Below the pieces are notes generated by a model. It was not told where the DNA came from, searched no databases, and was given only the letters and a program-made list of their open reading frames with translations. Source: Candidatus Omnitrophota bacterium (lineage in GTDB: Bacteria; Omnitrophota; Gorgyraeia; Zapsychrales; Fredricksoniimonadaceae). Taken from it: a DNA stretch of 45,003 nucleotides. Shown here piece by piece: positions 1 through 45,003 of this stretch. Location of the stretch: NCBI GenBank assembly GCA_002753745.1, contig PEAR01000004.1, positions 1 through 45,003 of the forward strand. The letters run 5' to 3'. The translations under genes and the position numbers were made by a program. The number at the start of each line of letters is the position of its first letter. Position 1 is the stretch's first letter.

Positions 1-1294
1 TGAACCAGATCCCGCCGGGCGTCATCTGAGCCAGTTTGATCATTAACGGCGTTATAGAGCTTTTCAAAGGCAAGCTCCTGATTGCGGCCGCCTTCTTGGT
101 CAGAAAATTAAGTTTCGAATCAATGTCTTCCCGCGGCACATCAAGAAAGCGGCCAAGGCGGGAAGCCGTTTCCGTTTTAACTGCCTCTTTTGACATAATC
201 TGATCGTTCGTCCACCACCATGACACGAAAGCCAGCGCGGCACAAAAAGCGATACTGCCGACTACAGCCAGGATCTGGGGAGCAAACAAATTTATATTTA
301 ATTTCTCTTTCTTTTTCTCACTAACAGCAGAACTTGCCTCACTCAAATTAAAGTCGATAACCAGAGGCACCGCTCCAGAAAGTCCGACACCGAAAGCCTG
401 CATATAGCCGATATCCGCAAGGACATTGAACTTACCCATCATCTGCTCTGGGTCGATCAATGTAACGGGAAGATTAATGTCCTCACTCATTCCGTCGTAC
501 AAAGGCTCTATCTTACCCGCGGAAATGGCCACAACCTTCTGAACATCAACTCCGGCATTGTTACGGGAAAAGAAGTCCAGCGACATCCTGACTTCGTTAA
601 AAAGCTTGGCCCTGGTAAACTCAACCGTCTCGATGTCAGTGGACGGCACAATCTGAGGCGAGCGCAAAGAAAAATCTCGAATAAATTTAACATAACCCTG
701 AGAGTATATGGAGATCTCGCCGATATCATCATGAGTGGTCAGGACCGCCGTAACCTTATCGGTCGTCACCAGCTTCTGGGCGACCAGGGCGCGCAGGAGG
801 CTCATGGCCGAAGGCTCACTGTAAACAACATTGATCCCGGTCTGATACAAAATATTGGTGTAATGCTGGTAAAGCTCACGGCGTATCGCAGTAAAAGCGA
901 TACCGATATGCCGCGCCCCGTCCATAGTAATGGTCGAAGGATAGTAATTAAATACCAGGTCTTCGATTGGAAACGGCACATACTTCTTAGCTTCAAACAT
1001 AACAACACCCTGAACCTCATCAGGTTTTACCCAGGGAATAACAAACCAGCGAACAATAATGTCGTTTGACGGCAATGAGAAAAACGTATTTGAAATCGAA
1101 AATGAGGCAGAATTCAAAGCCTTATGAAGAAGATTAAGGATCTGAAGGTCCTTACCAATACCCTCGTTATTGTGCTCCGTACTGACATTCGTAAAAGAAA
1201 CGAAGGAAGAAAAAAGAGGCACGTCCTTTTTCAGCTCGACAAGGCTGATCCCGGCGTTGCTCCAATAAATACCTAGTTTGCGCTGATTATCCAT
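1..1294 (-). CDS. PilM/PilN-like (or GspL-like) pilus/secretion assembly protein, C-terminus beyond window
   Basis: Partial gene of 431 visible codons reading off the left edge without a stop. The ATG at 1294 is preceded by an AAAGGA ribosome site. The N-terminus (LGIYWSNAGISLVEL) resembles the opening strand of PilM-type actin-like domains. After about 330 residues comes one membrane segment (roughly residues 332-357, ending in three Trp), then a short helical stretch and the sequence KLAQMTPGGIW, which matches the PilN motif of the form L-ELP-GVY. The order cytoplasmic actin-like domain, membrane helix, periplasmic domain is that of GspL in type II secretion or of a PilM-PilN fusion in type IV pili; the visible part cannot separate the two. 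It would form the inner-membrane assembly platform. It is the last visible gene of the operon that starts with the TPR protein. The call rests on architecture and short motifs. Confidence 0.7.
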   Translation of the reverse strand, partial: MDNQRKLGIYWSNAGISLVELKKDVPLFSSFVSFTNVSTEHNNEGIGKDLQILNLLHKALNSASFSISNTFFSLPSNDIIVRWFVIPWVKPDEVQGVVMFEAKKYVPFPIEDLVFNYYPSTITMDGARHIGIAFTAIRRELYQHYTNILYQTGINVVYSEPSAMSLLRALVAQKLVTTDKVTAVLTTHDDIGEISIYSQGYVKFIRDFSLRSPQIVPSTDIETVEFTRAKLFNEVRMSLDFFSRNNAGVDVQKVVAISAGKIEPLYDGMSEDINLPVTLIDPEQMMGKFNVLADIGYMQAFGVGLSGAVPLVIDFNLSEASSAVSEKKKEKLNINLFAPQILAVVGSIAFCAALAFVSWWWTNDQIMSKEAVKTETASRLGRFLDVPREDIDSKLNFLTKKAAAIRSLPLKSSITPLMIKLAQMTPGGIWF

Positions 1295-1414
1295 TATTTA
1301 AATAGTCCTTTGTTAACATTACAGCTTACCCCTATGCCCTTGTCAAACGTTTTCACTAAAAAATCACGCCCAATTATTATAAAAGTCTTTAGAAATTCTA
1401 ATGTAAGATGAAAC

Positions 1415-1723
1415 TCAGTAAGTGACTATTACCTGGACATCCGCACCAGCTCGAGTAAACACAATCGTGTAAGTCGTGCCATCGATCGTCACTGGCGTCG
1501 GTGGTGTCAAAGGTGCCGCACGCCTTAATTGATCATAGGCCACCCAATACGCCCCGCGAGTCAACTGGTCGGCCCGGATCCGCTTGCTTTGCTCAACCAG
1601 AGACAACGCCGATGATGTATAGCGGCTGAAAACACCTGCCAAAAGAATACTCATGACCAGAATGAAGGCGATCGCCACCATCATGATCATCCCGCTTTCA
1701 TTTCTTATCTTCTTGAGGAACAT
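1415..1723 (-). CDS. Pilin-like/PilX- or GspK-like small membrane protein
   Basis: 102 residues. The ATG at 1723 has a GGAGGTG ribosome site and overlaps the upstream zinc-ribbon gene by 26 bp. A short basic head (FLKKIRNESG) is followed at once by a hydrophobic helix of about 22 residues and then a polar region. This is the layout of PilX/GspK-type minor pilins, whose N-terminus reads R-x-x-G-x-A-L followed by a helix. There is no clear Glu at +5 of a classical prepilin cleavage site, so processing by prepilin peptidase is uncertain; GspK-type proteins are also often atypical here. The position next to a PilM/GspL-like gene supports a role in a pilus or secretion pseudopilus. At about 100 residues it is short for GspK, which carries a large extra domain. 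The family assignment is an inference. Confidence 0.55.
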   Translation of the reverse strand: MFLKKIRNESGMIMMVAIAFILVMSILLAGVFSRYTSSALSLVEQSKRIRADQLTRGAYWVAYDQLRRAAPLTPPTPVTIDGTTYTIVFTRAGADVQVIVTY

Positions 1724-1949
1724 CGCCCACCTCCAGATAACTTTGACATACCGTACACTTTATTGGCTGCCGACCCGTATGTTCAACGAATACATGCCCG
1801 CAATAAGGGCAGCGCTCCACCTGTTCGCTGCCGCCCCATTCTTCAACGCTGTGATGACGGCGGCTGAAAAACCACCACAACAACATCAGCACGATCAATA
1901 CAGCCGTCAGATAAACACCCACCGCTGAAGCAAAATCGATCCTGATCAT
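1698..1949 (-). CDS. Membrane-anchored zinc-ribbon protein, function unknown
   Basis: 83 residues. Its ATG overlaps the stop of the upstream gene as TGATG, which suggests translational coupling. One membrane helix (about residues 9-28, ending WWFF) is followed by a basic stretch and then CPYCG and CTVCQ, two CxxC pairs 17 residues apart that should bind one zinc ion as a zinc ribbon. The C-terminus is charged. By the positive-inside rule the arginine- and histidine-rich segment after the helix points to a cytoplasmic zinc ribbon. I do not recognise a named family. Its place between a TonB-like gene and a pilin-like gene, with overlaps on both sides, says it belongs to this envelope complex. 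Confidence 0.75.
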   Translation of the reverse strand: MIRIDFASAVGVYLTAVLIVLMLLWWFFSRRHHSVEEWGGSEQVERCPYCGHVFVEHTGRQPIKCTVCQSYLEVGDVPQEDKK

Positions 1950-2389
1950 CAGCGCGGATCCTTCAAAAACACTCGCGGCGCATCGGGAACACCCGCTACC
2001 GCATCGGCAGGTAAATCATCAACCTCGACACGTTCGGTCAAAAATTTAGGCGGAAGTGTGCTTTCCGTTGATTCATCTGGTAATTTTCCGCTGCCAGGCT
2101 TTTCGACAATCACACCCAGCTCCCAGGCTTTGGTTTGTGCTGCACCCCGCATCCGGGATGAGCCCGTAACAATGATCCCGCCATTATCCGCGGCCGGCAT
2201 GATGAGCCGGGGCAATAGATCCTGTTTACGTAAAATACTCCCCCAAAAAGTCATGCTGGTTTGATACTGCCCGGAGGTCCCTCGCATTGTCAAAAGAAAC
2301 CAGGAAAAAAGAACAGCATGCAAAAGCGCCGCCACCAGCAGGGCCGCCCCGAACATAGACAGGTTATTCTTCCTGGTCAGTGGCAACAT
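1949..2389 (-). CDS. TonB-like membrane-anchored protein without a recognisable C-terminal TonB domain
   Basis: 146 residues from the ATG at 2389. This start has a strong ribosome site (GGGAGG, 5-6 nt upstream) and overlaps the end of exbD by 26 bp; a longer frame from 2440 lacks such a site. A short basic cytoplasmic tail leads into one membrane helix that contains AALLHAVLF. The His fits the SxxxH motif of TonB and TolA transmembrane helices, which contacts ExbB/ExbD, although the Ser is Ala here. The rest is a Pro/Asp/Glu-containing periplasmic region with no visible TonB beta domain; full TonB is about 240 residues. It follows exbB-exbD directly, so it is likely the energy-coupled partner of that motor. 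What it pulls on is unknown. Confidence 0.6.
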   Translation of the reverse strand: MLPLTRKNNLSMFGAALLVAALLHAVLFSWFLLTMRGTSGQYQTSMTFWGSILRKQDLLPRLIMPAADNGGIIVTGSSRMRGAAQTKAWELGVIVEKPGSGKLPDESTESTLPPKFLTERVEVDDLPADAVAGVPDAPRVFLKDPR

Positions 2390-2771
2390 TGATCCTCCCG
2401 ATCCCAAGTCCCCGGCCAAGATCCCAGATGTCGACGACACGCCCCAGGGACGCGCGCCGGTCTGCCTTGATCAGCACCGGCCGCTGGCGATTCTGAGGCA
2501 GTTGCAAAAGAGCTTTTAATTCACCCAGCGTTATTACCTTGTCATGATAATAGAAAATATTCTCGGCGGTGATCACCACCGTGATGTTATCATTGTTAAC
2601 GATGTCGCTCGTAACCGCTTTCGGCAGGCGAACATTGATCGGCTGCCGTGCTGTAAAGGACGATGCCAATAGCAGAAAGATCAGCAGCAGGAAAACAACA
2701 TTGACCAGTGGAACAATGTTGAACCCGAAGGCCGTTGAGACTTTAAGATGACGGCGAAAATTCACGGTCAC
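2364..2771 (-). CDS. exbD: ExbD/TolR-family motor protein with Asn at the membrane Asp position
   Basis: 135 residues, close to the usual ExbD length of about 140. A short cytoplasmic tail, one membrane helix (NIVPLVNVVFLLLIFLLL) and a periplasmic domain with the usual strand-helix order are visible. In ExbD and TolR the helix carries a conserved Asp (PLVDVxFxLLIFF; Asp25 in E. coli ExbD) that is essential for proton use. Here the residue is Asn24, encoded by AAT. The gene overlaps exbB by 4 bp (ATGA type), so the two are coupled. Membership in the family is clear from the helix and neighbours. Whether this copy is a proton-driven stator is doubtful because of the missing acid. Confidence 0.88.
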   Translation of the reverse strand: MTVNFRRHLKVSTAFGFNIVPLVNVVFLLLIFLLLASSFTARQPINVRLPKAVTSDIVNNDNITVVITAENIFYYHDKVITLGELKALLQLPQNRQRPVLIKADRRASLGRVVDIWDLGRGLGIGRINVATDQEE

Positions 2772-3430
2772 TCCCCGCCGCTGGTGTCGTTTTCTAACGT
2801 CGGGACACGTGTGAGGAAATTAGCCAGATCGCTGGCGGCCTTCTCCATCTGAAGCACATACCGCTGCACACAACTAACCAGAAAATGATACGCAACGTAA
2901 ACCGGAATAGCTACGATCAAGCCGGCGGCTGTCGATATTAACGACTGCCAGACACCAGCCGCGATATCACCCGTTGATACCGGATTCAGCGCAGCGGACC
3001 GCAGGGAGATCAGATGGAATGATAAACACATACCCGTGACCGTGCCCAATAACCCCAGCAAGGGGGCAATGTTTCCAATAGCCAACAGCGCCGGAAGACG
3101 CTCCTCCAGCACCGGCACCCCGAACTGACTGGCTTCGTCCATCGCAACCGTAATTTCTTCCTTGTCGCGGCCGTACTGAAGCAGGCCGCTGCGCAAAACA
3201 ATGGCAACCGGAGAACCGGAATGGTCACAAATTTTTAGTGCCTCTTTGATATCGTTACGGCTGATCGCAGCAAAGATCCTGTTCTTCAATGCCGTAATAT
3301 CCTCATTGATCCGGTTAAGGTAAACCAGTTTTTCGATAACGATCGCCATCGCAACAATGGAACACCCGAGGATCGGCCACATCAACGGCCCGCCCATCAA
3401 AAACAATTCCCACGGCGAAATCTCCCACAT
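2768..3430 (-). CDS. exbB: ExbB/TolQ/MotA-family proton channel protein
   Basis: 220 residues, typical for ExbB. Three membrane segments are visible: an N-terminal one (about 10-32), and two later ones carrying the family signatures APLLGLLGTVTGM (near 121-133) and SLISTAAGLIVAIPV (near 163-177). The Thr residues in these two motifs correspond to Thr148 and Thr181 of E. coli ExbB, which line the ion path. ExbB forms a pentamer around ExbD and couples ion flow to a TonB/TolA-like partner. Here it is followed by exbD and a short TonB-like gene and preceded by a large TPR protein, an arrangement reminiscent of Tol-type or envelope-transport operons. A start at 3430 is supported by length; the 14 bp gap to the TPR gene implies co-transcription. 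Confidence 0.92.
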   Translation of the reverse strand: MWEISPWELFLMGGPLMWPILGCSIVAMAIVIEKLVYLNRINEDITALKNRIFAAISRNDIKEALKICDHSGSPVAIVLRSGLLQYGRDKEEITVAMDEASQFGVPVLEERLPALLAIGNIAPLLGLLGTVTGMCLSFHLISLRSAALNPVSTGDIAAGVWQSLISTAAGLIVAIPVYVAYHFLVSCVQRYVLQMEKAASDLANFLTRVPTLENDTSGGE

Positions 3431-3444
3431 ACAGCCACCCTCAA

Positions 3445-5916
3445 CTAACTTTTGTTCCTGTTATTCCCGATCCAGGTGATCCGCTCCCTGGCAAACTTAG
3501 CCTCATCAACATCCATCGCCGAAACTTTCTCATAGGCGGTAATAGCCTTATCCCAATCTTCTTTATTCTCGTAGATCTTGGCGATCCGCAAATAGGCTTT
3601 TACCACCCAATCGCGTTCTTTGGCGTGCACATAGGGAACTTTGACATAAGCTTCAACCGCCAAATCCGGCTGATTCATCGCTTCATACGTATCTCCCAGC
3701 ATGAATTGCAGCTGAACATCCTTCACCGCTGAAACACCTTTAGCAGCAGCCAGGGCATCAGTATACGCTTTAAGCTCATCGGCATATTTTCCGGCCTTGC
3801 GATCGATCTGAGCTATTTTCATTAAGGCGTCACGCTTGTATTCCGGGCTGGTCAAAATAATATTTGTATAAGCTTCCGAAGCCTTGACCGGATCCATCTC
3901 TTTGGTAAAGATCTCAGCAATCGCCAGCTTGGCCTTGGCCGCAAGCTCAACATCGGAACTCGCGTCTATCTTGCGATATTGCTCAAGTGCTTTGTCGAGC
4001 TCCCCCAAAGAAAAATACGCCCGGCCCAGTTCAAAATGTGCCAGCGTGCTTTTTTCATGATCAGGAAAATCATTAAGAATTCTCAAGTAAAGATCACGTG
4101 CAAGAGAATACTGCCCCGATGACATTGCATGATCGCCCATCCACAAGGTTGCCTCCAGCGTGGCATCCGTATGCGGATAGCGCGTGACGATCTGTTCAAA
4201 TAGCGTCAAGGCTTCCTTGGTATTCCCAGTCTCATATTTTGTCTTGGCAATCCCGAGCTCGGCGTTCTGCTGGACCTGGGGTTTGGCGGGAAACAATTTC
4301 TGCATCTCGGCAAAAGCGATCAGCGCTTTATCATATTGCTTGAGATTGAAGAACGACAATGCTTCCAGATAACGTGCTTCGGATGCAAATTCATTATCCA
4401 GAGCCGTCGTCTTAATGAATGGCTCCATGACTTCAAGGACTGCAACCCAGTCATATTTCTTGAAATAACACATTCCGGCATAATATTGCGATTCCGCAAT
4501 ATACTTGCTTTTGGGATAGTTTGTCTTCAATGCCTGAAAAGAAAGTAAAGCACCGTCAATCTTGCCTGTCTTCAGCAATGCCACTCCCAGGCGGTACTGA
4601 ACATAATCAGAATAAAGTGTGTCGGGCAGATCCTTAAGAATACGGTCATATGTCTCGATCGCCTTATCGATTTGGCCGGCTTCCTGATAGGCATCACCGA
4701 TCTGCGTCAACGCGCTTACTTTTACCGCCTTGCTTTCGGTTTTATCCAGGACACCTTTAAAACTCTCAATCGATTGATCAATATTTCCATTCTTTAAATA
4801 GGTCCATGCCAGGCCGAACCGCGCCTTCTCGAGGGTTTTATCGCTTTGGGCATTAGCAGGAAAAAGAGCGATCAATACCTTATAATCGTCGATAGCCTTA
4901 GCGTAGTTATTCAGCAGATAATAAGCGTTCGCCCGTCCCAGATAACTTTCGGGCACCCGGGAACTTGAAGGAAACCGCGCAATCAGATCTCCGTAATTTG
5001 CCGCGGCTTCAGCGTATTTCTCCTGGGCTGTGAACAAGCTGGCTTTACCCAGGAGGACGTCATCCTCGGGGAAATTATTGACTTTCGCATGGGCCTGAGC
5101 TTCATCAAAGACCTTAAGCGCCCCCTCAAAATCATTTTTCTTAAAAAGGCTCCATCCGCGGCTGACCATCGCACTAAGGGCGGTCTTCGGATCCGTCGCT
5201 GAAGCGCGCGCTTTTTCGTAATAATCTGCCGACTTGTCATATTGTTCCAGGAAATAATATGACTCACCGATATTAAAATAAGCTTCCGCCAGACGCGAAG
5301 AATGCGGATAGGTCGCTATATATTTGTTGAATTGAAAAACCGCCCCCTCGTATTTAGCCCCGTTATAATCACACTCACCCAGCTTGAATGAAGCATCTTC
5401 CGACAGATTATTGGACGGGAACAGTTCCACCAGTTTCGCGAACAATTCTCTGGCGGCATCGTATTTGGCCTTCTCAAAATAGCTCCACCCCAGGGAATAA
5501 TAAGCCTGCGGCGCATAAAGAGAGTTAGGGAACCCGTCAATGATCTGCCGGTATTGCTCCTGCGCCTTCGCGCTGTCGCCGACCTTAAGATACGTTTCAC
5601 CCAACCAGAAAAGCGAAACATCTTTGTATTCGCCGCGTTTCACCAACTCCTGAAAAACTCCGAAAGCCTTCAGATACTGCTTCTTAAAGAAGTAACATTG
5701 GCCTTCCAGAAGATGAGCCTCTACAGTCTTGGATGTTTGGGGAAAATCCTTAAAAAGCTGATCGACATAACGCAGAGAAACATCATAAAAGCCATCTTCA
5801 AATGCGCGCTGTGCCACCACAAAAAGTTCCTTTTCGTTGGTTTCAGCAGCGCCAGCAGAAAAACTGAAGGCAGCTAATAATAAAAATGAAACAATAATTC
5901 GGTTTATAATTTTCAT
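3445..5916 (-). CDS. Large periplasmic tetratricopeptide-repeat protein
   Basis: 823 residues with a clear signal peptide (MKIINRIIVSFLLLAAFSFSAGAA, cleavage expected after about residue 24). The rest is a nearly continuous run of TPR helical pairs about 34-37 residues long, with recurrent features such as Y-LG-Y-K-G-Y--A-, FP-S and A-Y-LG-AY. Repeats of this spacing match the YbgF/CpoB and BamD-like TPR type (outer membrane lipoprotein TPRs with -FP-s- between helices). No lipobox Cys is seen, so it is likely soluble in the periplasm. It sits 14 bp upstream of exbB, as CpoB/YbgF genes sit beside Tol genes, so it may be the scaffold that links the ExbB/D motor with envelope partners. No clear ribosome site precedes the ATG at 5916. 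The exact partner is unknown. Confidence 0.88.
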   Translation of the reverse strand: MKIINRIIVSFLLLAAFSFSAGAAETNEKELFVVAQRAFEDGFYDVSLRYVDQLFKDFPQTSKTVEAHLLEGQCYFFKKQYLKAFGVFQELVKRGEYKDVSLFWLGETYLKVGDSAKAQEQYRQIIDGFPNSLYAPQAYYSLGWSYFEKAKYDAARELFAKLVELFPSNNLSEDASFKLGECDYNGAKYEGAVFQFNKYIATYPHSSRLAEAYFNIGESYYFLEQYDKSADYYEKARASATDPKTALSAMVSRGWSLFKKNDFEGALKVFDEAQAHAKVNNFPEDDVLLGKASLFTAQEKYAEAAANYGDLIARFPSSSRVPESYLGRANAYYLLNNYAKAIDDYKVLIALFPANAQSDKTLEKARFGLAWTYLKNGNIDQSIESFKGVLDKTESKAVKVSALTQIGDAYQEAGQIDKAIETYDRILKDLPDTLYSDYVQYRLGVALLKTGKIDGALLSFQALKTNYPKSKYIAESQYYAGMCYFKKYDWVAVLEVMEPFIKTTALDNEFASEARYLEALSFFNLKQYDKALIAFAEMQKLFPAKPQVQQNAELGIAKTKYETGNTKEALTLFEQIVTRYPHTDATLEATLWMGDHAMSSGQYSLARDLYLRILNDFPDHEKSTLAHFELGRAYFSLGELDKALEQYRKIDASSDVELAAKAKLAIAEIFTKEMDPVKASEAYTNIILTSPEYKRDALMKIAQIDRKAGKYADELKAYTDALAAAKGVSAVKDVQLQFMLGDTYEAMNQPDLAVEAYVKVPYVHAKERDWVVKAYLRIAKIYENKEDWDKAITAYEKVSAMDVDEAKFARERITWIGNNRNKS

Positions 5917-5967
5917 GACGATATTGTAACAAAAAAAGTAGCGCGATCAGAGGAAAAGATAAAAATC

Positions 5968-8751
5968 TTAGTTGGTGAGAACGGCCTTAAGGTACTGGCC
6001 AGTATAAGACGCCGGGTGGCGGGCGATTTCTTCGGGAGTTCCGCAGCACACCAGTTCGCCGCCTTTATCTCCGCCTTCAGGCCCCAGGTCGATAACATGG
6101 TCGGCGCACTTAATCACATCAAGATTGTGCTCAATCACTAAAACAGTATTCCCTCGTACGACCAGACGCTGCAGGACCTGGAGCAGTTTTTCCACATCCG
6201 CGAAATGCAGGCCGGTTGTCGGCTCATCAAGAACATAGAGCGTGCGTCCGGTAGCCTGCTTGCAGAGTTCCGCCGCCAATTTTACGCGTTGTGCTTCTCC
6301 ACCCGAAAGTGTCGTGGCTGACTGACCAAGCTTGATATACCCCAGGCCGACGTCGTTAAGCACTTCAAGGACCCGGCGGATCCTGGGGATCCCCTCAAAG
6401 ATCTCCAGCGATTCGAGAATAGAACTGTTCAGGATCTGGCTGATATGTCGACCTTTGAATTCAACCTGCAGCGTTTGCTCGTTAAAACGCTTGCCATGGC
6501 AAACTTCACACTCCACGTGAACATCTGGAAGAAAGTGCATTTCAATCTGCTTTATCCCGTCGCCCTGACAAGCCTCACAGCGGCCGCCCTTGACGTTAAA
6601 ACTAAACCGCCCGGGGCTATAACCGCGCAATTTTGCTTCCGGCAAATGAGCAAACAGCTGACGAATGTCCGTAAAGACACCCGTATAAGTAGCCGGATTC
6701 GATCTGGGTGTGCGCCCGATCGGTGACTGATCAACGACGATCACTTTATCGATCTTGTCCAGCCCTTCGATCTTGCGATGCAGGCCGGGCTTATCGCGCG
6801 AACCGTTAAACTTAACGGCCAATGCCTTATATAGAATATTTTCTACCAGCGTAGATTTTCCTGATCCCGACACTCCGGTCACACAAACGAATTTAGCCAG
6901 AGGGATCGAGACGTCGATATTCTTGAGATTATGCTCCGCCGCCCCCTTAATGACAATAGCCCCGGCATTGATCTTTTCACGACGATCCGAAGGGATCGCA
7001 ATGCGCAGGTCTCCGCGCAGATATTTACCCGTTAATGATTCCGGCGACTTGAGCAGGCCGGCCGCATCTCCGGCATAGATCACTTCCCCGCCGTACTTAC
7101 CAGCCCCGGGCCCAAGGTCGACAACCCAGTCAGCTTTACGGATCGTGTCTTCGTCATGCTCGACCACGATCAGCGTATTCCCCAAATCGCGTAACGCATG
7201 AAGACTGGCAAGAAGCCGCTCATTATCCCGCTGATGCAGGCCGATGGAAGGCTCGTCAAGCACATAGACCACCCCCACCAGACCTGATCCGACCTGAGTG
7301 GCCAAACGAATCCGCTCGGCCTCACCGCCGGAAAGTGTGGCGCTTCGGCGAGCCAGCGTTAAATACTCCAACCCAACGTCGATACAAAAATCAAGCCGTC
7401 GATTGACTTCCTTGATCACCGGCCCGGCGATCGCCAGTTTGTCCGGTTCAAAAGACAATTGCTTGAAATATTCTTTGGCATCCTTAATTGATAAGGCAAC
7501 GATCTGGGCAATATTCTTGCCTCCAACCAGCACCATCAGCGCCCCTTTTTTCAGACGCTCGCCTTTGCATGACGGGCATGGCGCTTCCGACATAAAATCC
7601 GTAATCTCTTCCTTTAACCAGTCACTATCGGTCTGACGAAAGATCCTTTCCAGATAGCCTTTTACCCCTTCGAAAGCTTTACCCCAAATAACATCCTCGG
7701 AGCCTTCGATCACCCGGGTACGAAAATCTTTTGGCAATGTAGAAAAAGGGACCTGCGGGTCGATGTCATACAAGCGACCCAGTTCCCGCATCGCGGCCCG
7801 AAAATACATCATGTACGCCCGCCGGCCTTTACCGGCCGGGACGATCGCTGTTGTCCATGGTTTACGGGGATCCGGGACCAGAGCGTCGACATCGATCTCC
7901 ATCTTTGTTCCCAGCCCATTGCAATCCGGACAGGCCCCATAGGGAGAATTAAATGAAAACGTGCGTGGCTCAAGTTCAGGCAAATCGATCTCCTCATCAG
8001 GCACCAGGAAACTTTCACTTAGAACCATGTCAGACTGTCCGTCAACAAATGAAACGACCAGCAATCCCTTCCCGACACGCAAAGCTGTTTCAACTGAATC
8101 TGTCAGACGGGCTTTAACATCAGGCTTGATCGAAAGACGGTCAACCACGATCTCGATATTGTGAACCTTGTATCGGTCAAGCTTGAACTTTTCATTCACG
8201 TCATACATATTACCGTCAACACGAAGACGGGCAAACCCGGCTTTGGCAACCTGCTTTTGAATATCAGGATAGATCCCCTTCTTTCCGCGAACTAATGGCG
8301 CGAGAAGGTTGATCCTGGTTCCCAGCGGAAGTTTAAGAAGGCGCGCTACCATCTCCTGAGCAGATTGCTTCTCAAGTTTTTGCCCTTTGTAATATGGAAC
8401 ACCGACCCGGGCAAAAAGCAAACGCAAATAATCATAAATTTCGGTCTGAGTTGCAACAGTAGAACGGGGATTCCGGCTGGTCGTCTTCTGCTCGATGGAG
8501 ATCGTAGGGCTTAAACCTTCGATCAGTTCGACATCCGGTTTTTGCATCTGATCAAGGAACTGCCGGGCATACGCCGAAAGACTTTCAACGTAGCGGCGCT
8601 GACCCTCAGCGTATATTGTATCGAAAGCCAGCGAGGACTTTCCGGATCCGCTAAGACCCGTCACAACAATGAATTTATTGCGCGGAAGATCGAGCGAGAT
8701 ATTTTTTAGATTGTGCTCTTTGGCGTGTTTGATCGAAATAATATTCAGCAT
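5968..8751 (-). CDS. uvrA: UvrABC excinuclease subunit A
   Basis: 927 residues from the ATG at 8751. It scans DNA for bulky lesions as an ATPase dimer and hands the site to UvrB. Visible are the first Walker A (GLSGSGKS, residues 32-39), the zinc-binding CPDCNG and [10 protein letters not shown] cysteine pairs, the ABC signature [12 protein letters not shown], and in the second half Walker [10 protein letters not shown], a zinc module (CEACQGDG ... CEVCHGKR) and [12 protein letters not shown]. Length is normal (about 940). An in-frame ATG at 8775 would add eight residues, but it lies inside a TATAAT-like promoter element. The 8751 start gives the usual UvrA opening, I-x-I-K-x-A-x-E-H-N-L-K-N. 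The gene stands between the terminator of the small repeat-protein gene and the TPR gene. Confidence 0.97.
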
Positions 8752-8766
8752 ATTTTTTTGTCGGAT

Positions 8767-8779
8767 ATTATACATTATA
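8767..8779 (-). promoter_or_regulatory. Two overlapping-phase -10-like boxes for uvrA
   Basis: On the minus strand TATAAT occurs twice, at 8774-8779 and 8767-8772, just upstream of the preferred uvrA start at 8751. The strong terminator upstream means uvrA needs its own promoter. No good -35 box stands 16-18 nt upstream, so this is a moderate prediction. No LexA-type operator is recognisable here. Confidence 0.4.
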
Positions 8780-8784
8780 ATTAC

Positions 8785-8835
8785 AAAAAAGGACCCTAAA
8801 CTTCAAGGCTCGAAAGAACCTTGAAGTTTAGGGTC
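8785..8835 (-). terminator. Strong intrinsic terminator of the small repeat-protein gene
   Basis: A perfect 17-bp inverted repeat (arms 8792-8808 and 8819-8835) encloses a 10-nt loop. On the minus strand the arm is followed by T6 at 8785-8790. It lies 30 nt after the stop of the small-protein gene. On the plus strand the arm is followed only by TTTAAAAG, so it is mainly a minus-strand terminator. Confidence 0.9.
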
Positions 8836-8865
8836 TTTAAAAGAACAAAGTACAAAAAAGGGGAA

Positions 8866-9123
8866 TTACTTCTTACCTTTTTTAGCAGCCTTCTTCTTTT
8901 TTCCGCCCTTGACCATCGCTGCGCTGGAGATATCCCCCTGCTTATCGATGAAATAAAGGAAACCGGATTCTTTCTTGATACCGACCTTAGCAACCTTCTT
9001 GGGCTTACCACCCTTCTTGTCGCCGCGGGCCATCTGTGCGCTGGAGACGTCGCCATCCTTATCGATGAAATAAAGAAAACCCTTCTCCTTTTTCACTCCG
9101 ACCTTCGCCACTTTCTTAGCCAT
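8866..9123 (-). CDS. Small lysine-rich protein made of two tandem 39-residue repeats
   Basis: 85 residues from the ATG at 9123, chosen because AGGGGGTGA stands just upstream; an earlier in-frame ATG at 9141 overlaps the stop of nadX (TAATG) but has no such site. The protein is a tandem duplication: residues 3-34 (KKVAKVGVKKEKGFLYFIDK) and 42-73 (KKVAKVGIKKESGFLYFIDK) are nearly identical over each 32-residue unit, each ending in DGDVSSAQM- or QGDISSAAM-like sequence, with a 39-residue period. The tail is almost all Lys, Ala and Gly. The strong positive charge suggests binding to nucleic acid or another polyanion, and the GFLYFIDK-GD-S core looks like a small beta unit. I do not recognise a named family. 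A strong ribosome site and terminator suggest high expression. Confidence 0.85.
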   Translation of the reverse strand: MAKKVAKVGVKKEKGFLYFIDKDGDVSSAQMARGDKKGGKPKKVAKVGIKKESGFLYFIDKQGDISSAAMVKGGKKKKAAKKGKK

Positions 9124-9140
9124 GTTGTCACCCCCTTTCA

Positions 9141-9968
9141 TTATGTTCCAATTTTAACCTGATCAGATAACTGCTTTAAAGCCTGAATGCCGGAAAGCAC
9201 GGCAAGATAACTTGTTTTAGGATTATCCGGGCAGGGAACATTTTCGGTCACCGTACGAATCGTGCCGCTTTTCCCCTCGCAGAAGATTTCATGAGTATTT
9301 CGAGTGGCTGCAGGCGACGCCACAATACGCACCCTGACTTTAGCACCGTCGGCCGACAACGCCAGAGCTGCGGCTACATTGATATTTTGAGGAAACTTGC
9401 TGACTGCCTCGTTGACGCCCCCGTCAAAGAGAACTTTATCCGACGTGATCTTGTCAATCTGGATACGTCTCTTATTAAGGTAGGCATTGCCCTTAAAACC
9501 GGCCGGCGGCTTGGTAGACGTAAGCGTGATGGAACGGAATCCCGCCAGTCGGGCAGCCTTAATTGCGTCTAAACCGGCGATAGCACCGGAAGGCAAAACC
9601 AGGGACGCTCTGTGTTGACGAGCCAATAAAAAAAGGCTGTTCTTACCGAACAGCCTGCCAACGCTCATTGCTAAAACTTTTTTACCAGCTTTAAGTGATT
9701 TTCGAACGATGCCCTCTGCGCCAGGGGTATTAACACACTCGGCGACCACATCGCAAGAGGCTATCAAATCGTCAATAGAATGTTTGACGGCCTTCGTGGC
9801 CTTGATCCGTGAGGCCAAGGCAACAGTTTTATCGAGATCCACATCGTAAAGCGCCGTCAGCATAAAATCGCCCTTGAGCTCTCCTGATATGCTTAACGCG
9901 ATCCGGGAACCGATGGCACCGCAACCGGCGATCCCTAACCTAAGTTTACCGCCTGACTTTTTCATCAA
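9141..9968 (-). CDS. nadX: L-aspartate dehydrogenase
   Basis: 275 residues, the usual length for NadX. It oxidises L-aspartate with NAD(P) to iminoaspartate, the substrate of NadA in NAD synthesis. The Rossmann motif GIAGCGAIGSRIA is at residues 12-24; further motifs are VAECVNTPGAEG, GAIAGLDAIKAA, FPQNINVAAALALS (containing the region of the catalytic His/Asn pocket) and the C-terminal ENVPCPDNPKTSYLAVLS, which is highly typical of the family. No nadA or nadC is visible nearby. The gene overlaps panC by 23 bp, so the two are co-translated; both draw on aspartate-linked cofactor synthesis. The stop codon overlaps an ATG of the next gene. Confidence 0.9.
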   Translation of the reverse strand: MMKKSGGKLRLGIAGCGAIGSRIALSISGELKGDFMLTALYDVDLDKTVALASRIKATKAVKHSIDDLIASCDVVAECVNTPGAEGIVRKSLKAGKKVLAMSVGRLFGKNSLFLLARQHRASLVLPSGAIAGLDAIKAARLAGFRSITLTSTKPPAGFKGNAYLNKRRIQIDKITSDKVLFDGGVNEAVSKFPQNINVAAALALSADGAKVRVRIVASPAATRNTHEIFCEGKSGTIRTVTENVPCPDNPKTSYLAVLSGIQALKQLSDQVKIGT

Positions 9969-10809
9969 CGTTTAATTCGATCACCGCGTTATCGATTAGC
10001 CTCGCGGACGGGAACTTCACCGCAAGAACTATTAGCACTTTACCGGTTATCCGGCGGACGTCCTGCAGGTCCGCAACGCTCACGCAATTAACGTATTCAA
10101 TCGTAGCACTCGTTTCGTCGAGAATCAACTTTTTTATTTTAAAAATTATTTTTCCTGCGTCGGACTCCCCCGCAGCCGCCATCGAGCGAGCCATCTGCAA
10201 GGCACGATAAATAGCCGTCGCCTGCATTCTTTCCGTCGGAGATAAATAGCTGTTACGCGAACTCATGGCCAGGCCGTCCGGCTCCCGGACAGTGGGGCAC
10301 ACCACGACTCGCAACGGAAAATTTAAATCCGAAACCATTCTTTTAATAACTACAGTCTGCTGAAAATCTTTTTGACCAAGATACATGACATCCGGCAAAA
10401 CAATATTGATCAGTTTAGACACTACAGTGGCCACGCCGCAAAAATGCCCCGGACGCACCGCACCACAAAGGATGCCGGCAATGCCCCCGACCTCGACCAC
10501 CGTTTGGGATGCGCCCGCAGGATACATCTCCTCGACAGTTGGAACAAACATAATATCCACGCCAGCAGTCCTCGCCAGCCCGGCATCACGAGCCAGGTCG
10601 CGGGGATAGCGGCTCAAGTCCTCCGTCGGACCAAACTGTGTGGGGTTAACAAAAAGACTCACGACAGCACAAGCATTGTTCCTTTTCGCCGTGCGCATTA
10701 ATGATAAATGGCCTTCGTGGAAATAGCCCATGGTCGGCACAAATCCAATAGAGCCGTCGATGGCGGCCAGGGCTTTTCTCAATGCACGGATCGTTCGTAT
10801 GATTTTCAT
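9946..10809 (-). CDS. panC: Pantothenate synthetase
   Basis: 287 residues, normal for PanC. It joins pantoate and beta-alanine with ATP to form pantothenate for coenzyme A. Visible signatures are PTMGYFHEGHLSLM (the HIGH-type nucleotide site, residues 25-38), FVNPTQFGPTEDLSRYPRD, GQKDFQQ and MSSRNSYLS with the KMSKS-equivalent region. The usual PTMGALHEGH is PTMGYFHEGH here. panB and panD are not in the window. It is the first gene of panC-nadX-small protein and is transcribed away from amt. No ribosome site precedes the ATG, which fits a very short leader (see the promoter entry). Confidence 0.95.
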   Translation of the reverse strand: MKIIRTIRALRKALAAIDGSIGFVPTMGYFHEGHLSLMRTAKRNNACAVVSLFVNPTQFGPTEDLSRYPRDLARDAGLARTAGVDIMFVPTVEEMYPAGASQTVVEVGGIAGILCGAVRPGHFCGVATVVSKLINIVLPDVMYLGQKDFQQTVVIKRMVSDLNFPLRVVVCPTVREPDGLAMSSRNSYLSPTERMQATAIYRALQMARSMAAAGESDAGKIIFKIKKLILDETSATIEYVNCVSVADLQDVRRITGKVLIVLAVKFPSARLIDNAVIELNVDEKVRR

Positions 10810-10818
10810 TTGACATTG

Positions 10819-10847
10819 AATGTACTACTCGACGACACATAAATCAA
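10819..10847 (-). promoter_or_regulatory. Possible panC promoter, nearly leaderless
   Basis: On the minus strand TTGATT (10842-10847) and TACATT (10819-10824) are separated by exactly 17 nt. A start about 7 nt downstream would fall within a few bases of the panC ATG at 10809, matching the absence of a ribosome site. Each box matches the consensus at four of six bases. Confidence 0.3.
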
Positions 10848-10861
10848 GTCCTGTGTTGCAC

Positions 10862-10890
10862 TTGACAAATACCGTGTTTATCTTTATGAT
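10862..10890 (+). promoter_or_regulatory. Strong sigma70-type promoter of amt-glnK
   Basis: TTGACA (10862-10867, perfect -35) and TATGAT (10885-10890, five of six) with a 17-nt spacer. The start is expected near 10897, giving an untranslated leader of about 165 nt before the amt ATG at 11063. No TGGCAC-N5-TTGCA sigma54 element was found, so control by NtrC/sigma54 is not supported here. Confidence 0.75.
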
Positions 10891-10898
10891 TTCAAAAA

Positions 10899-11035
10899 CT
10901 TTGCCGGACATTGACGTTTGGCAAAGGGTACAATGATGTACCAAATTTTTTAGGGCAACGTGGCCCAATTCATTCCGCGCATTGATATGCACTGGACGAG
11001 TTGGGCTTTTTAATTTTGGCAGAATGAACTGCCAA
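10899..11035 (+). promoter_or_regulatory. Structured amt leader with four successive hairpins
   Basis: The leader holds four inverted repeats: 10899-10905 with 10920-10926 (7 bp), 10927-10931 with 10938-10942 (5 bp, followed by A3T6), 10963-10970 with 10999-11006 (8 bp with one G-U, followed by T5 and an AT tract), and 11016-11022 with 11029-11035 (7 bp, loop AATGAA). The second and third look like weak terminators because of the T runs. This could be an attenuator or RNA switch controlling amt. It does not match a riboswitch class I recognise. Confidence 0.5.
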
Positions 11036-11062
11036 TTCAATTCCTCTATCAATGGAGATCAG

Positions 11063-12301
11063 ATGAACACAACGTCCATCATCAATGCCGGTGATACCGC
11101 TTGGGTACTTATTTCCGCAGGCCTGGTCCTGTTAATGACACCCGCCCTTGCTTTTTTCTACGGCGGCATGGTTAACCGCAAAAACATCCTCGCTATTTTA
11201 ATGAATTGCTTTGCCTGCATGGCCATCATCCTTCTTTTATGGGTCATCTATGGTTACAGCCTGGCATTTGCCCCCGGCAACAGCTTTATCGGCGGCCTGC
11301 AGTGGGCAGGCTTAAAAGGCGTTGGTTTTACCCCTAATCCCGATTACGGCCCCACGATCCCGCATACCGCATTCGTTATTTTTCAGGCCATGTTCGCCGT
11401 GATCACACCTGCCGTCATCATCGGCTCCCTGGTCGAGCGGATCAAATTCTCGGCTTTCCTTTATTTCATGATCCTGTGGTTTACGCTGGTCTATATCCCG
11501 ATCTGCCATATGGTCTGGGGTGTCGGCGGCTGGTTTCGCACCATGGGCCTGCTGGATTTCGCAGGCGGAACGGTCGTTGAGATCAATTGCGGTGTCGCCG
11601 GCCTGGTAAGCGCGCTCTTCCTGGGACGCCGCCTGGGTTTGGTCCGCCCAACTCTGCACAATCTTCCCTTTGTCGTTCTTGGCGGCGGGCTGCTCTGGTT
11701 CGGATGGCTGGGATTCAACGCCGGCTCTGCCCTGGCAGCGAACGGGATCGCCGCCAATGCTTTTCTAACGACAAATGTTGCAGCAGCTGCCGCGGCCCTA
11801 AGCTGGGCCGCCATCGAATGGACCTCAACCGGCAAACCGACCATGTTTGGATCAATCTCCGGCGTTATTGCAGGACTGGTCGCCATCACACCGGCCTGCG
11901 GCTATGTCGACCCTCTTTCGGCTATTTTTATCGGGCTCGTCGCTGGAGCGATCAGTTTCGTTGCCGTCGGCGTAATCAAACACAAATTCGGCTATGATGA
12001 CTCCCTTGACGCTTTCGGCGTCCACGGCGTGGGCGGATTCTGGGGAATGATCGCCACCGGCCTCTTTGCCACGACCGCTGTAAATCCCGGCGGCGCAAAC
12101 GGCTTGCTTTTGGGTAATGCGGCACAGTTCAAGATCCAGATCCTGGCGGCCTGTGTTACGGTCGTTTACTGCGCAGCCGTTACAGCAGCGATCTGCTTTG
12201 TAGTCGACAAGATCATCGGTATGCGTGTCAAGCCGGAAGATGAAATCATGGGACTTGACCTTACCCAGCATCACGAACGTGCGTATACGATCCTTGATTA
12301 A
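11063..12301 (+). CDS. amt: Ammonium transporter Amt with Glu in place of the first twin-His residue
   Basis: 412 residues from the ATG at 11063, which has GGAG upstream; longer frames from 10982 have no ribosome site. Eleven membrane segments are expected, and family motifs are clear: FFYGGMVNRKN, FQAMFA (Phe107 gate region), the binding-site Asp in LDFAGGT (Asp165), FGWLGFNAGS and FGVHGVGGFWG. The transporter moves ammonium across the inner membrane as part of a trimer. The second pore His is present (His321). The first, normally in TVVHI (His168 of E. coli AmtB), is Glu173 (TVVEI). The same change is known from yeast Mep1 and Mep3, so the protein is probably still active but with altered transport behaviour. 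glnK lies 40 bp downstream, the standard pair. Confidence 0.96.
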   Translation: MNTTSIINAGDTAWVLISAGLVLLMTPALAFFYGGMVNRKNILAILMNCFACMAIILLLWVIYGYSLAFAPGNSFIGGLQWAGLKGVGFTPNPDYGPTIPHTAFVIFQAMFAVITPAVIIGSLVERIKFSAFLYFMILWFTLVYIPICHMVWGVGGWFRTMGLLDFAGGTVVEINCGVAGLVSALFLGRRLGLVRPTLHNLPFVVLGGGLLWFGWLGFNAGSALAANGIAANAFLTTNVAAAAAALSWAAIEWTSTGKPTMFGSISGVIAGLVAITPACGYVDPLSAIFIGLVAGAISFVAVGVIKHKFGYDDSLDAFGVHGVGGFWGMIATGLFATTAVNPGGANGLLLGNAAQFKIQILAACVTVVYCAAVTAAICFVVDKIIGMRVKPEDEIMGLDLTQHHERAYTILD

Positions 12302-12341
12302 CTGCCAACAATAACAAGGCTCAAACCATCATGGAGCTACT

Positions 12342-12683
12342 ATGAAACTCATTACAGCCATTATTCAACCGCATCGACTTGATGAAGTAAAAAAGGAATT
12401 ATATAAAGCAGAAGTGAATCTCGTTACCGTATCTGAAGCGCTGGGTCACGGACGACAGCTCGGCGTAGCCGAATTCTATCGTGGCGTCAAAGAAACCGGA
12501 AACCTTCTTCGCAAGGTCCGCATTGATGTTGCAGTCAATGAAGAATTCGTTGATAAAACGGTCAACGCCATCATCAAAGGTGCCCGTACCGGCAAGATCG
12601 GTGACGGCAAGATCTTTGTTACCGAACTAAACCGCTGCATCCGCATTCGCACCGGTGAAGAAGGTTCCGCGGCCATAGGTTAA
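12342..12683 (+). CDS. glnK: PII signal protein GlnK lacking Tyr51
   Basis: 113 residues, normal for PII. The trimer senses ATP/ADP and 2-oxoglutarate and plugs Amt through its T-loop. Seen are the opening strand MKLITAIIQP, Gln39 (2-oxoglutarate/Mg contact), Lys58, and the B-loop TGKIGDGKIFV (83-93). In the T-loop (GHGRQLGVAEFYRGVKETGNLL) Tyr46 is kept but residue 51, the Tyr that is uridylylated in proteobacteria, is Glu. Regulation by GlnD is therefore not possible at this site; control should depend on nucleotide and 2-oxoglutarate alone. It is co-transcribed with amt, with GGAG 5 bp or so before the ATG. It ends 10 bp before the convergent pilus operon. Confidence 0.95.
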   Translation: MKLITAIIQPHRLDEVKKELYKAEVNLVTVSEALGHGRQLGVAEFYRGVKETGNLLRKVRIDVAVNEEFVDKTVNAIIKGARTGKIGDGKIFVTELNRCIRIRTGEEGSAAIG

Positions 12684-12693
12684 CTGTCTCGCA

Positions 12694-13716
12694 TCACGGC
12701 AACGCGATATTGGTTAAATTGCTGTACAGCGGCTTTAAAAATCCGATCGCGATTAATAAAATAAACACGGCAGATACCATTAGAAGTCCCGGCCGGACAG
12801 ATGCTGACAGCATCTCCATTTTCGACTGGAATGATCGATAATAAACACGATATAACCGTTCAAAATAATCAACGAACCGGCCAGATTCTTCACCGACGCG
12901 CAGCGTATCGGCCGTGAAACTCGGGAAATATTTATCCTGCCGGACAGCCTCTGACAAAGCGAGACCGCCCACAAGATATGATGCACATTCTTCCATATGT
13001 TTTCCGGTCAAGCCACCGGCTACCCTGGCAGCTTCACGCAATGCCTGAAGCTGTGCGACGCCGCTTTTCTGAAACATATATAATGCAAAAAAACCAAGCG
13101 CCAGCTCTTGTTCCTTGATCAGCTGTCCCAGCAAGGGAACCCGCGCCAACAACATCCTCCACGTTTCAGGGCGTACTTGAGAATAATATATTCCAACGCC
13201 AATCAATCCCGATAACAACAATCCCATTGTGAGACCATGCCCTCTCAAGAAGACCGCGGATCCAAGCAATATACCCGTAGCCGGCGATGATACCGCTGAA
13301 GCGGGAAGCAAAACCGACACTTTGGGGATCACCTCAAAAACCACATAAAACATGACGCCCGTCAAGATCACGATCACTGCCGCGGGATACCCAAAAGCAG
13401 TAAAAATCTTGTTTTGAATCTCAGCTTTAAGCTCGTAATATTCGCCAAGCATGTCAAAAACCATCGGCAATTCACCAGCCTGTTCCCCAGCTTCAATAAC
13501 GGTTAGCGCATCCCGAGGTAAAGTCCCCGATACTGATAATGCCGCAGACAATGCTACGCCTTTCTCAAGACCGCCGCACGCCACAACACACATCTGCCGA
13601 ACACGCTCGTCTACAGCCGTCTCACTAATTGTCCTCAATGAATGCTGCAAACCAATCCCGGAACGAAGCATATTGGCAAAATCCATGAATAATAATGACA
13701 ATAACCGAGCCTTCAT
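12694..13716 (-). CDS. Type IV pilus inner-membrane platform protein (PilR/GspF/PilC family)
   Basis: 340 residues. Two T2SSF-type repeats are seen: the first contains FANMLRSGIGLQHSLRTISE and VIEAGEQAGELPMVFDMLGEYYE, the second FALYMFQKSGVAQLQALREAA and LRVGEESGRFVDYFERLYRVYY. Three membrane helices follow the usual order (about 110-132, 160-176 and near the C-terminus, LLMVSAVFILLIAIGFL). The protein anchors the assembly ATPase and helps extract pilins from the membrane. Its length matches R64 PilR better than the roughly 400-residue GspF/PilC proteins. It overlaps the ATPase gene by 4 bp. As the last gene of the cluster it ends convergently with glnK. Assignment to the family is firm; the R64-like subtype is inferred from neighbours. 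Confidence 0.88.
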   Translation of the reverse strand: MKARLLSLLFMDFANMLRSGIGLQHSLRTISETAVDERVRQMCVVACGGLEKGVALSAALSVSGTLPRDALTVIEAGEQAGELPMVFDMLGEYYELKAEIQNKIFTAFGYPAAVIVILTGVMFYVVFEVIPKVSVLLPASAVSSPATGILLGSAVFLRGHGLTMGLLLSGLIGVGIYYSQVRPETWRMLLARVPLLGQLIKEQELALGFFALYMFQKSGVAQLQALREAARVAGGLTGKHMEECASYLVGGLALSEAVRQDKYFPSFTADTLRVGEESGRFVDYFERLYRVYYRSFQSKMEMLSASVRPGLLMVSAVFILLIAIGFLKPLYSNLTNIALP

Positions 13717-15266
13717 CCAAATACCCTCTCCACCTCAAATGTTGAAATACATCCCTCGTTAACCAACCGTTCGGCATCCTCACGCATCGTCATACATCCT
13801 GCTTGTTGTTTATATCGTACAAACATTTCCTGTATCTTCCGCTGCTCGATCAATAATCGCATATCATCATCAATCAACATCACCTCGGCGGCGACAGTCC
13901 TTCCCTTAAAACCTTCATAACAATACAAACAACCCTGCGGCCGATGGCAGTATCCATGACCCACGGGATCCGGTTCTTTACAGCGACTGCATAAGAGGCG
14001 CACCAGGCGCTGGGACACGACACATGTCAGCACATGACTTAGTTGCGCATCGTCAATACCGAGATCGTTTAACCGGTATATGGCACTGACAACATCGTTA
14101 GTATGCAACGTTGCTAAAACGCGGTGACCGGTAACTGCGGCGCGCACCGCTTCACGTGCGGTCTTTTCATCACGGATCTCACCGATCAAGACGATGTCAG
14201 GGTCATGGCGAAGCAAAGCTCTTGTAATATGATGAAAATCATGCTCTCTGCGAAGATCTACGGGTACCTGGGTAACAAGCGGCAACAGTACTTCGACCGG
14301 ATCTTCTACGGTAACCGTCTTCACCGACAATCCCTTAAACTCATTTAAAAGTGCATACAAACTTGTCGTCTTGCCGCAGCCTGTAGGACCAGTGATCAGG
14401 ATCAAACCATGCGGACGTTTGACAGCTTTCTCCAAACGCTGCCGGTGGAACAGGGAATACCCCAAAGCATACAATGACTCCGCCGTTCGCGACTTATCAA
14501 GAAGCCGCATTACCAGCGATGACCCATAAACCGTCGGTATATGAGACACGCGCACATCGACCTTTCGCCCGCCGCCATCTTCTTCAAAACGAGCGTCATG
14601 AAAACGCTGAAAATCTCCAGCGCTGATCCCTGCCTTGCTAAAAACGACGTTAACAATCCGGGATAGTTCTTTTCTGGGGACTGCCAAATAGAAATGCAAT
14701 ACACCGTCAATCCTTAAACGAACATTAACTGAGTCGACCGCCGGCTCGATATGGATATCAGTCGCTCCCTGACAAAACGCATGATCAAATATCCGCTTGA
14801 TTATTGTCGGAGTCTCCGTAGACGTACTTAATACAGATGGGACTAATAAAGCAATCGCATTACAAATATCTTCTTCAATACCGATATATATATCCGTACT
14901 TTCTCCAAAACGAGCCAAGATATGATCCGTTGCCTGGGTATCATCGGCGTCGGCCATAATAAATGAAGGCCGTCCTGGCATTCTAAGCGGGTAGACACCA
15001 TGGTCTCTAACAAACTTGAATCCCAAATCATCCAACGCCTTAGTGTCAGGAGAATATGAACCGTTATAAAATTTCCATCCGGCTTGCCTGGCCAAAGCCC
15101 GGGCAATGCAAACCCGATCAACAAGCCCCTGCTCAACAAGAACAGCCCCGATCTTCTTTTCGCGTCCTGACGCTGCCTGAATGGCCAGCGCGAAATCACG
15201 CTCGGCGACATCCAATATCCCATCGCTGATCAGCAATTCCCCAAGAGGAACCGTTATTCCCGTCAT
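13713..15266 (-). CDS. Type IV pilus assembly ATPase (PilQ of R64 type / GspE family)
   Basis: 517 residues. An N-terminal MshEN-like region (about 1-130) is followed by the secretion ATPase core: Walker A GPTGCGKTT (293-301), Asp box VTVEDPVE (318-325), Walker B DPDIVLIGEIRD (355-366), and His box TGHRVLATLHTND (379-391). A zinc module has Cys426-x2-Cys429 and Cys446-x2-Cys449. All catalytic residues are present, so it should be an active extension or secretion motor at the cytoplasmic face. It is flanked by a PilP-like gene and the platform gene with 4-bp overlaps on both sides, the pilP-pilQ-pilR order of the IncI1 thin-pilus operon. General GspE membership is certain; the R64-type label rests on context and length. 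Confidence 0.93.
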   Translation of the reverse strand: MTGITVPLGELLISDGILDVAERDFALAIQAASGREKKIGAVLVEQGLVDRVCIARALARQAGWKFYNGSYSPDTKALDDLGFKFVRDHGVYPLRMPGRPSFIMADADDTQATDHILARFGESTDIYIGIEEDICNAIALLVPSVLSTSTETPTIIKRIFDHAFCQGATDIHIEPAVDSVNVRLRIDGVLHFYLAVPRKELSRIVNVVFSKAGISAGDFQRFHDARFEEDGGGRKVDVRVSHIPTVYGSSLVMRLLDKSRTAESLYALGYSLFHRQRLEKAVKRPHGLILITGPTGCGKTTSLYALLNEFKGLSVKTVTVEDPVEVLLPLVTQVPVDLRREHDFHHITRALLRHDPDIVLIGEIRDEKTAREAVRAAVTGHRVLATLHTNDVVSAIYRLNDLGIDDAQLSHVLTCVVSQRLVRLLCSRCKEPDPVGHGYCHRPQGCLYCYEGFKGRTVAAEVMLIDDDMRLLIEQRKIQEMFVRYKQQAGCMTMREDAERLVNEGCISTFEVERVFG

Positions 15267-15703
15267 AAATGAAGCTCTGCCTTTGTTTCGACGCCTTTTT
15301 CATCAACAACAATAATATCAGCCGGATCTATCTTCTTAATCATAAACGGGCCTGCAGCCTCTCCCTCACTTAATGTTCGACGGACACCGCCAGCTTCGAC
15401 GACAGCCGTGGCCCGGCCAGAGGCGATCACAATACTCTTGACCTCAATGTTATATGGCACTGCAGATGAAACCGGCCCGCTCCCGACCGACGTCTTGCCG
15501 ATCTCCTGGATCGTCTTTCTGGTTTCAGCCTCAAGTTTTAGTTTTTCCAGTTCTAACCGCATCATTGAAAGCTCATCTTCCTTACGGCGTTCTTCACGAG
15601 CCTGTTGCCGCACTGCTGCCAGTTCATTGTCATGATCTTCGGCTGCTGAGATCGAAGAAGAAAGCAGCAATATCATAAGTACAAGTGCTATTCTTTTATC
15701 CAT
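15263..15703 (-). CDS. PilP-like periplasmic pilus assembly protein
   Basis: 146 residues, close to R64 PilP (about 150). A signal peptide (residues 1 to about 20) is followed by a charged coiled coil (25-65) and a small C-terminal beta domain of GspC/PilP homology type: VPYNIEVKSIVIASGRATAVVEAGGVRRTLSEGE, then FMIKKIDPADIIVV. Such proteins link the inner-membrane platform with the outer-membrane secretin. The start at 15703 has a strong GGAG site. It overlaps the ATPase gene by 4 bp. No secretin gene is visible in this window, so its partner must lie elsewhere. Confidence 0.75.
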   Translation of the reverse strand: MDKRIALVLMILLLSSSISAAEDHDNELAAVRQQAREERRKEDELSMMRLELEKLKLEAETRKTIQEIGKTSVGSGPVSSAVPYNIEVKSIVIASGRATAVVEAGGVRRTLSEGEAAGPFMIKKIDPADIIVVDEKGVETKAELHL

Positions 15704-15737
15704 TCAAACTCCTTTCAATTAATTTTTTCCGCTGCAA

Positions 15738-16094
15738 TCAGGGCAATGATTCCAATACTTTTTGCGCCTGCATAATCTTTTCCAGACGCTGCCTGTTCCA
15801 TTCCAAATACTGCCGCCCCGTCTCCGGATTAGGTGTTTCCAAGAAATCCATAACCGGTAACGGCGGTCTTACTGTTTCTGTCCCCCCTCCTGATAATGAC
15901 CTCACCTGACTCCAGAGATCATCAGCGGTGAACCGTTTACCCGCATGATTGGCACTTGTATGCCCCACAAAATAATCTACTGACGAGAACCCGTACATTG
16001 ACATCAAACCATCCGCATGTGCTTCCGGCTGAATAAAAATACTCCCTGCAGCCGTTAAAGCGCACAACACTCTTTTCGCCGCCAGTAAACCCAT
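15738..16094 (-). CDS. Small secreted protein, possibly TraF-like
   Basis: 118 residues with a signal peptide (MGLLAAKRVLCALTAAGSIFIQPEAHA, cleavage near 27). The C-terminal part, PPLPVMDFLETPNPETGRQYLEWNRQRLEKI, resembles the segment around PTPENVRRYL in TraF-like proteins of conjugative systems, which precedes a thioredoxin fold; no thioredoxin fold or CxxC is present here, so at best this is the N-terminal part of such a protein. It overlaps the TraU-like gene by 40 bp, and a weak GGGA ribosome site precedes the ATG. A role in the same periplasmic complex is likely from context. The TraF link is tentative; it may be a family of its own. Confidence 0.55.
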   Translation of the reverse strand: MGLLAAKRVLCALTAAGSIFIQPEAHADGLMSMYGFSSVDYFVGHTSANHAGKRFTADDLWSQVRSLSGGGTETVRPPLPVMDFLETPNPETGRQYLEWNRQRLEKIMQAQKVLESLP

Positions 16095-16948
16095 ACGTAT
16101 TTCCCATCATTTGAATAACCGCCCTTTTCCCATGTTCGGGGATCTTCCCCGATACTTAAACACTGCGTTTTCTTTGGATAAACCATTTGCATCAGATCTA
16201 CCGACATGTCTGGAAGGAACATTAGCGGAGAAACACGCACATGCGTGGCAGAAGAAATATTGTATGATGCCACGTCTACGGCTCGATAGGCCATTGCCGC
16301 GGATCCCACAGCAGGGTCATGTCCGGCAATGAAGCCGCCGCGCGGATAAAGCGGCCCCCAGACCCCCATGCACATACCCGGAATCTTTATCCCTTTACCT
16401 TCACACATCGGAGCCATCTTCTCAGTTATCAAGGAAAATGGATTCTTCGATTCCATTTTCAACATCCGCCATTCCGACGCATCTGCCTCGCTTAAATAAT
16501 TTACAGCACTCGAATAATCCGGGGATCCCTCGCAGGACGGTTCTATCATTGTCGAAATTTCTGAAGAAAACGGATATCCAAAAACATGAACGTCATTCAT
16601 CTGAGTGCTGGATGTATCTGATGATGTTAAAGAACCACTATCCAGCTCCCCTGAACTAACCCCCAAAGCCGCAGCCGCCGTTGTCTTCAAGGAACTTCCC
16701 AACAGTGAACGAAATTCATCGATCGCCGTATCTCCCGGCTTTTTAACGGTCTCGACCAAAAGGACAGGCTGCCAATACTTCATTTTTACCCCAACATAGG
16801 GATACGTCGCACGAGCGCATGTCTGTCCGGTCATTTGCGGTTTAACGCAGCTCCAATCGGTACGGCCCGTGATAGCCGTCAAACTTTCCGCAAAGGCATA
16901 AGGTCCCCAGGATAAAAGCACCAGAAAACATACAAATAACATCATCAT
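16055..16948 (-). CDS. TraU-like conjugative transfer protein in a pilus operon
   Basis: 297 residues with a signal peptide (about residues 1-20) and GGGGAG before three successive ATG codons. Motifs match the TraU family and the related integrating-conjugative-element proteins: YWQPVLLVETVKKPGD (58-73), CMGVWGPLYPRGGFI (193-207) and the C-terminal YVWVYWRRKECC (284-295), which parallels the WRKRDCC ending of TraU. Several Cys residues (34, 44, 139, 182, 193, 263, 294, 295) suggest disulfides in the periplasm. In F-type systems TraU is needed for DNA transfer rather than pilus growth. Here it stands between a PilV-like and a PilP-like gene with no relaxase or coupling protein in sight, so its function may be pilus assembly. 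The family call is from motif memory and should be confirmed by profile search. Confidence 0.72.
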   Translation of the reverse strand: MMMLFVCFLVLLSWGPYAFAESLTAITGRTDWSCVKPQMTGQTCARATYPYVGVKMKYWQPVLLVETVKKPGDTAIDEFRSLLGSSLKTTAAAALGVSSGELDSGSLTSSDTSSTQMNDVHVFGYPFSSEISTMIEPSCEGSPDYSSAVNYLSEADASEWRMLKMESKNPFSLITEKMAPMCEGKGIKIPGMCMGVWGPLYPRGGFIAGHDPAVGSAAMAYRAVDVASYNISSATHVRVSPLMFLPDMSVDLMQMVYPKKTQCLSIGEDPRTWEKGGYSNDGKYVWVYWRRKECCAL

Positions 16949-16956
16949 TATCTCCC

Positions 16957-17889
16957 CTAACCTTTTATGATCCAGTTCATCACCATCGACGGCTGGATAT
17001 TATTATGCGGCTGATCACCACCCTCTGGCGTCGTACCCAACAGATAATTATCCATATCTCCGGAATCCGGTCCCTGATTGTTATTCGGTCCAAGAACGCC
17101 GTTTGACCACCAAGGCATATTCTCTCCAAAACTGTAATGACGATGCCGAGGCATCTCCTGAAGCGACAATTGATGCTCTTCTTCTCCGCTTTTTGCACCT
17201 AATTGTCGAGACCAGTCCCCATGGATGACATTGGCAACGCGGCCACCCATGTTATCCCTTCCTACAATGACTCGCCCGCGAAGATCCGGTAAATCAAAGG
17301 TAGTTGTCCCGTCTCCATCACCATAACTTGTCCCAAGAAGCGCGAATAACTCTGCATGATCTGCTCTTGATATCGATGCCCCGTCGCAAAATGACCAGCC
17401 GGCTGGAACATCCACTGTAGGCCAGGCGATAACAGTTCCCACAGGCATACGCTCAACATTAATACCCGGAACGGCCACAGCCGAAACAACATCTAGAGTA
17501 GTCGCTGAAGACATCGGCAGAAGTCCGGCCATGACACTCAACACATTTTGAGCCATTCCTTGACACAATTTCTCTGGAACCTGCGAACTGACCAGTAAAA
17601 CATTCCCTTCCTGCCTGATACCATACGCTTTTCCAAATGGATTATTAGCATTCCAGGCTGGATCGAGATACCCGGCGGATTGCAAAGCGGTAATATCTAA
17701 AGGCCAGGCTTTCATCTTTACATAGTACGAACGCGCGGCATCCTGAATTTGAGCAACTTCCAACGCTGATCGCCGGGCTGCGTCTATATAAACGGACTTC
17801 ACAAAAGACGGGGCTATAGATCCCGCGATCACCGCAGCCGTGCTAAGGACCACCGCTAACTCCAATAATGTAAACCCGCTATTTCTCAT
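16957..17889 (-). CDS. PilV-like pseudopilin fused to a phage tail-collar domain
   Basis: 310 residues. The start MRNSG|FTLLELAVVL is a type III prepilin signal with Gly before the cut, Phe at +1 and Glu at +5, then a hydrophobic helix. Residues 55-125 (LQSAGYLDPAWNANNPFGKAYG and following) resemble the constant region of R64 PilV. From about 149 comes a tail-collar domain: PVGTVIAWPTVDVPAGWSFC, then the FDLPDLRGRVIVG signature (198-210). The end carries the EMPRHRH motif (245-251) and HNNIQPSMVMNWIIKG (295-310), typical of phage tail fibre and microcystin-dependent protein C-termini. It is likely a pilus-tip receptor-binding protein. It overlaps the upstream prepilin gene by 11 bp. No recombinase gene or repeated crossover sites were seen, so there is no evidence of a shufflon. 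Confidence 0.88.
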   Translation of the reverse strand: MRNSGFTLLELAVVLSTAAVIAGSIAPSFVKSVYIDAARRSALEVAQIQDAARSYYVKMKAWPLDITALQSAGYLDPAWNANNPFGKAYGIRQEGNVLLVSSQVPEKLCQGMAQNVLSVMAGLLPMSSATTLDVVSAVAVPGINVERMPVGTVIAWPTVDVPAGWSFCDGASISRADHAELFALLGTSYGDGDGTTTFDLPDLRGRVIVGRDNMGGRVANVIHGDWSRQLGAKSGEEEHQLSLQEMPRHRHYSFGENMPWWSNGVLGPNNNQGPDSGDMDNYLLGTTPEGGDQPHNNIQPSMVMNWIIKG

Positions 17890-18340
17890 AAGCCAACCTT
17901 GCAGCGCACCCGTATGAAACTGACCGGCTCATTTGCCAACGCTTGCCCCTTGGCAAATTATTGACAACGGCCGCCGGACCGTTAGGGACATAAGAATCTT
18001 CCGGCACTTCGGTGACAACAGAAAACAGCGTATTTCCATGTGACAACTCATACGGCTTATTCCATCCATTTCCCGAGGGCAATTGTGTCAATATCTGCCC
18101 GACAGCATTGATATCCTCGGGCCATTTTCCATTGAGAGCGTAGTATTCCTGACCGGCATCCAGAATAGCGATCATTTCATTAATCGTACGCATAGACCTG
18201 GCTTGCTCCGACCGTTTATGAGCGATACCCGACAAATACACACAACTCAGCCCTATTGCGGTAATAACCAGAGACACCTCAAGAAGGCTCACCCCGGAAG
18301 AACTAAAAGGTTGCTGTCCATACCTTACCGCTTTTATCAT
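17879..18340 (-). CDS. Minor prepilin (pseudopilin)
   Basis: 153 residues from the ATG at 18340, which has GAGG upstream; a longer frame from 18373 starts inside the pilin gene without such a site. The leader MIKAVRYGQQPFSSSG is cut before VSLLEVSLVITAIGL, with Glu at +5. The mature part has NEMIAILDAGQEYYALNGKWP, a common pilin helix ending, then LPSGNGWNKPYELSHGN, which parallels the Gly-rich core of PilS/PilV-type pilins. It overlaps both neighbours and is probably a minor subunit of the same pilus. It ends with a Cys near the C-terminus (YGCAARLAYEK) but no Cys pair. Confidence 0.8.
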   Translation of the reverse strand: MIKAVRYGQQPFSSSGVSLLEVSLVITAIGLSCVYLSGIAHKRSEQARSMRTINEMIAILDAGQEYYALNGKWPEDINAVGQILTQLPSGNGWNKPYELSHGNTLFSVVTEVPEDSYVPNGPAAVVNNLPRGKRWQMSRSVSYGCAARLAYEK

Positions 18341-18740
18341 ATGTTGTAGCCTCAGCCCTGCTTTTAAAGACATTGGTTAATTCTGTCCCGGCAGTTTCAG
18401 GTATATTCCCTAGAGCGATATCAACTTTAGTACTATCTCCGGTATTCTCACTGATCTTGTAATCTCCGCCAAAAGAATTTGTTTTCACAGGATCAAAGTT
18501 CTGCGGTAAAAAGCCTTTCGTCTTAAGATCATCAAAGGAGATGCCGCTGTACGTTAGGTTTTGTGCCGATAGATAATTCTGAGCAGCTGTAAAGATCACG
18601 TTGACCGCCTCCATTTCCCGATGAGTACGACTTTTGGCCATCATCCCGCTTCCGGCGGAGACAACGCTCACCAGAAGAGCAACTAAACCCAAAGCGATCG
18701 CCAGCTCCACTAAAGAAAATCCTCTATTATTCAGCTTCAT
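18303..18740 (-). CDS. Type IVb-like major pilin (PilS type)
   Basis: 145 residues from the ATG at 18740, which has GGAGG 7 nt upstream. The leader MKLNNRG is cut before FSLVELAIALGLVALLVSVV, with Glu at +5. The C-terminal part has the features of the R64 PilS family: FLPQNF then NSFGGDYKI, followed by KVDIALGNIPETAGTELTNVF (an F-I-ING-P-AC-L pattern) and a WT-TF ending; the Cys usually seen is absent. As the first pilus gene, with the highest-scoring ribosome site of the cluster, it is likely the major subunit. It overlaps the next prepilin by 38 bp. The 141-bp gap to spoVG holds an inverted repeat but no convincing promoter, so pilus expression may depend on the spoVG promoter. Confidence 0.82.
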   Translation of the reverse strand: MKLNNRGFSLVELAIALGLVALLVSVVSAGSGMMAKSRTHREMEAVNVIFTAAQNYLSAQNLTYSGISFDDLKTKGFLPQNFDPVKTNSFGGDYKISENTGDSTKVDIALGNIPETAGTELTNVFKSRAEATTYDKSGKVWTATF

Positions 18741-18776
18741 TAAATGCCTCCATTCGATAAAAATGATATTTACAAG

Positions 18777-18878
18777 AATGAAGTACCTGTCCATCGTTAT
18801 GATGTTATCAACACACGCCCCCCAGCCCCTTCGTCCGATCGAAAAAGGCCAACATGAATTAATAACAGGTACTTCATT
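18777..18878. repeat. 14-bp perfect inverted repeat flanking a 74-bp spacer before the pilin gene
   Basis: AATGAAGTACCTGT at 18777-18790 and its exact reverse complement at 18865-18878. The repeat fills most of the gap between the spoVG stop and the pilin start. The spacer has a C-rich run on the plus strand (acgccccccagcccc). No target-site duplication flanks the arms, so a small transposon remnant is not supported. It may be an RNA structure in the spoVG-pilin transcript, or a recombination or protein-binding site. Confidence 0.8.
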
Positions 18879-18881
18879 GCA

Positions 18882-19145
18882 TTACTTAGCCAATGCTTCG
18901 TATTCCAAAAGAACTTTCGATGAAATATCATCAAAAATATCCGCGGACGTACACGAGACCTGATCGTACCATTTGCTGTCCTTGCCCTGTTCGCGCGGCA
19001 TCGAAACGAAAAGGCCTTTCTTACCCTCGATGACCCGCAGCCCCTTAATAACCAGCGCGTCATTTACAGAAACATCTGCAAACGCTTTTAAATTTCCCGC
19101 TTCCGGCAAACAAAACATTTTTGCAACTTTAAACTTTAACGACAT
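18882..19145 (-). CDS. spoVG: SpoVG-family nucleic-acid-binding regulator
   Basis: 87 residues from the ATG at 19145 with GGAGG 5 nt upstream; the longer reading from 19157 would use TTG. The sequence follows SpoVG closely: LKAFADVSVNDALVIKGLRVIEGKKGLFVSMPR, the hallmark being the I/V-R-V-I-E-G-x-x-G-L-F-V-x-M-P segment (residues 35-51). SpoVG proteins bind RNA and DNA and affect cell division, sporulation or virulence genes in Firmicutes, but they are widespread in non-spore-formers. The gene has its own good promoter and lies directly upstream of the pilus cluster, so it may be co-transcribed with it. Confidence 0.9.
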   Translation of the reverse strand: MSLKFKVAKMFCLPEAGNLKAFADVSVNDALVIKGLRVIEGKKGLFVSMPREQGKDSKWYDQVSCTSADIFDDISSKVLLEYEALAK

Positions 19146-19187
19146 AGCTACCTCCAATTTTGATTTTTCATCAATACCATAGCCGAG

Positions 19188-19216
19188 ATATTACAAAAGA
19201 TTTGATTATATGTCAA
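19188..19216 (-). promoter_or_regulatory. Promoter of spoVG
   Basis: On the minus strand a perfect -35 TTGACA (19211-19216) and a -10 TAATAT (19188-19193) with a 17-nt spacer. The start would be near 19181, giving a leader of about 36 nt ahead of the GGAGG site. Confidence 0.65.
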
Positions 19217-19237
19217 CATTTATTTTTCATAATAATC

Positions 19238-19250
19238 AAAACATTGTTTT
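19238..19250. promoter_or_regulatory. Palindromic candidate operator between divergent promoters
   Basis: AAAACA-T-TGTTTT is a perfect palindrome with a one-base centre, 22-25 nt from the -35 boxes of both the spoVG and the XRE-cupin promoters. The adjacent XRE regulator is the obvious candidate binder. The region is AT rich, so chance is possible. Confidence 0.4.
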
Positions 19251-19274
19251 TCATTTTTACTCGTCGACAAAAGA

Positions 19275-19302
19275 TTGATTAATCCTCAATGTGTGTTACA
19301 AT
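19275..19302 (+). promoter_or_regulatory. Promoter of the XRE-cupin regulator
   Basis: TTGATT (19275-19280) and TACAAT (19297-19302) with a 16-nt spacer. The start would be near 19309, about 23 nt before the regulator ATG at 19332. Confidence 0.45.
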
Positions 19303-19331
19303 TATTCAAAATATTAACAAAGGGGAAAACG

Positions 19332-19880
19332 ATGAATATTGGCGCTCAAATCAAAAAAATGCGTAAACTCAAAAGGATTTCACTGACCACCCTGTCCCAG
19401 GATAGCGGCGTTCAAATTGCCACGATCTCTCGTATCGAGAACGGAAAGATGACCGGAACACTTCAGTCCCATTTTATGATCGCGAAAGCTCTCGGGCTGG
19501 ATATTGCCGAACTTTATCAAGGAATGCAGGAAGATGAATCGCTTCCTGTTATCTCGGAAGAAAACATTGAAGCCATTTCCGCACCAAACGAAAAGGTCTC
19601 CCGCGAGATCCTGGCACGCCAGGCTACCAACAAAAGAATGCTGCCCTGCCTGATCAAAATAGAGAATAAAGGCTCTACCAATATAGAAAAGTTTCACCCG
19701 GGTTCGGAGCGCTTTATCTGGGTGCTCGAGGGGGCATTAATCGCACATATTAAGGATCAAACAATCAAGTTAACAGCCCACACCTCTTTGTACTTTAATG
19801 CCACGTTCCCGCACCATTTCGAAAACCCGAATAGCGGTGCGGTCAAGTTCCTTTCTGTTCTTACGCCGGTGACCCTTTAA
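19332..19880 (+). CDS. XRE-family transcription regulator with C-terminal cupin domain
   Basis: 182 residues from the ATG at 19332, with AAAGGGGAA upstream; the longer frame from 19275 starts inside the promoter. An N-terminal helix-turn-helix of lambda-repressor type is at about 3-58 (IGAQIKKMRKLKRISLTTLS, then SGVQIATISRIENGK as the recognition part). A cupin-type barrel follows (about 105-178): KFHPGSERFIWVLEGALIAHI and LYFNATFPHHFENP, the pattern seen in regulators of the PuuR/SutR class that sense a small ligand. It probably controls the divergent spoVG (and perhaps the pilus genes) and its own promoter. A receiver-like gene follows after one base. Confidence 0.9.
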   Translation: MNIGAQIKKMRKLKRISLTTLSQDSGVQIATISRIENGKMTGTLQSHFMIAKALGLDIAELYQGMQEDESLPVISEENIEAISAPNEKVSREILARQATNKRMLPCLIKIENKGSTNIEKFHPGSERFIWVLEGALIAHIKDQTIKLTAHTSLYFNATFPHHFENPNSGAVKFLSVLTPVTL

Positions 19881-19881
19881 A

Positions 19882-20247
19882 ATGAAAGGTCCCATCCTTA
19901 TTGCCGATACCGACGAACACTTTCGGGACTCTCTTAAAAAGATCCTGGCGGACCAGTACCCCCTCATTATTGTGGAATCGCCTCTCCAGGCGCTGAAGAT
20001 CGTCGGCGAGAAAAGAAAACCGTCCCTGATCTTGATGGGAATTGATGAAAGCGAAACAGACGAAGGTGATAATATCTTCGCTGCTATTCGAAAACAGGAG
20101 CCGGATATCTTATTGATCGCGCTGGGAGATCGAACGGCAGAAAATGACGCTATTGAAGCTGTACGGTTGGGCGCTACCGGCTATATGATCAAGCCGCTAA
20201 ACACATCGGAAGTTCTATCCATCGCCGCCAAACACGCCGGCGGATGA
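19882..20247 (+). CDS. Degenerate response-regulator receiver domain protein
   Basis: 121 residues, a stand-alone receiver fold. The acidic pair is visible (Asp9-Thr-Asp11), as is Lys104 in GATGYMIKPL. The phospho-acceptor Asp, expected at the end of strand 3 (SLILMGIDE), is Gly53, and the usual Thr/Ser at the end of strand 4 is replaced in LIALGDRT. It is therefore probably a pseudo-receiver that signals without Asp phosphorylation, for example by binding a partner. It starts one base after the XRE-cupin stop, so the two are co-translated and likely work together. It ends 6 bp before the convergent spoIID gene. Confidence 0.85.
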   Translation: MKGPILIADTDEHFRDSLKKILADQYPLIIVESPLQALKIVGEKRKPSLILMGIDESETDEGDNIFAAIRKQEPDILLIALGDRTAENDAIEAVRLGATGYMIKPLNTSEVLSIAAKHAGG

Positions 20248-20253
20248 GCCAAA

Positions 20254-21432
20254 CTAATCGTCTTCCTTATAGTGACCTAACTCAGACCCGGGATAATAAA
20301 ACTTGAGAATATCAGGATAGGTAAATCTCATCCGGGCCATATTGTAGGCGCCCCACTGGCACATCCCAACGCCATGGCCCCAGCCATGACCGATGAGGTC
20401 AACGTAGTAGCCCTTCATTTCGACATCATAAAGATTGCTTTTTAAGACATTGGGGCCCAGGGCGTCACGAAAAATCTTGCCCTCGATGATCGTCGACTTC
20501 CCGTCGCGATCCGTTACTTCGAGCTTCCGGATACGGCCTGACTTATTGCGTTCCTTGATCTTGATCTCCTTGATAGTGCCGACCTTAACCCCGGATTTTT
20601 CAAGAGCATCCTGAATATCCTTTAAGCGAAAATTCCGCTTCCAGCGATAATGTGGTGAATTAACAGAATAGGGCGATTCGATACCGCCCTTTAACGGCGG
20701 CAGATCAATATCCCACAATTCGGAAGCGTCTTCCGTGATCCCGCCTGAATTAGCATGGAAAAAAGCCGGGAATATCTTTCCTTTATAAGTCAGCACCAGC
20801 CCTTTGGTATTTTTAACGGCCAGATTCGTACGATACCGCTCAGCCGTTTTACCGCCGTATACCTGCGAATACACATCATTGGTCACATCATAATCGCGGG
20901 CGGCAAATTTCTCGATCGAATAAAAAGCGTAGGTGCGCGTGGCAACGGCTTGCGCTGATATTGCCTCCATCGGCCACTTATCAGAGATCTCATGATAAAG
21001 AACGCCCCGAATATACTGTTCAATCTCGATGGAATTTACAACAGTCAACGCTGTCCCGGTATTAATGATGATCAGCATCCCTCTAAAATGCTTATCATTC
21101 ACCCGCAGGGATGCATCCAGCCGCGGATCGATGATCAGACGCTGACTATCGTAAACCTTATCTCCGATCCTTATTTTGCCATGATCGAACGTAACAAGTG
21201 ACGGCAACAGACGAATGCCAAAACCGACCTTTTCACCTGAATTATAATCAATGAGTGTGTGCCGTCCTTCAACGCCGAGCGTAAAATGATCAACGTCCCT
21301 CAGGATGGCCACCCGGATCATCTTTGACTTGGCAGTTACAACAGCGGCATCGCAGCAAATGATCACCGCAATAATGCAAATGGCTTTAGTCAAACGGGAG
21401 AAAGACAGCTGTCCGATCAAATACGAGAGCAT
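20254..21432 (-). CDS. spoIID: SpoIID/LytB-family lytic transglycosylase
   Basis: 392 residues with an N-terminal signal or anchor helix (about 15-34). The SpoIID core has IEIEQYIRGVLYHEISDKWP with a Glu at the catalytic position, AQAVATRTYAFYSIEK, a Gly-rich HANSGGITEDASELW segment and the C-terminal GHGWGHGVGMCQWGAYNMA followed by YPDILKFYYPGSEL. SpoIID cuts glycan strands from which peptide stems have been removed. It occurs in many diderms outside sporulation, acting in septal peptidoglycan cleavage. The ATG at 21432 overlaps the end of ruvB by 16 bp, and it is the last gene of the long minus-strand housekeeping array. Confidence 0.9.
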   Translation of the reverse strand: MLSYLIGQLSFSRLTKAICIIAVIICCDAAVVTAKSKMIRVAILRDVDHFTLGVEGRHTLIDYNSGEKVGFGIRLLPSLVTFDHGKIRIGDKVYDSQRLIIDPRLDASLRVNDKHFRGMLIIINTGTALTVVNSIEIEQYIRGVLYHEISDKWPMEAISAQAVATRTYAFYSIEKFAARDYDVTNDVYSQVYGGKTAERYRTNLAVKNTKGLVLTYKGKIFPAFFHANSGGITEDASELWDIDLPPLKGGIESPYSVNSPHYRWKRNFRLKDIQDALEKSGVKVGTIKEIKIKERNKSGRIRKLEVTDRDGKSTIIEGKIFRDALGPNVLKSNLYDVEMKGYYVDLIGHGWGHGVGMCQWGAYNMARMRFTYPDILKFYYPGSELGHYKEDD

Positions 21433-22418
21433 AAATGTTTTCTGGCTTTGTCAGTGATTTCACGGCCGCGGGAAGTGCGGCGAAGGAAACCAGTTTTTAA
21501 AAGATATGGTTCAACCACGTCGCAAATCGTGTCCGGCTCTTCGTTCATGGTAGCTGCCAGAGCTTCAATCCCTACCGGGCCGCCGTTGTAGCTGCCCATG
21601 ATCAGCGATAATATCCTGCGGTCAAGATCATCGAGGCCTTCCCGGTCGATCTTAAGTGTCGTCATGGAACGCTCAACAATCTCCATCGTGATCCGCGCCT
21701 GGCCAGTTTTAACCTGCGCATAATCGCGGACACGGCGCAATAAACGGTTGGCGATCCGCGGCGTCCCCCGGGAACGGCGGGCGATCTCCTGCGCGGCTCC
21801 GTCAACAAGGTCGATGGATAATTTGACCGCAGAATTCTTGATGATATCTGCCAGCTCTTCAGACGGGTAAAAGTCAAGGTGATATGCAAGGCCGAAGCGG
21901 TCACGCAAGGGGGTGGCCAACAGTCCGCTACGGGTTGTTGCCCCGATCAGCGTGAATGGCTTAAGATTAAAATTAATCGTCTTGGCGTAAGGGCCTTTGT
22001 CGACAATAAAATCGATCTTGTAATTCTCCATGGCCGGGTAAAGAAACTCTTCCACCGTCTTTGACATCCGGTGGATCTCATCAATAAAAAGGACATCGCC
22101 GCTGCAAAGATTGGTCAGAATTCCTATAAAGTCCCCCGCGCGTTCGATCGCCGGGCCGGACGTCACCGTAATACGGGCATTCATTTCATGCGCAATAATA
22201 TGGGCCAGAGACGTCTTCCCCAATCCAGGCGGCCCGGAGAAAAGCATATGTTCAAGGGGTTCTTTACGGTGGCGGGCGGCATCAACGGCTACCCGGATAT
22301 TATCCACAAGGTCTTTCTGCCCCACAAAATCAGTCAGTGATTGCGGACGAAGGGAAATCCCTGCGATCCGATCTTCATCGACCTCCTGATCAAGGACAAT
22401 ACGGTTAAGCTCTGCCAT
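21417..22418 (-). CDS. ruvB: Holliday junction branch-migration helicase RuvB
   Basis: 333 residues from the ATG at 22418 with GGAGG upstream; the longer frame to 22535 is an artefact inside scpA. RuvB is the hexameric AAA+ motor of RuvABC. Visible are SLRPQSLTDFVGQ, Walker A GPPGLGKTSLA, Walker B LFIDEIHRM, GATTRSGLLATPLRDRFG (sensor 1 and arginine-finger region), RGTPRIANRLLRRVRD (sensor 2) and the winged-helix end. ruvA and ruvC are not nearby. It overlaps scpA by 14 bp. Confidence 0.97.
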   Translation of the reverse strand: MAELNRIVLDQEVDEDRIAGISLRPQSLTDFVGQKDLVDNIRVAVDAARHRKEPLEHMLFSGPPGLGKTSLAHIIAHEMNARITVTSGPAIERAGDFIGILTNLCSGDVLFIDEIHRMSKTVEEFLYPAMENYKIDFIVDKGPYAKTINFNLKPFTLIGATTRSGLLATPLRDRFGLAYHLDFYPSEELADIIKNSAVKLSIDLVDGAAQEIARRSRGTPRIANRLLRRVRDYAQVKTGQARITMEIVERSMTTLKIDREGLDDLDRRILSLIMGSYNGGPVGIEALAATMNEEPDTICDVVEPYLLKTGFLRRTSRGREITDKARKHLCSRI

Positions 22419-23172
22419 CCACAGCCTCCACCGGCGATTGGACCACAACAATATTATCCGTATTACGCACCAGCTCGATATCAGCAAACAATCTTTTCTG
22501 GACCACGACCACTTCCTTGACCCGGCACAACTCAAGAACAGCCATAAAAGTAACGATCACTTCCATCTTGTCAGCTGCATTCTCAAAAAGCTCTTTCAAA
22601 AATATTCTCGGACGATCAACAAGGATATGAAGAATCGTATGTATCTTTTTCTCAACAGTATGTTCTTCCTTGACCACCTCATAAGAACCTTTTTCCGGTT
22701 TGTTCTGCAAGGCTGCGGTCAACGCCGTAATCAGGTCAAAGAGATTAGCCTCGAAGAAAACCTCTTTTGAATCGTCTTTTAGTTCATCAAGAGCTTCGGC
22801 ATCGACACGTCGTGGAAAAAGGTCGGATCGCTTCTCGGCGCGCAAACGCAACTCCTCAGCGGCTTCCTTAATACGCTGATATTCTTCCAGCCGGCGCACC
22901 AGCTCGACCCGGGGATCTTCGGGATCATCTTTTTCATTGGGGTCCGGAGGAAGAAGCATCCGGGACTTGATCTGCAGCAATGTCGCCGCCATGACCAGGA
23001 ATTCACCGATGCCGTCGAGATCGAGCATTTTCATCATCTCGATACACTCCAGATATTGCTCGGTGATCTGCACAATGGGGATATCGTAGATATTCACCTC
23101 ATTCTTGCGAATAAGGTACAACAGCAAATCCAAAGGGCCTTCGAACATGTCCAGCTGGAACTTATAGCTCAT
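22405..23172 (-). CDS. scpA: Segregation and condensation protein ScpA
   Basis: 255 residues from the ATG at 23172; the frame upstream to 23184 begins with TTG. ScpA is the kleisin that bridges SMC heads. The N-terminal motif YKFQLDMFEGPLDLLLYLIRKNEVNIYDIPI and the following QITEQYLECIEMMKMLDLDGIGEFLVMAATLLQIKSRMLLP are hallmark sequences. The C-terminal winged-helix region runs through FLKELFENAADKMEVIVTFMAVLELCRVKEV. scpB and smc are absent from the window. It lies 14 bp after trpS. Confidence 0.95.
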   Translation of the reverse strand: MSYKFQLDMFEGPLDLLLYLIRKNEVNIYDIPIVQITEQYLECIEMMKMLDLDGIGEFLVMAATLLQIKSRMLLPPDPNEKDDPEDPRVELVRRLEEYQRIKEAAEELRLRAEKRSDLFPRRVDAEALDELKDDSKEVFFEANLFDLITALTAALQNKPEKGSYEVVKEEHTVEKKIHTILHILVDRPRIFLKELFENAADKMEVIVTFMAVLELCRVKEVVVVQKRLFADIELVRNTDNIVVVQSPVEAVDGRA

Positions 23173-23186
23173 GCGGAACCCCAAGA

Positions 23187-24167
23187 TTAAAAAACGGCTT
23201 TACGAACCTCAGCCATTGTTTGTGCAGCTTCGTTGCGGGCGCGGACAGCTCCTTTTTTAAGGACCTCATCCAAAAAAGCACGGTCTTCACCGAACTTAAG
23301 ACGTTTCTCGCGTACAGGCCTAAGATATTCGATCACAGCGTCGGCCAATTGTTTTTTGCAATCCGTACAGCCTTTCAAAGCGCCTTCGCACCAGGCTCGC
23401 GCGTCCATTGTTTGGGCAGGTAAAAAAGTCTTGTAATAACTAAAGACATTGCAAACATCAGGATGACCGGGATCCTTTAAACGCAACCGCTGAGGATCCG
23501 TGATCATATTCTTAACCTTAGCCTGAATTTCTTCGGGCGTGTCAACGAGGTTGATCGTATTGCCATAACTTTTTGACATCTTACGGCTGTCAAGCCCCAT
23601 CAAACGGGCGGTCGTATCAAGGATGGGCTTACAATCTTTAAAAAGATCAACGCCATACATCGAGTTAAAACGTCGGCTGATCTCGCGCGTCAGTTCCAAA
23701 TGCGGAAGCTGATCCTCACCGATAGGGACTTCATCAGCCTTGTAAAGAAGGATATCCGCTGCCTGAAGCACCGGATAACCCAGGAAAGCATAGGTCTGAA
23801 GGTCTCGCGACGTAATCTCGCGTAGTTGTTCTTTATAGGTAGGATTGCGCTCCAGCCAGCCCAGCGGCGTCAGACAGGAAAGGAACATCTGCAGCTCAAG
23901 ATGCTCGGGAACATCAGATTGAACAAAAACAATGGCGCGCTCGGGATCGACACCGCAAGCCAGCCAGTCGGCACACATCTCATACACGTAAGAACGGATA
24001 TTTTTACTCTGCTCATACTCACCCATCAGCGCATGCCAGTCTACAATAGAATAAACGCAATGATGCGTATCCTGCAAACGGACCCAGTTATGCAAAGCGC
24101 CGACCAGATGACCAAGATGAAGCTTACCCGTCGGACGCATTCCGCTGAAAACGCGTTTTAGGGTCAT
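23187..24167 (-). CDS. trpS: Tryptophan-tRNA ligase
   Basis: 326 residues, typical for bacterial TrpRS. The class I signatures are HLGH (17-20, in SGMRPTGKLHLGHLVGAL) and KMSKS, with QAADILLYKADEVPIGEDQ binding Trp and the adenylate. It starts with an ATGA overlap with infB, so translation is coupled. A solo trpS inside a nusA-infB operon is less common than the usual rbfA-truB neighbours. Confidence 0.97.
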   Translation of the reverse strand: MTLKRVFSGMRPTGKLHLGHLVGALHNWVRLQDTHHCVYSIVDWHALMGEYEQSKNIRSYVYEMCADWLACGVDPERAIVFVQSDVPEHLELQMFLSCLTPLGWLERNPTYKEQLREITSRDLQTYAFLGYPVLQAADILLYKADEVPIGEDQLPHLELTREISRRFNSMYGVDLFKDCKPILDTTARLMGLDSRKMSKSYGNTINLVDTPEEIQAKVKNMITDPQRLRLKDPGHPDVCNVFSYYKTFLPAQTMDARAWCEGALKGCTDCKKQLADAVIEYLRPVREKRLKFGEDRAFLDEVLKKGAVRARNEAAQTMAEVRKAVF

Positions 24168-26638
24168 AACTTCCTTGCGATATTCTCGATCTCAAAAGCT
24201 TCAATGACATCGCCGGGCTCGTAGGCATCGTACTTATCCACCGCCATGCCGCATTCAAAGCCTTCCCCGACCTCTTTAACATCATCTTTAAACCGTTTAA
24301 GAGTCACGAGCTTGCCCGTATGGACAACGACCCCGTTACGCATCACGTCGACATTGAGCTTCGTGCGCATCTTGCCCTTAAGCATCATACACCCGGCCAC
24401 GATGCCCGATTTCGTAAGCTTGAAGACCTGGCGAACTTCGGCCCGCGCCAGGAAATGGCGTTTGGTATCAGGCTTCAGCATTCCCTCGAGGGCACCCCTG
24501 ATGTCGTCGACAATATCGTAAATGACATTATAACGGCGAACTTCAACAGGTGTTTTTTCAAGTTCATCATTAGCGGTTGCGCTCTTACCAACATTGAACG
24601 CAATAATAATAGCTTTGGAGACATGAGCCAGGATGATATCCGACGGATTAACTTCTCCCACGCCACAATGTATAAACTTGATCGCGACTTCCTTGCTTTC
24701 GCTTGGAACTTTCTCCAACGCGGTGCGCAGCGCCCCGACGGAACCCTGCACATCGCCCTTAATGATGACGTTAAGTTCACGCACATCGCCTGCGGCATGT
24801 TTGGCAAAAAGAGCTTCCAGCGTGATCTTGGAAGTTTCTCTTAAACGGTCAGTTTTGATCTTCTCTTCGCGGACAGAAGCGATCTCCCTTGCGGCTTTCT
24901 CATTTTCCATCACGAAGAATTTCTCACCAGCCTCCGGAACCCCGGCAAGACCCAGGATCTCAACAGGCATACACGGCCCCGCGGACTTAACCTGACGCTT
25001 ATGATCGTCGAACAAAGCCTTAACCTTGGAGCAATACGGACCGACAACGATAATATCGCCCTCGCGTAAAGTCCCGCTCTGCACGATCAGGGTCGCCAAA
25101 GCGCCTTTACCGGTACTCATATGCGCTTCGACCACGATCCCCGCCGCTTTCTTGTCGGGATTCGCTTTTAACTGAAGCATTTCAGATTCCAGAAGGATCA
25201 TTTCGAGCAGATTATCCAACCCTTCACCTGTATGCGCAGAAACCGGAACCACAATGACTTTTCCACCCCATTCTTCAGGCATCAAGTCATGTTCCATCAA
25301 CTGTTTCTTGACCATATCTGGATTGGCATCAGGAAGATCTATCTTATTTAAAGCAACGACGACCGGTACATGGGCAGCGCGGGCATGATCAATAGCCTCT
25401 TCAGTCTGAGGCATGATCCCTTCGTTAGCCGCAATAACCAGAACAACGATATCCGTGATATGCGCACCGCGTGACCGCATCGCTGTAAACGCAGCATGGC
25501 CGGGCGTATCCATAAAAGTAATTGTCCCACGAGGAACCTTGACAGAATAAGCGCGAATGTGCTGAGTAATCCCGCCGTGCTCCGTATCAACAACCTTGGT
25601 TTTCCGGATCGCATCTAGCAAGGATGTCTTACCATGATCAACATGCCCCATGAACGTAACAACCGGAGCTCGAGGCTGAAGAAGGGAAGGATCTTCCTGC
25701 TCCTTAACATGATCAGCAACAAGCTGATCCTCCTGCGACTTGACCTCCACCAGATTATAACCCGCTTCAAGACAAATCTTACGAACAATATCTTCGCCGA
25801 GATTCTGGTTGATATTGGCAAAGACCCCCATCCCCATTAAGGATTTAAGGACTACATTTACTTTTTGCTGCAATTTAAACGCCAGATCACCCACCGTGAC
25901 CGGGAGCTTGATATCAAGATCCTTTAAAGGACCGTCAAATTTTGGTGAAGCAGCAGGCGCCGCCGATGCCGCCGATAAAGGAAGCCCCGTCTGCTCGTCG
26001 ATCTGAGGCCTGGGATCAATGGCAGCAGAACGTTCATCGCGGGTCGGTCTTTTCTTCAAAGGCTGCACAGAAACAAATGCGGGAGCCTCAGCCTGAACTT
26101 TCTTTTTCGTCACCGTAACGATTGTCTTTGTAACCTTCTTGATGATCTTGCGACCCTGATCATCAACGGTATGCTCTTCTGTTGTTTCTGTATGTCCAAC
26201 AGGCTTTAATGACGCAGCTACGGGTTCCTCCACATGCGGTTGCACGGGCTCCGGCTCTTTCGCAACGGCCAACGATACAACCGGAACGTCAATCGGCTTT
26301 TTCACAGGGACTTCAGAAAGTTTCCTTACAGTAACAACTACGGGCTTGTCCTTTGCCGGTTCTTTCTTGATGGGTTCCGGTTCTTTCTTCTTCACAACGG
26401 CCGGTTTTGCCGCTGCAGGCGCTGCCGCTTTTTTGACAGCGGGCTTTTTGACCGGTTTCTTTTCCGGCTCCTGCTTCGGTATGATGCCCTTGCTTTCAAG
26501 CTCACCTTTAAGAACCATCAATACCGCCGGACTAAGATCCTGATCATCCCCCTTGGCGCGCAGCTTGATCGCCTTCAGGGTAGATAAAATAATCTCTTCC
26601 GAAATATTGAACTGTTTCGCCAGATCTCTTACTAACAT
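24164..26638 (-). CDS. infB: Translation initiation factor IF-2
   Basis: 824 residues, normal for IF-2. The N-terminal IF2N domain ([25 protein letters not shown]) is followed by a long Lys/Pro/Ala/Glu-rich linker (about 55-240), a second IF2-associated region ([27 protein letters not shown]), then the GTPase: G1 GHVDHGKTS (331-339), TQHIRAYSV (switch I), DTPGH (G3) and NKIDLPDA (G4). Domains II to IV with [23 protein letters not shown] complete it. It brings fMet-tRNA to the 30S subunit. The ATG at 26638 has an AAAGGCGGG site. nusA lies 39 bp upstream. Confidence 0.98.
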
Positions 26639-26677
26639 AGCCCGCCTTTAAATTATCACTGCTGGGACTGTTCCCAC

Positions 26678-27748
26678 TTATTTATCATCACCGTTCGTCG
26701 CTTCATCCTTGTCGCCAACGGGGGCATCGTCATCCTGAACAACCTCTACCTGCTCAACAACTTCCTGGACCTCTTCGGTTTCCTCAGAAGCTTCCTTAAG
26801 ATTCTCTTCCCACTGTTTGGCCGAAAAGATATCTAACTCCCACCCGACCAGCTTACTGGCCAAACGGACATTCTGGCCATAGCGGCCGATCGCGATCGAC
26901 AGCTGATCGTCGGCAACGATGATATTGGCCTTCTTGTCAATGGAAAGCAACTGCATCTGCGAAATCTCCGCCGGAGAAAGTGAAGCCTGTATATATTCTT
27001 TAATATCCACAGAATAACGCACGATATCGATCTTCTCACCATGCAGTTCAGCCACGATATTCTTGACCCGCGACCCGCGCATCCCGACGCAAGCACCCAC
27101 ACAATCAACCTTGTCGTCTTTGGAATAAACTGAAATCTTAGTTCGCTCGCCGGCATCACGCGCGATTGCCTTGACCTCAATGATCCCCTCGTAAATTTCC
27201 GGGACTTCGAGCTCAAATAATCGTTTGACAAAATTAGGATGCGCGCGGGAAAGCACGATCTGCGGACCGCGAGACTCCTTCTGGACCTCGAGGATCAATG
27301 CCCGCACACGATCACCCTGCTTAAACTCTTCCTTGCCGCACAATTCGCTTCTGGGAATAATCGCCTCAGTCTTGCCCAGGTCAACGATCACGTTCCCACG
27401 GTCAAAACGGTAAACATTGCCGCTGATAATCTGCCCAAGACGCGCGCTATACTCCATATAAACCACATCTTTTTCAGCCTCACGGATCTTCTGAAAGACT
27501 ACCTGTTTGGCCGTCTGGGCCGCGATACGCCCGAATTCACTGGAACGAATTTCCTGGCCATTGGCATAGGCAATGATCTTGCCTGACTTAGGGTCCAGCT
27601 TGGCGGTAACATCCTCTTCTTTATCTACCGTCCAAACTTTCCTGGCCGCAGATGCAACAGCGGCTTCAACCGCCTGGATAAGGACCTCCTTGGCGATTCC
27701 CTTATCACGTTCGATCTGTTCCAAAATGCCCATCAATTCGCTTTCCAT
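26678..27748 (-). CDS. nusA: Transcription elongation/antitermination factor NusA
   Basis: 356 residues with AAAGGAG before the ATG. The N-terminal RNA-polymerase-binding domain (ELMGILEQIERDKGIAKEVLIQAVEAAVASAARK) is followed by an S1 domain (GNVYRFDRGNVIVDLGKTEAIIPRSE) and two KH domains (VDCVGACVGMRGSRVKNIVAELHGEKIDIVRYS; NIIVADDQLSIAIGRYGQNVRLASKLVGWELDIFS). The end is a short acidic tail with no C-terminal AR repeats, as in many bacteria outside Gammaproteobacteria. It modulates pausing and termination. rimP upstream and infB downstream follow the conserved order. Confidence 0.97.
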   Translation of the reverse strand: MESELMGILEQIERDKGIAKEVLIQAVEAAVASAARKVWTVDKEEDVTAKLDPKSGKIIAYANGQEIRSSEFGRIAAQTAKQVVFQKIREAEKDVVYMEYSARLGQIISGNVYRFDRGNVIVDLGKTEAIIPRSELCGKEEFKQGDRVRALILEVQKESRGPQIVLSRAHPNFVKRLFELEVPEIYEGIIEVKAIARDAGERTKISVYSKDDKVDCVGACVGMRGSRVKNIVAELHGEKIDIVRYSVDIKEYIQASLSPAEISQMQLLSIDKKANIIVADDQLSIAIGRYGQNVRLASKLVGWELDIFSAKQWEENLKEASEETEEVQEVVEQVEVVQDDDAPVGDKDEATNGDDK

Positions 27749-27762
27749 AAAACTCCTTTGTA

Positions 27763-28227
27763 CTAACTGATAATTTGCTTGGCCTTGTCTATCTTCTCTA
27801 TTCCGATGATCAATTCACCGAATTTTGACTCTACGAGGATCTCGGCATCACGCACGCCCTTGACTACACCGTCCATCTCAAGCTTTTCTGCGACCCGTTC
27901 TTTCAGATACAAATGAACATGGCGGCCGATCGAACGACGAAAGTCCTGAACTGTTTTGATCGGTCTGTCCAACCCCGGCGATGAAACCTCCAGCGTGTAG
28001 TGATCACCCAGCTTCATCACTTCATAAAGATCTTTATCCAAACGGTGATTAAGCCGTGTACATTCCTCGATCCCAATGCCTCCTGTCGGAAGATCTGCCA
28101 GAAGCTCAATGTAAATATTTTCGTTATAAGCTCTAACTGTCAACTCAACAAGTTCAAGCCCCAGCTCGACACATATCGGCTGAGCGAATTTAAAAACTTC
28201 CTCACGTAAAACATCTATCCTGATCAT
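27763..28227 (-). CDS. rimP: Ribosome maturation factor RimP
   Basis: 154 residues, normal length. RimP helps assemble the 30S subunit. Visible are the strand pattern LGLELVELTVRAYNENIYIELLADLPTGGIGIEECTRLNHRLDK, the hallmark YTLEVSSPGLDRPIKTVQDFRR, and a C-terminal SH3-like part (VAEKLEMDGVVKGVRDAEILVE). It stands directly before nusA with a gap of 14 bp, the standard position. Confidence 0.95.
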   Translation of the reverse strand: MIRIDVLREEVFKFAQPICVELGLELVELTVRAYNENIYIELLADLPTGGIGIEECTRLNHRLDKDLYEVMKLGDHYTLEVSSPGLDRPIKTVQDFRRSIGRHVHLYLKERVAEKLEMDGVVKGVRDAEILVESKFGELIIGIEKIDKAKQIIS

Positions 28228-28247
28228 AACAAACCTGATCTATAGCG

Positions 28248-29441
28248 CTATTTCCCGACAACGGCCAGCAGCGCTTTAATCCTATCAACCGCTTTGTCCC
28301 TGGAGACGACCTCGACGGCATTGGAGGCGCGATGTTTGATCTCGACGTTCCCTTCCGTCAGACCGCGCTTGCCGATAGTAATACGGTAAGGAATACCGAT
28401 CAGATCAGCGTCGTTAAACTTGCGTCCGGCGCTCTCTTCTCGGTTGTCCATTAAAACATCAATATGGCTTTTTGTCAACTCATCATAATAAGAAGACGCC
28501 AGCGCCATGACTTCTGGGTCATTAAGCTGTAGCGGCAAAAGCGCAACCGTGAAGGGTGCAACCTCAACCGGCCACTGGATCCCCTTCTCATCATGATGAG
28601 TTTCGATGATAGTCGCGATCAAACGGCTTACCCCGATACCGTAACAGCCCATAATGATCGGGTTTTGCTTACCATGCTCATCCAGAAAAACAGCGCTCAA
28701 GGCTTCGGAATATTTGGTTCCCAGCTGAAAAATATGCCCAACTTCGATACATTGGCGCTCAACGCCATTCTCATCCAGTGCCTTATCCTCTCCGATCGCA
28801 GCCGGGACCAGGAATTCATGAGACAAACGTCCCCCCATCGCCCCGGTATCCGCCTCGGCAATGATTGGTTTTAACCCGCAACGGGCAAAAATACGGGTAT
28901 ATGCCCCATACATCGCATCATAATTCTTTTTAAGGCCCTCAACAGAGGTGTCAAAGCTGTACGCATCCTTCATGATAAACTCGCAGGCACGCACCACACC
29001 AAAACGGGGACGCGTTTCATCACGAAATTTAGTCTGGATCTGATACAGGGTTAATGGAAGCTGGCGATAGGACTGCACAAAAGATTTCACCAAGTCTGTT
29101 ATAATCTCCTCATGCGTCGGCCCAAGACACATCAACTGACCTTTTTTGTTCTTAAAACGGATCATCACCTCTTCAAGCGTTTTATCACGACCGGTCTGCT
29201 GCCAGAGGTCCATGGGATGAATCGCCGGCATCAACAACTCATGAGCGCCGGCGCCATCCATTTCCTCGCGGATAATATTCTCGATCTTCTTGAGAACTTT
29301 CCAGCCAAGCGGCAGATAAGAATAGACGCCGGATGTCAGCATATGCACCAGTCCCGCCCGCAGCAAAAGCTGATGGCTGACAGCCTCGGTCCCAACAGGA
29401 ACCTCTTTTAATGTAGGAATGAAATATTTAGACCAAAGCAT
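28248..29441 (-). CDS. proS: Proline-tRNA ligase lacking the editing insertion
   Basis: 397 residues from the ATG at 29441, which has AAGGAA upstream; the longer frame to 29597 runs inside the ATPase gene. Class II motifs: HQLLLRAGLVHMLTSGVYSYLPLGWKVLKKI (motif 1), FRDETRPRFGVVRACEFIMKDAYSF (motif 2) and the GCYGIGVSRLIA motif 3, then a C-terminal anticodon-binding domain (VALLPLQLND, NREESAGRKFNDADLIGIPYRITIG). Bacterial ProRS is usually about 570 residues with a cis-editing INS domain between motifs 2 and 3. Here SHEFLVPAAIGEDKAL runs almost straight to VGHIFQLGTKYSEA, so INS is absent, as in alphaproteobacterial enzymes. Removal of mischarged Ala-tRNA would need a separate deacylase. Confidence 0.96.
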   Translation of the reverse strand: MLWSKYFIPTLKEVPVGTEAVSHQLLLRAGLVHMLTSGVYSYLPLGWKVLKKIENIIREEMDGAGAHELLMPAIHPMDLWQQTGRDKTLEEVMIRFKNKKGQLMCLGPTHEEIITDLVKSFVQSYRQLPLTLYQIQTKFRDETRPRFGVVRACEFIMKDAYSFDTSVEGLKKNYDAMYGAYTRIFARCGLKPIIAEADTGAMGGRLSHEFLVPAAIGEDKALDENGVERQCIEVGHIFQLGTKYSEALSAVFLDEHGKQNPIIMGCYGIGVSRLIATIIETHHDEKGIQWPVEVAPFTVALLPLQLNDPEVMALASSYYDELTKSHIDVLMDNREESAGRKFNDADLIGIPYRITIGKRGLTEGNVEIKHRASNAVEVVSRDKAVDRIKALLAVVGK

Positions 29442-29454
29442 AAAAAGTTCCTTA

Positions 29455-30732
29455 CTATTGTAGAAATTCCTGCGGCAAACGCACATTACGTTTGGCAAAT
29501 TTGTCGGCAAACGACGGCAATTTACGGGCCATGGTCCAGTGACCATGAACTTTGCCGTTTTCTTCGACACGTTCCTGTTTGAATTTAAAAATATCATCCA
29601 GTGTTACCCGGTCTGACTCTTTATCATAGCGCAGGTCGGTGATATTGACTACTCGGCGGACCCCGTCCATGAAAAGTTCACTGTACACCAAAAGATCGAC
29701 AGACGTTGCGATCTGCCGGCGGATCTGATCGCCGCTCAGACGAATCCCGGACATCAGCATCATCGTGATCATCCGGTTAAAACATTCTTCCGGCGAATCG
29801 GCATGAACGATCGCCAGAGTTCCTGAATGCCCGGAGCTGATGGACTGGATCATATCCAGGATCTCCTCACCACGGACTTCTCCCAGAATAATCCGATCAG
29901 GACGCATGCGAAGGGAATTAATGAAGAGGTCCCGGATCGTTACCGCGCCTTTCCCCTCAATATTCGAGGCTTTAGACTGCAACCCCACCACATGCTCCTG
30001 CAGCAGGCGAAGCTCCGACGTATCCTCAATCGTGATGATGCGTTCATCTTCAGGAATATGCCGCGAGAGGACATTCAGAATCGTTGTCTTACCGCAACCT
30101 GTCGCGCCGCAAAAGACCACATTAAGTTTAGCCTTGACTGCCGCGATCAGAAAAACCGCCATCGCCCGGTTCAATGTTCCCAGCTCAACCAAGTTCTCGA
30201 TCGTTGAAATGTCCCTCGAAAACTTGCGAATGGTCAACACCGGTCCCACCATAGAGCAGGGCGGCAGCAGGATGTTCACACGCGACCCGTCTGTCAGTGA
30301 GAAATCCACATAAGGCGACGATTCATCCACCCGGCGGGAAGTGCCTGAAGCGGCCATCAATTTTTGAATCGTGTGCAGCAAATGAGCATTGTCGTCGAAC
30401 TTAACGCCCGTCAAATACATCTTTCCAGCCTTCTGCGCGTACACCTGACGGTAGCCGTTGATCATGATCTCCGTCACATCCTTATCTTCAAGCAACGGAC
30501 GGATCGGTCCCAGGCTCATGACAGAACTGGCGATCTCACGAATTAACCGAGTTCGATCCTCGAATGGAATCGTCATATCGCTTTCCCGGCAAAGCGACGT
30601 GATGGCATTGTCTACATACATGCGCATCTGATCGTCATTGAGCTTATCTTTGACCTTAATAAAATCGGTCTTGGCGATCAAATGATGATGCAGCCTGGCT
30701 TTAATCTCATCATAATCACTGGTCATCGGCAT
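29455..30732 (-). CDS. CpaF/TadA-family secretion ATPase without neighbouring Tad genes
   Basis: 425 residues from the ATG at 30732; the frame to 30747 uses TTG, and ATG 30726 is an alternative. The family is shown by LGPIRPLLEDKDVTEIMINGYRQVYAQKAGK, the N-terminal RRVDESSPYVDFSLTDGSRVNILLPP, Walker A CGATGCGKTTILNVLS, an Asp box TIEDTSELRL, RMRPDRIILGEVRGEEILDMIQSISSGHSGTLAIVHADSPEE with Walker B and His box. It would be a hexameric motor for Tad pili or type II/IV secretion. No other tad/cpa gene is nearby; it lies between rseP and proS in a biosynthetic operon. All catalytic residues are present. The partner machinery must be elsewhere. Confidence 0.92.
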   Translation of the reverse strand: MPMTSDYDEIKARLHHHLIAKTDFIKVKDKLNDDQMRMYVDNAITSLCRESDMTIPFEDRTRLIREIASSVMSLGPIRPLLEDKDVTEIMINGYRQVYAQKAGKMYLTGVKFDDNAHLLHTIQKLMAASGTSRRVDESSPYVDFSLTDGSRVNILLPPCSMVGPVLTIRKFSRDISTIENLVELGTLNRAMAVFLIAAVKAKLNVVFCGATGCGKTTILNVLSRHIPEDERIITIEDTSELRLLQEHVVGLQSKASNIEGKGAVTIRDLFINSLRMRPDRIILGEVRGEEILDMIQSISSGHSGTLAIVHADSPEECFNRMITMMLMSGIRLSGDQIRRQIATSVDLLVYSELFMDGVRRVVNITDLRYDKESDRVTLDDIFKFKQERVEENGKVHGHWTMARKLPSFADKFAKRNVRLPQEFLQ

Positions 30733-30743
30733 ACAGGCATCCC

Positions 30744-31856
30744 TCAATGGAATAATTTGATAATTTTATCGATCAACCCAATACGCTCGAAATCAAGATA
30801 AAAAACAAAAACAGCGAGGGCGATGAACAACCCGAACCCGATCCTGGCGATCATTTCCTCAGTCGAGGCCGAAAGCGGCTTGCCCCTGAGCTTCTCCAGG
30901 CCAAGGTAAGCCAGATGTCCGCCATCCAGAGGGATAACCGGCAAAAGATTAAAGATCGCCAGGCTCGCACTGATAACGCCAACGACATGCAGAACAACCG
31001 AAACGCCGATACCGGCCGCCAGTTTGATAATAATGAATATCCCGATGAGCCCTGTCATGCCTTCCCTGGCAGAACGTTGTCCGGAAACCATTTCCCATAA
31101 AGCGCTGTAGGTCCTGGCCGTAATACTCCACAATTCCTCAGCCGCCTTGCCCCAGGCGCCGATAAATCCGTATTTCCTGACCACCAGCTTATCTGCTGAA
31201 GATATTTCCGGCGGCTGAATACCGATACGGCTGACATTATGTTCACGCCCGAACATATCTTTTGATTTCTGCATCTCAGGCGTCAGTCCAATAATCACCT
31301 CATGTCCCCCTCGAGTCAGCGTTACCTTAAGCTGATGCTCTCCGGCACCGGATATATAATCCTGCATATCCGCCCAATTGGCAAAAACATGACCATCAGC
31401 AGATAGGATATGATCTCCAGACATCAAACCCGCCTTTTGGGCCGGAGAACCCGCGACAATTTTACCGATAAGAGCAGGAACTTTCTTCTGCGTGGCATCC
31501 ATATCAATGAACCCGATCATGAATACCAAAACAAAACACAAATAAGCCAGCGCATAATTGATCACCGGCCCCATCAGAACGATCAACGCGCGGTGGCCTG
31601 CAGACTTAGAAAAATATTCATCCCCAGCCCCCTTGCACTGTGCGCGCTCGTCACCCGACATTTTAACAAATCCCCCGAGTGGAATGGCGCACAGACAATA
31701 TTCTGTACCCTGGGAGGTCCAGGAATAGATTTTTGGCCCAAAACCAAGCGCAAATTGCTCAACCTTGACCCCAAACTTTCGGGCCGTCAGAAAATGTCCC
31801 CCTTCGTGAACTAAAATTAAAACACTTAAAATTAAAATAAATAGAAGAACGATCAT
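30744..31856 (-). CDS. rseP: Site-2 zinc metalloprotease RseP
   Basis: 370 residues. The zinc site is HEGGH (residues 17-21) in the first membrane helix. A PDZ domain lies at about 128-200 (KVPALIGKIVAGSPAQKAGLMSGDHILSADG), and the last helices contain FNLLPVIPLDGGHLAYLGLEKLRG, the LDG motif that completes the zinc site. The protease cuts membrane-embedded anti-sigma factors and signal peptides. It overlaps dxr as ATGA, the conserved dxr-rseP pair of bacterial isoprenoid and envelope operons. It is one PDZ domain shorter than E. coli RseP (450). Confidence 0.95.
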   Translation of the reverse strand: MIVLLFILILSVLILVHEGGHFLTARKFGVKVEQFALGFGPKIYSWTSQGTEYCLCAIPLGGFVKMSGDERAQCKGAGDEYFSKSAGHRALIVLMGPVINYALAYLCFVLVFMIGFIDMDATQKKVPALIGKIVAGSPAQKAGLMSGDHILSADGHVFANWADMQDYISGAGEHQLKVTLTRGGHEVIIGLTPEMQKSKDMFGREHNVSRIGIQPPEISSADKLVVRKYGFIGAWGKAAEELWSITARTYSALWEMVSGQRSAREGMTGLIGIFIIIKLAAGIGVSVVLHVVGVISASLAIFNLLPVIPLDGGHLAYLGLEKLRGKPLSASTEEMIARIGFGLFIALAVFVFYLDFERIGLIDKIIKLFH

Positions 31857-33025
31857 TTGCCCTTTCTTAAAAAACCTGCCGCTGTTTCGCGCGCCCAGGA
31901 ATCTGCTTCCTTGATATCACTTAACGACGGATTACCAATGCTCTTATGCAAAAGGACCGTACGTTCAACAATCTTGTAAATCCCCGGAAACGGAAGGTTA
32001 CCCGCCAAAAATGCCTCTACCGCCACTTCATCAGCCGCGTTTAACACGGCCGGGGCTGTACCTCCCCGGCGAGAAACATCAAAAGCCAACGCCAGGGCCG
32101 GAAACTTCGCCACATCCGGCGGCTCAAATGTCAACTGTTTGATCGCTGCCAGATCGAGTCCCTTTAAACCGGTTGGTAATCTTTCCGGGAAGGTCAGCGC
32201 GTACTGGATCGGAATGCGCATATCCGTCACACTCATCTGAGCGATCATCGATCCGTCGATGTACTCAACCAGTGAATGCACCAGCGCCTGCGGATGGATG
32301 ACCACCTTAACCTGATCCTGTGCCAATGAAAATAACCGCTGCGCTTCGATCACTTCAAACCCCTTGTTCATCAACGTTGCGGAATCGACCGTGATCTTGG
32401 CTCCCATTTTCCACCGGGGATGTTTAAGAACATCCTTGACCGTCAACTTACCCTGCCTGGAACGTGGTAACCTCAACAATGGCCCGCCGGACGCTGTTAA
32501 ATGAATACAGCGGAGATCCTCGCGACGATGACCTTCTAGTGATTGAAAGATCGCGCTTTGTTCGCTATCGACCGGAATAATTCTCGCCCGGCAGCGCCTC
32601 GCCTCGCTCATGATCATTTCGCCCGCAACCACCAGGGCTTCCTTATTGGCGGGAGCAACAAGTTTTCCGGCTTGAACAGCGCTCAAAAAAGGATCCAACG
32701 CCACTGAACCGCTCATGGCAAGGACAACGATATCAATGTTCTTGTCTGCAACCAATGCCGGCAGATCCGTCGCAACATCAAAGAAACTGACCTTCCGGCC
32801 AAAGGAAGCCTTCATCGCCTGAATATGCTCTTTTGATAACGCCACCTTGGCCGGGTTAAACCGCCGGACCTGCTTCGTTAACAACTTCACATTATTAAAC
32901 GCGGTCAACAATACGACGTCATAACGGTCAGGATGCCGGGCAATAACATCAAGTGTATTGATTCCGATTGATCCTGTAGCCCCCAGAAGGGCAACGCGTT
33001 TTCTTACCATTGATTTTTTTAACAT
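31853..33025 (-). CDS. dxr: 1-deoxy-D-xylulose 5-phosphate reductoisomerase
   Basis: 390 residues from the ATG at 33025; starts at 33010 (385 residues) and 33070 (405) are also possible, since none has a clear ribosome site. Dxr makes MEP, committing the non-mevalonate isoprenoid pathway. Visible are the NADPH site LLGATGSIGINTLDVI, VAPANKEALVVAGE, the metal site IPVDSEQSAIFQ with its Asp and Glu, LTASGGPL, HPRWKMGAKITVDSATLMNKGFEVIEA and VIHPQALVHSLVEYIDGS. The neighbouring cdsA and uppS use the lipid products downstream. Confidence 0.96.
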   Translation of the reverse strand: MLKKSMVRKRVALLGATGSIGINTLDVIARHPDRYDVVLLTAFNNVKLLTKQVRRFNPAKVALSKEHIQAMKASFGRKVSFFDVATDLPALVADKNIDIVVLAMSGSVALDPFLSAVQAGKLVAPANKEALVVAGEMIMSEARRCRARIIPVDSEQSAIFQSLEGHRREDLRCIHLTASGGPLLRLPRSRQGKLTVKDVLKHPRWKMGAKITVDSATLMNKGFEVIEAQRLFSLAQDQVKVVIHPQALVHSLVEYIDGSMIAQMSVTDMRIPIQYALTFPERLPTGLKGLDLAAIKQLTFEPPDVAKFPALALAFDVSRRGGTAPAVLNAADEVAVEAFLAGNLPFPGIYKIVERTVLLHKSIGNPSLSDIKEADSWARETAAGFLRKGK

Positions 33026-33079
33026 TCTGTTATAAATAATAAAAGTTCGCTGCCGGCGCAAACACGACATACCGCAAAG

Positions 33080-33901
33080 CTATTGCACGTTCAGGGTTGA
33101 GCTCATATATAAATAAAAAGCCGGCGCGGAAAAAAGAAGACTGTCCACTGCATCAAGAATGCCGCCTATCCCCGGCATAAGACTTCCGGAATCCTTAACA
33201 TTACAATCACGTTTGATCAACGACTCGGACAAATCTCCCAGCTGACCAAGACCGCCGAAGAACGCGCCCATTAACCCCACAAAATAGGGCGTAAATTGAG
33301 GGAACGAAGGGAGCCACGAACGACACAGGATCGCCACCAGCGTACTAACCAGGATACCCCCAAGCGTGCCCTCGATCGACTTGTTCGGACTCACTTTAGG
33401 AAGTAAAGGATGACGCCCAATCCAAGTGCCGATAAAAAGCGCCCCGATATCTCCCGCCTTGGTAATCAAAATAATAAAACCGGCCAATTTGGCACCCTCC
33501 ATTCCCGGCAGCAGCAAGCGAGTTTTTACCAAAAAACTGAAAAACCAGGAAACATACAAAACGCCAAAAAGCGTTGTTGAGAGACCGAGAATGGCATGAC
33601 GATTATCCTGACGATTAAACTGCAGCATCAAAATAAGCAAAAAAGCACAAACGATAAAAAGAAGTTCCCAATTCCGGGTCAGCTCAAAACGAAAGAATAT
33701 AGAAAGAGGGATCAAAAGGCCTATAAAAATGCCGGTATAGCTGTAAATAGGGATATCTTTTTTCTTGATCATGTAAAAGAACTCATAAAGGCCTCCGATG
33801 GTGATCCCGCAGACTGTGGCAATAAAAAACCACTCATTAAGCACCGCAAGGATCGCAACCAGAACCGCAAAAGCGCCGCTCACAAATCGCATAGGATTCA
33901 T
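33080..33901 (-). CDS. cdsA: Phosphatidate cytidylyltransferase
   Basis: 273 residues with about eight membrane segments. It forms CDP-diacylglycerol from phosphatidate and CTP. The C-terminal signature SPNKSIEGTLGGILVSTLVA, then GQLGDLSESLIKRDCNVKDSGSLMPGIGGILDAVDSLLFSAPAFY, is diagnostic; the usual PGHGGILDRxDS is PGIGGILDAVDS here, so the His and Arg positions are changed. Another catalytic acid (the KDSG Asp) is present. It overlaps uppS as ATGA. Confidence 0.94.
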   Translation of the reverse strand: MNPMRFVSGAFAVLVAILAVLNEWFFIATVCGITIGGLYEFFYMIKKKDIPIYSYTGIFIGLLIPLSIFFRFELTRNWELLFIVCAFLLILMLQFNRQDNRHAILGLSTTLFGVLYVSWFFSFLVKTRLLLPGMEGAKLAGFIILITKAGDIGALFIGTWIGRHPLLPKVSPNKSIEGTLGGILVSTLVAILCRSWLPSFPQFTPYFVGLMGAFFGGLGQLGDLSESLIKRDCNVKDSGSLMPGIGGILDAVDSLLFSAPAFYLYMSSTLNVQ

Positions 33902-34623
33902 TTTAAGGCTCCTTTGATATCACCGAACCGGCGTTCACGCCTTGAAAATTCAGCAATGGCCTTTTCCAGCTCAACCGGCGTGAACTCAGGCCAAAACTTA
34001 TCGGTAAAATAAAATTCAGCATAAGACAACTGCCAAAGAAGAAAATTGCTGATCCGCTGCTCACCCGATGTGCGGATCAAAAGGTCCGGATCCACAAGAC
34101 CGTCCGTATAAAGATACCGGGCGAACAACGCCTCATCGAGAGATTGCAGTGAAACTTTTCCCGCGGCGAGATCGACACTAAACAAACGAACAGCATCCAG
34201 AATTTCCTGACGCCCGCCATAATTGAAAGCGATATTAAGCGTCAACCCGGTATTATTTTTCGTATATTCAGCCGCATGATCAAAAGTCTCAAGCACGGCC
34301 TTCGGGGCACCCTCACGCCGACCAGACATACGGAAACGCACATTGTTCTCATGCAGTTTTCGCAGCTTCTGCGACAATACAGTCACCAGCGTCTGCATCA
34401 ACATCGAGACTTCATTGACCGGACGGGTCCAGTTCTCAGTAGAAAAAGTATATAACGTTAGCACCTTGACGCCGACACTCGCCGCGGCTTCAACAATCTC
34501 ATCGACCCGCTTGACGCCCTCGAGATGTCCCTGAGTACGCGCCAAGCCATGGGCTTTAGCCCAACGGCCGTTACCATCCATAATGATTGCTATATGTTGC
34601 GGAATAACCATACGGGAATCCAT
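33898..34623 (-). CDS. uppS: Undecaprenyl diphosphate synthase
   Basis: 241 residues. It makes the C55 lipid carrier for peptidoglycan and O-antigen. Signatures: HIAIIMDGNGRWAKAHGLARTQGHLEG with catalytic Asp in MDGNGRW, LTLYTFSTENWTRP, LNIAFNYGGRQEI and the C-terminal DPDLLIRTSGEQRISNFLLWQLSYAEFYFTDKFWPEF. Start at 34623 is ATG without a clear ribosome site; a 9-bp hairpin lies 13 nt upstream. ATG 34611 is an alternative. The cdsA-dxr-rseP order downstream is classical. Confidence 0.97.
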   Translation of the reverse strand: MDSRMVIPQHIAIIMDGNGRWAKAHGLARTQGHLEGVKRVDEIVEAAASVGVKVLTLYTFSTENWTRPVNEVSMLMQTLVTVLSQKLRKLHENNVRFRMSGRREGAPKAVLETFDHAAEYTKNNTGLTLNIAFNYGGRQEILDAVRLFSVDLAAGKVSLQSLDEALFARYLYTDGLVDPDLLIRTSGEQRISNFLLWQLSYAEFYFTDKFWPEFTPVELEKAIAEFSRRERRFGDIKGALK

Positions 34624-34635
34624 TTAGAAAATGAA

Positions 34636-34657
34636 TCGAAGGATGAAGATCCCTCGA
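34636..34657 (-). other. Small hairpin immediately upstream of uppS
   Basis: A 9-bp stem with one G-U pair (arms 34636-34644 and 34649-34657) and a four-base loop lies about 13 nt before the uppS ATG and is followed on the minus strand by a T-rich stretch. It could be a weak terminator of the coiled-coil gene or a structure affecting uppS translation, since uppS lacks a ribosome site. Confidence 0.45.
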
Positions 34658-34684
34658 TCGTGGATAAAGCCTGCTTTAACGAAA

Positions 34685-35209
34685 CTATTTTCTTTCAGCG
34701 CGGGAAGCCGCCTCGAGCGCCTGTTCAGCCGCTTTGGCCTTAGCCTTGGCTTCCGCTTCAGCCATGATCTGGGCAGCTTTTGCTTCGGCAATGGCCTCAG
34801 CCTTGGCCCTGGCCGCCTCAGCCGCTGCCTGGGCTTCCGCTTTAGACGCCGCCTCGACACGGCCTTGCAATGTTTCCTGCATATCCAAGGCGCTTTTTAA
34901 ATTCTTCTCAAGGCTTTCCTTGCGCTCAGAGAGAACACTAAGCTCACTCTTTATCCCGTTCTTTTCTTCCCGCTCTTTATCAAGGGATTCCTGCATCCGA
35001 GATAATTTAACCTGGGTGGTTTGAAGGTCTGCCTCAAGCTTCTTGATCCTGTAATCGCCCTTTTGCAATTCCTCCTCGGCAACCATCCGACTGTAACGTT
35101 CCTGGTCCAAAATACGCGTTACTTCCTGATTCTCCTTGTAATAACGAACAACCAGAAATATGCTGATAACGATTACAATAAATAATATAAAATAAAGCGT
35201 TTTCTTCAC
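34685..35209 (-). CDS. Membrane-anchored coiled-coil protein, alanine/lysine/glutamate rich
   Basis: 174 residues, starting with GTG that overlaps the stop of the OmpA-type gene (GTGA), so translation is coupled. One N-terminal membrane helix (about 4-22) is followed by a continuous charged coiled coil to the end; residues 120-170 are almost entirely Ala, Glu and Lys (AEAQAAAEAARAKAEAIAEA type repeats), similar in composition to TolA's middle region but with no TolA C-terminal domain. It may span the periplasm as a rod that works with the OmpA-type lipoprotein. No named family is recognised. Confidence 0.78.
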   Translation of the reverse strand: MKKTLYFILFIVIVISIFLVVRYYKENQEVTRILDQERYSRMVAEEELQKGDYRIKKLEADLQTTQVKLSRMQESLDKEREEKNGIKSELSVLSERKESLEKNLKSALDMQETLQGRVEAASKAEAQAAAEAARAKAEAIAEAKAAQIMAEAEAKAKAKAAEQALEAASRAERK

Positions 35210-35820
35210 GAGTTATCCCCGGCCTTGGTTGTTTTCGGCATAATAATGATCTCAACCCGGCGATTCTTTTGACGTCCTTCGGCGGTGTCATTCCCTGTAA
35301 CAGGACGGTACTCACCATACCCAATCGCCGCCAGGCGTTGCGGTGACACATTCTGCTCGATCAAATGATGAAGAACGCTTAAAGCCCTTGCTGAAGACAA
35401 TTCCCAATTTGATTTCCAACCGGAGTGCCGGATAGGCTCATTATCTGTATGGCCTTCTATTCCTATCCCAAGATCAGGCACGATATTCTGGATGACCCTT
35501 GTTACCTTATTGAGTTTTTCAAAAGAATCAGCTTTAAGGTCGGCTTTTCCTGAATCAAAAAGGACTTCCGCTACGAACGTAATGACGAGCCCTTTCTCAA
35601 GCATCTCAACCTTTACCTGCTTATCTGCGATCTCTCCCGAAAGACGATCCTCCAATTCTTTCTTGGCGCGTTCAAGCTCATTCAACTCACTCTTCAAACT
35701 GGATATCCGCTCGACATCTACCCGGCGCCCTTTTTGAAGAATAACCGTGCACCCGCTAGAACCTGCCGCTAGGGCCACCAATAAAAGAGGCATGATCCAT
35801 GAACAACGCAATCCTGACAT
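35206..35820 (-). CDS. OmpA/Pal-type peptidoglycan-binding lipoprotein
   Basis: 204 residues with a GGAGGG site. The signal peptide ends near AAGSSGC, a lipobox-like site (Cys24) with Ser at -3. A coiled coil (about 36-65) precedes the OmpA domain: VLFDSGKADLKADSFEKL, IEGHTDNEPIRHSGWKSNWELSSARA and NRRVEIIIMPK. The Asp of GHTDN and the Arg of NRRVEI bind diaminopimelate in peptidoglycan. The domain is MotB-like in the way VEMLEKGLVITF precedes it. It lies after purA (46 bp gap with an AT-rich hairpin) and is coupled to the coiled-coil gene. Confidence 0.88.
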   Translation of the reverse strand: MSGLRCSWIMPLLLVALAAGSSGCTVILQKGRRVDVERISSLKSELNELERAKKELEDRLSGEIADKQVKVEMLEKGLVITFVAEVLFDSGKADLKADSFEKLNKVTRVIQNIVPDLGIGIEGHTDNEPIRHSGWKSNWELSSARALSVLHHLIEQNVSPQRLAAIGYGEYRPVTGNDTAEGRQKNRRVEIIIMPKTTKAGDNS

Positions 35821-35831
35821 AAATTCCCTCC

Positions 35832-35858
35832 TAAAAATTATTCGATGAATAATTTTTA
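35832..35858. other. AT-rich perfect hairpin between purA and the OmpA-type gene
   Basis: TAAAAATTATTC and its exact complement (arms 35832-35843 and 35847-35858) around a three-base centre. It ends right before the GGAGGG ribosome site of the lipoprotein gene. With no GC base pairs beyond one it is a weak terminator; it may be an RNA processing site or a binding site. Confidence 0.6.
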
Positions 35859-35866
35859 ACCTAACC

Positions 35867-37138
35867 CTATCTTACGATAATTTCATCCCGTTCCGAACCA
35901 ATAGATATAAATTTGATCGGCACCCCTACCAGCCGCTCCATCCGTTCAACATACCGACGGGCCTCTGCAGGTAGTTTGGCAAAATCACGGATCCCGCTGA
36001 TCGGCGTCCTCCAGCCAGGCATTTCTTCGTAAACAGGCTTGGCCTTACAAAGAACCTCGTAATCATGAGGATAATCCTTTAACAGCTTTCCTTTATAACG
36101 GTACGCGCTACAGAGACTGATCGACTTTAACTCATCAAGAACATCCAGTTTCATAATAGCCAGTTCATTATAACCACCGATTGTCGCAGCGTAACGGACG
36201 AGAACACTGTCAAACCACCCGCAACGGCGGGCACGGCCGGTCGTCGAGCCGAACTCCTTCCCTTTCGTACGGATCTCATTATCCATGCGCGCATCAAATT
36301 CAGTCGGAAAAGGGCCTTCACCCACCCGGGTAGTGTATGCTTTCACCGCCGCAATGATCTTATTGATCCTGGTCGGTGCAACACCGCAGCCACTGGAAAT
36401 GCCGCCGACGATCGTATTCGAAGATGTCACGTAAGGATAAGTCCCAAAATCTATATCAAGAAATGCGCCCTGGGCTCCCTCAAATAAAGCCGTCCGCCCT
36501 TCATTGATCTCACGATTAACAAACAGCGCCGTATCACACACATAAGGCTTTAACCGGCGGGCATACGCAACATATTCATCGTGAATGGCGTCGAAATGAA
36601 ATCCTTTCTGACCAAACACCTTGCGGAAATACTCATTCTTCTCTCGAAGATTATCTTTCAATTTATCGCTGAACACCCGTGGGTTTAACAAGTCGACCAT
36701 GCGGATTCCACAACGAGTGACCTTATCCGCATAACAGGGCCCAATGCCGCGACCGGTCGTCCCGATCTTGTGCTCTCGCATGGTTTCCCTCAAACCATCG
36801 AGGACACGATGGTACGGCATAACGACATGACAATTTACCGCGATCTTTAATTGCTTAGGCGTTACTTTGATCCCCCTGGCTTTAAGGCCGTCAATCTCAT
36901 CCAGCAACGCTTTAGGGTCAACGACCACACCATTACCGATTACACACACCTTACCCTTACGCAAAATAGCTGAAGGCAAAAGATGGAAAACATATTGTTC
37001 TTTACCAACAATAACCGTATGACCCGCGTTGCTGCCACCCTGATAACGTACGGTAATATCAACATCCTTGGAAAGGATATCGATCAGTTTCCCTTTGCCT
37101 TCGTCACCCCATTGGGCGCCGACAACCGCGATATTCAT
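35867..37138 (-). CDS. purA: Adenylosuccinate synthetase
   Basis: 423 residues, normal for PurA. It joins IMP and aspartate with GTP on the way to AMP. Visible are GAQWGDEGKGKLID (P-loop and catalytic Asp, 7-20), GGSNAGHTVI with catalytic His, GTTGRGIGPCYADK, LFEGAQGAFLDIDFGTYPYVTSSNT and TTGRARRCGWFD. The start at 37138 has AAGGGAGAAGG upstream. It lies 13 bp after the membrane-protein gene. Confidence 0.98.
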   Translation of the reverse strand: MNIAVVGAQWGDEGKGKLIDILSKDVDITVRYQGGSNAGHTVIVGKEQYVFHLLPSAILRKGKVCVIGNGVVVDPKALLDEIDGLKARGIKVTPKQLKIAVNCHVVMPYHRVLDGLRETMREHKIGTTGRGIGPCYADKVTRCGIRMVDLLNPRVFSDKLKDNLREKNEYFRKVFGQKGFHFDAIHDEYVAYARRLKPYVCDTALFVNREINEGRTALFEGAQGAFLDIDFGTYPYVTSSNTIVGGISSGCGVAPTRINKIIAAVKAYTTRVGEGPFPTEFDARMDNEIRTKGKEFGSTTGRARRCGWFDSVLVRYAATIGGYNELAIMKLDVLDELKSISLCSAYRYKGKLLKDYPHDYEVLCKAKPVYEEMPGWRTPISGIRDFAKLPAEARRYVERMERLVGVPIKFISIGSERDEIIVR

Positions 37139-37151
37139 TGATCCTTCTCCC

Positions 37152-37850
37152 TTAGAATAACTGTTGAATAAAAATCACAAACACGCCCGCCCCTAAAGCC
37201 GTGTAAACTGCGGCAAGAACAGATAACATCAAAGAACGCTTTTTAACAAAAAACGAACGATTCCCTGACAAACAATAAAGAGCTGTTCCGGCAGAAACTG
37301 CCAACAGTAGAACCAGAGCAGCTTCATAAACGAATAATGACCACACGGTCGACCATATTAAGCCCGGCATGTATATTTCATTGGACAATAACAGGACGGC
37401 AACATTCACGGGACAGCTAAAACCCGCGAAAGCCATCAAAGCACCCAGTAATGTCCCGCCGATAAACATCACGACCGGTGGTGGCAAACGGTCAGAAACA
37501 CCCATCCGAGGGAAAAGTCTTTCAAATGGCGCCGACCGGTAGAACCTATACCATCCAAAAGCAAGCCGACATCCCGTCGCGATAAGCACTGTCGCGATAA
37601 CCATATAAAAAATTGCCGCCGTTCTAAAATACCACAAGCCGGAAATCACATCATTAAACAGCCCCAGCCGCAAAACAAGGCCAGTGCATAAATGACCGAC
37701 AATGAAGCCGCCGAAAACCCATTGAAAAAGAACCTTTGCATCAAGCGTCAGCAACACCATTAATCCCGACAAGGCCATGACAGCAAGATAAGGCGGTGTA
37801 AACCCGTCACTTATCCCTCCCATGAACGCCGTAAAGAACTTGTCCGCCAT
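37152..37850 (-). CDS. Polytopic inner-membrane protein, possibly distant CcdA/LysE-like
   Basis: 232 residues with about six membrane helices. Two related segments, DGFTPPYLAVMALSGL near residue 15 and FAGFSCPVNVAVLLLSNE near 140, stand at the start of each half. This two-fold pattern with a Pro- or Cys-containing helix is reminiscent of CcdA/LysE-type internal duplication, but the Cys pair required for thiol transfer is not there (only one Cys in the second segment). The first ATG is 2 bp after the serA stop. I cannot name the family with confidence; it could be a small transporter. Confidence 0.6.
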   Translation of the reverse strand: MADKFFTAFMGGISDGFTPPYLAVMALSGLMVLLTLDAKVLFQWVFGGFIVGHLCTGLVLRLGLFNDVISGLWYFRTAAIFYMVIATVLIATGCRLAFGWYRFYRSAPFERLFPRMGVSDRLPPPVVMFIGGTLLGALMAFAGFSCPVNVAVLLLSNEIYMPGLIWSTVWSLFVYEAALVLLLAVSAGTALYCLSGNRSFFVKKRSLMLSVLAAVYTALGAGVFVIFIQQLF

Positions 37851-37852
37851 AA

Positions 37853-39445
37853 TCAGACTTTCAACATCTTTACGAACTGAATCCCGTTCGTTCTCTTCAA
37901 TTCATCAATGACGTTCTGCGGGACCGGACCATCGACATTAACCACACTGACCGCCGTCGCGCCCTGTTTCTCGCGCCCGAAAGTAATATATGCAATATTG
38001 ATCTTGGCATTTCCTAAAGCCAACCCGACCGCTCCGACAATGCCGGGAACATCATTATTACGAATGAATAGAATGTCTCCCGACGGGACCGCCTCTACAT
38101 AAACATTATTCACCTTAACGATCCGCGGCTGTTTATTGGCCGATAATGTCCCCGAGACAACCAGCGTCTCTTTATCCGTCACTAATTCTAACGTGATACA
38201 ATTAACAAATTCGCCTTCCGAATTCGAATGCACTTCCTGGACATCGATGCCGCGTTCCTTGGCAATATCAAGCGAATTAATAGCATTGATGTTATCAACC
38301 AAAATAGGTTTCAAAACCCCATGCGCCAACGCCATCGTCACCGGCATAACATTATAACGGGTCAGAATACCGCTGTAGGTGATCTTGATCGCCTTGATCC
38401 CGCCATTCAACAGCTGGCCGGTAAACTTGCCCAGCTTGTCGCCCAGATCAATATATGGCTCCAAAGCTTTATATGATTCTTCATCCAAAGAGGGGAAATT
38501 GGCAGCGTTGCGAATGCCCTTTCCAAGCAATGCATCACGAACAGTATAAGCGATCTCAATAGCCACATTAACCTGCGCTTCGGCCGTCGATGCTCCCAAA
38601 TGCGGTGTCATCACGCAATTGTCGAGCTTAAGGAACGGACAATCAGGCTTGATCGGCTCATCATCATAAACGTCAAGGGCCGCACCCGCGATCCGTTTTG
38701 ACTCAAGCGCCTTGGCCAAATCTGCTTCATCAATAATGCCGCCGCGGGCACAATTGATCAGTCTCACAGACTTCTTCATCATCTCGATCTCTTTCGCGCT
38801 GATCATGCCCTTGGTTTCGTCAGTCTTTGGCACGTGCACCGTAATAAAATCGGAATTCTTCATTATATCTTCGACAGTCGACATAACAATGCCGCGCTTG
38901 GCGGCCATTTCCGCCGAGAGAAAAGGATCATAGGCTTTAATGGTCATCCCGAATCCCTGGGCAAACTTTGCCACCGTCGAACCGATACGGCCTAGCCCGA
39001 TGATCCCCAGAACCTTCCCGTAGAGCTCGATCCCCTGGAATTTATTACGTTCCCATTTGCCGGCCTTCATCGAAGAATGGGCCTGCGGAATATTCCGTGC
39101 CAGAGCCATGATCAAACTAAACGCATGTTCTGCCGTCGAGGTGGTATTCCCGCCCGGCGTATTCATCGCAATAATACCTTTTTTAGTCGCGGCCTTAAGA
39201 TCGACATTATCCAGCCCCACACCCGCACGGCCGATAACCTTAAGCTTTGCCGCCGCCTGAATGATTTCCTCCGTCACCTGGGTTCCGGAACGGATTACCA
39301 GCGCATCATAATTGCCAATGACCGCCTTTAGCGTGTCAGGTGTCAAATCATACTTAGTATCGACCTCAAAAGCATCCCCTTCTCTGAGGATCTTTAAACC
39401 TTCTTCCGCCAATTTATCGCTGACTAAAACTTTCATTTTCGACAT
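37853..39445 (-). CDS. serA: D-3-phosphoglycerate dehydrogenase
   Basis: 530 residues from the ATG at 39445 with an AGGGTGA site; the frame to 39454 would use GTG. It is the long SerA type: substrate domain with YDALVIRSGTQVTEEII and RAGVGLDNVDLKAATKKGI, NAD domain GIIGLGRIGSTVAKFAQGFGM, NCARGGIIDEADL with catalytic Arg, and MTPHLGASTAEAQ with catalytic His, then an intervening domain and an ACT domain (FIRNNDVPGIVGAVGLALGNAKINIAYI) that binds serine as feedback inhibitor. A class V aminotransferase lies directly upstream, so serine synthesis is likely an operon. Confidence 0.97.
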   Translation of the reverse strand: MSKMKVLVSDKLAEEGLKILREGDAFEVDTKYDLTPDTLKAVIGNYDALVIRSGTQVTEEIIQAAAKLKVIGRAGVGLDNVDLKAATKKGIIAMNTPGGNTTSTAEHAFSLIMALARNIPQAHSSMKAGKWERNKFQGIELYGKVLGIIGLGRIGSTVAKFAQGFGMTIKAYDPFLSAEMAAKRGIVMSTVEDIMKNSDFITVHVPKTDETKGMISAKEIEMMKKSVRLINCARGGIIDEADLAKALESKRIAGAALDVYDDEPIKPDCPFLKLDNCVMTPHLGASTAEAQVNVAIEIAYTVRDALLGKGIRNAANFPSLDEESYKALEPYIDLGDKLGKFTGQLLNGGIKAIKITYSGILTRYNVMPVTMALAHGVLKPILVDNINAINSLDIAKERGIDVQEVHSNSEGEFVNCITLELVTDKETLVVSGTLSANKQPRIVKVNNVYVEAVPSGDILFIRNNDVPGIVGAVGLALGNAKINIAYITFGREKQGATAVSVVNVDGPVPQNVIDELKRTNGIQFVKMLKV

Positions 39446-39487
39446 CTGAATCACCCTGCCTTTTATGACGGGCTAAAGCCCATTAAT

Positions 39488-40627
39488 TTATGAATTAAGC
39501 ACTTTCTGAGCAGCAGATAAACTGGCACCCAGCTCAAACTTATGTCCGGCCTCTTTCAAAACCTTTTCAAGAACAGAAAGGCCGGTCAGTAAATCATACT
39601 CGTCAACAGCCCCCATATGCGCGATACGCACGATCTTGCCGTCGAGGTCGCCCTGGCCGCCCGCCATGGTGATCCCGTGAACATCGCGCATGGTCTTAAC
39701 GATCTTCTTGGGATTTAACGCCTCCGGGATCAAGATCGCCGTCAGTCCGCGTGAACGATACTGCGGTTGAGCGTAGATCTTAAGTCCGATCGCCTCTGCT
39801 CCGGCCCAAACAGCTTTGGCCATCTTAAGATAATATTCCTGTTTTTTGTCGATCCCTTCAATCAGCAGCATCTTGATCGCTTCGTTAAGTGCGATAATAA
39901 TATTGATCGCAGGAGTGAACGGTGTATCAGTATCCGCCAGCGCCTTACGGGATTTGCGCAGATCAAAATAAAAACGGATATTGGTGGACGTCTCAATCAT
40001 CGCGATCGCTTTAGCGCTGACCGCGACGATCCCGACGCCGGGCGGGAGCATCAATCCCTTGTGCGAGCCGGAACAGACAACATCAACGCCCCACTCATCC
40101 ATTTTCATCGGCTCAGTCCCCAGCGCGCTAACCGCGTCCACGACCAAAGCTACCGGCGTATTTTTCACTACTGCGCCGATCGCCGCCATGTCGGGTGTGG
40201 CCGATGTGGAGGTTTCGCATTGCGTCAAAAAGATTGCTTTAGCATCAGGATGCTGGGCTAACGCCGCTTTAACCTCATCTGCCGTGATCGTCCGACCCCA
40301 TTCGATCTTGATCGTAACGGCATTGAGCTTGTACGCTTTAGCCAGCGACGCCCAGCGTTCACCAAACTTGCCATACTCAACGGTAATTACCTTATCACCG
40401 GGAGAAACAATATTCGCTACCGCCGCTTCCATCGCACCAGTGCCCGATGAAGCCAGCAAGTAGACGTCGCTCGTCGTATTAATGATCTTTTTCAAGCCTT
40501 CCGTGACTTCCTTAAGGATCTGCTGAAACTGAGGGGTCCGGTGATGCATGATCGGACGCCCGAGGACCTCGCAAAGCTCGACAGGGACTTTTGAAGGTCC
40601 GGGTGTAAGCAACAAACCTTTTTTCAT
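39488..40627 (-). CDS. Class V aminotransferase (alanine/serine-glyoxylate family), likely serving in serine synthesis
   Basis: 379 residues. A PLP enzyme of the AgxT/PucG type: LLTPGPSKVPVEL, HHRTPQF, LLASSGTGAMEAAVAN, VVDAVSALGTEPMKMDEWGVDVVCSGSHKGLMLPPG with PLP-binding Lys in SGSHKG, and IVRIAHMGAVDEYDLLTGLSVLE. Family members use alanine, serine or glyoxylate. Because it is next to serA and no separate serC is visible, it may use 3-phosphohydroxypyruvate; some broad-specificity class V enzymes are known to do so. That substrate assignment is inference. It stands 42 bp upstream of serA in the same direction. Confidence 0.88.
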   Translation of the reverse strand: MKKGLLLTPGPSKVPVELCEVLGRPIMHHRTPQFQQILKEVTEGLKKIINTTSDVYLLASSGTGAMEAAVANIVSPGDKVITVEYGKFGERWASLAKAYKLNAVTIKIEWGRTITADEVKAALAQHPDAKAIFLTQCETSTSATPDMAAIGAVVKNTPVALVVDAVSALGTEPMKMDEWGVDVVCSGSHKGLMLPPGVGIVAVSAKAIAMIETSTNIRFYFDLRKSRKALADTDTPFTPAINIIIALNEAIKMLLIEGIDKKQEYYLKMAKAVWAGAEAIGLKIYAQPQYRSRGLTAILIPEALNPKKIVKTMRDVHGITMAGGQGDLDGKIVRIAHMGAVDEYDLLTGLSVLEKVLKEAGHKFELGASLSAAQKVLNS

Positions 40628-40668
40628 ATAAACACCTTCCTGATTGAATTAATTAGAAATAAACTTCC

Positions 40669-41271
40669 TTAGGGTTTAACCGGTAAAGCCGAGATAACCT
40701 CGTCAACCAGGCCGTAATCCTTGGCCTCCTGGGCTGACATAAAGAAATCACGGTCTGAATCCTTCATGACCTTTTCGATCGGCTGATTCGAATGTTTTGC
40801 CAGAATAGCTGTCAAATTCTGCTTCATGCGCAGGATCTCCTGAGCCTGAATATGAATATCGCTGGCCGTCCCTTCCGCTCCACCCCAGGGTTGATGGATC
40901 ATGATGCGCGCATTGGGAAGAGCAAAACGCTTGCCCGTCGCTCCAGCTGTCAAAAGGACTGCCCCCATGCTGGCGGCCTGCCCCATACAAAATGTTGACA
41001 CCTTGGGTTTCACAAACTGCATCGTGTCATAAATAGCCAACCCTGCCGTCACTGAACCGCCCGGTGAGTTTATATAGATACTAATGTCCTTGGCAGGATC
41101 TTCAGACTGCAAAAACAAAAGCTGCGCCACAACAAGATTTGCCACCACATCATCAATGGCCGTCCCCAGAAAAATGATCCGTTCTTTCAAAAGACGGGAA
41201 AAAATATCATATGCCCGCTCAGCATGTCCGGTATTCTCAACAACCATCGGGACCAAATTAGCATGTACCAT
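40669..41271 (-). CDS. clpP: ATP-dependent Clp protease proteolytic subunit
   Basis: 200 residues from the ATG at 41271, which has GGAGG and overlaps the stop of tig (TAATG); a longer frame to 41289 starts inside tig. The catalytic triad is Ser101 (GQAASMGA), His126 (MIHQP) and Asp175 (SDRDFFMSA). Also visible are [20 protein letters not shown] and the helical handle. tig-clpP is a common pair; clpX, often next, is missing here. Confidence 0.98.
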
Positions 41272-42164
41272 TAAGCTGCCTCCTGCCATTTAGCTTCCTT
41301 CAATAAAAACTCCATCACCTTGACCGTAAGATTTTCATCCTTGACGGGAACAATATTCTCCTTTTCGGCGATCTTCTGAAGAATAAGATAAGACCTGACA
41401 TCCTTCTCAGCCGCTTCACGGATCTCTTTTTCTGCCTCGAGAGTCTTCTTCCCAATAGCGTCTTCTTTAGCGCCGTACTGCTTGAGACGATTCTGGAATT
41501 CTTCAATACGTCCATGGAACTGACGCTCCACCAGCGATGCCGGGACCGGAAACTCTGCCTTTTTCAAAAGAGCTTCTACAAGCTGATTTTCAATGTCAAC
41601 GCGGTTCTGACGCTCCTTGTCAAACTCCAAATTACGCTTTAATGCTTTCTTAAACTCTTCGAGGGTCGGGAAACCAACACTCTTGGCAAAAGCATCGTCA
41701 AGGACCGTATTCTCATCCAATCCGCGGCCTTTTTTGAAGAAGTCCAATGTTTTACCAAGCTCTTCATCTGTCACATCAGCGGATTTCTTAACGATCTTGA
41801 TCCCCTTGTATTCCTTCACGTCAACGTCAGGCCGCAGATCAACCGTGGCCCGAAACGTCAGGACACCTTCCTTCAACTCCACCTTATCGATCATCGGCAA
41901 ATCAATCGGAGAAATCTTCTCGGACGCCAGCCCCTCCTGGTACACTTCCGGGATAAGATTCTTTAGCATTTCTTCCTTGGCGGTCTTGCCATGGGCAGAC
42001 TCGACAAGATTCTTCGGTGCTTTACCCGGACGAAAACCCGGGATCTTGGCATGTTTGACGATCTGGGCTAGAACATCACCGGTCATTTTAGCAACACGAT
42101 CCTTAGGGACCTCGAAATTCATTTCCCGCCTTAATGCATCAACCTTCTTAACAGAAACTTTCAT
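41271..42164 (-). CDS. tig: Trigger factor without PPIase domain
   Basis: 297 residues from the ATG at 42164 with GAGGAG upstream; the longer frame to 42254 overlaps lptB. The ribosome-binding domain has the signature GFRPGKAP (43-50) and the pattern [19 protein letters not shown] (104-122). After DFFKKGRG near 145 the sequence goes directly to the start of the C-terminal chaperone arm ([26 protein letters not shown]), so the FKBP-like PPIase domain (about residues 150-245 in the roughly 430-residue E. coli protein) is absent. The C-terminal arm ends with [12 protein letters not shown]. Binding of nascent chains should remain; prolyl isomerase activity should not. It is 40 bp downstream of lptB and overlaps clpP. 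Confidence 0.93.
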
Positions 42165-42204
42165 GAACAAAAACTCCTCTTTGACAACATTAATAAAAGC
42201 ACTT

Positions 42205-42927
42205 CTACATCGTAAACTTTTCACCCAAATAAACTTTTCGTGCATTCGGATCATTAATCAGATCCTGTGCCGTACCTGAAACCATAATACGCCCTTCCGC
42301 CACCAGATAGGCCCTGTCGACGATAGAAAGGGTTTCACGGACATTATGGTCAGTTAATAATATACCTAACCCCCGTTTTTTCAAGTCTTTGATGATTTCC
42401 TGGGCTTCAGCAACCACAATCGGATCAATTCCGGAAAACGGCTCATCAAGTAAAAGAAATGAAGGGTTTGTAACCAGCGCCCTGGTTATCTCCAGGCGAC
42501 GGCGTTCCCCGCCGGATAGCGTATAGGCCTTGCTTCTGGCAAGATGAGCAATATTTAACTCACAGAGTAAAGAATCCAGCCTGGCACGGCGTTCCCGCGG
42601 ACCAATATCCAATGTTTCCAAAACAGCCATAATATTTTCCTCGACCGTCAACTTCCGGAAAATTGATGGCTCCTGCGCCAGGTACCCCATCCCCAGACGG
42701 CAACGGTCATGGATCGGCTTGCTGGTGATGTCCTCCTGGTCAAAGAAAATACTGCCGCGATCGGGACGCACGATACCAACCGCCATGTAAAAAGACGTTG
42801 TCTTGCCCGCGCCATTCGGTCCCAATAGCCCGACGATTTCGGAACGGCCCACCGTCAAGCTTAATCCGTTGACGACCGAACGGTTGTTATAAATCTTTAC
42901 GAGGTCTTTTACTTCCAAGAGGTCCAT
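42205..42927 (-). CDS. lptB: LPS export ABC transporter ATP-binding protein LptB
   Basis: 240 residues from the ATG at 42927; a longer frame to 42981 is inside the lptC-lptA gene and ribosome sites are weak. LptB powers extraction of LPS from the inner membrane with LptFG. Seen are Walker A GPNGAGKTTSFYM, the Q-loop in MGYLAQEPSIFRKLTVEENI, signature LSGGERRRLEITRAL, Walker B LLLDEPFSGIDPI and the H-loop TDHNVRETL. The FRKLTVEENIMAVLE segment is typical for LptB rather than LivF. It follows the lptC-lptA gene by 10 bp. Confidence 0.96.
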   Translation of the reverse strand: MDLLEVKDLVKIYNNRSVVNGLSLTVGRSEIVGLLGPNGAGKTTSFYMAVGIVRPDRGSIFFDQEDITSKPIHDRCRLGMGYLAQEPSIFRKLTVEENIMAVLETLDIGPRERRARLDSLLCELNIAHLARSKAYTLSGGERRRLEITRALVTNPSFLLLDEPFSGIDPIVVAEAQEIIKDLKKRGLGILLTDHNVRETLSIVDRAYLVAEGRIMVSGTAQDLINDPNARKVYLGEKFTM

Positions 42928-42937
42928 GGTATCCCGT

Positions 42938-43768
42938 TTAAAATTTGAACGCGCTGCTCGCGTTGCTGTCGCCCGGATCAATAAGGAGCTTTGGCCGCCC
43001 GGTCAAAATCATCTTCTGATCATCCGCTCTGTAAACAAGACTTTCGGAATGGGTAATGTTATTGCCCTGTTGCACTTCCACATTTCCGGTACAGGTAATC
43101 TGCTTGATTTTCTTCGTCTGATCATCAAACAAAACAACCATCCGGTCAGCTTTCAACTGCCGTCCGCTGGACGGTTCGGTCGCCACCACATTCACCGTAA
43201 AAACAGCGGTCATGCTGGTTTGATCAAGCTCCATGGGGCCGTCAGATGTAATCTGAATCCGGTTATTGGTATGCGCATTACTTTCGGCCTGGATATCCGC
43301 CATCACATCGCTTTTAAGTTTGGCGTCTTTCATGCTCGGGTGAGCCTCCATGCCAATCCCTTGAACCCTCATCGACTTGTCTTCAATAGTTACCGGATCA
43401 TCGGTCTTGACCAGGTCTTTCTGACGCTGCCAGTCCAGGGTGTCCGTCTTCATCACCGACCCGCGCTCTGCCGTAATAACAACGTCCTGCTGCAAATTAA
43501 CATCACCTGTAACCTTGTCAATGGTCCCTCTTTTAGCCGTGAGGTTCATATCCTCCTGGCCATAGGAATTCGCATTGACATTGGTGACCGCCACCGAATT
43601 GCCGACGATATCAGCCTTATCTCCCTTAATATCCCAGGACTTGGTCCCATTGTCGGAATAACCCTGAAGATTAAATCCCTCGATCTGCTGGGATGTTTCC
43701 GCACTTTCCGCCCTGGTCTGCGATAAGAAAACGATCAAAGCCGCTAATAAAAATATGAAGCCCTTCAT
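42938..43768 (-). CDS. LptC and LptA domains joined in one LPS-transport protein
   Basis: 276 residues from the ATG at 43768, which overlaps the kdsC stop as ATGA. A signal or anchor helix (1-20) is followed by an LptC-like domain (about 28-165, starting IEGFNLQGYSDNGTKSWDIKGDKADI) and an LptA/OstA-like domain (about 170-265, with ITSDGPMELDQ, LKADRMVVLFDDQTKKIKQITCTGNVEVQQGNNITHSESLVYRADDQKMILTG). Both are stacked beta-jellyroll folds that pass LPS across the periplasm. E. coli has separate LptC (191) and LptA (185) proteins. Neighbours kdsC and lptB fit. The exact domain border is inferred from sequence patterns. Confidence 0.85.
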   Translation of the reverse strand: MKGFIFLLAALIVFLSQTRAESAETSQQIEGFNLQGYSDNGTKSWDIKGDKADIVGNSVAVTNVNANSYGQEDMNLTAKRGTIDKVTGDVNLQQDVVITAERGSVMKTDTLDWQRQKDLVKTDDPVTIEDKSMRVQGIGMEAHPSMKDAKLKSDVMADIQAESNAHTNNRIQITSDGPMELDQTSMTAVFTVNVVATEPSSGRQLKADRMVVLFDDQTKKIKQITCTGNVEVQQGNNITHSESLVYRADDQKMILTGRPKLLIDPGDSNASSAFKF

Positions 43769-44262
43769 TCGACTTTCCATTTCCCCTGGGCTTTCAGGAC
43801 CTTCTCGATCACTTCCCGGACAGCGCCGCGACCGCCGTTATTTTTTGTAACATAATGGACCAGCTTTTTAATATCCGCCGAAGCATTGGCCACCGCGACC
43901 GCGAATCCCGCCCTCTTTAGAATGACAGCATCCGGCAGGTCATCACCGATAAAACAAACCTCAGCGTCAACAACCTTGAATTTCTTGAGCATCTCCTCGT
44001 AGGCCCCGATCTTGGGGTACGCATCAAGATAAACCGCATCGATCTTCAGATCGTCTGTCCGCGCCTTGACCGCCCGGCAACTGCGAGCGGAGATAACGGC
44101 TGTCAGAAAACCGGCTTTGCGCGCCCGGTTGATCCCGCAACCGTCCTGGACATCAAAAAATTTCAATTCCCGCCCTGTCCCATCATAAACAATACAGCCG
44201 TCCGTCAGGACGCCGTCGACATCCATGGCAATCACCTTGATGTTCTTGAGTTTTTTCATCAT
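43765..44262 (-). CDS. kdsC: 3-deoxy-D-manno-octulosonate 8-phosphate phosphatase
   Basis: 165 residues, a C0-type HAD phosphatase. It releases phosphate from KDO-8-P to give KDO for LPS inner core. Catalytic Asp14 and Asp16 are in AMDVDGVLTDG, the second motif is the Ser of VISARS, and FIGDDLPD binds Mg. Length is normal for the tetrameric family without cap domain. It overlaps kdsD by 4 bp upstream and lptC-lptA by 4 bp downstream. Confidence 0.97.
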   Translation of the reverse strand: MMKKLKNIKVIAMDVDGVLTDGCIVYDGTGRELKFFDVQDGCGINRARKAGFLTAVISARSCRAVKARTDDLKIDAVYLDAYPKIGAYEEMLKKFKVVDAEVCFIGDDLPDAVILKRAGFAVAVANASADIKKLVHYVTKNNGGRGAVREVIEKVLKAQGKWKVE

Positions 44263-45003
44263 CTCGCCAGCCCTGCTTTCAGAAGATCCTGGACATCCAA
44301 AAGGCCAACCAAAGAGCCCTTGGCATCCACCACCGGCAACTCATCGACTTTCTTAGACATCAACAAGTCGAACGCTTCCGCCGCCAAACGGCTCTCAACA
44401 ATTGTTAAAGGATGACGGGTCATTACTTCGCAAACCTCGCGATTAAGAACCTGCGTATCATCTTCAATGTGCCGGCGCAAGTCGCCATCCGTAAAAATGC
44501 CGACAAATTTCTTCTTTTTATCCATGACGCAAGCGGAACCACACCGTGCCTGGGTGATCGATAGCAATACATCTTTTACCAACATTGTTTCAGGAACACG
44601 GGAAAAGTTATTTCCTTTGCGCATAATATCCCCGACCGTCAACAATAAGCGTCGACCTAAATTTCCGCCGGGATGAAAAAATGCAAAATCCTCACGCTTG
44701 AAATTCTTACGCTCAATCAAGCACGCCGCCAAAGCATCCCCCATCGCCAGCGTCGCCGTCGTTGATGCCATCGGTGCCAACCCCAAAGGACATCCTTCCT
44801 GTTTGACACCGACATCCAAAACCAGATCACAATGCCTGGCCAGCGAAGATTTCAAAGCGCCTGTCATCGCTACCGTCCGACATCCGATCTTCTTAAGCAG
44901 CGGCAGCAAACGCACCGTTTCCTCAGTCTCACCGCTGGAAGAAATTAAGATCACCACATCCGCCCGGGTGACCTGCCCGAGGTCTCCATGGACAGCTTCA
45001 GCG
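44259..45003 (-). CDS. kdsD: D-arabinose 5-phosphate isomerase, 5' end beyond window
   Basis: 248 visible codons; the reading frame continues off the right edge (AEAVHGDLGQVTRADVVILISSSGETEE...), so the N-terminus is missing. It converts ribulose 5-phosphate to arabinose 5-phosphate for KDO. The SIS domain shows HGDLGQV, ISSSGETEE, the family-specific CPLGLAPMASTTATLAMGDALAACL and FHPGGNLGRRLL. Two CBS domains follow (ACVMDKKKKFVGIFTDGDLRRHI and DELPVVDAKGSLVGLLDVQDLLKAG). It overlaps kdsC by 4 bp and heads the kds-lpt operon seen here. Confidence 0.96.
   Translation of the reverse strand, partial: AEAVHGDLGQVTRADVVILISSSGETEETVRLLPLLKKIGCRTVAMTGALKSSLARHCDLVLDVGVKQEGCPLGLAPMASTTATLAMGDALAACLIERKNFKREDFAFFHPGGNLGRRLLLTVGDIMRKGNNFSRVPETMLVKDVLLSITQARCGSACVMDKKKKFVGIFTDGDLRRHIEDDTQVLNREVCEVMTRHPLTIVESRLAAEAFDLLMSKKVDELPVVDAKGSLVGLLDVQDLLKAGLAR

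Follow-up and report, generated by a model that had tools for sequence, protein, structure and literature searches.

Why should a TraU-type protein be encoded in the middle of a type IV pilus operon? The gene was found in the window, a stretch of 45,003 nucleotides that belongs to a Candidatus Omnitrophota MAG (86% complete, 240 contigs). The original prediction, made from the sequence of the window alone, identified the protein as TraU or one of its ICE relatives, placed it in a pilus operon without transfer genes and outside a recognizable conjugation system, and proposed for it a role different from DNA transfer. Some of these points stood when the whole genome and its relatives were considered and others did not, and the answer that emerges connects the pilus to a conjugation-type channel encoded elsewhere in the same genome.

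The identity of the protein is not in doubt. The gene at 16055-16948, on the minus strand, encodes a TraU-type, probably periplasmic protein of 297 amino acids with nine Cys, as supported by PF06834, alignment and tree. The PF06834 match has an E-value of 2.5e-30 (106.4 bits against a Pfam gathering cut-off of 26.5), far over the cut-off, and covers positions 11-305 of the 306 in the profile over 266 residues. The three separated motifs cited in the original prediction are present at residues 59-73, 193-207 and 284-295, all of them inside conserved blocks of an alignment with 15 relatives. Six Cys columns are invariant in this alignment, including the terminal CC, and by eye the N-terminus, MMMLFVCFLVLLSWGPYAFA/ES, looks like a signal peptide. 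Subfamily models scored much lower: TIGR03756, the NCBIfam model for the ICE relative of TraU, gave 1.5e-17 (63.9 bits against an equivalog cut-off of 188), and PRK13737, the NCBIfam model for F-type TraU, gave 1.2e-5 (24.4 bits against an equivalog cut-off of 298). Because both scores are far under the equivalog cut-offs, the protein is a member of the family and an equivalog of neither subfamily, which is how the comparison with Pfam and ICE profiles came out: significant for PF06834, below cut-off for the ICE model. A genome-wide profile search found a single PF06834 copy. Searches of the PDB with the TraU sequence and the TraU profile gave zero matches, and an AlphaFold model from three input sequences was unusable (pLDDT 31).

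Around TraU, the minus-strand order is prepilin, pilin-like protein, Collar prepilin, TraU, a protein of 118 amino acids, PilP-like protein, T2SSE ATPase and T2SSF platform. Prepilin 1 (18303-18740, N_methyl E = 1.7e-5) was given the ATG at 18740 as its start, the mechanical ORF beginning at 18794, and pilin-like protein 2 (17879-18373) was assigned from its position in the pilin cluster and a weak GspG match (E = 0.04). Next to TraU is a large minor prepilin (16957-17889, N_methyl 4.5e-4) with a C-terminal phage-tail Collar domain (PF07484, E = 4e-23), which is conserved in relatives. On the other side, the short TraF-like protein discussed below (15738-16094) precedes a PilP-like pilus assembly protein (15263-15703; profile match to plasmid PilP, prob 96%, E = 4e-9), the pilus assembly ATPase (13713-15266; PF00437, E = 4.9e-97) and a PilR/PilC-like inner-membrane platform protein (12694-13716; PF00482, E = 1.8e-35). 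All of these genes are on the minus strand. The N-terminal part of the ATPase is an MshE-type c-di-GMP-binding-like region that scores 35.9 bits with NF053729, just under the cut-off of 38. Since neighboring genes of this run either share 4-71 nt or are separated by 8-34 nt, they most likely form one operon, and the placement of TraU within a pilus operon was confirmed by the three prepilins, PilP-like protein, ATPase and platform that share it. Upstream of the pilin genes, a SpoVG-like protein was read from the sequence (18882-19145, minus strand, ORF cluster c8); a similar gene occurs near several relatives' loci. Rfam and tRNA scans of the window gave no matches. At 29455-30747, between rseP-like and proS-like genes, the window also carries a lone CpaF/TadA-like ATPase of the T2SSE family with no adjoining Tad genes.

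A second locus was found on contig C112 of the same genome. Its genes match relatives' profiles for TraH (1.3e-105), secretin (3e-181), TraC (E = 0) and a GspL-like protein (5.5e-52), and TraC, a lipoprotein, the pilus secretin, the GspL-like protein, a PilO-like protein and TraH are consecutive. The channel genes of this contig encode a TraG N-domain protein, TraL, TraE, TraB, TraC and TraH, with TraA-, TraK- and TraV-like proteins by position. TraL (PF07178, 1e-6), TraE (PF05309, 8e-10) and TraB (PF03743, 2.4e-23) were matched in the sister species G304 and have orthologues in the window's genome, and the TraK-, TraV- and VirB2-like proteins are assigned mainly from their position, with weak profile matches (E = 0.02-0.06); for TraK and TraV (E = 0.02-0.03) the size also fits. 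By profile matches the genome thus has a type IV pilus set of secretin, assembly ATPase, platform protein and prepilins. The GspL-like protein gave no match to plasmid PilO2, and the TraH profile returned only coiled-coil noise from the PDB. The C112-type block is also present in the sister species G155, G304 and G114. Three of the four species have core genes on its flanks, namely those for fructose-bisphosphate aldolase, a PilD-like peptidase, aroE, leuA, ilvC, pfk and metK, and the flank on C112 has a U32-type peptidase gene common to G155 and G114; the identities of these flanking genes were read by eye. So was the PilD-like ORF, a prepilin peptidase candidate that adjoins the second locus in sister species. 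The neighbors of the window locus are likewise conserved in G155 and G304. With conserved flanks at both loci in several species, the system of this genus is split over two fixed chromosomal places. A pilus operon without transfer genes is therefore a fair description of the window alone, but not of the genome, in which TraC, TraH, the TraG N-domain protein and TraL, TraE and TraB lie on C112. Nor is TraU outside a recognizable conjugation system, given the short TraF encoded by the next gene, the channel on C112 and the contiguous cluster of relatives.

This contiguous cluster came from a survey of 384 genomes sampled across the phylum, in which PF06834 was searched and ORFs were called and clustered in up to 20 kb around each match. 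TraU was present in 19 of them. The contiguous order is TraC (TIGR02746, 6.7e-112), secretin (MshL-type 1e-67, PilN 3e-52), GspL-like, PilO-like, PilP, ATPase, platform, three pilins, TraU, in some cases a TrbC-like protein, TraF and TraH (PF06122, 9e-12; also TIGR03755). Upstream of TraC are genes for a TraG N-terminal protein, a VirB2-like small protein, TraL, TraE, a TraK-sized protein, TraB and a TraV-like lipoprotein, and the order from TraL to the TraV-like protein is identical to that of F. The TraH profile was found in 25 of the 384 genomes (weakly in one, G067), among them all 19 with TraU. In 17 of the 17 loci with the upstream flank on the contig, TraU comes directly after a pilin block ending in a large Collar-type prepilin; the Collar domain was tested in eight of these loci, three of them scoring under the cut-off. 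G075, a complete genome in a single contig of 1,974,201 bases, carries the contiguous form.

The same comparison clarifies the 118-residue protein downstream of TraU. It aligns to the N-terminal half of relatives' proteins of 233-243 amino acids that bear a thioredoxin-like C-terminus and match PF13728 TraF (2e-6), and its family profile matches plasmid TraF (prob 80%, E = 1.5e-5). It is thus reasonable to regard it as a TraF that keeps the N-terminal half only, without the thioredoxin domain. In the F system this half is the predicted TraH-binding part (PMC7555446), so what has been kept in the window is the portion expected to bind TraH. The ATG and the signal-peptide start of this short TraF fall within the codons for the C-terminal YVWVYWRRKECC motif of TraU, resulting in an out-of-frame overlap of 40 nt (16055-16094). 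In the contiguous form a TrbC-like gene starts at this point inside TraU, and in the window's family TraF does, a pattern suggesting that TraF inherited the start of a deleted TrbC-like gene. The TrbC-like gene occurs in the contiguous form only and matches plasmid TrbC weakly (E = 0.007, prob 6%).

We consider it likely that TraU is part of one envelope machine built from two chromosomal loci and combining an F-like T4SS channel with a type IV pilus. Because their genes are contiguous in relatives, the two halves would belong together: the pilins, ATPase, platform and PilP would come from the window locus, and the secretin, the alignment proteins and the T4SS channel from C112. The two loci could also serve separate machines. 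In the proposed machine, the pilus ATPase and platform would push a type IV pilin filament carrying the Collar-domain adhesin out through the secretin, and this filament would find and hold a target cell, replacing TraN, which in F performs mating-pair stabilization (PMC7555446). The missing TraN, a TraG with the N-terminal region only, the presence of the Collar prepilin and the precedent of PilV together suggest that the pilus takes over cell contact. A periplasmic module of TraU, TraH and the N-terminal TraF would then join the filament or the outer-membrane exit to a TraB/K/V-type channel, which TraC would drive. In F, TraH directly contacts TraF and TraU, and TraU is required after pilus retraction (PMC7555446). 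The complete machine would have a TraC-type ATPase and the pilus ATPase as its two engines and would include, besides the T4SS core, an outer-membrane secretin and the periplasmic proteins TraU, TraH and TraF. Its periplasmic contacts, adhesin role and exported cargo are put forward here as a model, built on computed gene content, gene order, conservation, co-occurrence, the split into two loci and the failure to detect TraN, a coupling protein or a MOBP relaxase in the genus.

Whether such a machine still moves DNA may differ between its two forms. Between G143 and G037, which belong to different GTDB families, InfB is 59% identical, TraU 94% and TraH 91%, and the DNA is 81% identical over 11 kb; the contiguous form has therefore been transferred horizontally. 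Within the window's genus InfB is 82-84% identical, TraU 56-60% and TraH 49-61%, a pattern of a fast-evolving, vertically inherited gene. The contiguous form usually has a TraD-like coupling protein, as in the f19 and f14 relatives G075, G055, G037 and G104; G075 also has TraG_N (PF07916, 2.8e-14) near the cluster, in addition to TraD. Where other families have the contiguous form together with a coupling protein of its own, it probably represents a conjugative element; the form in the window's genus looks like a resident derivative. No coupling protein (TraD-like; PF12696 or the relatives' profile A13) was detected in the four species of this genus (g1), nor in genera g4, g12 and g8. The relaxase search covered the PF03432 (MOBP) class, which was found in 0 of 13 genomes, and TraN was found in 0 of 18. 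In a MAG that is 86% complete single absences are soft, and the agreement of three sister MAGs makes them firmer. With no coupling protein, TraN or PF03432 relaxase detected, TraU may have a function other than moving plasmids in this genus, and to that extent the different role foreseen for it may hold. The channel of the resident form may carry DNA by way of an undetected loader, protein, or nothing.

The strongest competing explanation is an ordinary conjugative plasmid or ICE in which divergence or MAG incompleteness hid the relaxase and coupling protein from detection and the pilus serves IncI-like mating-pair stabilization. The contiguous form fits this description in several respects: it has TraD in four genomes, a Replic_Relax protein adjoining TraD in G075 and G055, a range that crosses family borders and a large serine recombinase near the G055 cluster, and another such recombinase lies downstream of TraH on C112. 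For the window's genus we nevertheless find this explanation unlikely, as several of its species keep the two halves of the system apart, each at a conserved chromosomal site among core genes, and four species, of which two have genomes 92-93% complete, yielded neither a coupling protein nor a PF03432 relaxase.

It was also suggested, in the original prediction, that TraU might serve the pilus itself, for example by stabilizing its passage through the periplasm. Extended to the whole system, an adhesion or motility type IV pilus would have recruited TraU, the N-terminal TraF and TraH as accessories, the TraC/TraB channel being separate or a remnant. Both TraU and the short TraF do lie inside the pilin operon, between the Collar pilin and PilP, and in the window's genus they are physically apart from the channel genes. 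However, channel genes and TraU form one cluster in relatives, and the TraC reading frames are intact and conserved (826-855 amino acids). In addition, TraC, the lipoprotein, secretin, GspL-like protein, PilO-like protein and TraH are neighbors on C112, so that both loci combine pilus genes with channel genes, and recruitment by a pilus seems quite improbable. Chance similarity or misassembly, with an ORF that is not TraU, is ruled out by the profile E-value, the alignment with 15 relatives and the conserved flanks in G155 and G304.

The proposed single machine of channel and pilus can be set against known systems. In a maximum-likelihood tree of 28 TraU proteins, a branch with 93/88 support, recovered in 95% of bootstrap trees, separates the 16 from Omnitrophota from the MPF_F (100/99) and MPF_G (100/100) clades of plasmid and ICE proteins. 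The separate branch of pilus-linked TraU proteins for which a phylogeny was to be checked is thus there, and all its members with a visible flank are pilus-linked. With the F-type MPF_F systems (F, R27/IncHI TrhU and the Ca. Manganitrophus plasmid CP114554), the Omnitrophota system shares TraU, TraH, TraF, TraC and the TraL-E-(K)-B-(V) order. It differs in having no detected TraN, a TraG homologue limited to the N-terminal region, its own TraU clade and a full type IV pilus set inserted, and in lacking a detectable coupling protein in the window's genus. The resemblance to MPF_G ICEs (ICEhin1056 and PFGI-1 type; TIGR03755/3756/3757) consists of TraU and TraH homologues that match TIGR03756 and TIGR03755 below cut-off, whereas the Omnitrophota TraU is outside their clade and the core genes match F-type models better (TIGR02746 versus TIGR03744).

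A comparable arrangement is that of the Alteromonas macleodii plasmid pKD03 (NZ_CP147981, L074), in which a type IV pilus block lies between the conjugative ATPase and DUF1525-TraU. The block has a secretin, ATPase, T2SSF protein, small pilin-sized proteins and one large protein, and the genes after TraU encode a 460-aa protein, located where TraH would be expected, and TraG_N. Unlike the Omnitrophota system, it is plasmid-borne and gammaproteobacterial, and its large protein showed no Collar domain. In the tree its TraU forms a long branch within the MPF_G group, so the linkage of TraU to type IV pili seems to have arisen at least twice, and the arrangement of pKD03 looks convergent with that of Omnitrophota. 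In another Alteromonas plasmid, pTE101a, a gene of the pilus operon annotated as "phage tail protein" occupies the same place as the Collar prepilin.

IncI-type plasmids such as R64 and TP114 also partner a T4SS with a T4b pilus that has a large adhesin-tipped minor pilin, PilV (PMC9045228). In an IncI2 plasmid this large minor pilin acts in recipient binding and mating-pair stabilization (PMC9045228), and by analogy the Collar prepilin is a candidate tip adhesin. Differences from IncI are that the Omnitrophota secretin is closest to MshL and that no shufflon-type inverted repeats lie beside the Collar prepilin, where a single unlinked 16-nt imperfect inverted pair was seen; no recombinase gene is among the ORFs of the window operon. 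We know of no F-type TraU/TraH module in an MPF_I T4SS. Pairings of a T4SS with a type IV pilus are therefore already known, from IncI-type plasmids and, in a TraU-linked form, from pKD03. As far as the sequences indicate, what is new is that both loci mix MSHA-like pilus genes with an F-like core, that this combination has spread in Omnitrophota, and that one form is split on the chromosome and has no detectable coupling protein. The literature searched contained no description of TraU with pili in Omnitrophota, nor of an F-type T4SS with type IVb pili in such an arrangement, which is apparently undescribed in this phylum.

Members of Omnitrophota are known for a predatory or host-dependent lifestyle. 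We tentatively suggest that the window's family carries an F-like conjugation machine with a type IV pilus that has become resident and vertically inherited, has lost DNA loading, and may deliver proteins, take up material or grip cells. It would represent a conjugation machine apparently domesticated on the chromosome. The main comparative study of Omnitrophota described T4aP and Tad, and the terms conjugation and T4SS are absent from it (PMC10066038); a type IV secretion channel would be added to these known attachment tools. There was no structural information on TraU as of a 2020 review, and its complexes were unproven (PMC7555446). In this regard, a TraU located beside a type IV pilus and far from detectable DNA-loading parts separates a role in pilus or channel from DNA transfer.

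Several minor observations concern the surroundings of these clusters. Downstream of the TraH end on C112 (L055:1440-5373) lie the large serine recombinase and, recognized by eye, a primase-polymerase/RepA-like protein; the pair is an inserted element beside the resident machine. Genes for a type I restriction R subunit and an AbiEii toxin occur near the contiguous form (L045:3-1718; L026:12537-13574) and are possible defense cargo of the contiguous element. A viral-collection entry, IMGVR_UViG_3300026067_000001 (L087), has TraC, TraH, TraU and TraF genes and zero matches to the pilus cluster profiles, and probably represents a conjugative element rather than a virus. Finally, G371, from the same family as the window, holds a contiguous-type cluster and a split-type TraH/TraC cluster in one genome (L059, L033).
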